DNA of 47,973 bases from Gammaproteobacteria bacterium (GTDB lineage Bacteria > Pseudomonadota > Gammaproteobacteria > Steroidobacterales > PWYM01), in the NCBI GenBank assembly GCA_003567475.1, contig PWZL01000070.1, positions 1-47,973 of the forward strand. Reading direction: 5' to 3'. Shown here piece after piece: positions 1 through 47,973 of the stretch. The notes below the pieces were generated by a model, which saw only the letters and a program-made list of their open reading frames with translations, made no database searches and was not told the DNA's origin. Within the stretch, counting starts at the first letter, position 1. Each line of letters starts with the position of its first letter. The position numbers were made by a program, and so were the translations under genes.

Positions 1-2
1 TG

Positions 3-2123
3 GGGCGCTACCTGCTGCGGATCGCCGGCCCCAACGAGTTTCGCATGGTGACCGTCATCATGCTCACTGGCGGCGGGCTCTCGGCGTTCATGAACAACAT
101 CGGCGTCGCGGCGTTGATGCTGCCGGTGGTGATGGATCTCGCGCGGCGAACACGAATCGCGCCTTCGCGACTGCTGATGCCGATGGCGTTCTCGACGCTG
201 CTTGGTGGTCTGACGACCCAGGTGGGCACGCCACCCAACCTGCTGGTCAGCGCCGCGCTGGAAGACGCCGGTTTCGAGCCGTTCGGACTGTTTGATTTCA
301 CGCCCGTGGGCGGCGTGGCGTTGATCGCGGGCACCTTGTTCGTCGCCCTGATCGGCCGGTTCCTGCTGCCACACATCAAGCCCGACCCGGAGTCCAGGCG
401 GCGAAGCCAGCGTAACCTGCGCACGCAATACGGATTGCAGGCACGCACATTCAATATCCAGATCCCCAAGGACTCCGTCCTCGTCGGTCGGACCATGGGA
501 CAGAGCCGAATCGGCTCGGCGGCCGGCCTGATCGTGCTCGCGCTGGTGCGCGGCGGGCGCACCGAGACGCTGCCCAGCCGTCAGACGGTCCTGCGCGCGG
601 GTGACCGGCTGCTGGTGCAGGGCCGGCTGGACCGCTTCAACGACTTCCGGCGCTGGTCGGAACTGGTCATCGAACGTGAAGCACCGGTGCTGCAGGCGCT
701 GATGTCCGAGCAGGTGGAGCTGGTCGAAGTCACCGTCGCCGAGGGCTCAGCCCTGGCCGAAGAACTCCTGCACCACAGTGATTTCCGCCGGCGCTACAAC
801 GCCAACGTGCTGGCGATCCGCCGACGCGACCTGGTCCGGCGGGTCAATCTCTCGTATGTGCCGCTGCGCCCTGGCGATGTGCTGCTCATCCAGTGCGCCA
901 CCGACACCCTGCAGACGCTGCGCAGTTCACCCGACTTCACCGACGCGCGGGAAGTGTCCGAAGCTGAGCTGCGTGAGATCTACCGGCTGCAGGAGCGCGT
1001 GTTCGTTGCACGCGTCCCTCAGGACTCCGAGCTCGCCGGGGACACGCTGGCCCGCAGCCGACTGGGCGATGCCTTCGATTTCCGCATGCTGGCGCTGTTT
1101 CGCGAGGGCGAACTCGTCATCATGCCCGACCCGGACCAGCCCTTGCGCGGCGGCGATCTCCTGCTGATCCAGGGCCGGCCCGATGATGTCGAGATCCTCC
1201 GCGGGCTGCAGGGCCTGAACGCCGAGCAGACCACCGTCCCGGTGCTCGGGGAGTTTCAGTCGGATCGCCTGGCCATGCTGGAAACAACGCTTGATCCACG
1301 CTCGAGCCTGGTGGGCAAGCCGATCCAGGACGTCAACTTCCGTGAGCGCCACGGACTCGAACTGGTGGGTATCTGGCGCAACGGTACCGCGATCCGCTCG
1401 AACCTCGATCAACTCCGCCTGCAACTGGGCGATGCCCTGCTGCTGCTCGGACCGCGTCAGCGCCTGCAGATGCTTGAGCGCGACCCGGATTTCCTGGTCC
1501 TGACCGCGAGCGGCGGCACCATCGATGCACGACGCGCGCCCCTGGCCGCAGGGATCATGCTCGCCGTCGTGGCCATGACCCTGAGCGGCTGGATGCCGAT
1601 CTACATTTCCGCGGTCACCGGCGCGGCGCTGATGGTCCTGACCGGCTGCCTGCGGATGGACCAGGCGTACCGCGCGATCGAATGGCGCGCCATCTTTCTG
1701 ATCGCAGGCATGTTGCCGCTGGGTGCAGCCATGCAGCAGACCGGCGCGGATGCCTACCTTGGCGAACTGCTGCTGGAGGCGCTGGGTGGGCTTGGGCCCT
1801 GGCCGGTGATCGGCGGGCTGTACGTGGCGACTGCCGTCGGAACGCTGGTGATGCCGGTGCCGGCGCTGGTGGTGCTGATGTCGCCCATCGTGCTGTCGGT
1901 GAGCGCAGCTCTTGGCGTTTCGCCCTATCCCGGCATGATGGCGGTGGCCATGGCCGCGGCGAGCTTCATGAGCCCGATCTCGCACCCGGCGAACGTGCTG
2001 GTGATGGGCCCGGGGGGCTATCGGTTCATCGATTACATCAAGATGGGCGTGCCGGTCGCGCTGGTGGTGATGGTGGCTACCTTCCTGGTGCTGCCCATCT
2101 TCTGGCCGCTGACGCCAGCCTGA
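3..2123 (+). CDS. SLC13-type (DASS) permease with four tandem TrkA-C domains, 5' truncated
   Basis: Inner-membrane carrier of the SLC13/CitT-like ion-transporter superfamily; the substrate (dicarboxylate, sulfate or another anion) cannot be read from sequence. The frame is open from the left edge, with typical permease sequence before the first ATG at 45, so the true start lies outside the window. From that ATG, residues 1-115 are membrane segments. A cytoplasmic block of about 370 residues follows, with four TrkA-C/RCK-C repeats (starts near residues 141, 228, 322 and 414), each with the D/G-S-x-L-x-G entry and a final GD-x-LL-x-QG-like strand. The membrane half resumes at about 495 and ends at 692. 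Family members usually carry two such domains. The gene converges on the alpha-E gene with 3 nt between stops. Family is confident; substrate unknown. Confidence 0.88.
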   Translation, partial: GRYLLRIAGPNEFRMVTVIMLTGGGLSAFMNNIGVAALMLPVVMDLARRTRIAPSRLLMPMAFSTLLGGLTTQVGTPPNLLVSAALEDAGFEPFGLFDFTPVGGVALIAGTLFVALIGRFLLPHIKPDPESRRRSQRNLRTQYGLQARTFNIQIPKDSVLVGRTMGQSRIGSAAGLIVLALVRGGRTETLPSRQTVLRAGDRLLVQGRLDRFNDFRRWSELVIEREAPVLQALMSEQVELVEVTVAEGSALAEELLHHSDFRRRYNANVLAIRRRDLVRRVNLSYVPLRPGDVLLIQCATDTLQTLRSSPDFTDAREVSEAELREIYRLQERVFVARVPQDSELAGDTLARSRLGDAFDFRMLALFREGELVIMPDPDQPLRGGDLLLIQGRPDDVEILRGLQGLNAEQTTVPVLGEFQSDRLAMLETTLDPRSSLVGKPIQDVNFRERHGLELVGIWRNGTAIRSNLDQLRLQLGDALLLLGPRQRLQMLERDPDFLVLTASGGTIDARRAPLAAGIMLAVVAMTLSGWMPIYISAVTGAALMVLTGCLRMDQAYRAIEWRAIFLIAGMLPLGAAMQQTGADAYLGELLLEALGGLGPWPVIGGLYVATAVGTLVMPVPALVVLMSPIVLSVSAALGVSPYPGMMAVAMAAASFMSPISHPANVLVMGPGGYRFIDYIKMGVPVALVVMVATFLVLPIFWPLTPA

Positions 2124-2126
2124 GGC

Positions 2127-3077
2127 TCAGCCACGACGGGTGGCAAGCTCGGGGTCGAAATAGTTCTGCGCCAGGCACTCGTGCACTTCGCCGAGCCCTT
2201 CGAGCACTTCGACGATATACGCGTGCAGCGTATCGGCCTGGACGTTGCGCAGGGGCTGCTCCTGGAGATGACGCTGCAGACGGGTGACCACGCGCAGCGG
2301 ATCGGTGTTGTTCGGTAACCGGGAGAGCTGGAAGTCGAGATGCCCGAGGCAGCTGTACACCGCCCGTGGGAACTCGTCATCGAGCATCAGGAATTCGACC
2401 ACCGCGTCACTGTGGACCCGTACGCGCTTCTTCAGACGATACATCTGATAGCCGGTCAGCGACTTCAGCACGCTCATCCACTGGATGTTCTCGTAGGGCT
2501 TGAGCGACTCGGCCTCCTTGTCGATCAGCAGTGAACTCGAGCGCACGTCGACGATACGACAGGTCATGTCCGCACGCTCGAGGTAGCGCCCGGCACTCAG
2601 GAAGCGGAAGCCCATGCCGCGGATCATCGTGCCTTCCAGGATACCCGTGAATGCCTGGGCCGCTTCGATCACATACTGCAGGTGCTGATGTCGTTCACGC
2701 CGGGCCAGCCCTCCCTTGAGGTGGTCCCGGGCATAGAGGTGCAGGTCGTTGACGTGCTCCCAGAGCTCGCGGGGAATCATGTCACGCACCGTGCGGGCGT
2801 TCTCCCGGGCCAGCGCGATACTCGAAACAATGGAACAGGGGTTGTCGTAATCGCCGACAAGAAATGCGATCACGCCGCGTTCACCGTACTTGCGGCCACT
2901 GGCCTCGAAGGCTTCGGTGGCCTCGACGATACGGATCAGCGGTGCCCAGCCGGTGGTCACCCCACCCGGAAGATCCAGCACCAGGTTGGCGTTGACCTGA
3001 ATCATGCGCGCGGTGTTCTCTGCGCGCTCCATGTAGCGCGCCAGCCAGTAGAGGTTTTCGGCGACCCGCGAGAGCAT
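2127..3077 (-). CDS. Alpha-E domain protein
   Basis: 316-residue all-helical alpha-E protein (DUF403). Such proteins accompany circularly permuted ATP-grasp ligases in predicted peptide synthesis/modification clusters; the reaction is not established. The N-terminus MLSRVAENLYWLARYMERAE is the family hallmark and fixes the start at 3077, although the frame stays open a further 29 codons upstream. That start lies 1 nt after the ATP-grasp stop, so translation is very probably coupled. Length is normal for the family. The transglutaminase gene that usually completes such clusters is not adjacent here; downstream is a converging SLC13 gene. Confidence 0.9.
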   Translation of the reverse strand: MLSRVAENLYWLARYMERAENTARMIQVNANLVLDLPGGVTTGWAPLIRIVEATEAFEASGRKYGERGVIAFLVGDYDNPCSIVSSIALARENARTVRDMIPRELWEHVNDLHLYARDHLKGGLARRERHQHLQYVIEAAQAFTGILEGTMIRGMGFRFLSAGRYLERADMTCRIVDVRSSSLLIDKEAESLKPYENIQWMSVLKSLTGYQMYRLKKRVRVHSDAVVEFLMLDDEFPRAVYSCLGHLDFQLSRLPNNTDPLRVVTRLQRHLQEQPLRNVQADTLHAYIVEVLEGLGEVHECLAQNYFDPELATRRG

Positions 3078-3078
3078 G

Positions 3079-4527
3079 TCAGTCGCTCCCCACGATCCAG
3101 GTATCCTTGCTCCCGCCGCCCTGCGAGGAGTTGACGACCAGCGACCCCTTGCGCATGGCAACACGGGTCAGCCCGCCCATGGTCACGTGCACCCGATCGC
3201 TGGAGAGAATGAACGGTCGCAGATCCACATGGCGTGGCTCGATGCGGTTGTGGATCTCGGTCGGCACGGTGGACAGTGACAGCGTCGGCTGGGCGATGTA
3301 ATTGCGGGGCTGGCGGCGGATCAACGCCGCAAACGCCTCTCTTTCGGCCTGTGTGGACGCCGGCCCGATCAGCATGCCGTAACCGCCCGATTCGTTGGCC
3401 GGCTTGACCACCAGCTCGCCCAGGTGCTCCAGCACATAGCGCCGCGAGTCTGCATCAGCACACAGCCAGGACGGCACGTTCGGCAGCAACGGCTCCTCAC
3501 CGAGGTAAAAGCGGATCATGTCGGGCACGAAGGTATACACCAGCTTGTCGTCCGCCACGCCCGCACCTGGTGCATTGGCCAGCGCCACATTTCCCGCCTG
3601 CCAGGCACGCATCAGCCCGGGTACGCCAAGCATCGAATCCGGATCGAAGACCTCCGGATCGAGGAACATGTCGTCGACGCGGCGGTAGATGACATCGACC
3701 CGTGTCAAGCCCTCCACGGTGCGCGCATAGACGCAGTCGTCTTCTGACACCAGAAGGTCACGACCCTCCACCAGCTCGCAGCCCATCTGCTGGGCGAGGT
3801 AGGCGTGCTCGAAGTAGGCGGAGTTGTATATCCCCGGCGTGAGCACGACGACTTCCGGATACTCGGAGGGACGCGGCGAGAGTGCCGCGAGGGTGTCGAA
3901 GAGTTGCGAGGGATAGTCATCCACCGGCTGGATTGCGATCTTCTCGAACAGCTCGGGAAAGACCCGCTTGATGACCTTGCGGTTCTCCAGCATGTAGGAC
4001 ACCCCGGAGGGAACCCGCAGATTGTCCTCCAGCACGTAGACCGTGCCATCGGCCGCACGGACGAGATCCGAACCGCAGACATGCGCCCAGATCCCCAGCG
4101 GGGGCGAAACACCCTGGCACTGCGCACGGTAGTTGGCCGAATTTTCAAGGTAGGCGCCCGGAAACTTCCCCGCCTGGACGATCTCGCGATCGTGGTAGAC
4201 GTCGTCGATGAAGGCATTCAGTGCCCGCACCCGCTGGACCAGACCCCGCTCGATCCGCCGCCACTCCCGCAGTGCGATCACCCGCGGAATGATATCCAGG
4301 GGCCAGGCACGGTCGATCGAGCCCTCTTCCTGGTGATACACCGTGAAAGTGATCCCCATCGCCTTGATGGCGAGATCAGCCGCCCCCTGGCGCAACGCCA
4401 GCTCATCGGCATCGAACCCGGCCAGTGTTTTCAGCAGACGCCCCGCGCCGGGACGCGCACGACCGTCAGGCCGAACCAGTTCGTCCCATTGTCCTTCGAC
4501 CGGATACGTTTGCCACTGTGTGCGCAT
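3079..4527 (-). CDS. Circularly permuted ATP-grasp type 2 protein
   Basis: About 482-residue DUF404/DUF407-type protein predicted to form amide bonds from carboxylate and amine substrates using ATP. Family features are the region GITFTVYHQEEGSIDRAWPL, then VLEDNLRVPSGVSYMLENR (ATP-grasp core), VVVLTPGIYNSAYFEHAYLA, and a C-terminal KPANESGGYGM glycine loop. The ATG at 4527 is chosen because the family normally begins near MRTQWQTYP; an ATG at 4563 would add 12 residues, and neither has a strong Shine-Dalgarno. It sits 52 nt downstream of the zinc metallopeptidase and directly abuts the alpha-E gene, giving a three-gene unit. The substrate is unknown; Iyer and Aravind predicted roles of this kind in peptide tagging or modification. 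Confidence 0.9.
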   Translation of the reverse strand: MRTQWQTYPVEGQWDELVRPDGRARPGAGRLLKTLAGFDADELALRQGAADLAIKAMGITFTVYHQEEGSIDRAWPLDIIPRVIALREWRRIERGLVQRVRALNAFIDDVYHDREIVQAGKFPGAYLENSANYRAQCQGVSPPLGIWAHVCGSDLVRAADGTVYVLEDNLRVPSGVSYMLENRKVIKRVFPELFEKIAIQPVDDYPSQLFDTLAALSPRPSEYPEVVVLTPGIYNSAYFEHAYLAQQMGCELVEGRDLLVSEDDCVYARTVEGLTRVDVIYRRVDDMFLDPEVFDPDSMLGVPGLMRAWQAGNVALANAPGAGVADDKLVYTFVPDMIRFYLGEEPLLPNVPSWLCADADSRRYVLEHLGELVVKPANESGGYGMLIGPASTQAEREAFAALIRRQPRNYIAQPTLSLSTVPTEIHNRIEPRHVDLRPFILSSDRVHVTMGGLTRVAMRKGSLVVNSSQGGGSKDTWIVGSD

Positions 4528-4579
4528 GTGATTGAAGTTACCAGAGCCGCCAGCAGCGCGCATCTGCTCGGTTAAGGCG

Positions 4580-5698
4580 TCAGTAGCTCAGCCAGTGGCT
4601 CGGTCCGCCCGTTCCGACCGCAGCCAGTGCCTGGCGAGGTCTGCCGGCAGCGCCCGCCAGTACGTCATGAACAAACTGCAGCTTCTCCAGCCCCCTGGCA
4701 GACAGCACGAACGGGTAGAGATCCGGATGACCCATGCAGCGGTTCAATTCGTTGAGACCGACAGTCAGTTCCATCCATGCCGAGAACCATCGCTGCAGGC
4801 CGCCTGCCTCGTTTCGACCGGTCAGTGTCATGGGCAGCAGGCCCAGTTGGGCGGCTGACTCCAGCGTGTCGACCATGTGCAGATAATGCGAAAAGGTCTC
4901 CGCCCAGTCCTCCCAGGGGTGCGCCGAGGCGTAGGCACTGATGAAGTGTGCCGTCCAGTCCGCTGCCGGCCCGTTCGCGTAGTAACGCTTGAGCGCCTCG
5001 CTGTAGTCTTCCCGCTCGTCGCCGAACAGCGCCCGGAAGCCCTGCAGCGTCTCGGAGTCCTGCACCAGCAACAGCCAGTAGTAATGGCCGATCTCATGGC
5101 GAAAATGACCCAGCAACGTGCGATAGCGCTCGGCCATCGAGCGGCGCATCTCCTCGCGCACCACATCGTCAGCCTCTGCGATATTGATCGTGATCAACCC
5201 ATGATTGTGTCCGGTGAGCACCCGCGAGGTCTCGCCCAGCTGATCGCTGAATTCCTGCCAGGGTTCGGCGTCGGCCATGAAGGCGAAGCCAAGGCCCTTG
5301 TCCGGATCATCGAACTTCGAGATCACCGGCAACTCCAGGGCGTTCAGGCCATAGATCAAACGACGTTTCGCCGACTCGATCTTGGCCCAGTACCGCCGAT
5401 ACTGGGGCCGGCTCAGATCGGGGATCACCTGATTGAGGCGACAGGCCTGGCAGAAGGCGTGGTCATCCTCCACCGGCGTCATCCAGTTGCAGACCTCCTC
5501 ATGCGCATAGTTGCGACATCGGTAAAACATCCGCCCATCGAGATCCGGATGCAGCGCCCGCCAGCCATGCGCGTCATCGCCCTCGATGGCCACCAGCGCG
5601 CCAATCTCCGGCACGAAACCGGTAGGCCGGCCGCAGGCCATGCACCGGTCATTGTCGAAGAACAGCCGGTTTCCGCAGGTACAGGTAAAAACGCGCAT
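4580..5698 (-). CDS. Putative zinc-binding metallopeptidase (Peptidase_Mx type)
   Basis: 372-residue protein with an N-terminal zinc-ribbon-like region (CTCG at 5-8, then CMAC), a second Cys cluster (CNW...CQAC), and the catalytic helix H201-E-I-G-H205, the HExxH of zinc metalloproteases. The start is the ATG at 5698, because homologues begin MRVFTCTCG; the 51 extra upstream codons look non-coding. It is first in the unit with the ATP-grasp and alpha-E genes, so it may process or proofread a peptide made by them (inference). There is no signal peptide, so it is cytoplasmic. The family assignment rests on domain layout and the HEIGHYYW motif; proteolytic activity is not shown. Confidence 0.82.
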   Translation of the reverse strand: MRVFTCTCGNRLFFDNDRCMACGRPTGFVPEIGALVAIEGDDAHGWRALHPDLDGRMFYRCRNYAHEEVCNWMTPVEDDHAFCQACRLNQVIPDLSRPQYRRYWAKIESAKRRLIYGLNALELPVISKFDDPDKGLGFAFMADAEPWQEFSDQLGETSRVLTGHNHGLITINIAEADDVVREEMRRSMAERYRTLLGHFRHEIGHYYWLLLVQDSETLQGFRALFGDEREDYSEALKRYYANGPAADWTAHFISAYASAHPWEDWAETFSHYLHMVDTLESAAQLGLLPMTLTGRNEAGGLQRWFSAWMELTVGLNELNRCMGHPDLYPFVLSARGLEKLQFVHDVLAGAAGRPRQALAAVGTGGPSHWLSY

Positions 5699-5768
5699 CC
5701 CATTCCGATCCGCAATGCAGTTCAAACCAGTATACGCCGGTACGGCAAGGAGACGCCTGCCCCATTCC

Positions 5769-7625
5769 TCAGCCGCCTGAGGGGGCGAGATCGTAGAGCA
5801 GTGGCAGGGCGATCGAGAGCGCAAGCCACACCAGCAGCTGCAGTGGCACACCCACCCGGAAGAAGTCCGTAAACCGGTAGCCGCCGGCTGAGAGCACGAG
5901 AAGGTTGGTCTGATAGCCCATGGGTGTCAGGTAGCTCATGTTCGAGGCGAACAGCACCGCAAGCACGAACGGCTCCGGGTCGACCCCGAGCTCCCGGGCA
6001 ATCGCGATGGCGATGGGGACGCCGAGCACTGCAGCGGCATTGTTCGTCACCAGCTCGGTCAGCAGGGCCCACAACAACATCAGCCCCGCCAGCACCAGCC
6101 AGACCGGCAGATCGCCGACCGAAAACACGAACAGCTGGGCCAGATACTCCGTGGCACCCGTGACGAACAGCGACTGGCCCAACGCCAGTGCCGCGACGAT
6201 CACGATGATCAGCTTACGGTCCAAGGCTTCGCGCAGCTGTTCCCAGTTCAGGCACCGGGTCGCCAGCAGCGCGGCGACACCGCAAAGTGCCCCAAGCGCA
6301 ATCGGCAGTACGCCGAAAGCAGCCAGGACAACCACCGCCGTGACGATGGCCAGTGAGGTGCGCGCACGGTCGGTCTGCGGCAGGTCGGTCTGGCCGTCGA
6401 GCACCAGCAGGCGGCCTGTCCCCTGGAGATCGCTGATATGACGGCGGGTGCCCTGGACGAGGATGACATCGCCGGCACGCAGCACCGTATCCACACCCGC
6501 GTCCGCACGCACGGTCGCCTCGATCTGGGTTCGCGGGCGATGCACCGCCAGCGGCAGGAGCCGATAGCGCTCGAAGAAGTCGCTGCCCTCCAGCCGCTGT
6601 CCGTCGAGCGGCGAGCCCGGGCGGACCACGACTTCCGCCAGTCGCTGGCCGCTGGCCTCGAGCGTGGCCCCCTGGGAAATGCGCTGACCATAGCTGGGCC
6701 CGCCGAACAACGGCAGTTGCAGCAGACGTTCATACTCTTTGAGGTTCTCAGGCGTATCCAGCACATAGATGCGGTCGCCCGCTTGCAGCCGTATGTTGGG
6801 GAGGCGCGCGAGGCGCAGCGACTGGCCGCGTTCGATCCGCTCAACCCGCATCCGATTGTCCGTGCGGGCGAGCACCTCCATCAGCGTACGGCCCGCCGGA
6901 TAGCTGTCGTCCGCCACCTGGAACATGGCGCGGAAAGCCCGCGGCGAGGTATCGGGCATCGGCGGCGTGCGCTCGGGCACCAGGCGCGGTGCAATCAACC
7001 ACAGAAACAGCACGCCCACCGTTCCGGCGATCACCGCCGGCAGAAAGAAGTCGAACATCTGGAACTCTCGCATGCCGAGATCAGCGGCAATGCCGACCAC
7101 CAGCAGGTTCGTCGAGGTCCCGATCGTCGTGGCCATACCGCCGATGATCGTGGCGTAGCCTACCGGCATCAGCACGCCGGAAGGCGACACGCCGGTGCGC
7201 AGACAGACCGTCACCAGAATCGGCAGCAGCATGGCCACCAGCGGCGTGTTGTTGAGGAACATGCTCAACGTCGCCGCCAGCACCAGCGTGGCGAGGAAAC
7301 ACAGGCGTGGCGAACGCGTCCAGTTCCGCGCGAGCGCCTGGGCCAGCGGCTGCAGCGCGCCTGTGGCCTCGAGGCCCTTGGCACAGATCAGCAGGGCGAT
7401 GATGGTGATCAGGGCCGTGTTGCCGAACCCGGCGAGGAAGTCGCTGGTCGCGATGCGCTCACCGCGGAACTCGTAGGGAAACAGTTCGAAGCCCACCACG
7501 AGCAACAGCAACACGCCAAGCCCCGTGGCCTCCATGGCGATGCGGTCGCGGGAGAACAGCAACAGCGCCAGGCCGGCCAGCAGCATGCAGGCGATGGCGT
7601 GGGCATCGGGGGCAGCGGGCAACAT
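5769..7625 (-). CDS. SLC13-type permease with two TrkA-C domains
   Basis: 618-residue inner-membrane anion carrier of the same superfamily as the gene at the left edge but clearly diverged. The N-terminal membrane half has the family segments FLAGFGNTALITIIALL and MFLNNTPLVAMLLPI. Two TrkA-C repeats follow (near residues 236-300 and 330-410), then a second membrane half with the conserved ATVGTSTN-like stretch seen here as TTIGTSTNLLVVG. It starts at an ATG with no strong Shine-Dalgarno. It is 64 nt downstream of the SRPBCC-like gene and 70 nt upstream of the metallopeptidase, so it may share their transcript. Substrate unknown; sulfate or dicarboxylate are the usual candidates. Confidence 0.88.
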   Translation of the reverse strand: MLPAAPDAHAIACMLLAGLALLLFSRDRIAMEATGLGVLLLLVVGFELFPYEFRGERIATSDFLAGFGNTALITIIALLICAKGLEATGALQPLAQALARNWTRSPRLCFLATLVLAATLSMFLNNTPLVAMLLPILVTVCLRTGVSPSGVLMPVGYATIIGGMATTIGTSTNLLVVGIAADLGMREFQMFDFFLPAVIAGTVGVLFLWLIAPRLVPERTPPMPDTSPRAFRAMFQVADDSYPAGRTLMEVLARTDNRMRVERIERGQSLRLARLPNIRLQAGDRIYVLDTPENLKEYERLLQLPLFGGPSYGQRISQGATLEASGQRLAEVVVRPGSPLDGQRLEGSDFFERYRLLPLAVHRPRTQIEATVRADAGVDTVLRAGDVILVQGTRRHISDLQGTGRLLVLDGQTDLPQTDRARTSLAIVTAVVVLAAFGVLPIALGALCGVAALLATRCLNWEQLREALDRKLIIVIVAALALGQSLFVTGATEYLAQLFVFSVGDLPVWLVLAGLMLLWALLTELVTNNAAAVLGVPIAIAIARELGVDPEPFVLAVLFASNMSYLTPMGYQTNLLVLSAGGYRFTDFFRVGVPLQLLVWLALSIALPLLYDLAPSGG

Positions 7626-7689
7626 GGTTCGGGAAGACCGCTCCAGCGACGAAACCGACCGCCACGCTGCCAGAAAACACCGCCAACGC

Positions 7690-8160
7690 CTAGTGTTTCG
7701 TCGCGATGGACGACCACCAGACGTCTTCCGGCGACCGGCAGGCGGGCGCCCCGCCCGACTCTGCCACCAGCCGCAGACGGTGCAAGCGGTGACGGTTTTC
7801 CTCGATGATGCGGCTCTGCCACATCCAGGGCAGCATGCGCCCGGGGGCGAACAGCGTCAGGCGGGTGTCCAGCACCATCAGGGTGCGCTCCTCGCGCGGC
7901 TCCAGGCGGTAACGGAAATAGACCCGCAACACCGGGAGAGGCGCAACGAGAAGCTCGCGCAGGGTCAGCGCCACAGGCCACTGCGCGTCGATGATCCGCC
8001 CATGCCGGCCAGCGCGACCCTCTTCGCGGAGATAGCGACGGCCGGGTTTCAGGCGGCTGCCACTGCCAGCGGGCAGCGCCGGCCAGTGACAGGCCAGCGC
8101 AGCCTCGAAAGCGGCTTCCAACGGGCACTGCAGCAGAAGACTCTCGCGTCGTCGATGCAT
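7690..8160 (-). CDS. SRPBCC-like hypothetical protein
   Basis: 156-residue soluble protein resembling the START/SRPBCC ligand-binding fold: a beta-rich middle (RYLREEGRAGRHGRIID, then LTLRELLVAPLPVLRVYFRYRLEP) and a C-terminal helix with basic residues (SRIIEENRHRLHRLRLV). The start is the ATG at 8160, which has a strong GGAGGA 5 nt upstream; an in-frame start 51 nt earlier has no such site. It shares a strand with and lies 64 nt before the SLC13 permease. No catalytic residue is recognisable and no ligand is implied. The fold call is by overall pattern only. Confidence 0.65.
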   Translation of the reverse strand: MHRRRESLLLQCPLEAAFEAALACHWPALPAGSGSRLKPGRRYLREEGRAGRHGRIIDAQWPVALTLRELLVAPLPVLRVYFRYRLEPREERTLMVLDTRLTLFAPGRMLPWMWQSRIIEENRHRLHRLRLVAESGGAPACRSPEDVWWSSIATKH

Positions 8161-8324
8161 GATGTCCTCCATCCTTGGAGACGGCCCGCGCCGAAGGGCG
8201 CGGGCATGCACATCAGGCTAGACGCTCGGATCCGCCGACTGGAGACTCGAATCTGGGTGATCTGCGCGGGTATGCGAATCGGCGGCCGTGAACAGGGTTC
8301 GGCATGCAACGGGATCCTCAGGGC
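8161..8324. other. Non-coding gap
   Basis: A 164-nt gap between the diheme cytochrome stop and the SRPBCC-like start. Apart from the GGAGGA ribosome-binding site at its left end, I see no convincing promoter, hairpin or repeat. A weak TAGCCT hexamer lies on the minus strand near 8218. Confidence 0.5.
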
Positions 8325-9212
8325 TCATTCAGACGCCGGGACCGCCTTGAGATAGGCCGCAATGGCAGCATGATCTTCCGAGGGCAGCCGGGCCAGCGCA
8401 TCGACCACGGCCGCCATGGTGCCTCCGGCGGTATCGAAAGTAGGCGTAAACCCACTGGCCAGATAGCCCGCAATATCACGCTCGCTCCAGGTCAGTGCGC
8501 CCGGCGTGATGTCGGGAATGCTGCCCCGGCCGGAGGGGTTCGGGGCGCCCGCGAGCCAGCGGGCCGGATCCATGCCACCGAGCGCGTCGCGCGGCGTGTG
8601 GCATTCCCCGCAGTGGGCGAGCGCCTCCGAGAGGTAGCGGCCACGCAGCTGCTGTTCGGTCAGATCGCCATCGACAACCCAGGCCTCATCGAGATACAGG
8701 CGCTTCCAGAAGCCCAGGCCGCGACGCACGCTGAAGGGAAAGTCGAGCTCATGGGCGTCGTTCGCACGCGAGGACGCCGGCAAGCTGTCGAGATACGCCT
8801 TGAGATCGGCAAGATCCTCCAGGGTCATGCGGATATACGCGGTGTAGGGGAACGACGGGTAATAGTGCTCACCCTGCGGCGACACGCCGCGCAGCATCGC
8901 GTTGCCAAACTCCGCGAGTGACCAGGCGCCAATGCCATGCTCGGTATCGGTGGAGATGTTGGGTGCGACGAAGGTGCCGAAGTCGCTCTCGAAACGGCGC
9001 CCGCCTGCCAGCAACAGACGATCGTCGCCACGGGCACCGTCTGCCGAATGACAGGAGGCGCAGCCTGCAGCCCAGAACACCAGCTCGCCGTTCCCGGCGT
9101 CACCCGTCAAGTCGTCGAAATGACTGGCGGGCAACGGCTGAGGCGCACTCAGCCACCAGAAGATGGCGCCGAGCACGCCAAACACGACCAGCGCATTGAC
9201 CAGCCAACGCAT
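8325..9212 (-). CDS. Membrane-anchored diheme cytochrome c
   Basis: 295-residue periplasmic electron carrier with two haem c sites: C51-A-S-C-H55 and C201-G-E-C-H205. The N-terminus (residues 3-21) is one hydrophobic helix that either anchors the protein in the inner membrane or acts as a signal. The layout (FVAPNISTD after haem 1, YTAYIRMTLEDLADLKAYLDSLP before haem 2) matches the diheme cytochromes that serve dehydrogenases or sit beside cytochrome c' genes. It is 27 nt downstream of the cytochrome c' gene on the same strand, so the two are probably co-transcribed. The redox partner is not visible. Confidence 0.9.
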   Translation of the reverse strand: MRWLVNALVVFGVLGAIFWWLSAPQPLPASHFDDLTGDAGNGELVFWAAGCASCHSADGARGDDRLLLAGGRRFESDFGTFVAPNISTDTEHGIGAWSLAEFGNAMLRGVSPQGEHYYPSFPYTAYIRMTLEDLADLKAYLDSLPASSRANDAHELDFPFSVRRGLGFWKRLYLDEAWVVDGDLTEQQLRGRYLSEALAHCGECHTPRDALGGMDPARWLAGAPNPSGRGSIPDITPGALTWSERDIAGYLASGFTPTFDTAGGTMAAVVDALARLPSEDHAAIAAYLKAVPASE

Positions 9213-9239
9213 GACGGGTGCCGCGCCCGCGCGTGCGGC

Positions 9240-9704
9240 CTACTGCGACTCGCGATAGGCGTCGTGACAGGAAGAGCAGGCGCCACCCAGGGTGCGCAAC
9301 TGGCCGCGGACGCCATCCAGTCCGGTGCCGGCCGCCTCCTGCATCGCCAGGGCGGCCTGGCGCAGATCCTCGAACTTGGCCATCACGTCGTCCGTGTCTT
9401 CCCAGATCTCTGGCAGGGCGCGCGTCCCGGACACACTCTCACTGTCGGAGCCGGCCGGCCACAGGCGATCCTGCTGCAGCGACGCAATGGCTGCGATGTT
9501 ATCCGCCGAGGCCTGCGCGGTGTCCGCGTCGTATTCAATGTCGCCCCGCGCCATGCCGACAAGCGGTCCGAGGTTGAACGCCAGAAGCTTGAACTGGCCC
9601 TGGCGGGCTTCAATCTCAGTCTCGAACGGCTGATCAGCTGCGGCGGATCCCATTCCCAGGGTGGCAGCCATGGCGATGCAGGTCAGTACTCGCTTGACGG
9701 TCAT
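9240..9704 (-). CDS. Cytochrome c' (c-556 type)
   Basis: 154-residue periplasmic four-helix-bundle cytochrome. The signal peptide (MTVKRVLTCIAMAATLGMG...AAA) is followed by a helical domain ending with the single haem motif C143-S-S-C-H147, placed 8 residues from the C-terminus as in all cytochromes c'. The start at 9704 is supported by AAGGA 8 nt upstream and by the signal peptide; the frame stays open 72 codons further but that part is arginine-rich shadow sequence. Cytochromes c' bind NO or CO and are implicated in NO tolerance; the partnership with the downstream diheme cytochrome suggests a small electron-transfer pair. Confidence 0.9.
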   Translation of the reverse strand: MTVKRVLTCIAMAATLGMGSAAADQPFETEIEARQGQFKLLAFNLGPLVGMARGDIEYDADTAQASADNIAAIASLQQDRLWPAGSDSESVSGTRALPEIWEDTDDVMAKFEDLRQAALAMQEAAGTGLDGVRGQLRTLGGACSSCHDAYRESQ

Positions 9705-10104
9705 CTCACATTCCTTTGGCAGGCCGGTCGAGGCGGCGACGCGACTGAGACTAGCACAGCCGCTGAGACGCGCAACCCCGCGTCGTCGACCGGCACGGAC
9801 GGCTCGCCGACACCGCCCTGATTGGCCATCGGGCGCCGATCGCTGTATTCTCGGTCCTCTTTTTCCCGCGCCGCGATGCCGAGAGCGGCGGGTCGCGCGG
9901 GAGCGCGTCAGGAGCACCACTGCTGCCGACGCTCAGTGCCCGATCTGCATGTGAGCGTGCGGATCATTCGGGCCACGAGGGTGCTACGACGCCCGTTCAA
10001 TCCATGGCACTGCGAAACGGCCAGTCCGTTGTCGCCCGGAGACCACGCGGCTCCGTCGGCCACGTGCCCGCCTTCGCCGGCGACAGCACAGGGAGTGATT
10101 CACC
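9705..10104. other. 400-nt intergenic region, divergent
   Basis: Separates the cytochrome c' gene (minus) from the KamA-like gene (plus). No coding frame looks real: all open frames are arginine-rich shadows. The only signals I can point to are a possible sigma70 promoter at 9822-9851 and the AGGGAG ribosome-binding site just before 10105. Its length is unusual for this tightly packed window. Confidence 0.5.
9822..9851 (+). promoter_or_regulatory. Possible sigma70 promoter for kamA-like gene
   Basis: TTGGCC (9822-9827) and TATTCT (9846-9851) with an 18-bp spacer, on the strand of the KamA-like gene but about 250 nt upstream of its start. This implies a long leader if it is used. Matches are only moderate. 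Confidence 0.35.
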
Positions 10105-11445
10105 ATGAGCAAAGCCATCGACACGCGGCGTCTGCAGCCGGTAGCCCCACGCAAGTTCAAAGTCTTCACCCACCATCAGCTCGACCAGATTCCTGAGCTG
10201 TCGCAATTGCCGGACGCTGTTCGATTCGAGATGCAGGTGGTCGCGAACGTGTTGCCCTTTCGTGTCAACGAGTACGTCATCCAGGACCTGATCGACTGGT
10301 CGCGGGTGCCGGATGACCCGATTTTCCAACTCGTGTTCCCGCAACGCGAAATGCTCGAGCCGGAGGCTTTTGGCCGCATGGCGAGGCTGCTCAAGCAGGA
10401 GGGCGGGCGTGATGAGGTTCGCGCCCTTGCCACCGAACTTCGCGGGGATCTCAATCCGCATCCCGCCGGCCAGATGGAACTCAATGTCCCTACCCTCGAC
10501 GATGAGTCAGTCGACGGGCTGCAGCACAAGTACCGCGAAACCGTGCTGTTCTTCCCGAGCCAGGGACAGGTCTGTCACAGCTACTGCACGTTCTGTTTCC
10601 GTTGGGCGCAGTTCGTCGGCGACAAGGACCTGCGCTTCGCCCTTGGCGAGGCCGAGAAGCTGCATCGATATCTGCGCGAGCATCCGGAACTGACGGACCT
10701 GCTGGTGACCGGCGGCGATCCGATGGTCATGAAGACCCATCACCTCGAGGGTTACCTGGCGGCGCTCACGGCACCTGAGTTCGAACACGTCCAGACCATC
10801 CGCATCGGCACCAAGGCGCTGACCTTCTGGCCGTACCGCTTCGTCAGCGATGCTGACAGCGATGGGCTGTTGCGGCTGCTTGAGCGGCTGGTCATGGCCG
10901 GCAAACATGTCGCGATCATGGCCCATTACAACCACTGGCGGGAGCTCGAAACACCGATCGCGCGCGAAGCGATCCGGCGCGTACGTGACACCGGGGCGGT
11001 GATCCGCGCTCAGGGACCCTTGCTGCGCCACATCAATGACGATGCCGACGCCTGGGCACGGATGTGGCGAACACAGGTGCGCCTGGGCATCGTGCCGTAT
11101 TACATGTTCGTGGAGCGCGACACCGGCGCGCGCCGATACTTCGAGGTGCCGCTGGTGCGTGCCTGGCAGATCTACCGCGATGCCATGCAACGGGTCTCCG
11201 GACTCGGGAGAACGGCGCGTGGACCCTCGATGAGCGCCAAGCCCGGCAAGGTGGAAATCCAGGGCGTGACCGAAATCCACGGCGAGAAGGTCCTTGCGCT
11301 GCGTTTCATCCAGGGCCGCAACCCCGACTGGGTGCAGCGGCCGTTCTTTGCGCGCTATGACGAGACGGCCACCTGGCTCGATCAGCTGCGCCCGGCGTTC
11401 GGCGAGGATCGCTTCTTCTTCGAGGATGAGATGGCGTTGCGCTAG
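10105..11445 (+). CDS. KamA-family radical SAM protein (lysine 2,3-aminomutase-like)
   Basis: 446-residue cytoplasmic radical SAM enzyme. C157-x3-C161-x2-C164 (CHSYCTFC) binds the [4Fe-4S] cluster, and LLVTGGDPMVM is the SAM-binding GGE-like strand region. Homology to lysine 2,3-aminomutases (1,2-amino shifts using PLP) is clear over the core. However, the glycine-rich PGGGGK motif that carries the PLP lysine in lysine 2,3-aminomutase is replaced by SAKPGKVEI near residue 375, so substrate and even PLP use are uncertain. The start has AGGGAG upstream. No beta-lysine acetyltransferase or degradation genes are nearby; it looks monocistronic and converges on an SDR. Confidence 0.85.
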   Translation: MSKAIDTRRLQPVAPRKFKVFTHHQLDQIPELSQLPDAVRFEMQVVANVLPFRVNEYVIQDLIDWSRVPDDPIFQLVFPQREMLEPEAFGRMARLLKQEGGRDEVRALATELRGDLNPHPAGQMELNVPTLDDESVDGLQHKYRETVLFFPSQGQVCHSYCTFCFRWAQFVGDKDLRFALGEAEKLHRYLREHPELTDLLVTGGDPMVMKTHHLEGYLAALTAPEFEHVQTIRIGTKALTFWPYRFVSDADSDGLLRLLERLVMAGKHVAIMAHYNHWRELETPIAREAIRRVRDTGAVIRAQGPLLRHINDDADAWARMWRTQVRLGIVPYYMFVERDTGARRYFEVPLVRAWQIYRDAMQRVSGLGRTARGPSMSAKPGKVEIQGVTEIHGEKVLALRFIQGRNPDWVQRPFFARYDETATWLDQLRPAFGEDRFFFEDEMALR

Positions 11446-11464
11446 ACCGGTCGGCGGCTGGCCT

Positions 11465-12214
11465 TCAAGCCGCCAGTACGATTCCCCCGGTGACATTCAG
11501 CACGCAGCCGGTCATGTACGCCGAGTCCGGCCCGCAGAGAAAGCGGATGGGCCCGGCGACATCCTCCGGCGTACCCCGCCGGCGCAGCGGGATTTCCTCG
11601 AGGTCGCCCTGCGGAAAGTCGGCCGTCATGGCCGTGTCGATGAAGCCCGGCGCCACGGCATTGCACAGGACGCCGTGCGGCCCACCATTCCGGGCGAGAT
11701 GACGGGTGATGCCGATCAGGGCCGCCTTTGAGGCGGTGTACTCGGTGCCGACAATCACACCGCCGCGATACCAGGCCATGGAACTTACGATGACGATCCG
11801 CCCGCGGCGGTTCGCGCACATGGGCTCCCAGACCGCGGCGATGGTGTTCTGGGTGCCGTGCAGGTTGATGTCGATCACTCGCGACCACTGCGCCCAGTCC
11901 CCGGCAACGCGACCGGCGGGACAGACGCCGGCGTTCGCCACCAGGGCATCGAGACGTCCGTGGGCCGTGAGGATGTCTTCGGCCAGACGCCGACAGCCGT
12001 CGCGATCGCGAATGTCGAGCTGGCGCCCATGCGCTTCGCCGCCCTGGGCGCGAATCGTCGCCACCGCCCCATCGCAGTCCAGCACATCGCTCAGCCAGAC
12101 CGTCGCCCCGGCCTCGGCCAACGCCGCGCCGGCCGCCGCACCAATGCCCCTCGCTCCGCCTGTAATCCAGGCCACCTGCCCTGCCAAGGGCCGCCCCAAG
12201 TCCGCCTGTGCCAT
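11465..12214 (-). CDS. SDR family oxidoreductase
   Basis: 249-residue short-chain dehydrogenase/reductase. It has the Rossmann motif TGGARGIG near residue 20, NAGV at the end of beta-4, the catalytic Ser in VIVSSMAW, and YTASK as the Tyr-x3-Lys pair, with the usual C-terminal GCVLNVTGG. It is soluble and NAD(P)-dependent; the substrate is not predictable. The start at 12214 fits the family N-terminus and has AGGA upstream; an upstream extension of 70 codons is shadow. It diverges from the CMD-like gene and converges on the KamA-like gene with a 19-nt gap. Confidence 0.9.
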   Translation of the reverse strand: MAQADLGRPLAGQVAWITGGARGIGAAAGAALAEAGATVWLSDVLDCDGAVATIRAQGGEAHGRQLDIRDRDGCRRLAEDILTAHGRLDALVANAGVCPAGRVAGDWAQWSRVIDINLHGTQNTIAAVWEPMCANRRGRIVIVSSMAWYRGGVIVGTEYTASKAALIGITRHLARNGGPHGVLCNAVAPGFIDTAMTADFPQGDLEEIPLRRRGTPEDVAGPIRFLCGPDSAYMTGCVLNVTGGIVLAA

Positions 12215-12279
12215 TTCGTCCTGCTCCCGGGTGTGGCAAACGACCGCATGACGCCGATACCGCCGGCGCATCATCGGCC

Positions 12280-12285
12280 TAGAAT
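12280..12285 (+). promoter_or_regulatory. Candidate -10 element (TAGAAT) for the CMD-like gene
   Basis: TAGAAT lies 37 nt upstream of the CMD-like start in the 107-nt divergent gap. No good -35 is visible at 16-18 bp, so it is weak or activator-dependent if used. Confidence 0.3.
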
Positions 12286-12321
12286 ACCTGCCAGAGGTTT
12301 CCCGCGGGGTGGAGGGCAGAC

Positions 12322-13032
12322 ATGGACGATACCGACGATTTGCAGACACGACTCGCCCATATCCGCGCGAAGCGTGGCTACCTGCTCCCGCATCACGGTC
12401 TGCTGGCCACGGCCTCGCCGGCACTGCTCGAGGCGTACGACACGGTCTACTCCGCGTTCGCCCTCACACCGGGCGCAACGCCAAGACGCGATCATGAGGC
12501 GGTCTGGATCGCCGTGCTGACGGCGAACGAGCAGCCGGTCGCGACCCATCATCTCGCCCGCTTCCAGGCAGCGGGTGGCACTGACAAGGACATCGAAGCC
12601 GTGCTGGCCCTGACGGCAGTGACCTGCGGCTTCCCCTGCTGGCGCTTCGTGCAGCGCCATTGGCAGGCGCATCTGCCGGCACTGGACATGCGTGAGGCCT
12701 GGCTGGCAGCGTTCGCGCGGGTCGGGGCACCCCTGCCGCGACGCCTCGCGCACCTGATCGCGGTGGCGGTGTTGATCTGCCGCGAGGCCTGGGACGGCCT
12801 GGCCTGGCAACTGGAGGCCGCCTATGCCGATGGCGTCCCGGAAGTGGAGCTGGCCGAGACGCTGGCATTGACGCTGCTGCCCTGCGGTGTGCCCAGCCTG
12901 GTCGAGGCGTCGCGGGTCTGGCGGGCACTGATCCTGGCCGATCAGGTCCCGGCATCCGCGGGATTCCGCGCCTGGGCGGAGACCGCCGGCCAGGGAGGTT
13001 TCGACGAGGCGTCAGGCGTACTGCAACCTTGA
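12322..13032 (+). CDS. Carboxymuconolactone-decarboxylase-like (AhpD-fold) protein
   Basis: 236-residue all-helical protein with two copies of the CMD/AhpD-like helical unit: HEAVWIAVLTANEQ...HH (residues 54-75) and LAHLIAVAVLICREAWDGLAWQLEAA (about 140-165). Canonical members with redox function have an E-x-C-x2-C pair plus His. Here the first copy lacks both cysteines and the second keeps a lone Cys in a different place, so peroxidase-type activity is unlikely. GGAGGG precedes the ATG. It is a single gene diverging from an SDR, and a metabolic role is only a guess. Confidence 0.7.
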   Translation: MDDTDDLQTRLAHIRAKRGYLLPHHGLLATASPALLEAYDTVYSAFALTPGATPRRDHEAVWIAVLTANEQPVATHHLARFQAAGGTDKDIEAVLALTAVTCGFPCWRFVQRHWQAHLPALDMREAWLAAFARVGAPLPRRLAHLIAVAVLICREAWDGLAWQLEAAYADGVPEVELAETLALTLLPCGVPSLVEASRVWRALILADQVPASAGFRAWAETAGQGGFDEASGVLQP

Positions 13033-13039
13033 GACGGCG

Positions 13040-13726
13040 TCAGCGCCAGTCACCCTCCAGCTGCACCAGTGCGTAGGACTGCGCCAGTCCATCGGAGGAC
13101 AGACGGACCGGCACGCAGTCCTCTCCCGCGGCCCACACCTCGAAGTCATCGACACCCGGTACGGAGATCCGGATGTGGCGGGTCACCATCGGACCGAGCG
13201 GCGTATCCAGCGTGTGCTCGCCGTGATCGCTGATGATCGAATCGCCGGCCTGGTAAGCAATCAGCGCAGGCCCGGTGCTCCCGTCAGGGGTCGCTGAGGT
13301 CGTGAACGTCACCAGCGGCAAGGCCTCCACCGGACCCTGCCACGCTCGCAGCCGACCCACAGTCCAGGCGTCGTTGTGCAACGAATGGGTCCCGAAGGCC
13401 TGGATCGGCTCGGTGGTCGTGACGTGCTGCGTGCTCTGGCCGTGGTCGAGGGTGTCGGACACACACTCCACCCGGTGGCCTGCGAAGCGATACCACGCCG
13501 AACCCCGCCGCCGACCGGCAATGGTCAGGCGCACGAAGGCTTCGACCGGCGTCCAGTCCTTGCGCACCTCCAGAAACACATCCCGGAGCAACTGGCGCTC
13601 ATCCATCTCGCACTGCGCCCGGAGCAGGCGCGCGCCGTCGGGCGCAACGCTGACACTGAAGAACTCCCGCCCCGTTTCCGCACCGTCCGCGTCCAGGTAG
13701 ACCATCCGGCCCCGATAACTGCGCAT
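13040..13726 (-). CDS. Hypothetical protein, DUF3108-like pattern
   Basis: 228-residue protein without signal peptide or membrane helix, mainly beta-strand (repeating short hydrophobic/polar alternation). The C-terminal third (GPMVTRHIRIS...DDFEVWAAGEDCVPVRLSSDG...YALVQLEG) resembles the end of DUF3108-type barrels: a 'converted to W...dd.vPv' strand pair. The assignment is by pattern only. The start at 13726 has GGAGGGGG 4 nt upstream. It shares a 181-nt divergent region with the SnoaL/TetR operon, so the TetR operator there might also affect it. Confidence 0.55.
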   Translation of the reverse strand: MRSYRGRMVYLDADGAETGREFFSVSVAPDGARLLRAQCEMDERQLLRDVFLEVRKDWTPVEAFVRLTIAGRRRGSAWYRFAGHRVECVSDTLDHGQSTQHVTTTEPIQAFGTHSLHNDAWTVGRLRAWQGPVEALPLVTFTTSATPDGSTGPALIAYQAGDSIISDHGEHTLDTPLGPMVTRHIRISVPGVDDFEVWAAGEDCVPVRLSSDGLAQSYALVQLEGDWR

Positions 13727-13832
13727 CCGTCCCCCTCCGAATCAACGACCGCCGGCATTCTTCGGCTGTGACGGGCCGCGGTCAAGCGAAGGCGAGGGCT
13801 CATCGACACGTCTCAAGGCCCCCTGAAAACCT

Positions 13833-13862
13833 GTCGACCTGGCGAAATAATGAGACTATAGT
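13833..13862 (+). promoter_or_regulatory. Promoter of the SnoaL-like/TetR operon
   Basis: TATAGT (13857-13862, 5 of 6 consensus) with TCGACC (13834-13839, 4 of 6) 17 bp upstream. The -10 hexamer lies inside the 18-bp palindrome, the arrangement expected where a bound repressor blocks RNA polymerase. Confidence 0.6.
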
Positions 13863-13867
13863 CTCAT
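13850..13867. promoter_or_regulatory. Perfect 18-bp palindrome, probable TetR operator
   Basis: ATGAGACTATAGTCTCAT is identical on both strands. It covers the -10 of the promoter for the SnoaL-like/TetR operon and sits about 40 nt upstream of the first start codon. Size and symmetry are typical for a TetR-family dimer site, and the regulator gene at 14330 is the obvious ligand-responsive partner (inference). Confidence 0.75.
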
Positions 13868-13907
13868 AATAAGCCATTTGTTTCTTGTAACAGCGAGGAA
13901 GCCCGAG

Positions 13908-14330
13908 ATGTCACTCACCCCGCAGCAGATGGACCACGCCATGGACACCCATTTCCGTTTCGAAGCCGCCGATGACATTGAGGGGGTGCTCTCGACCCTG
14001 ACCGGAGACGTCATCCATGATGTGGTCGGCTCACCCACCGGACCCACGCGGGGGCCTGACGGGGCACGGGGGTTCTACCAGCAACTGTTCGCCGATCTTG
14101 CCGACGGGGAAACCCGCTGCCTGCGCAGATGGTATGGCGAGAATGTCCTGGTCGATGAATCGCTGTGGCGCGGCCGGGCCGTGGGGCGTCCGTTCGGCAT
14201 GGAGGGCGGCAACCGGCCGCTGTCGTTCCGCTTGCTGCATCTCGTCGAATTCAATGACGACGGGCTGATCAGCCGGGAAAATGTCTGGGTGGACTTCCCG
14301 GCGATCGTGCAGCAGCTCACCGCTCGCTGA
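13908..14330 (+). CDS. SnoaL-like / NTF2-fold protein
   Basis: 140-residue cone-shaped alpha+beta protein of the NTF2/SnoaL type: N-terminal helix (MDTHFRFEAADDIEGVLSTL), then TGDVIHDVVGSPTGPTRGPDGARGFYQQLFADL and strands ending with LLHLVEFNDDGLISRENVWVD. Members are small enzymes or ligand binders; this one lacks a clearly recognised catalytic pair. AGGAAG precedes the ATG. The stop overlaps the TetR start by 1 nt (TGATG), so the two are co-translated, and it may act on the regulator's inducer. Confidence 0.75.
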   Translation: MSLTPQQMDHAMDTHFRFEAADDIEGVLSTLTGDVIHDVVGSPTGPTRGPDGARGFYQQLFADLADGETRCLRRWYGENVLVDESLWRGRAVGRPFGMEGGNRPLSFRLLHLVEFNDDGLISRENVWVDFPAIVQQLTAR

Positions 14331-14962
14331 TGGCCGGCCGCCCCGAAACTCCCGGACGGCGTCCCGCGAGAGGCCGCCGGGAAAATCAGCGCCTGCGTAC
14401 CCGCAAGGACCTGCTCCAGGCGGCGGCGCGCCTGCTGGAGACGGGCGTTACACCAGGCATGGACGAGATCGCGGAGGCGGCGCTGGTCTCGCGGGCCACA
14501 GCCTATCGCTACTTCCCATCGCTCGAGGCGCTGTTACTCGAAGCCCCGCTGCAGGCCGAGGCGCCCGACCCCGAACAGCTGTTCGCGGACGACGGCGAGT
14601 CGGATCCGGAAGCGCGGATCGACCGGGCGGTGGATGCCCTGCAGCGCATGGCCTATGCCAATGCCCCTCAGCTGAGACTGATGCTGTCACATTCGTTGGC
14701 AAGGCCTGCCAGGTCCGATCGCCCGCGCCGACAGAATCGACGCACCCAGCTGATCGAGGCCGCCCTCGAGCCGATTCGCCTGCAACTGACCCAGGCGGAG
14801 TACCGGCGCCTCTGCCGGGCGCTGGCACTGCTGATCGGCACGGAAGCGATGATCGTCTGTCAGGAAGTGCTGCAGATCGACGAGCGCGCGGCGCGTGAGG
14901 CCAGCCGCTGGGCCGCCCGCGCCCTGGTGCGCGAAACCCTGGCGGGCCGCAGACACGCCTAG
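14330..14962 (+). CDS. TetR-family transcriptional regulator
   Basis: 210-residue one-component repressor. A basic N-terminal arm (RPARGRRENQRLRTRKDLL) precedes the helix-turn-helix MDEIAEAALVSRATAYRYF (about residues 44-62) with the typical AYRYFPSLEALL end. The remaining 140 residues form the variable helical ligand/dimer domain. It is coupled to the SnoaL-like gene by a TGATG overlap. The perfect palindrome over the operon promoter strongly suggests autorepression. The inducer is unknown. Confidence 0.92.
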   Translation: MAGRPETPGRRPARGRRENQRLRTRKDLLQAAARLLETGVTPGMDEIAEAALVSRATAYRYFPSLEALLLEAPLQAEAPDPEQLFADDGESDPEARIDRAVDALQRMAYANAPQLRLMLSHSLARPARSDRPRRQNRRTQLIEAALEPIRLQLTQAEYRRLCRALALLIGTEAMIVCQEVLQIDERAAREASRWAARALVRETLAGRRHA

Positions 14963-15011
14963 CCCCCCTTGGCTGCGCCAGCGGGCCCGCGTCGGCCCCG
15001 GCGCCGACTCA

Positions 15012-15028
15012 GGCGCTATACTGGCGCC
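15012..15028 (+). promoter_or_regulatory. Candidate -10 inside an inverted repeat, upstream of AbgT gene
   Basis: TATACT (15017-15022) is flanked exactly by the inverted repeat GGCGC/GCGCC. It is 60 nt upstream of the AbgT-family start. No good -35 is visible. The repeat arms are only 5 bp in GC-rich DNA, so chance is possible. Confidence 0.4.
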
Positions 15029-15081
15029 GCCACGGCCCGAGCACGCCTGGCTCGGGCCGGCCAAGCAGGGAGGCAGTTTCG

Positions 15082-16662
15082 ATGAGTGAGAGCGGGCAGA
15101 CGCCGCAACACCCGGCCCCGGCGCCACGAACCTGGCTGATGCGCGCCCTCGACTGGATCGAGCGGGTCGGTAACCGCCTGCCCGACCCGGCCGTGCTGTT
15201 CCTGCTGCTGATGCTGCTGACCTGGGCCATCTCGGCGCTGCTCTCGCCCATCAGTTTCTCGACCATCGATCCTCGTACCGGGGAGGCGCTGGTCGTCAAC
15301 AACCTGCTCGCCGGCACATCAATCACGCGCTTTTTCGCTGACATGGTCGCCACTTTCGTCGGCTTTCATCCGCTTGGCGTGGTGCTGGTCGCGATGCTCG
15401 GCATCGGTGTGGCCGAGCACACCGGCTTCATCAACGCCGCGCTGCGCGCACTGTTGTCGTTCACCAAGCGCTGGATGCTCACCCCCATGCTCATCACCGT
15501 GGGGATCATCTCGCACACCGCGGTCGATGCCGGCTACGTGCTGGTCGTCCCCCTGGGCGCGGTCATCTTCTACGCGGCCGGACGGCACCCACTGGCCGGC
15601 ATTGCCGCGGCATTTGCCGGCGTCTCCGGGGGCTTCTCAGCCAACTTCGTGCCCTCGGCCATCGACCCGATGCTCCAGGGCATCAGCCAGGCCGCCGGTC
15701 AGGTGCTCGACCCCACACTGGTCCTGAACCCGCTGAACAACTACTTCTTCACCGCCATCTCCTCGCTGCTGATCATCGGCATCGGCTGGCTGATCACCGA
15801 CCGGATCGTCGAGCCGCGCCTGCGCGGTACCGAAGTCGATGGCGATATGCAGGACATGCCCAGCATGGAAGGCCTCGAGCCGCATGAGCGCCGGGCGCTG
15901 CGCTGGTCACTGGTGGCCATGGTGGCGGGGCTGGTGGTGCTGTTCGTCACCGCGCTGCCGGGCGGATCGCCCTGGCGCGCGCCGACCGGCGACATCACCG
16001 CCTTCGATGCTCCGCTGATGCAGTCGATCGTGTCGCTGATCTTCCTGCTGTTCCTGCTGCCTGGCGTGGTCTACGGCTACGTCGCGGGAACCGTGAACAG
16101 CCACCGCGACATCATCGCCGGCATGAGCAAGGCGATGAGCGGCATGGGCTACTACATCGTCATGGCCTTCTTTGCTGCCCAGTTCATCTATGCGTTCTCG
16201 CAGTCGAATCTCGGCGCGCTGCTGGCCATCGAGGGCGCCAACTGGCTGAGAAGCGCGGGGCTGTCACCGCAGCTGACCATTGTCGGCGTCGTGATCATCA
16301 CCGGCGTGGTCAACCTGCTGGTGGGTTCGGCATCGGCCAAGTGGGCTCTCCTCGCCCCCATTCTGGTGCCCATGCTCATGAGCCTGGGCATCTCGCCGGA
16401 TCTGACACAGGCGGCCTATCGAGTCGGCGACTCGACCACCAATATCATCACGCCGCTGCTGCCGTACTTTCCGCTGATCGTGGTGTTCTGCAAACGCTAC
16501 GTGACCAGCTCCGGCATCGGCACGCTGGTGGCGATGATGCTGCCCTACTCGGTCATCTTCCTGATCACCTGGACGCTGTTCCTGCTGCTGTACTGGACGG
16601 TGGGTGCCGCGATCGGCCTGCCGCTCGGGATCGGCGCGAGCTACGAGTACACGCTGCCTTGA
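15082..16662 (+). CDS. AbgT-family transporter
   Basis: 526-residue inner-membrane protein of the AbgT family (p-aminobenzoyl-glutamate uptake in E. coli AbgT; MtrF exports antifolates in Neisseria). Family marks are the N-terminal WIERVGNRLPDPAVLFLLL, VGFHPLGVVLVAMLGIGVAE, FAGVSGGFSANFVPSAIDP, the re-entrant NLLVGSASAKWALLAPILVP and YRVGDSTTNIITPLLPYFP. Length is normal. Transport direction and substrate cannot be told. It stands alone, with a candidate promoter at 15017, converging on the quinone oxidoreductase. A second paralogue lies at 32277-33863. Confidence 0.92.
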   Translation: MSESGQTPQHPAPAPRTWLMRALDWIERVGNRLPDPAVLFLLLMLLTWAISALLSPISFSTIDPRTGEALVVNNLLAGTSITRFFADMVATFVGFHPLGVVLVAMLGIGVAEHTGFINAALRALLSFTKRWMLTPMLITVGIISHTAVDAGYVLVVPLGAVIFYAAGRHPLAGIAAAFAGVSGGFSANFVPSAIDPMLQGISQAAGQVLDPTLVLNPLNNYFFTAISSLLIIGIGWLITDRIVEPRLRGTEVDGDMQDMPSMEGLEPHERRALRWSLVAMVAGLVVLFVTALPGGSPWRAPTGDITAFDAPLMQSIVSLIFLLFLLPGVVYGYVAGTVNSHRDIIAGMSKAMSGMGYYIVMAFFAAQFIYAFSQSNLGALLAIEGANWLRSAGLSPQLTIVGVVIITGVVNLLVGSASAKWALLAPILVPMLMSLGISPDLTQAAYRVGDSTTNIITPLLPYFPLIVVFCKRYVTSSGIGTLVAMMLPYSVIFLITWTLFLLLYWTVGAAIGLPLGIGASYEYTLP

Positions 16663-16677
16663 CACGCCGCGTCCGGC

Positions 16678-16693
16678 CCCGGTTCAGACCGGG
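16678..16693. terminator. Possible hairpin between convergent genes
   Basis: CCCGGT TCAG ACCGGG forms a 6-bp GC-rich hairpin in the 61-nt gap between two convergent stops. No U-tract follows on either strand, so it may only be a transcript-end stabiliser. Confidence 0.3.
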
Positions 16694-16723
16694 AGAGGCC
16701 GCGATTCGCCTGTCAGGCTGGCC

Positions 16724-17695
16724 TCAGGGCAGGAGGACCGTCTGTCCGGTGGTGCGTCTCGCCTCGAGATCGCGGTGCGCCTCGGCCGCCGCGCCCAGCG
16801 GGTAGCGCTGTGAGACATTGATCTTCACGGACCCGGCGGCGACGAGCTCGATCAGCTCGGCACTGGCTGCCAGCAAGGCGTCGCGCGTGCCGATAAAATC
16901 GAACAGCACCGGGCGGGTCACGTACAACGAGCCCCGGCTGGCCAGCTCCAGCAGGGAAAACGGCTCGACCGGCCCGGAGGCGTTACCGAAACTGACCATC
17001 ACACCGTGCGGGCGCAGTGCGTTCAACGAGGCCATGAACGTCTCCTTGCCCACGGAATCGTAGACGGCGGCCACACCTTCGCCACCGGTGAGCTCGCGGG
17101 TCCGCGCGGCGACATCCTCGTCGGCCATGATGATCTCCGCACAGCCATGCGCCTGCGCAAGCGCCGCCTTGTCCTGGGTCGAGACCACGCCGATCACCCG
17201 TGCGCCCAGATGCGTCGCCCACTGCGCCGCGATCTGGCCCACGCCGCCAGCGGCCGCGTACAGCAGCACCGTGTCGCCCGCCTGTACCGGATAGCTGCGG
17301 CGAAGCAGATACCAGGCGGTCAGGCCCTTGAGCATCATCGCCGCACCCGTCTCGTCATCGATGGTCTCCGGCAGGCGCACCAGATGGGCCGCCGGCGCCA
17401 GACGGACATCGCAGTAGCTCGCCGGCGGGCGGCTGGTGTAGGCCACCCGGTCGCCGACCGCAAGATCCTCGACGCCCGGACCGAGCGCTTCGACCACGCC
17501 GGCAGCCTCCACACCGATGCCGCTCGGCAGCGGCAGCGGGTACAGCCCCTCGCGATGGTAGGTGTCGATGAAATTCAGGCCGATGGCCGTGTGGCGCAGC
17601 CTGACCTCGCCCTCCCCAGGCTCACCGACCGTCACCGCGACGGCCTCCAGCACCTCGGGGCCGCCATGGCGGGCGAATCTGATGGCGGTAGGCAT
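16724..17695 (-). CDS. NADPH:quinone oxidoreductase (QOR) family
   Basis: 323-residue zinc-independent medium-chain dehydrogenase/reductase. Family marks are GLNFIDTYHREGLYPLPLPSG near residue 40, the Rossmann stretch VLLYAAAGGVGQIAAQWA (about 145-162), and no structural zinc cysteines. It reduces quinones with NADPH by one electron or related enones. The ATG at 17695 is chosen because AGGAG sits 7 nt upstream; a GTG two codons earlier has no room for a ribosome-binding site. It diverges from the SDR at 17834 and converges on the AbgT gene. Confidence 0.92.
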   Translation of the reverse strand: MPTAIRFARHGGPEVLEAVAVTVGEPGEGEVRLRHTAIGLNFIDTYHREGLYPLPLPSGIGVEAAGVVEALGPGVEDLAVGDRVAYTSRPPASYCDVRLAPAAHLVRLPETIDDETGAAMMLKGLTAWYLLRRSYPVQAGDTVLLYAAAGGVGQIAAQWATHLGARVIGVVSTQDKAALAQAHGCAEIIMADEDVAARTRELTGGEGVAAVYDSVGKETFMASLNALRPHGVMVSFGNASGPVEPFSLLELASRGSLYVTRPVLFDFIGTRDALLAASAELIELVAAGSVKINVSQRYPLGAAAEAHRDLEARRTTGQTVLLP

Positions 17696-17737
17696 GCGCA
17701 CTCTCCTGGACTGGGACTTGAGACGGGTTGGCGCGGG

Positions 17738-17778
17738 ATTGTAGCAGCCACGCCTGTCCGTCCGGCTGAGGGTACAAT
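17738..17778. promoter_or_regulatory. Divergent -10 elements between QOR and SDR genes
   Basis: TACAAT occurs on the plus strand at 17773-17778 (towards the SDR) and on the minus strand at 17743-17738 (towards the quinone oxidoreductase). Both are 5 of 6 matches; the -35 regions are poor. Confidence 0.4.
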
Positions 17779-17833
17779 GCCAACGGTTCGGACCGGGCGC
17801 GCCACCGCCCGGTCAGCGACGGGGAAGCGAGTC

Positions 17834-18604
17834 ATGGGACGTGTAGCAGGCAAGATCGCGCTGGTCACCGGCGCCGCACAGGGCCTTGGTCTGGCGATCA
17901 GCATGCGCCTGCTCGAGCAGGGTGCACGCGTGGTGATGAGCGACGTCAATGCCGACGGCGTCCGTGCGCGCGCCAGCGCGCTCGGTGAGCAGCACCCCGG
18001 TCAGGTGATCGGTCTCTCCCAGAACGTGACCGATGAGTCACGCTGGCAGGAGGTGGTGCGCGAGACCGCCGCGATCTTCGGCGGATTGCATATCCTGGTC
18101 AACAATGCGGGGATCGGTTTCACCGGTACCGTCGAGGAGACTCGCTACGAAGACTGGCAGCGGCTCCACCGTATCGACCTCGACAGCGTGTTCCTGGGCT
18201 GCAAATACGCCATTCCGATGATGCGTGCGTCTGGAGGCGGCTCGATCATCAATGTCTCCTCCATCGCCGGCATCATCGCCGGACACAATTTCGCGGCCTA
18301 TAACAGCGCCAAGGCGGCAGTCCGGCATCTGTCCAAGTCGGTGGCGCTGGGCTGTGCCCGCGACCGCAGTAACATTCGCTGTAATTCCATCCATCCGGTG
18401 TTTATCGACACGCCGATTCTCGACGATATCGTTGGCGTCGCAGACCGCGACACCGCGCTCGCCAAACTGGCGCGACAGGTCCCGCTCGGACGGGTAGGCG
18501 AGCCGGACGATGTGGCCTGGGCCGTGGTCTATCTCGCCTCGGACGAGTCGAAATTCATCACCGGTGCAGAACTCAAGATCGACGGCGGCATCAGCGCGAT
18601 GTAA
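17834..18604 (+). CDS. SDR family oxidoreductase (classical, NAD(P)-dependent)
   Basis: 256-residue classical SDR: TGAAQGLG cofactor motif near residue 13, NNAG at about 88, catalytic Ser in IINVSSIAG, and Y-N-S-A-K. The C-terminus FITGAELKIDGG is typical. The sequence resembles cyclic-alcohol and hydroxysteroid-type dehydrogenases, but substrate is not predictable. GGGGAAG stands 7 nt before the ATG; an open frame extending 800 nt upstream is antisense to the quinone oxidoreductase and is not coding. It is followed 38 nt later by the flavoprotein reductase, likely as an operon. Confidence 0.92.
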   Translation: MGRVAGKIALVTGAAQGLGLAISMRLLEQGARVVMSDVNADGVRARASALGEQHPGQVIGLSQNVTDESRWQEVVRETAAIFGGLHILVNNAGIGFTGTVEETRYEDWQRLHRIDLDSVFLGCKYAIPMMRASGGGSIINVSSIAGIIAGHNFAAYNSAKAAVRHLSKSVALGCARDRSNIRCNSIHPVFIDTPILDDIVGVADRDTALAKLARQVPLGRVGEPDDVAWAVVYLASDESKFITGAELKIDGGISAM

Positions 18605-18642
18605 GCACCGTCAGGGGCAGGGGCAGCCAGGGAAGACCACAC

Positions 18643-19869
18643 ATGAGCGACACCGTAGCGATTGTTGGCGGCGGCCACGCCGCAGGCCAGGCCGTCGTCA
18701 GCCTGAGGCAGTACGGCTATGAAGGCCGCATCCTTCTGATCGGCGAGGAACCCTACCTGCCTTACCAGCGTCCCCCGCTGTCGAAGAAATTCCTTGCAGG
18801 GGAGCTCGAACAGGAACGCCTGTATGTCAAGCCGGCACAGTTCTATGAAGACAAGCGCGTCGAATTGCGGCTGGGCACGCGGGTCGAGTCGCTCGACCTG
18901 CACGCGCGACGCCTGCAGACCGCCGATGGCGAGACGCTGGAATGGGAGCGGCTGCTGCTGACTCTGGGCAGCCGGGTCCGCATGCTGGATCTGCCGGGGG
19001 CGACCCTCGAGGGTGTTCATTATCTGCGCAGCATCGATGATGTCCGTGGCATTCAGCCGCAGTTTCGCGCCGGCGCGCGGCTGGTCGTGGTCGGCGGTGG
19101 CTACATCGGACTGGAAGTGGCGGCCATCGCCCGTCAGGTCGGCCTCGAGGTGGACGTGGTAGAGATGGCCGACCGGCTGATGGCACGGGTGGTCTGTCCG
19201 GAAGTCAGCGCACACTACCGCGACCTGCACGAGGCTGCCGGGGTACGGCTGCACCTGGGCACAGGTGTGCAGGGCTTCGGGGGGGACAGGCGAGTGGACA
19301 AGGTCGTCACCAGCGCCGGCGACCTGTCGGCCGATCTCGTCATCGTCGGGGTCGGGATTCTCCCGGAAACCGCGCTTGCGGCGGCCGCCGGACTCGACTG
19401 CGACGATGGCATCTGCGTCGATGAATACGCCGTGACCTCACACCCCGATGTGCTGGCCGCCGGCGACTGCACCCGCCATCCGAATGCGCTGCTTGGCCGA
19501 CGCTTGCGCCTCGAGTCAGTGCACAACGCGCTCGAGCAGGCCCGCACGGCGGCAGCGACCCTATGTGGCGAGCGGCGCGCCTACGTCCAGGTGCCGTGGT
19601 TCTGGTCCGATCAGTACGACACCAAACTGCAGATCGCAGGGCTGTCAGAGGGCTATGAACGGGTGATCGTGCGCGGTGACCCGGCCAGCGGCGGCTTTAC
19701 GGTGTGCTATCTGCATGACGAGGATCGACTGCTGGCCGTGGACGCGGTCAATGCGCCGCGCGACTTCATGCAGGCGAAGAAACTGCTCGCCGACCGCCCG
19801 CGCGTCGACGTCGCCCGACTGGCTGATCCACAGGTCCCGCTGCCCGACGCCTGCCGGGTCGGCGACTGA
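18643..19869 (+). CDS. FAD/NAD(P)-dependent ferredoxin reductase (putidaredoxin/rhodocoxin reductase type)
   Basis: 408-residue flavoprotein of the oxygenase-coupled NAD(P)H-ferredoxin reductase type. The FAD Rossmann motif is IVGGGHAAGQAV at the N-terminus, with PYQRPPLSKKFL next to it as in the rhodocoxin/putidaredoxin reductases. The NADH Rossmann motif is VVVGGGYIGLEVAA (about 146-159), and the second FAD motif is VLAAGDCT. It would pass electrons from NAD(P)H to a ferredoxin serving a P450 or dioxygenase; neither partner is in the window. It lies 38 nt after the SDR on the same strand. Confidence 0.9.
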   Translation: MSDTVAIVGGGHAAGQAVVSLRQYGYEGRILLIGEEPYLPYQRPPLSKKFLAGELEQERLYVKPAQFYEDKRVELRLGTRVESLDLHARRLQTADGETLEWERLLLTLGSRVRMLDLPGATLEGVHYLRSIDDVRGIQPQFRAGARLVVVGGGYIGLEVAAIARQVGLEVDVVEMADRLMARVVCPEVSAHYRDLHEAAGVRLHLGTGVQGFGGDRRVDKVVTSAGDLSADLVIVGVGILPETALAAAAGLDCDDGICVDEYAVTSHPDVLAAGDCTRHPNALLGRRLRLESVHNALEQARTAAATLCGERRAYVQVPWFWSDQYDTKLQIAGLSEGYERVIVRGDPASGGFTVCYLHDEDRLLAVDAVNAPRDFMQAKKLLADRPRVDVARLADPQVPLPDACRVGD

Positions 19870-19906
19870 TCCGGACCCTGACAGCGCCCGGGCGCCGGGA
19901 CGGGCC

Positions 19907-20608
19907 TCAACGCGAAGCGCTGACCCCCTCGGGCACCTCCGGCTGTGGCACGGACAGCACCCCATGCCATTCCAGCGCGGTGGGGCCGATCGCCGGATCG
20001 AACGCACGCAGCCGGTAATTCCCCACCATCTGGCCATCGAGACCGGCGAGCCCCCCGGAAATCCCGAGTAGACGACCGGCACGATCCTCGCGCGGCCCGG
20101 CCGCCGGCGTGAACCCCGTTTCGCCCTGCCAGGGTTCTCGCCGCAACCATGCCGGCAAGGCGATTTGCCGCACCATCGGCCAGATATTCTCGCGCTGGAC
20201 GGCGAACGCCATGCCGACGCCATCGAGGCTGATGATCCAGCTGCTGTCGACGAGAATGCCCCGTTGCAGGAGATCGGTCTCGCGGGACGCGGCCGCAATT
20301 CGACTCGCCGTACCGACCACGTTCCCGTCCGCGTCGCGCAACAGCAGCATTCCCGCATCCAGCGGCTCGATGGTCTTCTCCCATAGCTCGGGTACGGACT
20401 CCGGGCGCATCACCAGCCGGCGTCCGCCCGAATGGGTCAGCAGCGGGAGATCCTCGGCCCGCAGGCTGGTGTGGAAGTCGGCGCTGACGCCGTGCATCAG
20501 CAGCGGCGCCTGCCGCGGTTCGCCGCTCAGCGGATTGATCCAGAGTATCGCCGCGGCGATGGCCACGCCAACCAGCAGCCCGGTGAGAAAAACAGCAAGA
20601 TATTTCAT
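19907..20608 (-). CDS. Membrane-anchored hypothetical protein, paralogue B
   Basis: 233-residue protein with one N-terminal transmembrane helix or signal anchor (YLAVFLTGLLVGVAIAAAIL), the rest probably periplasmic. I do not recognise the family. It shares an ordered set of short motifs with the preceding gene: a LRDADGNVVG strand near residue 90, PWQGET, GRLLGISGGLAGLDG, and YRLRAFD near the C-terminus. Its start overlaps the paralogue's stop by 4 nt (ATGA), so they are made together. The pair lies downstream of gshA on the same strand, which hints at but does not prove a shared role. Confidence 0.75.
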   Translation of the reverse strand: MKYLAVFLTGLLVGVAIAAAILWINPLSGEPRQAPLLMHGVSADFHTSLRAEDLPLLTHSGGRRLVMRPESVPELWEKTIEPLDAGMLLLRDADGNVVGTASRIAAASRETDLLQRGILVDSSWIISLDGVGMAFAVQRENIWPMVRQIALPAWLRREPWQGETGFTPAAGPREDRAGRLLGISGGLAGLDGQMVGNYRLRAFDPAIGPTALEWHGVLSVPQPEVPEGVSASR

Positions 20609-21276
20609 GGCTGGAGCACCGTCAGGGTCTCGATCTCGATGGTGCCGCGCGGCCGACCCTCGGCATCCACGCCGGTCAGGCGCCAGGTCTCCGTATAGCT
20701 GCCGCCGTGACGGGCGAACTCCTGACTGCCGCCGCGGATCTGTCCGCGCCCCTCCGGGATGGCGCCAGCCGTGCGCTGCAGCGTGAATTCGCCTTCCCAG
20801 GGCGCCCCGGCCCGCAGGTTCCGACGCGCCAACTCTGCGTTGAGGCCGCCATTCGCCTCGCGGTGATTCAGCAACAGACTGCCGCGGCCCGGGAGATACA
20901 GCACCCAGGCCGCATGCGCGCTATCGTCGAGCCGCTGGCTGTGTCGGGCGGCGACCCCGATCACCTCACCCTCGCGATCACGCAACTTGAAATGCTCGAT
21001 ATGCAGATCGGGCAGCGCATCCTCAGGCAGGACGAGATCGGCCGGGTACCGGGAGGGCAGACCCGAGGCGTGGCCGCTGTCGAGAATCCGGTCGCGCGGC
21101 AGCCGGATCACGAACTGCTCAAGTGCCCCCTCATTGGGCAGCACCGAGACATGAGCACGCGGGCGGGGGTGGTCCACCCAATTTACCAGGGTCACCAGAG
21201 CGAGTGTCCCCAGGCTGCCGCAAAGCAGACCGAGGACAAACAGGGGGCGAGCGAAGCCGCGCATGACAGCAGGCAT
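20605..21276 (-). CDS. Membrane-anchored hypothetical protein, paralogue A
   Basis: 223-residue protein with an N-terminal membrane helix (PLFVLGLLCGSLGTLALVTL) and a likely periplasmic domain. The family is not recognised. It matches its downstream neighbour in layout: LRDREGEVIGVAARHS, AAWVLYLPGRGSLLL, PWEGEFTLQR, GRGQIRGGSQEFARHGG, then TWRLTGVDAEGR. The start is uncertain: ATG at 21276 is chosen; a TTG at 21285 and an ATG at 21264 are alternatives and none has a good ribosome-binding site. A 126-nt gap separates it from gshA. Confidence 0.75.
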   Translation of the reverse strand: MPAVMRGFARPLFVLGLLCGSLGTLALVTLVNWVDHPRPRAHVSVLPNEGALEQFVIRLPRDRILDSGHASGLPSRYPADLVLPEDALPDLHIEHFKLRDREGEVIGVAARHSQRLDDSAHAAWVLYLPGRGSLLLNHREANGGLNAELARRNLRAGAPWEGEFTLQRTAGAIPEGRGQIRGGSQEFARHGGSYTETWRLTGVDAEGRPRGTIEIETLTVLQP

Positions 21277-21402
21277 GAGGGTCAACCGTTGAAAGCCTGA
21301 TCCAAACTTCCCGCGATCATGCCATGTCGACGGCTCTCATCGGCCGACCGGGCTCACAGTTTCGGCATGCTGCCGTGACGCCCGACGGCGGCCGGGACAA
21401 GA

Positions 21403-22965
21403 CTAGTCCGCGGCGTAGTAGGCCGCCAGATACTCGTCGAACGGCGCCTGCGGCTCAGCCTCGAGGGCGGCCTGTCGGGCCAGCGAGGCGCGCACCTCCT
21501 GCGCCAGGTGCTGTTCGACCTGCGGCGACGGCGTTGCCGCGGCAAACGCGTCATGGTGCACCTGTGACATGCGCATCGCGAACTGAAAGAACGACTCGTT
21601 GCGCGCGCGCATCTCGCTGAGAATCCGTGCCGAGGGCAGCCTCTCGGGCTCGCGCAGTGCCTCGCGCTGCAGCACCACCGCCCGGCCGAAGCTGCCGTCC
21701 CCGGCGGCATCGAGCAGTTCGGCGACGGCCCCCACCCCCTCGAGAATCTCCGCCGCCCAATCCGCCAACGCCACCTCCTCGCCGTCGCGCTGCAGCTTGA
21801 GCCCCGGACGACGACCCTCGCGCGCCACCCGTCGGTGATTGCGCTCCAGCGCGGTCTGTTCGCTGCTACCGATGGGCGGCGACTCATTCAGCAGGCAGTA
21901 GATCAGCAGCGCCTCCATGAAACGCAACTGTTCCAGGTTCACACCGACGGGATCGAAGGCGCTGACATCGAGAGCGCGGACCTCCACATACTGCACGCCG
22001 CCCCGGCGCAACGCCTGGGTCGGGCGTTCGCCGGAACGCGCCACCCGCTTCGGTCGGATGAGGCTGTAGTACTCGTTTTCGATCTGAAGCCAGTTGGCGG
22101 AGAGTTGCCGGTATTCGCCATCGACCAGGACGCCGATGTGCCGGTAATCCGGATGCGGCGTACGCATCGCCTGCGTGAGTCCGGCAATGTAGTCCTCGAG
22201 GCTGTTCAACGGGATGTCCAGCCTGGCCTGGCTCTTGTTCTGATAGCCCAGATCGCTCATCCGCAGCGACGTCGACCACGGCGTGTAGACCGTACCGCTG
22301 TCGAAGGCATCCAGCAGCGCCTCCCGCCCTCGAAAGAACGACCGGCAGACCGCCGGTGAGGCACCGAAGAGATACAGGGTGAGCCAGCCGATCCGATGAA
22401 AGTTCCGCACCAGGCCCATGTAGGTTTCCGAGCGCAGCGCGTCCGACGCCTGGGGCCGCCCCTCGAGTTCGGCAAACACCGGCCAGAACTGCTCCGGCAC
22501 CGAATAGTTGAAATGGACGCCGGAAATGGTCTGCATCACCCGACCATAGCGCCAACCCAGCCCACGCCGGTAGATGGTCTTCATGCGACCGACATTCGAG
22601 TGCCCATACCGGGCCAGCGGCACGCTGTCGTCGCCCGCAAGCATGCAGGGCATACTGGTGGCCCAGAGCAACTCGTCGCCCAGTGCACGGCCGGTGAAGC
22701 GATGGATGTCGGTAAGCAGGTCCAGCACTTCCACCGATGAGGGCATCGCCGGCGTCACGAATTCCAGCAACGCCTCGGAGTAATCGGTGGTGATGTACTC
22801 GTGCGTCAGCGCCGAGCCGAGCGCGGCGGGGTGGGCCGTCTCGGCCAGGCGGCCGTCGGGACGGACCCGCAGGGCTTCCTTTTCCAGACCCCGCAGACCG
22901 CCCGCGAGAACACCCTGGGCACCGTGACCCAGCGACCGCAGTCGCCTGGCAAAACGGGAAGGCAT
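21403..22965 (-). CDS. gshA: Glutamate-cysteine ligase (class I, proteobacterial)
   Basis: 520-residue cytoplasmic enzyme making gamma-glutamylcysteine from L-Glu, L-Cys and ATP, the committed step of glutathione synthesis. Recognised from RGLEKEALRV, ALTHEYITTDYSEALLEFVTP, MQTISGVHFNYSVPEQFW, RNFHRIGWLTLYLFGASPAVCRSF and YVEVRALDVSAFDP, in family order and at family length. A perfect TATAAT lies upstream at 23060-23065. gshB is not in the window. It is followed by the two paralogous membrane-anchored proteins. Confidence 0.97.
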   Translation of the reverse strand: MPSRFARRLRSLGHGAQGVLAGGLRGLEKEALRVRPDGRLAETAHPAALGSALTHEYITTDYSEALLEFVTPAMPSSVEVLDLLTDIHRFTGRALGDELLWATSMPCMLAGDDSVPLARYGHSNVGRMKTIYRRGLGWRYGRVMQTISGVHFNYSVPEQFWPVFAELEGRPQASDALRSETYMGLVRNFHRIGWLTLYLFGASPAVCRSFFRGREALLDAFDSGTVYTPWSTSLRMSDLGYQNKSQARLDIPLNSLEDYIAGLTQAMRTPHPDYRHIGVLVDGEYRQLSANWLQIENEYYSLIRPKRVARSGERPTQALRRGGVQYVEVRALDVSAFDPVGVNLEQLRFMEALLIYCLLNESPPIGSSEQTALERNHRRVAREGRRPGLKLQRDGEEVALADWAAEILEGVGAVAELLDAAGDGSFGRAVVLQREALREPERLPSARILSEMRARNESFFQFAMRMSQVHHDAFAAATPSPQVEQHLAQEVRASLARQAALEAEPQAPFDEYLAAYYAAD

Positions 22966-23059
22966 TCAGCGCGGCTCGCGGCGGCGTATGTTCATCGGCG
23001 GCAATCCTGCGGGGCCTGGCTCTGGGCCGGTCGTTGGTGGCGGAATCTGCTGGCGGCGG

Positions 23060-23065
23060 ATTATA
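23060..23065 (-). promoter_or_regulatory. Consensus -10 (TATAAT) upstream of gshA
   Basis: A perfect TATAAT on the minus strand lies 95 nt before the gshA start. The -35 position holds only CTCATC. Given the G+C content, the perfect hexamer is notable; it lies in the 124-nt gap between gshA and the flavoprotein gene. Confidence 0.5.
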
Positions 23066-23089
23066 GGCCATCGACCAGGCGCGATGAGC

Positions 23090-24067
23090 TCACTGTGGGG
23101 TCGTGGCTGGAGCCATCAGGGCGTCGGCCATCGCCAGTCCCGACAGCAACGCCGCCTCGACCCGCGGGCCCAGGCACCAGTCACCACAGGCCCCCAAGCC
23201 GAGCTCGGCGCTCCACAGGCAGGCCTCGCCCAGCGGCTCGGTGACGCGTGCGTAACGCCAGCGGTGCGCCACCAGGTGGCCAGGGGGGCGTTCCGACAGC
23301 CCCTTGAGCGCCGCAAACCGCTGCCATAGCCCATCGGCCACGTGCTCGGCCGGCTGTTCGAACGCCCGCCGACTGAACGCGTCGGTCGCATGCAGCACCC
23401 AGGTGTCCCCGGCGGCAGCGCGCCCGGGCTTGCCGGCATCATGCGCAATCCACGCCAACTGCGGATCATCCAGGTGCTCACCGCCCGCGGGACCGGGTTT
23501 GGGGGGCGCGTCGAAATCGGCCAGCATGACCGCCCAACAAGGCGCCATGGCCACATTGGCCAGACGCCCATCCCACCCCCCGAGGCCATCCAGCAGACTG
23601 CGGACCTGCGGCCCGGGCAGCGCCAGAACGACCCTGTCGAACCCCTCCCCAAGCCGCCTGTCGGCGTCGTACAGCCGCCAGGCGCCCGAATCGCGAGCAA
23701 GCGCCGTCACCGTGCTGCGCCAGTGGACGGGGGTGGGCTCGAGCAGATGGCGCGCCAGGGCGTTCATCCCCGGCACGGCGACCCAGCGGGGTTCTGCAGC
23801 GCTCCCGGACGATGACCACGGCGCAATGACACCGGCCTTCACCCAGTCGGCGGTCAGGCCGGTGAGCCGCGGGTCACGCAGGGTGAAGTACTGGGCACCG
23901 TGATCGAAGGCATGACGGCCATGCCGACGCGTCGCCATCCGCCCGCCAGGGCCGCGCGCCTTGTCGAAAACCTCCACGGCAACGCCCTGCTGCTGGAGCG
24001 TGTTCGCCAGCACGGCGCCCGCGGCACCCGCACCGACCACCGCGACACGCACGGCGGAGGCACTCAA
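23090..24067 (-). CDS. NAD/FAD-dependent oxidoreductase (renalase-like amine-oxidase fold)
   Basis: About 325-residue flavoprotein. The dinucleotide motif VVGAGAAGAVLANTL is followed by VEVFDKARGPGGRMATRR, the FAD ribose/pyrophosphate segment of renalase-like COG3380 proteins, then FDHGAQYFTLRDP. The C-terminus (GLGACGDWCLGPRVEAALLSG) is the usual FAD-closing motif. The start is taken as TTG at 24067, overlapping the PNPOx-like stop as TTGA; a GTG at 24052 is also possible. Translational coupling to a second flavin/FMN enzyme suggests a joint redox role. Substrate unknown. Confidence 0.85.
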   Translation of the reverse strand: MSASAVRVAVVGAGAAGAVLANTLQQQGVAVEVFDKARGPGGRMATRRHGRHAFDHGAQYFTLRDPRLTGLTADWVKAGVIAPWSSSGSAAEPRWVAVPGMNALARHLLEPTPVHWRSTVTALARDSGAWRLYDADRRLGEGFDRVVLALPGPQVRSLLDGLGGWDGRLANVAMAPCWAVMLADFDAPPKPGPAGGEHLDDPQLAWIAHDAGKPGRAAAGDTWVLHATDAFSRRAFEQPAEHVADGLWQRFAALKGLSERPPGHLVAHRWRYARVTEPLGEACLWSAELGLGACGDWCLGPRVEAALLSGLAMADALMAPATTPQ

Positions 24068-24699
24068 GGCGTCACCCAGCCGCCATCCCAGCGCCCCGGG
24101 CCCTCGGTCGACGGGACCCAGGTAAACCGCAGCCGCCGATGCCCCTGCGCCGACAGCCACAACACCTCGAGACGATCGATCTCGCAGACCACGACGGCAA
24201 AGTTGACCTGGCCGGCCTCGCTCTCGGCCGCCTCAGGCCGGCGATCGCGAAGCGCGGCCGGGAAGCCGCTGTCCCAGGCTGCCTGCGGCGTGCCGGGCGC
24301 ATCGACCGCCAGGTAACAGCGCCGGCTGCCAACAGCAGAGGCCTGCCAGCGACGGCGCCACAACGGCCCGTCGAGATGGACGTTCGCGTCCCCCTGCAGC
24401 CGCAGCTGCAGCTTGTGTCGGGCGTCGTAGAAATGCCAGCCCACGCGTGGCCTGGCCATGAGCTCCGCGCATTTCCCCGCGCGCCGGTCAGTGTGGCAGA
24501 TCAGCTGCCGGGCCTCGCTGGAGACCTCTCGCAGCACCACGGTTCGCACGCGCGGCTCACCATCGCTGGCGACGCTGGCGAGCTGGCCCACATGAAACCC
24601 ATGGCGAGCACTCAGGGCCCCGCGGGCCAGCGAAGACCAGGCGTGAGCCAGCCACGCCTGCGGCCCGTAGCCCTGATAGTGCTCTCCGGGATTGCCCAT
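24064..24699 (-). CDS. Pyridoxamine 5'-phosphate oxidase-like FMN-binding protein (Alr4036-like)
   Basis: 211-residue split-barrel flavoprotein of the PNPOx-like superfamily. Features are the N-terminal region followed by LASVASDGEPRVRTVVLREV, WHFYDARHKLQLRLQGDANVH and the C-terminal RLEVLWLSAQGHRRLRFTW, in the order of Alr4036-type proteins. It is not the vitamin B6 pathway pdxH by overall sequence. Its stop overlaps the next gene's TTG start by 4 nt. It diverges from the DUF4412-like gene across 158 nt. Confidence 0.82.
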   Translation of the reverse strand: MGNPGEHYQGYGPQAWLAHAWSSLARGALSARHGFHVGQLASVASDGEPRVRTVVLREVSSEARQLICHTDRRAGKCAELMARPRVGWHFYDARHKLQLRLQGDANVHLDGPLWRRRWQASAVGSRRCYLAVDAPGTPQAAWDSGFPAALRDRRPEAAESEAGQVNFAVVVCEIDRLEVLWLSAQGHRRLRFTWVPSTEGPGRWDGGWVTP

Positions 24700-24820
24700 G
24701 CTCGCCTCCTGCGATGCGTGCGCCCTGCCCTGGACGCCGCCGGGCTGCGTCTTTGTAGCGTCTTTATGCCGTACCCGTCAGTGTCGGCGGGCCGGGTGCT
24801 GCAGGTCAAGCGGTGTGGTT

Positions 24821-24829
24821 TGCTATGCT
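24821..24829 (+). promoter_or_regulatory. Extended -10 promoter for the DUF4412-like gene
   Basis: TGC-TATGCT: an extended -10 (TGn followed by TATGCT), 29 nt upstream of the start codon. No clear -35, which extended -10 promoters can lack. Confidence 0.45.
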
Positions 24830-24857
24830 CTGCCCCACAATCGTACGGAGAACGACC

Positions 24858-25658
24858 ATGCAGAATCTGCTCTACGCACTCGCCGGCACCGCGGCGTTGG
24901 CGCTCGCCCTGCCGCAAGCCGCCGAGGCGGAAATCATCCTCGAACTCGAGGAGCGCGACGGTGACGAGATCTATCCGGTACAGATGCTCATTGCCAGCGG
25001 CAAACTCGCGGCCCTCGATGAAGAAGGCGACGTCGAGATGATTTTCGATCGCGCCACGGCGACGATTTACACGCTGGATCACGACGCACGCAGCTTTACC
25101 CGGCTGAATCGCGAAAACATTTCCGAACTGGTCGGCCAGGTGGACTCGGCGATGGCAGAGATGCGCCGCCAGCTCGAGGCCCTGCCCCCGGAGCAGCGCG
25201 AGATGGCGGAACGCATGATGGGCGGGATGATGGGGAACGCTGGCGCCGCGACTGAGCGACCCGCGCGGAGCATGCGGCCGACCGGAACCCGGGGCGAGGC
25301 GGCTGGGATCCGTTGTGACTGGCACGATGTGTTCGTCGGCGACGAGCAGGTGGGTACGGCTTGCGTGGCGGCCCCGGACGCCGTCCCCGGTGGCGAAGAA
25401 CTCATCGCCATGATGACGGCAATGTCGGAAATCTACGACGAGCTGCTCGATCGGATTGCCGACAGCGTGCCGATGGCCATGCCGGCCAACCCGATCATGC
25501 CGATGACCGAAGCCGGCGGTCTGCCGATCCGCTCGACCGAAATGACTGAAGACGACACGGAAATGCAGATCACCCTGCTGGCCGTGCGTGAAGAGGCGGT
25601 CGATCCTTCGCTGTTCGAGATCCCGGCCGGCTATCGGGAGGCCAGTTTCGACGACTGA
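24858..25658 (+). CDS. Secreted DUF4412-like protein
   Basis: 266-residue periplasmic protein. The signal peptide (MQNLLYALAGTAALALALPQAAEAE) is supported by GGAG 8 nt before this ATG rather than the ATG 45 nt earlier. The mature part follows the DUF4412 plan: an early beta segment (MIFDRATATIYTLDHDARSF), a charged helical Met-rich stretch (EMAERMMGGMMGNAG), a CDWHDVFVGDEQVGTACVA segment with a cysteine pair probably bridged, and the closing DPSLFEIPAGYREA. Function unknown. The methionine cluster could bind a soft metal, but this is speculative. Confidence 0.75.
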   Translation: MQNLLYALAGTAALALALPQAAEAEIILELEERDGDEIYPVQMLIASGKLAALDEEGDVEMIFDRATATIYTLDHDARSFTRLNRENISELVGQVDSAMAEMRRQLEALPPEQREMAERMMGGMMGNAGAATERPARSMRPTGTRGEAAGIRCDWHDVFVGDEQVGTACVAAPDAVPGGEELIAMMTAMSEIYDELLDRIADSVPMAMPANPIMPMTEAGGLPIRSTEMTEDDTEMQITLLAVREEAVDPSLFEIPAGYREASFDD

Positions 25659-25738
25659 GAACTGGCTCTCGGGCGTCTGGCGGCCGCAGGGCCACACTGG
25701 TTGACCGCGATGCCGAGCGAGAGGCCAGGAGGGGAGCT

Positions 25739-26137
25739 GTGGGTAGCGAGCGCAGGAGACTGAGTGACCGGCCAGCCGGCCCGATGACCGTCATCGCGGC
25801 GGGCACCCGCTTCGAAGGTCGGCTGTCGGGTGAGGGCTGCGTGATCGTGAGCGGGCAGCTGATCGGTGAGTGTGACTTTGCCGGCACGGTGACGGTCGCC
25901 GATGGCGGTCACTGGGAAGGGACCCTGCAGGCTGACGATGTCATGATTGCTGGCCGGGTCGCGGGCGACGTCGTCGCGCGCGGGCGAGTTGAGTTGGGTC
26001 AACGAGCGCAGGTGACCGGGACCGTGACCGGGCTGTCGGTGGCCATCGCCGAAGGCGCGATCATCGAAGGCCAACTGCAGGCGGGGGCAAGGGGCGAGGA
26101 CGACCCGGTCGTGTTCAGCGAAAAGCGCGGGCGATGA
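25739..26137 (+). CDS. Bactofilin-family cytoskeletal protein
   Basis: 132-residue bactofilin. The core is a right-handed beta-helix of about six short turns (TRFEGRLSGEGCVIVSGQL, GTVTVADGG, DDVMIAGRVAGDVVARGRV, VTGTVTGLSVAIAEGAIIEG), flanked by a short basic tail on each side. Bactofilins polymerise without nucleotide and often scaffold envelope or morphogenesis proteins. It starts at GTG with AGGAGGGGAG directly upstream. The stop codon abuts that of the converging YheT-like gene with no base between. An M23 peptidase partner gene, common elsewhere, is not present. Confidence 0.88.
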   Translation: MGSERRRLSDRPAGPMTVIAAGTRFEGRLSGEGCVIVSGQLIGECDFAGTVTVADGGHWEGTLQADDVMIAGRVAGDVVARGRVELGQRAQVTGTVTGLSVAIAEGAIIEGQLQAGARGEDDPVVFSEKRGR

Positions 26138-27145
26138 CTAGCGGGACGCTGCGCGGTCGCCGGTCACGGCAGCAAGGATGGCCGTGTCGATCCAGCTTTC
26201 CAGGCGCCAGTCAGCGACGAAGCCACAATGGCCGCCTGCCGGGGTCACCAGCACCTCCAGCGCATCACTGCGCGCAAGACGGGGCAGGTCACGCGCAGGA
26301 ATGACCGGATCGTCCACGGCCGTGATGATGCGGCTTGGCACCTGCAGACCCGCAAGCACATCGCCGGTGATCGAATAGCCGTCAAGATAACTTTCGGCGT
26401 CCGGAAATTCGGTGTACCGGCGCACGAAATAGTCGGTCGTGGCGGTCAGCGTGGGCAGCTCACGCAGGTTTCCGAAGTCGTAGAGATCGGGAAAACACGC
26501 CTGCTTGATCAGCAGACTTCGTCGCCACTTGCGCAGGAAATACAGCCGATAACCGATCCAGCCCTCTTCGAGCTGGGCCATCGCACGGGCCGGATCGAGC
26601 ACCGGACACACGGCCACCACCCGCTCCAGCGGCAGTCCGACGGCGGGCGCGCGCCGGGCGATACGCAAGGCAAAATTACCCCCTAGCGAGAACCCGGCAA
26701 GATACAGCGGCCGGCCCGGCCAACGCTCGGCAATCGCCTGGACCGCGCCCACCGTCTCATCCAGTCGGCAGGAATGGAACAGCTCGCGATTCAGGTGGTG
26801 CGTGCCGCCGTGATCTCGCAGATTCAAGCGGAAAATGTCATAGCCCGCGGTGTGCAGACGTGCCGCGCTCGACAGGATGTACAGAGAACTCGAACTGCCC
26901 TCCCAGCCATGAATCAGCACCATCAGACCCCGGGATGAACCGCCAGCGGCCGCGGTGTACTCGCCCATCAGCCGCACCCCGTCACCGCAGTCGAGGATCA
27001 CCTCCTCGCTGGCCGCCAGCAGTCCCGCCGCGCGCCGCATCACCAGCGGTCGGCGGAGCTTGATGCTGGCCAACAACGACTGCAGATGCGGGTTGCGCAG
27101 CGCAGCAATCGGCCGGAATTCCTCGTGCACCTCGAGCGGGCTCAA
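26138..27145 (-). CDS. YheT-family alpha/beta hydrolase
   Basis: 335-residue alpha/beta hydrolase of the YheT/ABHD type. It opens with FRPIAALRNPHLQSLLAS, the family entry motif. The nucleophile elbow is GFSLGGN, the acid lies in TAVDDPVIP, and the His is in PAGGHCGFV. HGWEGSSSS forms the oxyanion region. Natural substrate unknown, with lipid-like esters usual. The start is TTG, overlapping the stop of the receiver-domain gene as TTGA, with AGAGG 8 nt upstream. Convergent with the bactofilin. Confidence 0.9.
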   Translation of the reverse strand: MSPLEVHEEFRPIAALRNPHLQSLLASIKLRRPLVMRRAAGLLAASEEVILDCGDGVRLMGEYTAAAGGSSRGLMVLIHGWEGSSSSLYILSSAARLHTAGYDIFRLNLRDHGGTHHLNRELFHSCRLDETVGAVQAIAERWPGRPLYLAGFSLGGNFALRIARRAPAVGLPLERVVAVCPVLDPARAMAQLEEGWIGYRLYFLRKWRRSLLIKQACFPDLYDFGNLRELPTLTATTDYFVRRYTEFPDAESYLDGYSITGDVLAGLQVPSRIITAVDDPVIPARDLPRLARSDALEVLVTPAGGHCGFVADWRLESWIDTAILAAVTGDRAASR

Positions 27146-28431
27146 GGCGACACCTCTGCCGCGGGCTGCAGGCGGATCTCGAGGCGGTGATTGCGTGCCG
27201 CCTGGGTGTTCCAGGCCGCGGCCGGCAGGTCGTCGTTTGCCGGCGGATAGGGATAACGCGCGGCGCTGCTGCCGAAGGTGTCGAGCTCGATGGCGATGCC
27301 GGGGGCGTGGCGCGCCGTCAACCCCCCCAGCGCATTGGCGAAATCCAGCGACTGGCGCAGACCCTCTCGCCGCGCCTCGGGCGCCGCAAGGCCCAAGGCG
27401 ACGCAGTCACCGAGCGGCACACCCGACGCCGCTGGGACCAGTTCCCCCGAGGCATCCGGAACCAGACAGAAACGCCCGACATGAGTCAGCAGCTGCACAC
27501 TGCCCTGCCACTCGAGCGCCTCGAGCAGGGGTAGCAGGTCGCGCAGCAAGGCGGCAGCCGTGTCACCGAGGAGCGGGCCATGGGCCGGTTGTTGCAGGTC
27601 CTGGTTGAGCGCCCATTCGAACGATACAAGCCACTCGTCACGCCCAACGACCGCCGTGGGTCCGACGGCAACCCTTGGCGGCTCGGCCACGGGGAGGTCG
27701 GCTTCGGGTCGAGCCGTCGGGCTGGGTGGCGCCAGGCTGGCCTCGGACCCGTCGTTCAGCGTCACGACAGCCAGGACTGTGCCAAGCAGCAGGCAGACAA
27801 TCGCCAGTGCGCCGGCCACCCAGCGCCACGGACCGGCCGTGGCTGACTGCGCAGGCACCGCGGAGTCGCTGCGAACCACCGCCTCGCGCAGCTCCGCACG
27901 CAGCAGCTGCTGCTGCTGGGCAAAAAGATCGGCAAGCAGCTCTCGCAAGGCATCGGGCGAGGGCAGCGCGCCCGGCGCTGGCGGTGGCCCGCCACCGGGC
28001 GGCACAGCGCCACTCGTCTCCACGGCGCCCTCGCTCCCGCCAACCTCTGCCGCAGACGTCTCACCGATCAGCCGAAGTGAGCGCAGAATCTCGGAGACTT
28101 CCACCGGCTTGACCTGCTTTGGCAGCACACCCAGAGCGCCGAGGGCACGGGCCTGGCCGACATAGACCTCGCCTGCCTGAGAGGTGTACATCATCACCGG
28201 GATGGTCGCCGTCGCAGGATTGGCCTTGATGGCTGCCAGCGCCTGGAGGCCGTCCATCCCTGGCATCTGGTGATCCATGAAGATCACGTCCGGGCGCGCA
28301 TGCTCGAGATGGCGCAATGCCTCCTCGGCCGACGCCACCGCCTCGACCACCAGCCGATGCCTTGCCAGCAGGCGACCGAGCACCATGCGGGCGGTGGCGG
28401 AATCGTCGACGATAAGGGCGTGCTTGGGCAT
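27142..28431 (-). CDS. Response-regulator receiver fused to a TM helix and OmpA-like periplasmic domain
   Basis: 429-residue protein. Residues 1-122 are a CheY-like receiver: acid pair D9-D10, phosphoacceptor D53 in FMDHQMPGMDG, T83 in MYTS, K105 in LPKQ. A Pro/Gly-rich linker (about 140-160) and a short helical part precede one transmembrane helix at about 205-225. The remaining 200 residues, predicted periplasmic, end with RNHRLEIRL, the signature end of OmpA/MotB-type peptidoglycan-binding domains. Receivers are normally soluble, so phosphorylation here could pass a signal to the cell wall (inference). No kinase gene is adjacent. It is coupled to the YheT-like gene. Confidence 0.82.
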   Translation of the reverse strand: MPKHALIVDDSATARMVLGRLLARHRLVVEAVASAEEALRHLEHARPDVIFMDHQMPGMDGLQALAAIKANPATATIPVMMYTSQAGEVYVGQARALGALGVLPKQVKPVEVSEILRSLRLIGETSAAEVGGSEGAVETSGAVPPGGGPPPAPGALPSPDALRELLADLFAQQQQLLRAELREAVVRSDSAVPAQSATAGPWRWVAGALAIVCLLLGTVLAVVTLNDGSEASLAPPSPTARPEADLPVAEPPRVAVGPTAVVGRDEWLVSFEWALNQDLQQPAHGPLLGDTAAALLRDLLPLLEALEWQGSVQLLTHVGRFCLVPDASGELVPAASGVPLGDCVALGLAAPEARREGLRQSLDFANALGGLTARHAPGIAIELDTFGSSAARYPYPPANDDLPAAAWNTQAARNHRLEIRLQPAAEVSP

Positions 28432-28478
28432 GGGGCAGTGAGTCGTCCGTGACGCGGTGATGTTGCGGACCCAGCCTC

Positions 28479-28484
28479 ATTGTA
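28479..28484 (-). promoter_or_regulatory. Candidate -10 (TACAAT) for the receiver-OmpA gene
   Basis: GGCTACAATG on the minus strand, about 48 nt before the start codon, in the 74-nt gap after the DUF6279 gene. The -35 is not evident. Confidence 0.4.
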
Positions 28485-28505
28485 GCCTGCCGAGGGGGGA
28501 CACCC

Positions 28506-29432
28506 TCAGCCGGTCGACGCGACACTCGCTGCAGCACAGGCCGGCAGTAAGGGCGGCGGGCAGTGATCCGCATCGCAGGCGCGCTGCCAATCGCGCGCCG
28601 CCAACTCACCGATGCCCTCGAGCGTTCTGGCATAGCGCTCGAGGCGGCGCTCCGCGCGCTGACGCTGAGCGTCGTTCAGCGTGGCCGACAGCTCCCCGAG
28701 CAGGTCCAGGCTTCGCTCGCGATTGCGTTCGAGGATGCCGGCATACGCGTCCGGCCAGAGCGACTGGGGCTCAAGCAGAAGGTTCACCACGACGTCACAG
28801 CGCCCAGCAGCCTCGGCCTCCAGGGCGTCTCGCAGCGCCTGCTGCCAGCGCCGACGCTGGATCAGCCAGAGGTCTGCAGTGGTCTCGAACTCCCCGGCAC
28901 GGCGGGCGACCAGCGCCTGCTGCTCGCTCGTCAGCCGGCCCAGCCAGCGCCGGAGCTGGCGTTCCAGCTGCTCACCGCGCGCGGCCACCGGATCCGCGAC
29001 CTCCGCCCGCTCTTCGGCCAGTTCTGCATTGCGCACTTCCAGTTCCGCGAAAAACGCCTCGCGCTGCGCAGCGTCCAGGCTCTGCAACAGCACCGCGAAC
29101 TGCGGTGCGAGCTGTCCACCGACCTCCTCCAGGTAAGTGGTGCCCTGCTGCAGATACCGTTCCCAGCCGGTACGGTCCAGGTCGCCGAACTCGGCGCCAA
29201 GCTGGCGCAGAAACCCGGCGTAGTCGTCACTGCGGGTCATGCCCTTCCAGGCCAGCGCATCACGCACGGTGTCTCGCAGCAGGGCCCGCTGCCCCGCATC
29301 AAGATCGACGTAGCGCGCCACCTCGCGCACCACATATCCCTCGGCGTTGTAATAGGCCAGCCGCGCAACACACCCGGCAAGCAGCGTAATCGCGAGGAGT
29401 GGCATGACAGTGCGCAGGATTCGGCTCATCAT
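28506..29432 (-). CDS. DUF6279 family lipoprotein
   Basis: 308-residue predicted lipoprotein: signal peptide ending LLAG-C21, then a helical body rich in Glu, Arg and Gln with several coiled-coil-like stretches (for example ERQLRRWLGRLTSEQQALVARR). YYNAEGYVVREVARYVDLDAGQRALLRDTVRD matches the start of the DUF6279 domain. Two adjacent ATG codons (29432 and 29429) are possible starts. It diverges from the YdbH-like gene with only 6 nt between start codons, so the promoters must lie inside the opposite gene or one start is further in. Confidence 0.8.
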   Translation of the reverse strand: MMSRILRTVMPLLAITLLAGCVARLAYYNAEGYVVREVARYVDLDAGQRALLRDTVRDALAWKGMTRSDDYAGFLRQLGAEFGDLDRTGWERYLQQGTTYLEEVGGQLAPQFAVLLQSLDAAQREAFFAELEVRNAELAEERAEVADPVAARGEQLERQLRRWLGRLTSEQQALVARRAGEFETTADLWLIQRRRWQQALRDALEAEAAGRCDVVVNLLLEPQSLWPDAYAGILERNRERSLDLLGELSATLNDAQRQRAERRLERYARTLEGIGELAARDWQRACDADHCPPPLLPACAAASVASTG

Positions 29433-29438
29433 CGACTC

Positions 29439-31496
29439 ATGATAGCGGTGTGTGTTCGATCATGGGCTGCGCGGTCCGCCTGGATGGCGGCGGGCCTGCT
29501 CGCAGGCGCATTAACCGCTCCGCCCGCCACGGCCCAGGACCTCTCACTGCGTATCGAGACGCTGGGCGGTGAGGGTTTCAGACTGTACGACATCGCCGCC
29601 TCGCTGGATGTTTCCGGCGCCGGGGAACTGGCCATCGGCCAGGCCGAGCTACCGGAGCCTTTCGGTCGGGTGGACCAGCTGGAACTTCGCTGCGCGACCT
29701 TACGGTTGAGCTCCCGAGCGCTGCGATGCCAGGCTGGCAGGCTCCAGTTCTCTGTTCCGGGACTGCCCCCGCTTGCCGCACAGGTGTCGCTGACGGCTGA
29801 TTCGGCCGGCCGAGTCGCGTTACGGCTCGAAGAACTTGCGGTCGCCGGCGGGCGCGTCACTCTCGATCTCCAGCGGAGCGCAGCGGGCGAGCTCGCAGCG
29901 GCATTCCACATCGAGGGCGCGACTCCGGAAGCACTGGCCGCGCTGTGGCCCTCGGCGCTGACCGCCGGCTTGACAGGGGCTGGCACGGGCAGCCTCTCGG
30001 GGCAGATCCGCATCACCCCTGAAGGACAGATCCTCGCGAACGGCGACCTGACGGTCGCGGCGCTCACCGTGGCCACGGCGGACGGCGCCGTGGCCACCGA
30101 AAACCTTGCCGTCGGCCTGCGCTGGGGACTTCACGGCTGGCGGGACCGGGCGCTTGAGCTCGTGCTCGAGGTGGCCGAGACGAGTGGCCTCGCCTATCTC
30201 GATCCGGTCTTCCTGGATCTGGACGAGGCGGCGCTGGCAGGCGAGGTGCGGATGCTGCTCGACGGCGCCGTCCCACGTCTGCACGCGCTGCGGCTTCGCG
30301 ACGGCGAGGCCTTGCGGCTGGAGGCGGTCGGCAGCCTGACCCGGGATGGCCGTGGCTGGCTGGCGATCAACCGGCTCGAACTCGCCCTGCCGGGCGGCTA
30401 TGAGCGCTATCTGCAGCCGTTCCTGGTCGGCGGTCCGCTCGACCAGCTGGACGGCCACGGCCGCCTGCATGGCCAGGGTCTGGTCCGCGACGGGCGCTGG
30501 ACACGACTCGCGCTGGATATCGAGGACCTGAGCTTCACGACCCGGGATCGGCAACTCGGCCTGGACGGTCTGGCGGGGGCGTTGCACTGGCAGCAGGATG
30601 AGGACGCCCGGCCCTCGTGGCTGGCGTGGCAGCGTGGCGCACTCTTCGACATCGGAATCGGCCCGGCCCGCCTCGACCTGCGGTTCATCGGGGACGGCCT
30701 CCGGGCCCCCGGCGTCACCCGTATCCCGATCCTGGATGGCGCGTTGGTGATCACGAATCTGGACGCCAGGGGGCTCGCCACCGGCAACCCGGAGTTCGGC
30801 TTCGACGCCCGACTGGAACCGCTGAGCCTCGAACGGCTGACCGAGGCGCTCGGATGGCCGGCCCTGGGTGGCGAAATCGCCGGTCAGCTGCCGGGCGCGC
30901 GCTATCGTAACCGCGTGATCGAGACCGAGGGCACACTGGACGTCGAGGTCTTCGACGGGCGAATCAGTATCGAGGCGCTGCGGATCGAAGGCCTGCTCTC
31001 GCCGCTGCCCCGGGCCGCCGCCGACGTCCGGATTCATCAGCTCGACCTGGAACAGCTGACCGGCACCTTCGCCTTCGGCCAGATCACCGGACGCCTGGAG
31101 GGTGAGATCCTCGGTCTGCGCCTGCTCGAGTGGCGCCCGAGCGCCTTCGATGCCTGGCTCGCAACATCCGCCGGGTATCGCGGCCCGCGACGGATCAGCC
31201 AGCGCGCCATCGACAACCTGACGGCCATCGGCGGCGGCGGGGTAGGCGGGTTCCCGGGGGGCCTGATGCGGATATTCGACGAGTTCGGTTACGAGCGAAT
31301 CGGCCTGAGCTGCAACCTCCGCAATGAGGTCTGCCTGATGGACGGTATTGCCACAGCCAACGGGGCTTACTACATCGTCCGCGGACGAGGGCTCCCGCGC
31401 ATCGATGTCCTGGGGACGGCTCGCCGGGTGAGTTGGCCGGTGTTGCTCGCCCAGCTGGCCGCCCTCGAGGCTCCGGAGGCCCCGGCCGCGCCCTGA
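29439..31496 (+). CDS. YdbH-like AsmA-family protein
   Basis: About 685-residue exported protein with an N-terminal signal or anchor (WMAAGLLAGALTAPPATAQ). The body is a long series of beta-strands with repeated 'dl..L....g' segments, the repeat style of AsmA-like/YdbH bridge proteins. The end is RIFDEFGYERIGLSCNLRNEVCLMDGI followed by YYIVRGRGLPRIDVLG, a conserved C-terminal block of such proteins. In E. coli, YdbH acts with YnbE and YdbL to move phospholipids to the outer membrane. Here a YdbL-type gene follows 147 nt later, which supports the call. The start is uncertain: GTG at 29448 or ATG at 29484 are alternatives. Confidence 0.72.
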   Translation: MIAVCVRSWAARSAWMAAGLLAGALTAPPATAQDLSLRIETLGGEGFRLYDIAASLDVSGAGELAIGQAELPEPFGRVDQLELRCATLRLSSRALRCQAGRLQFSVPGLPPLAAQVSLTADSAGRVALRLEELAVAGGRVTLDLQRSAAGELAAAFHIEGATPEALAALWPSALTAGLTGAGTGSLSGQIRITPEGQILANGDLTVAALTVATADGAVATENLAVGLRWGLHGWRDRALELVLEVAETSGLAYLDPVFLDLDEAALAGEVRMLLDGAVPRLHALRLRDGEALRLEAVGSLTRDGRGWLAINRLELALPGGYERYLQPFLVGGPLDQLDGHGRLHGQGLVRDGRWTRLALDIEDLSFTTRDRQLGLDGLAGALHWQQDEDARPSWLAWQRGALFDIGIGPARLDLRFIGDGLRAPGVTRIPILDGALVITNLDARGLATGNPEFGFDARLEPLSLERLTEALGWPALGGEIAGQLPGARYRNRVIETEGTLDVEVFDGRISIEALRIEGLLSPLPRAAADVRIHQLDLEQLTGTFAFGQITGRLEGEILGLRLLEWRPSAFDAWLATSAGYRGPRRISQRAIDNLTAIGGGGVGGFPGGLMRIFDEFGYERIGLSCNLRNEVCLMDGIATANGAYYIVRGRGLPRIDVLGTARRVSWPVLLAQLAALEAPEAPAAP

Positions 31497-31643
31497 GCCC
31501 GGTCGCCAGGACCATTCAGCGGAGGTTCACCCCGCCTTGCGGAAACTCCTGCTTGCGGTCGTCCAGGACGTCGGCACAATGGGGAGAGGGGTCGGGCGCG
31601 CGGCCACACCGGCAGCACGGGACAGATGCGAAGGAGCATGAGC

Positions 31644-32246
31644 ATGAAAACTCGCTGGATTCTCGGCCTGGTGACACTGAGCTGGATCGCCGCGGCCTGC
31701 GTGACCATCCACATCCATTTTCCAGCCGCCGCGGCAGAACAGGCTGCAGACCGGATCATCGACGGCGTCTGGGGACCAGACGACCGACGCCGTGGTGACG
31801 AGGCCGAACCCCAGGCGCGCGGCCCGGCATCGCCGGTCATCCGCCTCGCGGGACAGACGCTGTCGTGGCTGGTGCCGACCGCCCACGCGCAACAGGCGGA
31901 CATCGACATCTCGAGTCCCGCCATCGCGAGACTCGAAGCCGCCATGTCCGCACGCCACCAGCAGCTGCGTCCCCACTACGAGTCGGGCGCGATCGGGCTG
32001 GCTGCCAACGGCCTGATCGAGATTCGCGACCAGAACCTCGTTCCCCTGGCCGAGCGGACCGGGCTGCGTCGACTGGTAAGCGAGGAGAACGCGGACAGAA
32101 ACAATCTGTATCGCGAAATCGCCGTCGCCAACGGCAACCCGCAGTGGGAACCGCAGATCAGGGAAACCTTCGCACGGCGCTGGATAGAGCGGGCCCGTGC
32201 AGGCTGGTACTACCGTGATGCGGGGAACGACTGGCAGCAGAAGTAG
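31644..32246 (+). CDS. YdbL-like DUF1318 lipoprotein
   Basis: 200-residue protein. The ATG at 31644 is chosen for the AAGGAG 7 nt upstream. A lipobox ends at C19 (WIAAAC), followed by VTIHIHFPAAAAEQAADRII, a short beta segment then helix. The C-terminal 100 residues are the DUF1318 (YdbL) domain: ENADRNNLYREIAVANGN, ARRWIERARAGWYYRDAGNDWQQK, matching the end of E. coli YdbL. E. coli encodes YnbE (lipoprotein) and YdbL (periplasmic) separately; here no YnbE gene fits in the 147-nt gap and the lipobox is on the YdbL protein itself. It is followed by the converging AbgT gene. Confidence 0.8.
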   Translation: MKTRWILGLVTLSWIAAACVTIHIHFPAAAAEQAADRIIDGVWGPDDRRRGDEAEPQARGPASPVIRLAGQTLSWLVPTAHAQQADIDISSPAIARLEAAMSARHQQLRPHYESGAIGLAANGLIEIRDQNLVPLAERTGLRRLVSEENADRNNLYREIAVANGNPQWEPQIRETFARRWIERARAGWYYRDAGNDWQQK

Positions 32247-32276
32247 CGCTCTGCTGGCGGTGTACAGAAACCCCGG

Positions 32277-33863
32277 TCACCCGTAAAACGTCGGCGCCGC
32301 CGGCCCCACCGGTAACCCGAGGGCGAATACCCAGAGATAGAAGAGCGCGATCCACCCCAGCAGAAAGGCAATCGAATACGGCAGCATGGTGGCGATCAGG
32401 GTGCCGATGCCGAGATCCTTGATGTAACGGGTGGCGAACGCCAGGATCAGACCGAAGTAGCTCATCATCGGGGTGATGATATTGGTGGTGGAGTCGCCGA
32501 TCCGGTAGGCGGCCTGCACCACCTCCGGACTGTAACCGATCAGCATCAGCATCGGCACGAAGATCGGCGCCGTCACCGCCCACTGCGCCGAGGCCGAACC
32601 CAGCATCAGGTTCACCACGCAACACATCAGAATGAAGAAGATGAAGACCAGCGGACCGGTCAGACCGATACGCTGCAGAAACTCCGCCCCGGTGACCGCC
32701 GTGATCTGGCCCAGGTTCGTCCAGCCGAAAAATGCCACGAACTGCGCGGCGAAAAACACCAGCACGATGTAGAGCCCGAGCGTGCTCATGGTGTCGGCCA
32801 TGGCATTGATGACATCGCGATCCGAGCGGAATTCACCCACCAGCCAGCCGTAGACCACACCGGGCACGAAGAAGAACACCAGGATCAGCGCCACGATGCC
32901 GCGCAGGAAAGGCGAGTTGCGAACCTCACCGGTCTCCGGGTTGCGCAACACACCCCACTCCGGCACGACCGACACGGCAATCAGACCGACCATCGCCAGA
33001 ACGGCGACGCCCGCCCAGGCCAGCGCGCGTTTCTCGCGCGCCGCCAGCGGTTCGAGACCCCCTTCTTCATCCAGATTCACCTGTGCCTGGGCAGGGTCAT
33101 ACGGTCCGAGCTTGGGCTCGACCACGGCGATGGTGATCCAGGTCCCGACCGCCGTGATCAGGAAGGTGCTGATGATCATGAAATACCAGTTGGCGCTGGC
33201 ATCGACCAGATACTCCGGATCGATCAGCCGTGCGGCCTCCTGGGTGATGCCCGCCAGCAGCGGGTCGACGGTGCCCAGCAACAGATTGGCGCTGTAGCCC
33301 CCCGAGACCCCGGCAAACGCGGCAGCGAGGCCGGCCAGAGGATGGCGGCCAAGCGAGTAGAACACCACGGCGGCCAGCGGCACCAGCACCACGTAACCCA
33401 TCTCGGAGGCGGTGTTCGAGATCACCCCACCGAAGACCACGGCGACGGTCACGACATGGCGAGGGGCATTCAGCACCAACGCGCGGATCGCCGCGCCAAG
33501 AAGCCCGGAACGCTCGGCGACACCCACGCCAAGCAGCGCCACGAGCACGGTGCCAAGCGGCACGAAACTCACGAAATTGTTGACCAGGTTGAGTACGATC
33601 ATTCGCAGCCCATCACCGTTCAACAGGCTCACAGCGCGAATCACGCCATCGGCGCTGCGCCCCGCCGCCCCCTCCGGACGAGGGTCCGGCACCGAGACGC
33701 CGAGCGCACCGAGCAGCCCTGAAAGCAGCAGAACGCCGAGTGCGAACAGGGCAAACAACGTGACCGGATGGGGCAGCAGGTTCCCCAACCACTCGACGGT
33801 GTCGAGAAACCGGGTAAACGCACCGCGGCGCACGGGACTCGGGGTCTGGGGCTGGTCGTTCAT
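32277..33863 (-). CDS. AbgT-family transporter (second copy)
   Basis: 528-residue inner-membrane AbgT-family protein. Family segments: WLGNLLPHPVTLFALFALG, FVPLGTVLVALLGVGVAERSG, FAGVSGGYSANLLLGTVDP, MLGSASAQWAVTAPIFVPML and YRIGDSTTNIITPMMSYFG. It is clearly related to but diverged from the copy at 15082. The start is ATG at 33863 with GGGAAG upstream; a 46-codon upstream extension is discounted. It diverges from the GGDEF-EAL gene. Substrate unknown. Confidence 0.92.
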   Translation of the reverse strand: MNDQPQTPSPVRRGAFTRFLDTVEWLGNLLPHPVTLFALFALGVLLLSGLLGALGVSVPDPRPEGAAGRSADGVIRAVSLLNGDGLRMIVLNLVNNFVSFVPLGTVLVALLGVGVAERSGLLGAAIRALVLNAPRHVVTVAVVFGGVISNTASEMGYVVLVPLAAVVFYSLGRHPLAGLAAAFAGVSGGYSANLLLGTVDPLLAGITQEAARLIDPEYLVDASANWYFMIISTFLITAVGTWITIAVVEPKLGPYDPAQAQVNLDEEGGLEPLAAREKRALAWAGVAVLAMVGLIAVSVVPEWGVLRNPETGEVRNSPFLRGIVALILVFFFVPGVVYGWLVGEFRSDRDVINAMADTMSTLGLYIVLVFFAAQFVAFFGWTNLGQITAVTGAEFLQRIGLTGPLVFIFFILMCCVVNLMLGSASAQWAVTAPIFVPMLMLIGYSPEVVQAAYRIGDSTTNIITPMMSYFGLILAFATRYIKDLGIGTLIATMLPYSIAFLLGWIALFYLWVFALGLPVGPAAPTFYG

Positions 33864-34019
33864 ACAGGTCTTCCCTGGCCTCGTCTGCGGAGCATTCTGG
33901 AGGGCCGGAGCAGTGCTGACCAGCCCGTGAGACCAGATCCCCCTAGGTCCTGACGCGAACCTCGGGTATTCTCGTTGAAAACTGCGCCTGCAGGGCGCCA
34001 CAGCGGCGGAGCCCGCACC

Positions 34020-35969
34020 ATGGGGGAACCTCAGCGCAATCAGGAACCGTATCGCACTGTCGCCATGGGCGGCGGGGCAGCGTTGCTGATCGCTGCGGCC
34101 TGGTGTGCCTGGCAGCTCTTCAGCGCCCTGCCCGATGCCGGGCAGACCCTGCTGCTACCGACGACCGGCCTGGTGATCTCGCTGCTCGGTGTGTTCGCGC
34201 TTGCCTGGTGGGCGCTGCGCAGCAACAGCCGCCGGCATGTCGAGGCCATCCGCAGAACGCTCGCCGAAACCACGATCACCCGCGACTACCTCAGCCAGAT
34301 TCTGAGCGGCATGCATGAGGCGCTGCTGGTCATCGATCGTGAGGGCCGTATCCTGCGAGCCAACCCGGCGGCCTGCAAGCTGGCCAGACGGGACGAACAG
34401 CCCCTGCTGGAGGCGACGCTCGGGGACCTGTTCGAAGAGGCCGAAGTCGCCGCCCTGCTCGCGAACGGCCATGATCCGCGGGCGCATGAGGCCCGGTTAC
34501 GACGGGGTGATGGCGGCGAGATCCCCGTCTCGCTGACCTGCTCCGCGGTCCGGATGCCAGAGGCCGGCTTTGATGGCTTTGTCATCGCCGCGCAGGACAT
34601 CAGCCAACGCAAACGCGCCGAACAGCGTATCCGCTATCTCGCGCGCATCGATGGCCTCACCAAGATTCCCAATCGCATGCAGTTCCAGCACCTGCTGCAG
34701 CGGGCGATGGCCAGAGCGCGGCGCAACAGCCGCTGTCTCGGACTGCTCTATATTGACGTCGATCGCTTCAAGGACATCAACGACACCTACGGTCACCTGG
34801 CCGGAGACGTCTCGCTGGAGCAGTTCACCCACCGGATCATCGCAGCCCTGCCCGAGCGCACGGTGGTCGGACGGCTCGCCGGCGATGAGTTTGCCGCGGT
34901 CATCGACGATCTCGCCTCCCCCGATGACGTCGCACAGGCGCTCGAGGACGGCGCGAGGACACTGCTCAAGAGCCTGCGCCAGCCGATCCACGTGCAAGGC
35001 CACGAACTCCACCTCTCGGCAAGCATCGGATTGGCGCGCTACCCGGTCGACGGCGACGATGTCATCGAACTGATCCGCAACGCCGATGCGGCGCTCTACG
35101 AGGCGAAGAAGGCTGGCGGCAACCAGTTCGCGCTCTACACCCCCGAAATGAATGCCCAGGCGGTGGAACGGCTGATGCTGAAAAGCAAATTGCGCCGCGC
35201 GCTGGAGAACGATGAACTCACCCTGCGCTATCAGCCGAAATACAGCGTGGTCACTGGCAAGGTCGTGGGTGCAGAGGCGCTGGTTCGCTGGGACATGCCC
35301 GAGCGCGGCCTGATCCTGCCCTCGGATTTCATCCCCCTTGCCGAAGAGGTCAATCTCATCGTCGAGCTCGGCACCTGGGTCCTGCACCGGGTCTGCAAGG
35401 ACTATCAGCACTGGCAGCGCTCGCTCGCCTCGCCAGGCCGCATCTCCGTGAACCTCTCGCTGAAGCAGCTCCGCCAGCCGGATTTCATGCGCAGCTTCAG
35501 CGACATTTTCCGTGGTCACGGCATCTCGCCGACCTGCCTGGAACTCGAAATTACTGAAACCACCCTGATGGAAGATGTGGATCGCACGGTCCGGCTGCTT
35601 GATCAGCTCTACGCCATGGGCCTGCATCTTGCGATCGACGACTTCGGTACCGGTTACTCCTCGCTCAGTGCATTGCAGCAATTCCCGATCAGTACGCTCA
35701 AGGTCGACCGCAGCTTTGTCCGGCACGCCGCCACGGATCGGGATGACGCGACTATCGTCAACACGATCATCCAGATGGCGCACAGCCTCGGGATGGATGT
35801 GGTGGCCGAGGGTGTGGAGACGCAGGAGCAACTCGAGTTTCTCCGTACAGCGGGCTGCGACCAGGTGCAAGGCATGCTGTTTGGCGAACCCTTCGAGGCT
35901 GCCGACTATGCGGCGCTGCTCCAGCATCAGCTCGAAGGCACCGACCAGCACCGGATCCTGTTCGCGTGA
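34020..35969 (+). CDS. Membrane PAS-GGDEF-EAL c-di-GMP protein
   Basis: 649-residue protein: two transmembrane helices (about residues 17-65), a coiled linker, one PAS domain (about 85-200), then GGDEF and EAL. The GGDEF signature is A287-G-D-E-F, so the first glycine is replaced, and no RxxD I-site is seen. The EAL part has the expected set: E419-A-L, N in SVNLSLKQL, E in LEITET, D-D in DDFGTGYSS, K in STLKVDRSF, and E in AEGVET. It is therefore predicted to degrade c-di-GMP, with the GGDEF weak or regulatory. The ATG at 34020 is preferred to a TTG at 33975. Its stop overlaps the next gene as GTGA. Confidence 0.93.
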   Translation: MGEPQRNQEPYRTVAMGGGAALLIAAAWCAWQLFSALPDAGQTLLLPTTGLVISLLGVFALAWWALRSNSRRHVEAIRRTLAETTITRDYLSQILSGMHEALLVIDREGRILRANPAACKLARRDEQPLLEATLGDLFEEAEVAALLANGHDPRAHEARLRRGDGGEIPVSLTCSAVRMPEAGFDGFVIAAQDISQRKRAEQRIRYLARIDGLTKIPNRMQFQHLLQRAMARARRNSRCLGLLYIDVDRFKDINDTYGHLAGDVSLEQFTHRIIAALPERTVVGRLAGDEFAAVIDDLASPDDVAQALEDGARTLLKSLRQPIHVQGHELHLSASIGLARYPVDGDDVIELIRNADAALYEAKKAGGNQFALYTPEMNAQAVERLMLKSKLRRALENDELTLRYQPKYSVVTGKVVGAEALVRWDMPERGLILPSDFIPLAEEVNLIVELGTWVLHRVCKDYQHWQRSLASPGRISVNLSLKQLRQPDFMRSFSDIFRGHGISPTCLELEITETTLMEDVDRTVRLLDQLYAMGLHLAIDDFGTGYSSLSALQQFPISTLKVDRSFVRHAATDRDDATIVNTIIQMAHSLGMDVVAEGVETQEQLEFLRTAGCDQVQGMLFGEPFEAADYAALLQHQLEGTDQHRILFA

Positions 35970-38380
35970 TCGCTGGAGGCCGGTTGTCGCGCTGGCTGGC
36001 CGGCGCCATCACCCTGGCGCTGCTGGCGGTCGTGGGCTTCGGCACCTGGGCCTGGCAGGATCTTCGCGCCAGCCGCCCGGCCCTCGAGGGCGAACACCGG
36101 CTGGCCGGCCTGGCGCACCCGGTCAGCGTGACGCGGGACGAATTCGGGGTAATCAGCGTCCAGGCGCTGACCCGCAACGATCAGGCACGCGCACTGGGCT
36201 TCGTCCACGCCCAGGAACGCTACTTTCAAATGGATCTGCTCCGACGCAGTGGCGCCGGCGAACTGGCCGCGTTGTTCGGAGCCGCGGCACTGCCGGTCGA
36301 TCGGGCCCGCCGTCGCCACCAGATGCGGCTGCGGCTGGAGACGGCACTCGGACAGTGGGAGACCACCCCGCGCGCGGTCCTCGAGGCCTACACCGAGGGC
36401 GTCAACGCCGGGCTGGAGGCGCTGGCGGCCCCACCATTCGAATATCGCCTGCTGCGCATGCAGCCCAAGCCCTGGCAGAGCGTCGACAGCCTGCTGGTCG
36501 TCGCCGCGATGGCTTTCGTCCTCCAGGACAGCGATGCCGAACGCAAACAGACCCGCACCCTGATGCAACAGGCGTTGGCACCGGAAATCGTGGACTGGTT
36601 GCTGCCCGCGGGCTCGAGTTGGGATGCTCCGGTGACGGGCGAGCGCTTAGAGGACCCGCGGCCGCCCTCGGCGCAGGTGCTGGATCTGCGCGGGCGCGAG
36701 CCCGCACCTGAAGACGATGGGACACAGGCGGAGCCTTACGTCCCCCCGCCGATGCCGGGTTCAAACAATTGGGCGCTGGCCGGTCCGCTGACGGCGACCG
36801 GTCACGCCATGATCGCCAACGACATGCACCTGGGACTGCAGGTGCCGGCGCTATGGTTCCGGAGCAGTCTCGTGCTGACCGATGAGGCCGGCCTGATCCG
36901 CCAGCGTGCCGACGGCGTCACACTGCCCGGGCTGCCGTTCCCGGTGGTCGGCAGCAATGGTCAGGTCGCCTGGGGGTTCACCAACAGTTATGGGGACTGG
37001 AGTGATCTGATCCTGCTCGAGCGCGCGCCCGGGAATGATCGTCGCTACCGGACGGCAGAGGGCTGGGAAACGCTACGCACGGTGCAGGAAACGATCTCCG
37101 TCCGTGGCGCGGCGGCGGAGACGCTGGACATCGAACTCAGTCGCTGGGGCCCGGTGGTCGGCAGGCTTCCGGACGGCACGCCCATGGCGGTGCGCTGGCT
37201 TGCGCATGAGCCTGCTGCCTTCGCCCCGGCCTACATGGCGCTTGAGACCGCAGCGGACGTCGCCGAAGCCCTGGAGATTGCCAGCCGGGCAGGCATTCCC
37301 GCGCAGAATTTCGTGGCGGGCGATGCCGCCGGCAATATCGGCTGGACGGTCACCGGGCCGCTGCCTCGGCGGCGCACCGGACTTGCGGCGCGCGACGCCG
37401 TGCGCTCCTCGCAGGCACCCTCATGGAGCGGCTGGCTCACGGAGGGCGAGCGCCCGCGTCTGCTCAACCCGGAGGGTGGGCGGCTATGGACCGCCAACTC
37501 CCGTGTGGTCGCCGGTGAGTGGCTGGAGATGATCGGTGACGGCGGCTATGACCTGGGCGCCCGGACGACCCAGATCCGCGACCGCCTGGTCGCGCTGGAG
37601 GGCGCAACCAGCGACGACTTCCTGGCCATTCAGCTCGACGATGAAGCTCGCTTTCTCGCGCGCTGGCACGCCCACCTTGTCGCCCTCCTTGACGACGAAG
37701 CGCTTGCCGGGCATCCGGCACGGGCGATGCTGCGCGAGCAGCTCGCCACATGGGAAGGTCGTGCCAGCGCGGAAGCCGTCGCCTACGGGCTGGTCCGCGG
37801 GTGGCGCACCCTGATGATCGGGGCGATGGCCGCGGCCGTGACGCCCGAGCTGCGCGAGCTTGATCCGACTTTTCGCTACCGGGAGGCGCTCGCGGAGGCC
37901 TGGGCCTGGCCGCTGCTGCAGACCGAGCCCGCCCACCTTTTGCACCCGGCGCAGCCGGGCTGGCGGGACTGGCAGCTCGCGCTGGTCGACCGGCTGCTTG
38001 CCGAGCAGGGCACCAATCCAGGGCGCGCCACGCCAGCCACCTGGGGGGAATACAACACCGGTGAGGTGCGCCATCCGCTCAGCCAGGCACTGCCCTGGCT
38101 GGGACGCTGGCTCGATATGCCGGCCCGGCCTCTGCCCGGCGATGCGGATATGCCTCGAGTGCAGGCACCGGGTTTCGGTGCCTCGCAACGTATGGTGATC
38201 AGTCCGGGGGCAGAGGACACGAGCCTGTTTCATCTGCCCGGCGGCCAGAGTGGACACCCGCTGTCCCCGTTCTACGGTGCCGGCCACGAGGCGTGGGTGC
38301 GCGGCGACCCGACTCCCCTGCTGCCGGGCCCAGCCGTGTACACCCTGCGGCTCACGCCCACCGCCTCCGCGGCGCCTTAA
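35966..38380 (+). CDS. Penicillin acylase family (Ntn) hydrolase
   Basis: 804-residue N-terminal-nucleophile hydrolase with an N-terminal membrane anchor (WLAGAITLALLAVVGFGTWAW). The precursor is expected to cleave itself before S266 in PMPG-SNNW, the beta-chain start and catalytic Ser of this family. Members cleave acyl-amide bonds, including beta-lactam side chains and N-acyl-homoserine lactones. Family marks also include VTRDEFGVISVQA and ARALGFVHAQERYFQMDLLRR. It is translationally coupled to the c-di-GMP gene (GTGA, GTG start). Its TAA stop shares the TTAA with the opposite gene's stop. Confidence 0.93.
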   Translation: MIAGGRLSRWLAGAITLALLAVVGFGTWAWQDLRASRPALEGEHRLAGLAHPVSVTRDEFGVISVQALTRNDQARALGFVHAQERYFQMDLLRRSGAGELAALFGAAALPVDRARRRHQMRLRLETALGQWETTPRAVLEAYTEGVNAGLEALAAPPFEYRLLRMQPKPWQSVDSLLVVAAMAFVLQDSDAERKQTRTLMQQALAPEIVDWLLPAGSSWDAPVTGERLEDPRPPSAQVLDLRGREPAPEDDGTQAEPYVPPPMPGSNNWALAGPLTATGHAMIANDMHLGLQVPALWFRSSLVLTDEAGLIRQRADGVTLPGLPFPVVGSNGQVAWGFTNSYGDWSDLILLERAPGNDRRYRTAEGWETLRTVQETISVRGAAAETLDIELSRWGPVVGRLPDGTPMAVRWLAHEPAAFAPAYMALETAADVAEALEIASRAGIPAQNFVAGDAAGNIGWTVTGPLPRRRTGLAARDAVRSSQAPSWSGWLTEGERPRLLNPEGGRLWTANSRVVAGEWLEMIGDGGYDLGARTTQIRDRLVALEGATSDDFLAIQLDDEARFLARWHAHLVALLDDEALAGHPARAMLREQLATWEGRASAEAVAYGLVRGWRTLMIGAMAAAVTPELRELDPTFRYREALAEAWAWPLLQTEPAHLLHPAQPGWRDWQLALVDRLLAEQGTNPGRATPATWGEYNTGEVRHPLSQALPWLGRWLDMPARPLPGDADMPRVQAPGFGASQRMVISPGAEDTSLFHLPGGQSGHPLSPFYGAGHEAWVRGDPTPLLPGPAVYTLRLTPTASAAP

Positions 38381-39297
38381 AACAGATAACTCAGGCGCAG
38401 GGTTGCGCCCCAATCCTCGGTGGTGGCCGAAAGACCGGCAAACCCTGTCGCAGTCAGGCGCAGGTCCTCGCCGAAGCGCGTGGAGACACCGGCAGCCAGC
38501 GTGCGCTGGTCCGTCAACCCGCGGATGGCGTTCGCACGGTTTTCAACATACAGCGATGCCGTATTCCGGCGCGCGCCATCCAGCGCCAGCGACACACCGG
38601 CGCCAAGCCGCAACACGTCGCGCAGCGCGAGCTCATCATCGTCACCGACCCAGGTGTAGCCCGCGTCCGCGAACAGGCTGGTTCGACCGAAAGACTGCAC
38701 CAGGCTGACACCCAGCTCGATATCGGTTTTGCCCGTGCCCAGCCCGCGATCGACATTCCCGGTGGGGGTCTTGATTCGCAACAGCCCGCTCACCCAGGGG
38801 GTGGTCTCACTGCCCTCGAGCAGGTAGACCTCGCCTTGCACCGACACATCCCCCAGGCCGGATTCACGCCGGGTCTCGACGACTTCCTCCGGCGGCGGAT
38901 CGGTCGGTCCACCCCCGGGCAGGCCCGGAGGCCGGAACGGCCCTCCCGGCGGTCCCCTGCGAAACCCCGGAACCGCCTGGCCGCCGACAAGGCGGATATC
39001 GCCGGGGCCGGCAAGCGAAACCCATGGCATACTCACCTGCAGCTCGAAGCGCGGAAAATACCAGCGCAGGCCAGCCGCCAGGACATCGTAGCGGGTGGTG
39101 TCCTCCAGGCCGAAATCACCCTCGAAGCGACCGACGGTGAGGTCGAGCTGGGTCTGCTGCAACCGCAGGGCGCCCTCGCCGGCCTGCGCATCACCGGCAA
39201 GCACCATGCCCGCACCCACAATGCACGCGCTCGCCAGCCAGCACCGGTGACTGCTGCCGGTGCGCACCCGAGTGCGCCTCTGTCGACCAACGCGCAC
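38377..39297 (-). CDS. Putative outer-membrane beta-barrel protein
   Basis: 306-residue exported protein. A basic signal peptide (residues about 17-39, WLASACIVGAGMVLAGDAQA) is followed by alternating amphipathic strands (RYDVLAAGLRWYFPRFELQVSMPW, TSLFADAGYTWVG, TASLYVENRANA) and a C-terminal ...LRLSYLF with final aromatic residue, as in outer-membrane barrels. The plan resembles porin-like 'MetA-pathway' transporters. A Pro/Gly-rich insert (about 108-138, GFRRGPPGGPFRPP then GLPGGGPTDPPPEE) is probably an extracellular loop. It starts at GTG with GAGG 6 nt upstream, 8 nt after the alpha/beta hydrolase stop, forming an operon with it. Confidence 0.75.
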   Translation of the reverse strand: MRVGRQRRTRVRTGSSHRCWLASACIVGAGMVLAGDAQAGEGALRLQQTQLDLTVGRFEGDFGLEDTTRYDVLAAGLRWYFPRFELQVSMPWVSLAGPGDIRLVGGQAVPGFRRGPPGGPFRPPGLPGGGPTDPPPEEVVETRRESGLGDVSVQGEVYLLEGSETTPWVSGLLRIKTPTGNVDRGLGTGKTDIELGVSLVQSFGRTSLFADAGYTWVGDDDELALRDVLRLGAGVSLALDGARRNTASLYVENRANAIRGLTDQRTLAAGVSTRFGEDLRLTATGFAGLSATTEDWGATLRLSYLF

Positions 39298-39305
39298 CCG
39301 CGCCC

Positions 39306-40241
39306 TCAGGAGGTCCGCTCGCTGAGGAACTCGCGGACCGGCGGCAACGACTGCGCCGGCGCCTCTTCGTGGGGCACATGGCCAAGGTCCTCGAAGGACA
39401 CCAGACGCGCATCCGGCAGGGCCGCAAGATAGTCGGCCGCATTGGTGAACGGCACCATCGCATCCTGTTCACCCCACACCAGCAGCGTCGGCGCCTGGAT
39501 GCGGGCCAGCAGAGGCTCCGGCGGCTCGAGCATGACCTGTCCCATGCGATCCAGCAGGGCGTCACGATTCCCGGGGGCACGCAGCAGGTCGTGGTAGCGC
39601 TCCACCACGGGCTCGGACAGTGCAGTGGGGTCGGCATAGGCGGCCTGGAGATTCATCCGCAGCACCGAACGCGGCAGGGCGTGGCGCATCAGCCGCAACA
39701 CCGCCGGGACTTTCGGGGCCACGCCATATTCGAAACCGGGACTGGCGAAACCATCGGGCGCAATGAGCACCAGACGCTCAACGCGCTCGGGAAACTCAGC
39801 GGCAAACCGCCAGGCGATGCGCCCACCCAGGGAATTGCCGACGACACTGGCCCGGTCAAGCTCCAGCTCGTCCATCAGGCCGGCGAGAATCTCCAGACTG
39901 CGCGGATCGCTGTAATCACCGGCAGGATCCTGCCCGGACAAGCCCCCCCCGGGGAGATCGAAGCTGATCACGCGGAACTGCTCGGCGAGCGAGGCCGCCC
40001 AGGGCTCCCAGGTGTGCAAGCTGGCGCCGAAACCATGCAGCAGGATCACCGCCGGTGCGTCATGCGGCCCCTGGTCGCGCAGGTGCAGACGGATCCCGGC
40101 GATGTCCCGGAAATCCTCCGGCCCGTTGGTGTAGCGGGCTTTCAGCTCAGCGACCGGACGGTCGGGCGTCCAGGCCCAGGCCAACGCGACCAGCAGCACG
40201 ATCGCAACCACGGCCGCGACGATCAATACAACAGTTTTCAT
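39306..40241 (-). CDS. Membrane-anchored alpha/beta hydrolase
   Basis: 311-residue hydrolase with an N-terminal membrane helix (MKTVVLIVAAVVAIVLLVALAWAW). Core motifs: LLHGFGASLHTW (oxyanion), VVGNSLGGR (nucleophile Ser), WGEQDAMVPF (acid) and DLGHVPHEEAP (His). The family is large and the substrate unclear. The ATG at 40241 has AGAGGTG 6 nt upstream; a 33-codon extension is shadow. It is followed 8 nt later by the barrel protein. Transcription starts downstream of the strong terminator that ends the small RNA at 40339, so it needs its own promoter. Confidence 0.88.
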   Translation of the reverse strand: MKTVVLIVAAVVAIVLLVALAWAWTPDRPVAELKARYTNGPEDFRDIAGIRLHLRDQGPHDAPAVILLHGFGASLHTWEPWAASLAEQFRVISFDLPGGGLSGQDPAGDYSDPRSLEILAGLMDELELDRASVVGNSLGGRIAWRFAAEFPERVERLVLIAPDGFASPGFEYGVAPKVPAVLRLMRHALPRSVLRMNLQAAYADPTALSEPVVERYHDLLRAPGNRDALLDRMGQVMLEPPEPLLARIQAPTLLVWGEQDAMVPFTNAADYLAALPDARLVSFEDLGHVPHEEAPAQSLPPVREFLSERTS

Positions 40242-40338
40242 ACCGCACCTCTGCGCATGCCGAAAGCGAAGTGTAACGGGGTTGAGGGCCCAGGGTGGTG
40301 AGGCGTGTTGCTGCGCACGGGGCACGCGTCCTGGAAGC

Positions 40339-40366
40339 AAAAAAAAGGGCGGGGATAACCCCGCCC
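40339..40366 (-). terminator. Perfect intrinsic terminator of the small RNA
   Basis: GGGCGGGG-TTAT-CCCCGCCC stem (8 bp, no mismatch) followed by eight U on the minus strand. It ends a transcript with no protein gene and isolates the alpha/beta hydrolase gene downstream. Confidence 0.95.
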
Positions 40367-40540
40367 TGTCTTGTGGCCTAAGCCCTCACCGCCAGAGGCG
40401 GTGGCGCTCACACGGGCTGGCCGCAACGGCACACGAATCCTTCCGTGTGCACGCCCTTCTGAAACAGCATCCGTGCTGTCGGTGGGTCAGAAGGACCAAG
40501 TCGTCGTCCAACATGGGGAGTGGGACATGGCCGACGACAA
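40339..40540 (-). ncRNA. Structured small RNA, possible CsrB/RsmY-class regulator
   Basis: About 200 nt between a strong promoter and a perfect terminator, with no credible protein. The minus-strand RNA folds into successive hairpins. H1: GUCGUC pairs with GACGAC (40533-40538 with 40503-40508). H2: CCUUCUGA/UCAGAAGG (40487-40494 with 40455-40462) enclosing ACAGCA-CGGA-UGCUGU. H3: GCACACG-GAAGGAUU-CGUGUGC (40450-40429). H4: ACCGCC-UCU-GGCGGU (40402-40388) within a GGCC/AGCCC-bounded stem. GGA motifs occur four times: in the H2 loop (ACGGA), the H3 loop (AAGGA), the H3 loop closing edge (ACGGA) and near H1. ANGGA in hairpin loops is the CsrA/RsmA-binding signature. The inverted repeat at 40595-40611 sits near -64, as in Gac-controlled RNAs. 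6S RNA is an alternative, but no long closing stem was found. Confidence 0.7.
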
Positions 40541-40545
40541 TTCGA

Positions 40546-40574
40546 ACACTACTCGCTCGCCCTCGTGATGTCAA
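40546..40574 (-). promoter_or_regulatory. sigma70 promoter of the small RNA
   Basis: Consensus -35 TTGACA (40574-40569), a 17-bp spacer and TAGTGT (40551-40546) on the minus strand. The expected start is near 40539. Confidence 0.8.
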
Positions 40575-40594
40575 GCTTTTGCACAACTAAAATG

Positions 40595-40611
40595 TGTACA
40601 GTTATTGTACA
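40595..40611. promoter_or_regulatory. Inverted repeat, candidate GacA-like upstream activating site
   Basis: TGTACAATAACTGTACA: two TGTACA half-sites 5 bp apart, starting right after the stop codon of the FtsX-AttH gene. It is centred about 64 nt upstream of the predicted small-RNA start. GacA/UvrY sites are TGTAAG-N6-CTTACA at this position; the match is close but not exact, so another regulator is possible. Confidence 0.5.
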
Positions 40612-43600
40612 TCAATACCCGGTCATCTCGAGGTAACCTTCCCCGAGCCGCCGGCCCTGAGCATCCAGGGCCTCCACGAGACCTTCCCAGTAGCGCACGC
40701 GAGTTCGCATCTCCTGCGCCGGCAACACCGCCTTGAGTCGGAACTCTAGAGCCGCCCCCGGCACCGTCACCTGCCATTCGACCGGGTATCGGCTCCCCGT
40801 GACCGGGCTCACCCAGTGACCGACCGGCGTCATCTGGAAGTCTCCCTCTTCTTTTCGCAGCAATTGCCCATCGGGATTCACCAACGTGCCCGCGCTGAAG
40901 GGCGCGGTGTTTCCGCTGGCATCACGGAGCTGGAACAACATCAGATCCCGGCCATCGGCCAGGCTGAGCGACAGCCAGTCCCAGCCGACGACGTCGGGGT
41001 CAAGGACGCTGCTGCCCCACTCCCGGTCCAGCCACGCGCGGCCACTGACCTCGATCCGCTGGCCATCCCAGTGCAGCTCGCCAGTGGTCGGCAGCCGGGT
41101 AAAGCTGAAATAGTGGCTGGCGTTGCCCGGGTCACGACCCTTGCGGCTGTAGCCCGCATCGCCGTGCAGGATCGGCCCCCGCCCGGGTGCGAACTCCAGG
41201 CGCACCGCGAAATGCTCGTCAGCCGCATCCAGCAGCAGCGGCAGGAAGTCTGCCGTGGTACTGGTCAGCTGCCAGTCCTGGATCCAGGCGTTGAAGGGTG
41301 CGGCCTCGACGCCCGCCAGCCCGCCGCCCGGTCGCGCAAAGCGCTCCGCATGGCGATGCTCGCCAGCCTCGACATGGGTCAGCGCGAGATGGGCCATGTA
41401 GACCTGCCGACTCTGCCAGCCCCGTTCCGACCCGGCGTCCGGGACGTGCTCCGGGCGTGGGCGCAGGGAAAAACGGAACTGCGTGTACTGCACACCGAAA
41501 CGCCGGCCGGCGACATCGCGCAGCACCGCGGTCAGGTACCACCACTCGAGACGATGATCAGGGTGCTCGCCGTGATCGTCAGGAAACTCGAATGGCCGCG
41601 GCCCGGTGACCAGCGCGTGGCGCTCCCTGCCGGCCTCTCCGGCCAGCAAGCCGGCGACATCCAGGGCCGCCGATGCGTCAACGCGATCCACGGGCTTGCT
41701 GCAACCCGCGAGCCAGACCCCAAACACCAGGATCGCCACCCCCGCCAGCGGCGCGCGCGGCACGCCCGGCGCCGGCAGCCGATGCGGTGCACCGCGGATC
41801 GAGGCCGCGGCGAGCACCCCGGCGACCAGCGCGGTCAGCACCGCAAGCAGCGCGCCCTGCAGCAGCGGCCAGGCGAGAATCTCGAACTGCATCGACCAGC
41901 CGAACGCCCGGCGGTTGATGACAAACACGAGCAGCGCGGCCAGGACCGTTCCCAGTGGTACCGCCACGACTGCGGTCGCCAGCCCGAGCATCCCGGTCTC
42001 CAGCACCGCCTGGCGCCTGAGCGCCGGCACCCCGAGCCCGAGGGCACGCAGCGTCTTGCGCAGCGGCCGACGATCGAGCAACCAGGCCAGCAAGGCACCC
42101 AGCATGCCGAGCACCGCCGCCGCCGCCACCAGCACCTTGAGCACCTGGGTCACCGCGAACGTCCGATCGAAGATTTCGAGCGTACGCTCCCGCAGCGTGG
42201 CGGCCTCGGAGAGCAGCAAGCCAGGATGCGCCGCGAGCACTGCTTGCAGTTGCGGGCGCAGCGCCTCGGGACGCGCCGTGAGCACGCCGAGACTGCCCGG
42301 GCGGTCATCACCGCTCCAGCGCGCGAGGCCGGGCATGGACATGAGCACGACCCCGCGATCACTGAGGTAGTCGCGGTACACCCCGAGCACGGGCAGCGAC
42401 ACCGGGCCGGCAGGGAACGCCAGACGAATGGGATCGCCGAGCTCCAGGCCGCGACGCATGGCCAGCGGCTCGGAGATCAGCACGCCCTCCCCGCGCTCGA
42501 ACGCCTCGCCGGCACGGCCCCGGATCAGGCCCGGCACCCCCAGGGGATGGTCCGCCGCCCGCAACAGCAGGGTGTCTGCGCCCTCGCGCAGGCGCAGAAA
42601 TCGCGTGGCCACGACCCCCTCGACTTCCGGCAAGGCCAGCACCGCCTCCCGGGCCGCCCGCAGCGGCGCGTCGCGGACATCAGGGTGGACGGCGCCATCG
42701 ACGCTGATGACGAACGCCCCGGCCACCGATTCATCCATCCAGGTGGCGACGCTGTCGCGGAAGTTGGCGACCATCAGGTCCAGCGCGATCACCGTCGCAA
42801 CCGCCAGGGCGAGCCCGGCCAGCGCCACGCGGGTGCGCACCAGGCCGGCCACGCTGTCGCGCAGCGTCATGCGCGTCAGCAGGCCCGCGCGGAGGGCAGG
42901 CAGTCGACCGACGACCGCCACCACGCTCTGCAGCGCGGCGGGCACCAGCAGCACCCCGGCCACCGCCACCAGGAACAGGCCGACAAACCCGGCCACCAGA
43001 CCCTGGAAGGCCAGCAAGACGAGCAGGCCGCCCGCCGCGGTGGCCGCCGAGAGCCCCAGTTCAAGGCGCAACCGCCGGGTGCGCGCCGCCAGGCGATTCG
43101 CAGCCTGCACGGCGGGGGCGAGACCACCCGCCAGGGCGGCGAGCAGACCCAACGCGAGCCCTGTCAGCATCACCCCGGGTTGCGGCGCCAAGGTCTGCAC
43201 TTCCACGCGGAAGTACAGGTCGCTGATATTGGCGGCGACGAGGCGAACCAGCCAGCGTGCCAACAGCGTCCCAGCCAACGCGCCCAGCAGGCCACCGGCG
43301 ATACCGAGCAGCGCGGCTTCCCGCAGCACCAGCCCCCGGAGTGCGGCGGCATCCAGCCCCAGCGCGCGCAGGCGCGCGAACAGCACCTCGCGCTGGGCGA
43401 CGAGGTGCGTCATGGTGCTGTAGACCAGCAGCAGACCGACCAGCAGGGTGAGCAGCGACAAGGCCAGCAGGTTCAGCCGGTAGGCCCGGGTCATGTCGGT
43501 GACCGCCTGGCTGCGGGCCACCGTGGCCACCAGCTCCAACGCGGCGGGCTGCCAGTCCGCGACCAGCGCCACCTGCGCGGCGGAGAGCACAAGATCGACA

Positions 43601-44226
43601 CGCGAAAGCTCGCCCGCGCTGTCCAGAACCCGCTGTGCACCGGCGATATCCATCAGCAAGGTGTCGCCGCCCAGCGGCAGCAGCGCCTCATCGGCAATCG
43701 CGAGCACGCGGAGCGCGTACTCGCGACCGGCGTGGGTCACCCGGAGCAGGCCGTCCACAGCGAGGTCCAGGCTTTCTGCCAGCGTCTCGGGTACCACCAC
43801 CGCCGTCAGGTCCCCCACCAGTGCGGTGATCTCCGGTCCCACACCCCCGACCGCAACACCCTCGACGCGAAGCGCTGCCTCGGCGAGGGGATCGATGCCC
43901 AGCAACGCGAGGCTCCGCGGCCGGTGCTCGCCGGCAAGCGCGACACGGCCTTCGATCACGGGTGCCGCCGGCGCGGTGGGCACACGCCGCCGCAGCTCGG
44001 CGTACCAGGCCTCATCCAACCGGCGATCCAACGGCAGCAGCTGATGAGTCGCGATGCCGAAGGCCTGGCGGCTGGATAGCGCGAAGGCGTCTTCCGCCGC
44101 ACCAGAGGCGCTCTGCACCGAGACCCAGGCCGCCACCCCCACGGCAATGCCGAGAAGTGCGAGCAGACTCTGGGCGCGATGGGCGGCCAGATAGCGCAGG
44201 CTCGCGCGCAGCAGCAGCGGGTTCAC
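40612..44226 (-). CDS. FtsX-type ABC permease fused to AttH/CrtC-like lipocalin lipoprotein domain
   Basis: 1204 residues without interruption. Residues 1 to about 815 are a MacB/FtsX-type permease with two MacB-like extracellular parts and at least eight membrane helices in paired blocks (LALLGIAVGVAAWVSV at the start; LLALSLLTLLVGLLLVY, LLGIAGGLLGALAGTLLA, and later helices). Then PRAPLAGVAILVFGVWLAG-C842 is a lipoprotein signal peptide with a perfect L-A-G-C box, and 843-1204 is an AttH/CrtC lipocalin-like domain (HPDHRLEWWYLTAVLRD, FTRLPTTGELHWDGQ, SGRAWLDREWGSSVLDPDVVGWDW). In related operons these are separate genes downstream of the ATPase. An internal GTG at 41763 could start the lipoprotein alone, but no clear ribosome-binding site is seen. 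It starts at GTG overlapping the ATPase stop (GTGA). Confidence 0.85.
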   Translation of the reverse strand: MNPLLLRASLRYLAAHRAQSLLALLGIAVGVAAWVSVQSASGAAEDAFALSSRQAFGIATHQLLPLDRRLDEAWYAELRRRVPTAPAAPVIEGRVALAGEHRPRSLALLGIDPLAEAALRVEGVAVGGVGPEITALVGDLTAVVVPETLAESLDLAVDGLLRVTHAGREYALRVLAIADEALLPLGGDTLLMDIAGAQRVLDSAGELSRVDLVLSAAQVALVADWQPAALELVATVARSQAVTDMTRAYRLNLLALSLLTLLVGLLLVYSTMTHLVAQREVLFARLRALGLDAAALRGLVLREAALLGIAGGLLGALAGTLLARWLVRLVAANISDLYFRVEVQTLAPQPGVMLTGLALGLLAALAGGLAPAVQAANRLAARTRRLRLELGLSAATAAGGLLVLLAFQGLVAGFVGLFLVAVAGVLLVPAALQSVVAVVGRLPALRAGLLTRMTLRDSVAGLVRTRVALAGLALAVATVIALDLMVANFRDSVATWMDESVAGAFVISVDGAVHPDVRDAPLRAAREAVLALPEVEGVVATRFLRLREGADTLLLRAADHPLGVPGLIRGRAGEAFERGEGVLISEPLAMRRGLELGDPIRLAFPAGPVSLPVLGVYRDYLSDRGVVLMSMPGLARWSGDDRPGSLGVLTARPEALRPQLQAVLAAHPGLLLSEAATLRERTLEIFDRTFAVTQVLKVLVAAAAVLGMLGALLAWLLDRRPLRKTLRALGLGVPALRRQAVLETGMLGLATAVVAVPLGTVLAALLVFVINRRAFGWSMQFEILAWPLLQGALLAVLTALVAGVLAAASIRGAPHRLPAPGVPRAPLAGVAILVFGVWLAGCSKPVDRVDASAALDVAGLLAGEAGRERHALVTGPRPFEFPDDHGEHPDHRLEWWYLTAVLRDVAGRRFGVQYTQFRFSLRPRPEHVPDAGSERGWQSRQVYMAHLALTHVEAGEHRHAERFARPGGGLAGVEAAPFNAWIQDWQLTSTTADFLPLLLDAADEHFAVRLEFAPGRGPILHGDAGYSRKGRDPGNASHYFSFTRLPTTGELHWDGQRIEVSGRAWLDREWGSSVLDPDVVGWDWLSLSLADGRDLMLFQLRDASGNTAPFSAGTLVNPDGQLLRKEEGDFQMTPVGHWVSPVTGSRYPVEWQVTVPGAALEFRLKAVLPAQEMRTRVRYWEGLVEALDAQGRRLGEGYLEMTGY

Positions 44227-44918
44227 GGGGCAACCTCCGGGACCAGTCGCCCGCCCTGCAGACGCAGGACGCGGTCGGCGTGACCCACCACCTCCCGGCT
44301 GTGGGTGGCCATCAGCAACGTGATGCCATGCGTCCGGACCACGTCGACGAGCCGGGCGACCACATCGAGCGCCGTCTCGAGATCGAGATTACCGGTCGGC
44401 TCATCGGCCAGCAGAATCGGCGGCCGGTGAACAATGGCGCGGGCGATCGCCACGCGCTGCTGCTCGCCGCCGGAGAGCTGATCCGGCATGCGCATCTCAA
44501 GGCCGGAGAGGCCCAGGCGGTCGAGTTCCTCGATCGCACGCGGACGCGCTTCAGCCAACGATGTTCCCAGCAGGGTCAGCGGCAGGGCGACATTTTCCCA
44601 GGCGCACAGGGTGGGGACGAGGTTGTAGCTCTGGAATACCATGCCGACATGCTGGCGCCGGAACGCGGCACGCGTGGCCTCATCGGCGCTGGAGACCCGG
44701 GATCCGAGCATTTCGATCTCGCCGCGTTCCGGGACTTCCAGCGCGCCGAGCAGATGGAGCAGTGTGGTCTTGCCCGAGCCGCTGCGCCCGAGCAGTACAG
44801 CGAACTCCCCTGCACTGAAGCGCTCGGTCACACCGGCCAGCACCGGTACGCGCCGCGCCGCCTGCCGGTAGGCGTGGCTGACGTCGTGCAGGGCGATGCG
44901 GATGTCTGGAGAGCTCAT
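44223..44918 (-). CDS. ABC transporter ATPase (LolD/MacB-like)
   Basis: 231-residue cytoplasmic ATPase for the FtsX-type permease that follows. Walker A is GRSGSGKTT (residues 44-52), the Q-loop is VFQSYNLVP, the signature is LSGGEQQR, Walker B is ILLADEPTGNLD, and the H-loop is ATHS. AAGGA stands 6 nt before the ATG. The stop overlaps the permease start by 4 nt. Such units extract lipoproteins or act as mechanotransmission exporters; with an AttH-like partner, the group resembles the Att-type ABC systems. Confidence 0.95.
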   Translation of the reverse strand: MSSPDIRIALHDVSHAYRQAARRVPVLAGVTERFSAGEFAVLLGRSGSGKTTLLHLLGALEVPERGEIEMLGSRVSSADEATRAAFRRQHVGMVFQSYNLVPTLCAWENVALPLTLLGTSLAEARPRAIEELDRLGLSGLEMRMPDQLSGGEQQRVAIARAIVHRPPILLADEPTGNLDLETALDVVARLVDVVRTHGITLLMATHSREVVGHADRVLRLQGGRLVPEVAP

Positions 44919-44964
44919 GTCGATTCCTTTCGGCCATGCTTGGCGGGCCCCGGGGCGCCTGAGG

Positions 44965-44971
44965 CATAATA
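44965..44971. promoter_or_regulatory. AT-rich overlapping -10 elements, divergent
   Basis: CATAAT on the plus strand (44965-44970) and TATTAT on the minus strand (44971-44966) overlap in a 126-nt divergent gap. They could serve the small secreted gene and the ABC operon respectively; the -35 regions are poor. Confidence 0.4.
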
Positions 44972-45044
44972 GGGGCAGTCACCCCCCGCTGCCGCGCGTG
45001 CGGCGGGGACCGATATCAGCATAGTGCAACCCGGGGAGAGACCC

Positions 45045-45377
45045 ATGCGAACACTGACGATTCTGGCCCTCGGCCTGCTGGCAGGCGGCAATGCACTGGC
45101 CTGCGACTACCCGAGCGAGCGCGTCGACCGGATGCCGAACGGCACGACCGCCACCATGGATGACATGCTCGAAGCACAAGGCCAGGTACGCGATTACGTC
45201 GCGGCCATGGAGGCTTACATCGAGTGCATGGACGAGGACATCGACGCGAACCGCGAAGTCTATGACGAGGAACGGCTGCGGGTGATGTTGCAGCGGCGGG
45301 ATGCGGCTGTGGAGCAGGTGCGCGAAACGGCCGAAGAATTCAATACTCAGGTGAGACTTTACAACGAAGCGAACTGA
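45045..45377 (+). CDS. Small secreted helical protein
   Basis: 110-residue protein with a signal peptide (MRTLTILALGLLAGGNALA) and a mature helical part (MDDMLEAQGQVRDYVAAMEAYIECMDEDID...VEQVRETAEEFNTQVRLYNEA). Two cysteines (in ACDY and IECM) could bridge. The family is not recognised. The ATG at 45045 has GGGGAGAG upstream; an ATG 21 nt earlier is not supported. It is monocistronic, converging on the DUF6231 gene with an 8-nt gap. Confidence 0.75.
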   Translation: MRTLTILALGLLAGGNALACDYPSERVDRMPNGTTATMDDMLEAQGQVRDYVAAMEAYIECMDEDIDANREVYDEERLRVMLQRRDAAVEQVRETAEEFNTQVRLYNEAN

Positions 45378-45385
45378 GATGACCG

Positions 45386-45868
45386 CTACCAGCGGTAGCG
45401 GTTGAAGTTCTCCGGATTGGCCCAGTTCTCCGGGGGATTCCACTCCCGGGGCGGATTATAGCTGGCGATATCATGCTCATACAGCCGCCAGCCCTCCGCC
45501 GATTCGGCAATTCGGGTAAACCCCAGGGCCAGCATGGCGCTTCGCCCGCGGTCGCTGGACGCGTGCGCGATTGCGAGGACCCGTGCGCAGCGCTCATCGC
45601 GCAACCGAGCCAGCATGGCCTCGCCTTCACGCGGCGAAAGCAGTTCCAGTGCGCCCGCGACGACGCCGGCCGCGAAACGTGTGGCGGGTAAGTCGCTCAA
45701 AGGCTGCTCGGGGTCGAACATCACCGCCTGGGCCGGGAGTTGCGGCGCCAGGGCAGCTATCCAGGCCGGTGGCGCCAGCACCAGGAGCTGTTGGCCTGAC
45801 ACCTCTGCCAGGTGCTCTGTCAGCCAGCTGCTGACCTGATCCACGCCTGGCGGAATTTGTCCGCTCAC
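45386..45868 (-). CDS. DUF6231 family protein
   Basis: 160-residue soluble protein. The C-terminus YEHDIASYN...WNPPENWANPENFNRYRW is the distinctive DUF6231 ending. The N-terminal two-thirds look Rossmann-like (QQLLVLAPPAWIAALAPQ, ATRFAAGVVAGALELLSPREGEAMLARLRD), similar to a methyltransferase-like fold without a SAM motif. Function unknown. Its start overlaps the PspB-like stop by 4 nt, so it is the last gene of the psp-region transcript. Confidence 0.75.
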   Translation of the reverse strand: MSGQIPPGVDQVSSWLTEHLAEVSGQQLLVLAPPAWIAALAPQLPAQAVMFDPEQPLSDLPATRFAAGVVAGALELLSPREGEAMLARLRDERCARVLAIAHASSDRGRSAMLALGFTRIAESAEGWRLYEHDIASYNPPREWNPPENWANPENFNRYRW

Positions 45869-46086
45869 CGGCTACCAAGACTCTCGAACTCGCCCCGCAA
45901 GTGCTCGCGTCGATCGGTAACGATGCGCTCCAACACGGCAAGTCGGTCTTCCATCGCGTCCAGGCGCGCCACGACTTCAGGCGACAGGCGCGAGTTCTGC
46001 TTCCACCGCCGCTTCAGATATTGCGCCAGCAGCGAATAACCAAACGACAACACCAGGATAAGGATCACGAACTCAAACGGATTCAT
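45865..46086 (-). CDS. PspB-like small membrane protein
   Basis: 73-residue protein: one N-terminal membrane helix (FEFVILILVLSFGYSLLAQYL) then a basic/acidic helix (LDAMEDRLAVLERIVTDRREHLRGEF). This is the layout of PspB, which helps to link PspA to the membrane. It is more distant from canonical PspB than the gene at 46979. A related coiled-coil fragment follows the preceding pspC-like gene. Confidence 0.7.
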   Translation of the reverse strand: MNPFEFVILILVLSFGYSLLAQYLKRRWKQNSRLSPEVVARLDAMEDRLAVLERIVTDRREHLRGEFESLGSR

Positions 46087-46158
46087 GCCGACTTTCCTCT
46101 GATTTCCAGCCAGTGCCTCGGGCGCCTGAAACGCCCGGGCGCGATGACACAGCGCGTG

Positions 46159-46270
46159 TCAGGCCGGCGGGCTTTCCCGCCGCAGACGTTCGAATTCGCG
46201 CTCCAGGTCATGGCGCCCATCGGTCGCCAGCCGCTCGAGCACGGCAACCCGCTCGCGAAGGCATGGTCAT
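46159..46270 (-). pseudogene. Frame-broken PspB-like coiled-coil fragment
   Basis: Right after the pspC-like stop (46269-46267) the same frame continues for 36 codons as RERVAVLERLATDGRHDLEREFERLRRESPPA and then stops. It closely resembles the C-terminal helix of the PspB-like gene at 45865 (LAVLERIVTDRREHLRGEFE). ATG codons at 46270 and 46264 are in another frame, so a one-base shift would be needed to join start and helix. It looks like a decayed duplicate, or a tail reached only by readthrough. Confidence 0.55.
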
Positions 46271-46683
46271 CTCCTGTCCCCCCCGCGGGCGCCGAGATCA
46301 CGAAACTCCCTGTCCAGCTGGAACCGGGATGACGTGACATAGCGTTCCATACGCTGCAACCGCAGGTCGAGTTCGCGGAACCGGTGGCGGGCGCCGGAGA
46401 GGGTGGCTTGCGGTGAACGGCGGAGTTCGCGGTCGAACTCCCCGAGCGCCTCACGGCCACGATCAACCTCTTCCCGCCGCGGCAAGAGAATGGCGAGGCC
46501 GAAATATACCAGCAGCGTCGCGGGCATGAAAAACACCAGCGAGATCAGCGCGACGATGCGCGTGCCGGTGACATCGAAACCGAAGTAATCGGCCACGCCA
46601 GCGCAGACACCGAGCAGCTTGCCGCCGCGGGGGTCCCGATACAGGCGCGTGGCGCGCCCCTTGCGCGAATTTGAGTGTGTCAT
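46267..46683 (-). CDS. PspC-domain protein, second copy
   Basis: 138-residue membrane protein. The PspC domain (LYRDPRGGKLLGVCAGVADYFGFDVTGTRIVALISLVFF, then LLVYFGLAILLPRR) occupies residues 14-69, followed by a basic helical tail (LDLRLQRMERYVTSSRFQLDREFRDLGAR). The start overlaps the previous PspC stop by 4 nt. PspC regulates PspA and PspF and responds to secretin and membrane stress. The extended tail ends in a PspB-like helix. Confidence 0.88.
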   Translation of the reverse strand: MTHSNSRKGRATRLYRDPRGGKLLGVCAGVADYFGFDVTGTRIVALISLVFFMPATLLVYFGLAILLPRREEVDRGREALGEFDRELRRSPQATLSGARHRFRELDLRLQRMERYVTSSRFQLDREFRDLGARGGDRR

Positions 46684-46982
46684 GTCCAGTCACCCCCGTT
46701 TCCGGCATCACGATGCCGGGTCCAGAATGTACGCTCTCCCTGCGGATCAGGATGATCCAGCGCACGGTTACGAAGCAGCAGCCCAAGAAGCAGGTAAACC
46801 GGCCCGACGGTGAGAGGCAGCAGCACGAACACCCCCAGCGTGAGCACCCTGACCAGCAACAGGTCGAGCCCGAAGCGCGCGGCGAGACCGGCACACACGC
46901 CGAAGAACCAGCGACGCTCGCGATCCCGCTGCAGTGAGGTCAGCCCTCTCAGCAGCGCATCGAGATTCAACGTGCGGCTCAT
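46680..46982 (-). CDS. PspC-domain protein, first copy
   Basis: 100-residue inner-membrane PspC-type protein: RRWFFGVCAGLAARFGLDLLLVRVLTLGVFVLLPLTVGPVYLLLGLLL is the PspC domain core. The C-terminal part (DPQGERTFW) is short. ATGA overlap with the pspB stop and with the following pspC-like start. Two pspC genes in tandem are less usual than one. Confidence 0.85.
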   Translation of the reverse strand: MSRTLNLDALLRGLTSLQRDRERRWFFGVCAGLAARFGLDLLLVRVLTLGVFVLLPLTVGPVYLLLGLLLRNRALDHPDPQGERTFWTRHRDAGNGGDWT

Positions 46983-47206
46983 ACCCGTTTCCTCCAGTCC
47001 GGCACCTCGTCATCCAGGATGGTCTCCAGCGCGTTGACGCGCGATTCCATCCGTTTTGCGTCCTGCCAGAGATCCTCGAGCATCTGCTCGTCCTCGGCCG
47101 ACAGCCCTTTCGATTCCCGCCACCGGGTGATGTAGTGGAGGAGCAGGGCCAGCGGCACGACAACCGTCAGCAGGATGACCAGCAGCGGGAAAATCATGCC
47201 ATTCAT
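46979..47206 (-). CDS. pspB: Phage shock protein B
   Basis: About 75-residue membrane protein: N-terminal helix (FPLLVILLTVVVPLALLLHYI), then TRWRESKGLSAEDEQMLEDLWQDAKRMESRVNALETIL and ...VPDWRKRV, which is the PspB consensus. Start is ATG at 47206, or GTG at 47209 one codon earlier; AAGG lies upstream. It is 53 nt after pspA and overlaps the first pspC by 4 nt. PspB and PspC sense inner-membrane stress and recruit PspA. Confidence 0.92.
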   Translation of the reverse strand: MNGMIFPLLVILLTVVVPLALLLHYITRWRESKGLSAEDEQMLEDLWQDAKRMESRVNALETILDDEVPDWRKRV

Positions 47207-47259
47207 CACAATTCAGCCTTGTCATAGTGGGCCAGGAAAGCCGGGAACTGCCGGCCTGT

Positions 47260-47949
47260 TCAGCCGGCGTCCCGGTCATCGGCAGCACGCCGACTCATTT
47301 TCTCCTTGAGCTCGCGCAGCTCGAGCTCCACGCGATCCTCGGACTCGAGATCCACGAACTCGTCACGCAGGCTCTTTTTCTGCGCACCAAGATCGTAAGC
47401 CTCGACGCGCGACTCGACATCATCGAGCTTGCGCTCGTACTGCTCGAAGCGCAGCAGGGCATCGTCGATCCGCGTGCTGTGGATCTTCTCACGCATGGCG
47501 AGCTGACTGGAGGCGGTCTTGTGCCGGGTCAGCAGGGTCCGCTGCTTCGCTTTGGCGTCGGCCAGCTTGGCCTCGAGCCTGGCGATGTCGTCGTTGAGCT
47601 TGTTCAGCCCCTCCTCGACAGCGCGCAGCTGCGCCCGGGTACCCTCGGCCGTGCTTTCGATGCGGGACTTCTCGCCAAGTGCCGCCTTGGCCAGATCATC
47701 ACGGCCGCGGGTCACCGCGAGCTCGGCCTTCTCGGTCCAGTCACGCGCGTCGCCCTCGAGCGCCGAGACCTTCCGGCTGAGTTCTTTCTTGTCGGCGATG
47801 CTGCGCGCGGCAGCGGAACGCACCTCGACCAACGTGTCTTCCATCTCCTGAATCATCAGCCGCACCATCTTCTGCGGATCCTCCGCCTTGTCGAGGATGG
47901 CGTTCAGGTTGGAATTCACGATGTCGCTGAAGCGTGAAAAGATGCCCAT
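47260..47949 (-). CDS. pspA: Phage shock protein A
   Basis: 229-residue peripheral membrane protein of the PspA/IM30 (ESCRT-III-like) family. The N-terminal amphipathic helix and MGIFSRFSDIVNSNLNAILDKAEDPQKM are diagnostic; long helices follow, ending ELRELKEKMSRR. It stabilises the inner membrane under proton-motive-force loss and inhibits PspF. GAGGAGA precedes the ATG by 7 nt. The expected sigma54 promoter and pspF lie beyond the right edge of the window, since only 24 nt remain. Confidence 0.96.
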   Translation of the reverse strand: MGIFSRFSDIVNSNLNAILDKAEDPQKMVRLMIQEMEDTLVEVRSAAARSIADKKELSRKVSALEGDARDWTEKAELAVTRGRDDLAKAALGEKSRIESTAEGTRAQLRAVEEGLNKLNDDIARLEAKLADAKAKQRTLLTRHKTASSQLAMREKIHSTRIDDALLRFEQYERKLDDVESRVEAYDLGAQKKSLRDEFVDLESEDRVELELRELKEKMSRRAADDRDAG

Positions 47950-47973
47950 GGCAGGTTCTCCTCAGGGAAAAAA

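What the first reader, a model, noticed from the sequence alone, without database searches (positions are those of the whole stretch)
40339..40611. Orphan structured small RNA with promoter, terminator and a Gac-like upstream site
A consensus TTGACA promoter drives about 200 nt with no protein, ending in a perfect 8-bp terminator with U8. At least four nested hairpins are visible, two with GGA in the loop, and four GGA motifs in total. A TGTACA-N5-TGTACA repeat sits at about -64, where GacA sites lie in rsmY/rsmZ promoters. Together this suggests a CsrA-sequestering RNA of a lineage where such RNAs are poorly described. Four GGA motifs is fewer than in classic members.
Basis: partly seen in the sequence, partly recalled or inferred. 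Interest (0 to 1): 0.85.

Follow-up and report, generated by a model that had tools for sequence, protein, structure and literature searches.

The report
Genus-specific CsrA-binding small RNA candidate
A gene for a 200-base regulatory RNA, kept in every available species of an uncultured soda-lake bacterial genus, carries two hairpin loops of the shape that the global regulator CsrA grips plus an unchanging loop that looks built to cover ribosome-binding sites, so it is probably a new, small Csr-type regulatory RNA, but not one run by the classical Gac system.

Summary
The feature is real: a stand-alone sRNA gene on the minus strand, about 40539 to 40339 (201 nt), with its own sigma-70 promoter and strong terminator. 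It occurs in the same neighbourhood in all five genomes of its genus (65-97% identity), with compensatory changes in the stems (14 of 66 pairs). I found it nowhere else in 396 order and 369 class genomes. The CsrA reading gains support. Both conserved GGA motifs sit in ANGGAN hexaloops; loop changes fall only on the N positions; none of 5,541 shuffles has two such hairpins. A canonical CsrA is present. This locus is also the best PrrB/RsmZ match in each of the five genomes, but below Rfam's cut-off (19.6-34.4 against 44 bits). Only two of the four GGAs are conserved and loop-borne, enough for one CsrA dimer. The Gac reading fails: the boxes are TGTACA repeats, not TGTAAG-N6-CTTACA, and no GacA orthologue was found. 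The longest invariant run is not a GGA element but a C-rich 5' loop complementary to a Shine-Dalgarno plus AUG. Best explanation: a McaS-like RNA that binds one CsrA dimer and probably also base-pairs with mRNAs. No transcript or binding data exist.

The parts
40339..40539 (-). predicted sRNA (about 201 nt)
   Evidence: conserved with covariation in 5 genomes; fold z -6.3
40595..40611 (-). upstream boxes 1 and 2, TGTACA-N5-TGTACA
   Evidence: box 2 is TGTAYA in all copies, box 1 is TGTANA in four of five genomes; TGTAYA-N5-TGTAYA occurs nowhere else in G000, G003 or G004
40580..40585 (-). upstream box 3, TGTGCA, 5 bp before the -35
   Evidence: TGTDCA at fixed spacing (9 from box 2, 5 to the -35) in all copies
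40569..40574 (-). -35 element TTGACA
   Evidence: conserved in all copies, TTGATA in G002a
40546..40551 (-). -10 element TAGTGT, 17-nt spacer
   Evidence: TAGTGT/TAACAT/TAGCCT/TACCAT in four genomes; in G002 TACACT with a shifted spacer
40500..40538 (-). hairpin H1 with C-rich loop
   Evidence: stem covaries at two pairs
40512..40529 (-). invariant loop region CAUGUCCCACUCCCCAUG
   Evidence: longest invariant run of the RNA, P = 0.00045 for shuffled columns
40454..40496 (-). hairpin H2 region, hexaloop ANGGAN (ACGGAU), core CACGGAUG
   Evidence: CANGGAYG in all six copies
40429..40450 (-). hairpin H3, hexaloop AAGGAU
   Evidence: ANGGAN in all six copies; stem with 4 double-sided changes
40375..40427 (-). 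domain H4: GGCC...GGCC stem with apical hairpin; AGCCC and GAGC compete for GGGCU
   Evidence: invariant GUGAGCGCC and UUAGGCC; apical stem covaries
40339..40368 (-). intrinsic terminator, 9-bp G+C-rich stem and U8

Best explanation
It is a stand-alone regulatory RNA of the Csr/Rsm network of this genus, working most like E. coli McaS. A dedicated activator binding the TGTACA boxes (not GacA) switches on the promoter; the 201-nt RNA ends at its own terminator. Hairpins H2 and H3 each present an ANGGAN hexaloop, their GGAs 32 nt apart, and together hold one CsrA dimer, lowering free CsrA when the RNA is abundant. The C-rich loop of H1 is free to pair with GGAG-type Shine-Dalgarno/AUG regions and block translation of selected mRNAs. 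Shown here: the gene, its structure, its conservation, and the loop identities. Inferred: transcription, CsrA binding, net antagonism of CsrA, mRNA pairing, the activator.
For: Conservation at one syntenic place in 5 of 5 genus genomes. Structure: 94.2% of cells paired, 31 double-sided changes against 10.2 in shuffles. Two ANGGAN hexaloops: H2 ACGGAU/AUGGAU/ACGGAC, H3 AAGGAU/AGGGAU/AAGGAA. All four substitutions lie at N positions (chance about (1/3)^4 = 0.012), and 0 of 5,541 dinucleotide shuffles have two such hairpins. H3's AAGGAU is the loop of P. aeruginosa RsmZ hairpin 2 bound by RsmN (PMC3791407); ANGGAN is the RsmE/CsrA recognition loop (PMC7652899). CsrA present in all five genomes, canonical where complete. 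The best PrrB/RsmZ match genome-wide in every one of the five genomes is this locus, whereas the RsmY and CsrB models do not pick it. H1 loop invariant over 18 nt, P = 0.00045, and its complement reads GGGGAG-N6-AUG. McaS precedent: four GGA, two functional, sponge plus base-pairing (PMC10729762).
Against: Only two exposed GGA; SELEX ligands mostly had stems of four or fewer pairs (PMC7652899), whereas H2 and H3 have 5-9. A single-dimer RNA must be very abundant to titrate CsrA. GGA loops also occur in RNAs that CsrA merely binds or stabilises. H4 and H1 are as conserved as the GGA loops and are not explained by CsrA. In G002a the minimum-energy fold leaves H3 with a larger loop, and that of G002b does not form H2. 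Near matches to the H1-loop complement were only mildly above the reversed control (48, six of them self, against 29), so no target is demonstrated. No expression data.
Confidence: 0.52

Rival explanations
1. It is chiefly a base-pairing sRNA: the C-rich H1 loop binds Shine-Dalgarno regions (as LhrC or RsaA do), and the GGA hexaloops are incidental or let CsrA modulate its stability or pairing.
For: The H1 loop CAUGUCCCACUCCCCAUG is the longest invariant stretch and is an exact complement of SD-N6-AUG. One- or two-mismatch complements lie at real starts, for instance the orthologous pairs L078/L080 and L085/L087. UCCC loops that pair with SDs are known (PMC4132741; RsaA, PMC3961350).
Against: Two separate GGA hexaloops are kept with changes only at N positions, which pure base-pairing does not explain; starts with GGAG are expected to match any C-rich loop; no target conserved in all five genomes was shown.
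Confidence: 0.25
2. A classical Gac/Rsm RNA: a GacA-activated RsmY/Z-type sponge.
For: Sub-threshold RsmZ match at this locus in all genus genomes; boxes centred near -64.
Against: No GacA hit at E 1e-20 in G000, G003 or G004; the best in G001/G002 are 34-36% identical and far below the UvrY/GacA cut-off. Boxes are TGTACA-N5-TGTACA-N9-TGTDCA, not TGTAAG-N6-CTTACA (PMC11837529). Only two conserved exposed GGA.
Confidence: 0.08
3. A structured RNA with some other protein- or RNA-bound role, in which H4 (invariant GUGAGCGCC, UUAGGCC) is the active part.
For: H4 is highly conserved with covariation and a possible alternative pairing AGCCC/GGGCU against GAGC/GCUU.
Against: No Rfam family at gathering score anywhere in the window; it does not explain the hexaloops.
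Confidence: 0.1
4. It is a 3'-UTR product of the upstream FtsX/CrtC gene, processed from that mRNA like RsmU, or a 5' UTR of the downstream hydrolase.
For: No terminator was found between the CrtC stop (40612) and the RNA; the RNA starts about 73 nt after it.
Against: Conserved -35/-10 and box array between stop and RNA; own terminator; downstream hydrolase gene absent next to the RNA in G002 while the RNA stays.
Confidence: 0.05

Closest known systems
McaS (E. coli)
   Same: few GGA motifs, two of them functional; binds CsrA; also base-pairs with mRNAs (PMC10729762)
   Different: no sequence relation shown; this RNA is about twice as long (McaS length from memory), with its own C-rich loop hairpin and H4 domain
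RsmZ/PrrB (RF00166)
   Same: ANGGAN hexaloop hairpins, G+C-rich terminator; best Rfam match at this locus
   Different: 19.6-34.4 bits against a cut-off of 44; two exposed GGA only; no Gac box or GacA; extra H1 and H4 domains
RsmU (Xanthomonas, PMC7694677)
   Same: genus-restricted RsmA-binding RNA outside all Rfam families, with 3-4 GGA
   Different: RsmU is processed from a 3' UTR; this RNA has its own conserved promoter; the two sequences were not compared
LhrC/RsaA-type sRNAs with UCCC loops (PMC4132741, PMC3961350)
   Same: C-rich loop complementary to Shine-Dalgarno sequences
   Different: families of Gram-positive bacteria, no CsrA hexaloops known to me, no homology shown

Membership tests
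PrrB/RsmZ (RF00166) | covariance model score at or above 44 bits | tested here: not met
   27.8 bits in the window, 19.6-34.4 over five genomes
PrrB/RsmZ (RF00166) | several GGA-bearing hairpin loops | tested here: inconclusive
   two conserved ANGGAN hexaloops only
PrrB/RsmZ (RF00166) | GacA-dependent promoter with TGTAAG-N6-CTTACA | tested here: not met
   boxes are TGTACA-type; no GacA orthologue
CsrB (RF00018) | covariance model match | tested here: not met
   no match at E 1 in five genomes
RsmY (RF00195) | covariance model match at this locus | tested here: not met
   only scattered sub-threshold matches elsewhere, many of them the 3' terminator end of the model
CsrA-sequestering RNAs (functional class) | GGA in loops of stable hairpins, ANGGAN | tested here: met
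   H2 and H3 in all six copies by sequence; minimum-energy folds show both in four of six
CsrA-sequestering RNAs (functional class) | CsrA present in the genome | tested here: met
   5 of 5 genomes
CsrA-sequestering RNAs (functional class) | binds and antagonises CsrA | not testable with these tools
   needs EMSA, pull-down, reporter
SD-blocking base-pairing sRNAs | accessible loop complementary to target ribosome-binding sites | tested here: inconclusive
   loop invariant and SD-complementary; no target conserved in all genomes

The most novel reading that the evidence does not exclude
A new family of dual-function Csr RNA in a gammaproteobacterial lineage without a detectable GacA: one CsrA dimer clamped on paired hexaloops gates an invariant anti-Shine-Dalgarno loop, and a dedicated non-Gac regulator drives it through a three-box promoter found nowhere else in the genome.
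Probability: 0.3. Interest if true: 0.65.

Novelty: new variant of a known kind. Interest (0 to 1): 0.52.

Why it matters
Csr systems are understood largely through Gac-driven sponges with many GGA motifs. A conserved, low-valency CsrA-binding RNA in a lineage without a detectable GacA would show that the sponge layer can be rebuilt and placed under another regulator, and would give a clean case of one RNA joining CsrA titration with mRNA pairing. It also shows that Rfam's Rsm models miss such RNAs at their cut-offs.

Tried and rejected
Rfam at gathering score: nothing in the window. Other sub-threshold Rfam hits (SorY, ar35, STnc320 and more) centre on the terminator hairpin. Weak R1 hits in the order (at most 30 bits) were read for the best 17: all are strong terminators behind unrelated sequence, and the fetched ones lack the H1, H2 and H4 motifs at the match. 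The one-mismatch H1 hit in G624 (L089) lacks the rest of the RNA. A peptide reading of the H1 region (MSHSPCW... on the RNA strand, MADDN... on the other) was rejected: the frame is not conserved (G002 stops at once) and the stem changes are compensatory. An OmpR-family reading of the boxes (hexamer-N5-hexamer as in the PhoP box, PMC3098285) was considered but not adopted: in G002 the N5 pair is lost and the pair conserved in all copies is boxes 2 and 3 with N9, so the class of regulator stays open. The organism could not be named beyond Gammaproteobacteria MAGs.

Full report
Observation. The element lies on the minus strand between the stop codon of an FtsX/CrtC-lipocalin gene (40612) and the probable ATG of an alpha/beta hydrolase gene at 40240. 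Promoter TTGACA (40574-40569), 17 nt, TAGTGT (40551-40546); RNA about 40539-40339; 9-bp terminator with eight T. The RNA folds far better than shuffles (z -6.3). Four GGA motifs, two of them fully exposed in hairpin loops.

Conservation. A DNA search of 97 genomes (own and relatives) found the element only in the five genomes of the genus (G002 has it on two short contigs 96% alike, either strain variants or a duplication). Two of these are MAGs whose contigs match in length RECU01000074.1 (DLM2.Bin61) and SKYU01000119.1 (CSSed162cmB_305, named like the bins of the Cock Soda Lake study, PMC6704655). Identity of the RNA ranges from 97% down to 65-68%. A covariance model from the six copies scored 192-230 bits on them, while nothing else in 396 genomes of the order exceeded 30 bits, and nothing else passed E 1e-6 in 369 genomes of the class (fast filters, so weak relatives could be lost). 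The best weak hits are terminators. The neighbourhood is kept: FtsX/CrtC gene upstream, penicillin acylase-like gene downstream; in G002 the hydrolase is missing beside it but the RNA stays, so the RNA is a gene of its own.

Structure. RNAalifold and explicit counting agree: five domains, 66 pairs, 94.2% of cells paired, 14 pairs with a change on both sides, 31 such cells against 10.2 in shuffles, and every slid control far lower. With six sequences from five genomes, and G002 supplying many of the changes, this is strong but not unlimited evidence.

CsrA sites. H2 ends in C[ANGGAN]G (CACGGAUG, CAUGGAUG, CACGGACG) and H3 in AAGGAU, AGGGAU or AAGGAA. All four substitutions seen within the two loops are at the N positions (chance about 0.012 if uniform). 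None of 5,541 dinucleotide shuffles of the RNA gave two such hairpins and 8 gave one. ANGGAN is the loop recognised by RsmE, and AAGGAU is the very loop of RsmZ hairpin 2 in the RsmN complex (PMC7652899, PMC3791407). The other two GGA are mostly paired and not conserved (the one in H1 is lost in G002, the first one in H3 is lost in G004). The minimum-energy fold of G002a opens H3's top and that of G002b is globally different, so both hexaloops are seen in the fold in four of six copies. All five genomes have CsrA; the four with a complete frame have the canonical sequence.

Rfam. At gathering score nothing matches. Below it, PrrB/RsmZ is first (27.8 bits) and matches mainly H3 and the terminator. 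Genome-wide, this locus is the best RsmZ match in all five genomes (19.6-34.4 bits). These are homologous loci, so they count as one observation. RsmY and CsrB do not pick it. It is therefore not filed as an RsmZ; it looks like a CsrA-binding RNA at the level of its loops.

Promoter. In front of the -35 stand three boxes with fixed spacing: TGTANA-N5-TGTAYA-N9-TGTDCA-N5-TTGAYA; box 1 is lost in G002. TGTAYA-N5-TGTAYA occurs nowhere else in G000, G003 or G004, which suggests a dedicated regulator. It is not the Gac box TGTAAG-N6-CTTACA (PMC11837529).

The C-rich loop. CAUGUCCCACUCCCCAUG in H1 is invariant in all copies, the longest such run (P = 0.00045 under column shuffling). Its complement, GGGGAGUGGGACAUG, is a Shine-Dalgarno, a six-base spacer and AUG. 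Near complements are found at real starts in the genus, including two pairs of orthologues (L078/L080; L085/L087). Any purine-rich SD would match such a loop, and the count over a reversed control is only mildly raised, so these are candidates. Loops with UCCC that block SDs are known from LhrC and RsaA (PMC4132741, PMC3961350).

Synthesis. A conserved sRNA gene with two CsrA-type hexaloops (one dimer's worth) and an anti-SD loop resembles McaS, which has four GGA of which two work, binds CsrA, and base-pairs with mRNAs (PMC10729762). Shown: gene, fold, loops, promoter boxes, absence of a detectable GacA. Inferred: expression, binding, antagonism, pairing. My probabilities: true sRNA gene about 0.95; binds CsrA about 0.75; lowers CsrA activity in the cell about 0.5; also base-pairs with mRNAs about 0.45.

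Noticed in passing
window 40612-44226 (-): One 1204-aa open frame joins an FtsX/MacB-type ABC permease to a CrtC/lipocalin domain (PF02687, PF12704, PF07143, PF17186); relatives in L014 and L015 match over the full length 1-1204.
   Followed up: partly
L013: G002 carries a second CsrA-like protein with an insertion (LTITRRVGETIHIFPAEDLDPNMTVGELFGD...), besides a canonical one cut at a contig edge.
   Followed up: no
L006:590-801 and L007:597-809: G002 has two 96%-identical copies of the locus on short contigs; strain mixture or duplication.
   Followed up: no
L078, L080, L085, L087: Starts with near-perfect complement to the H1 loop: a 188-190-aa protein with a signal-like N-terminus (L078, L080), and a 247-aa protein beginning MTDAQGWRRLFGVLGPSTNTIVQPDFD (L085, L087).
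   Followed up: partly
window 40375-40427 (-): H4 has two competing pairings for the conserved GGGCUU (AGCCC or GAGC), which could be a switch or a pseudoknot.
   Followed up: no
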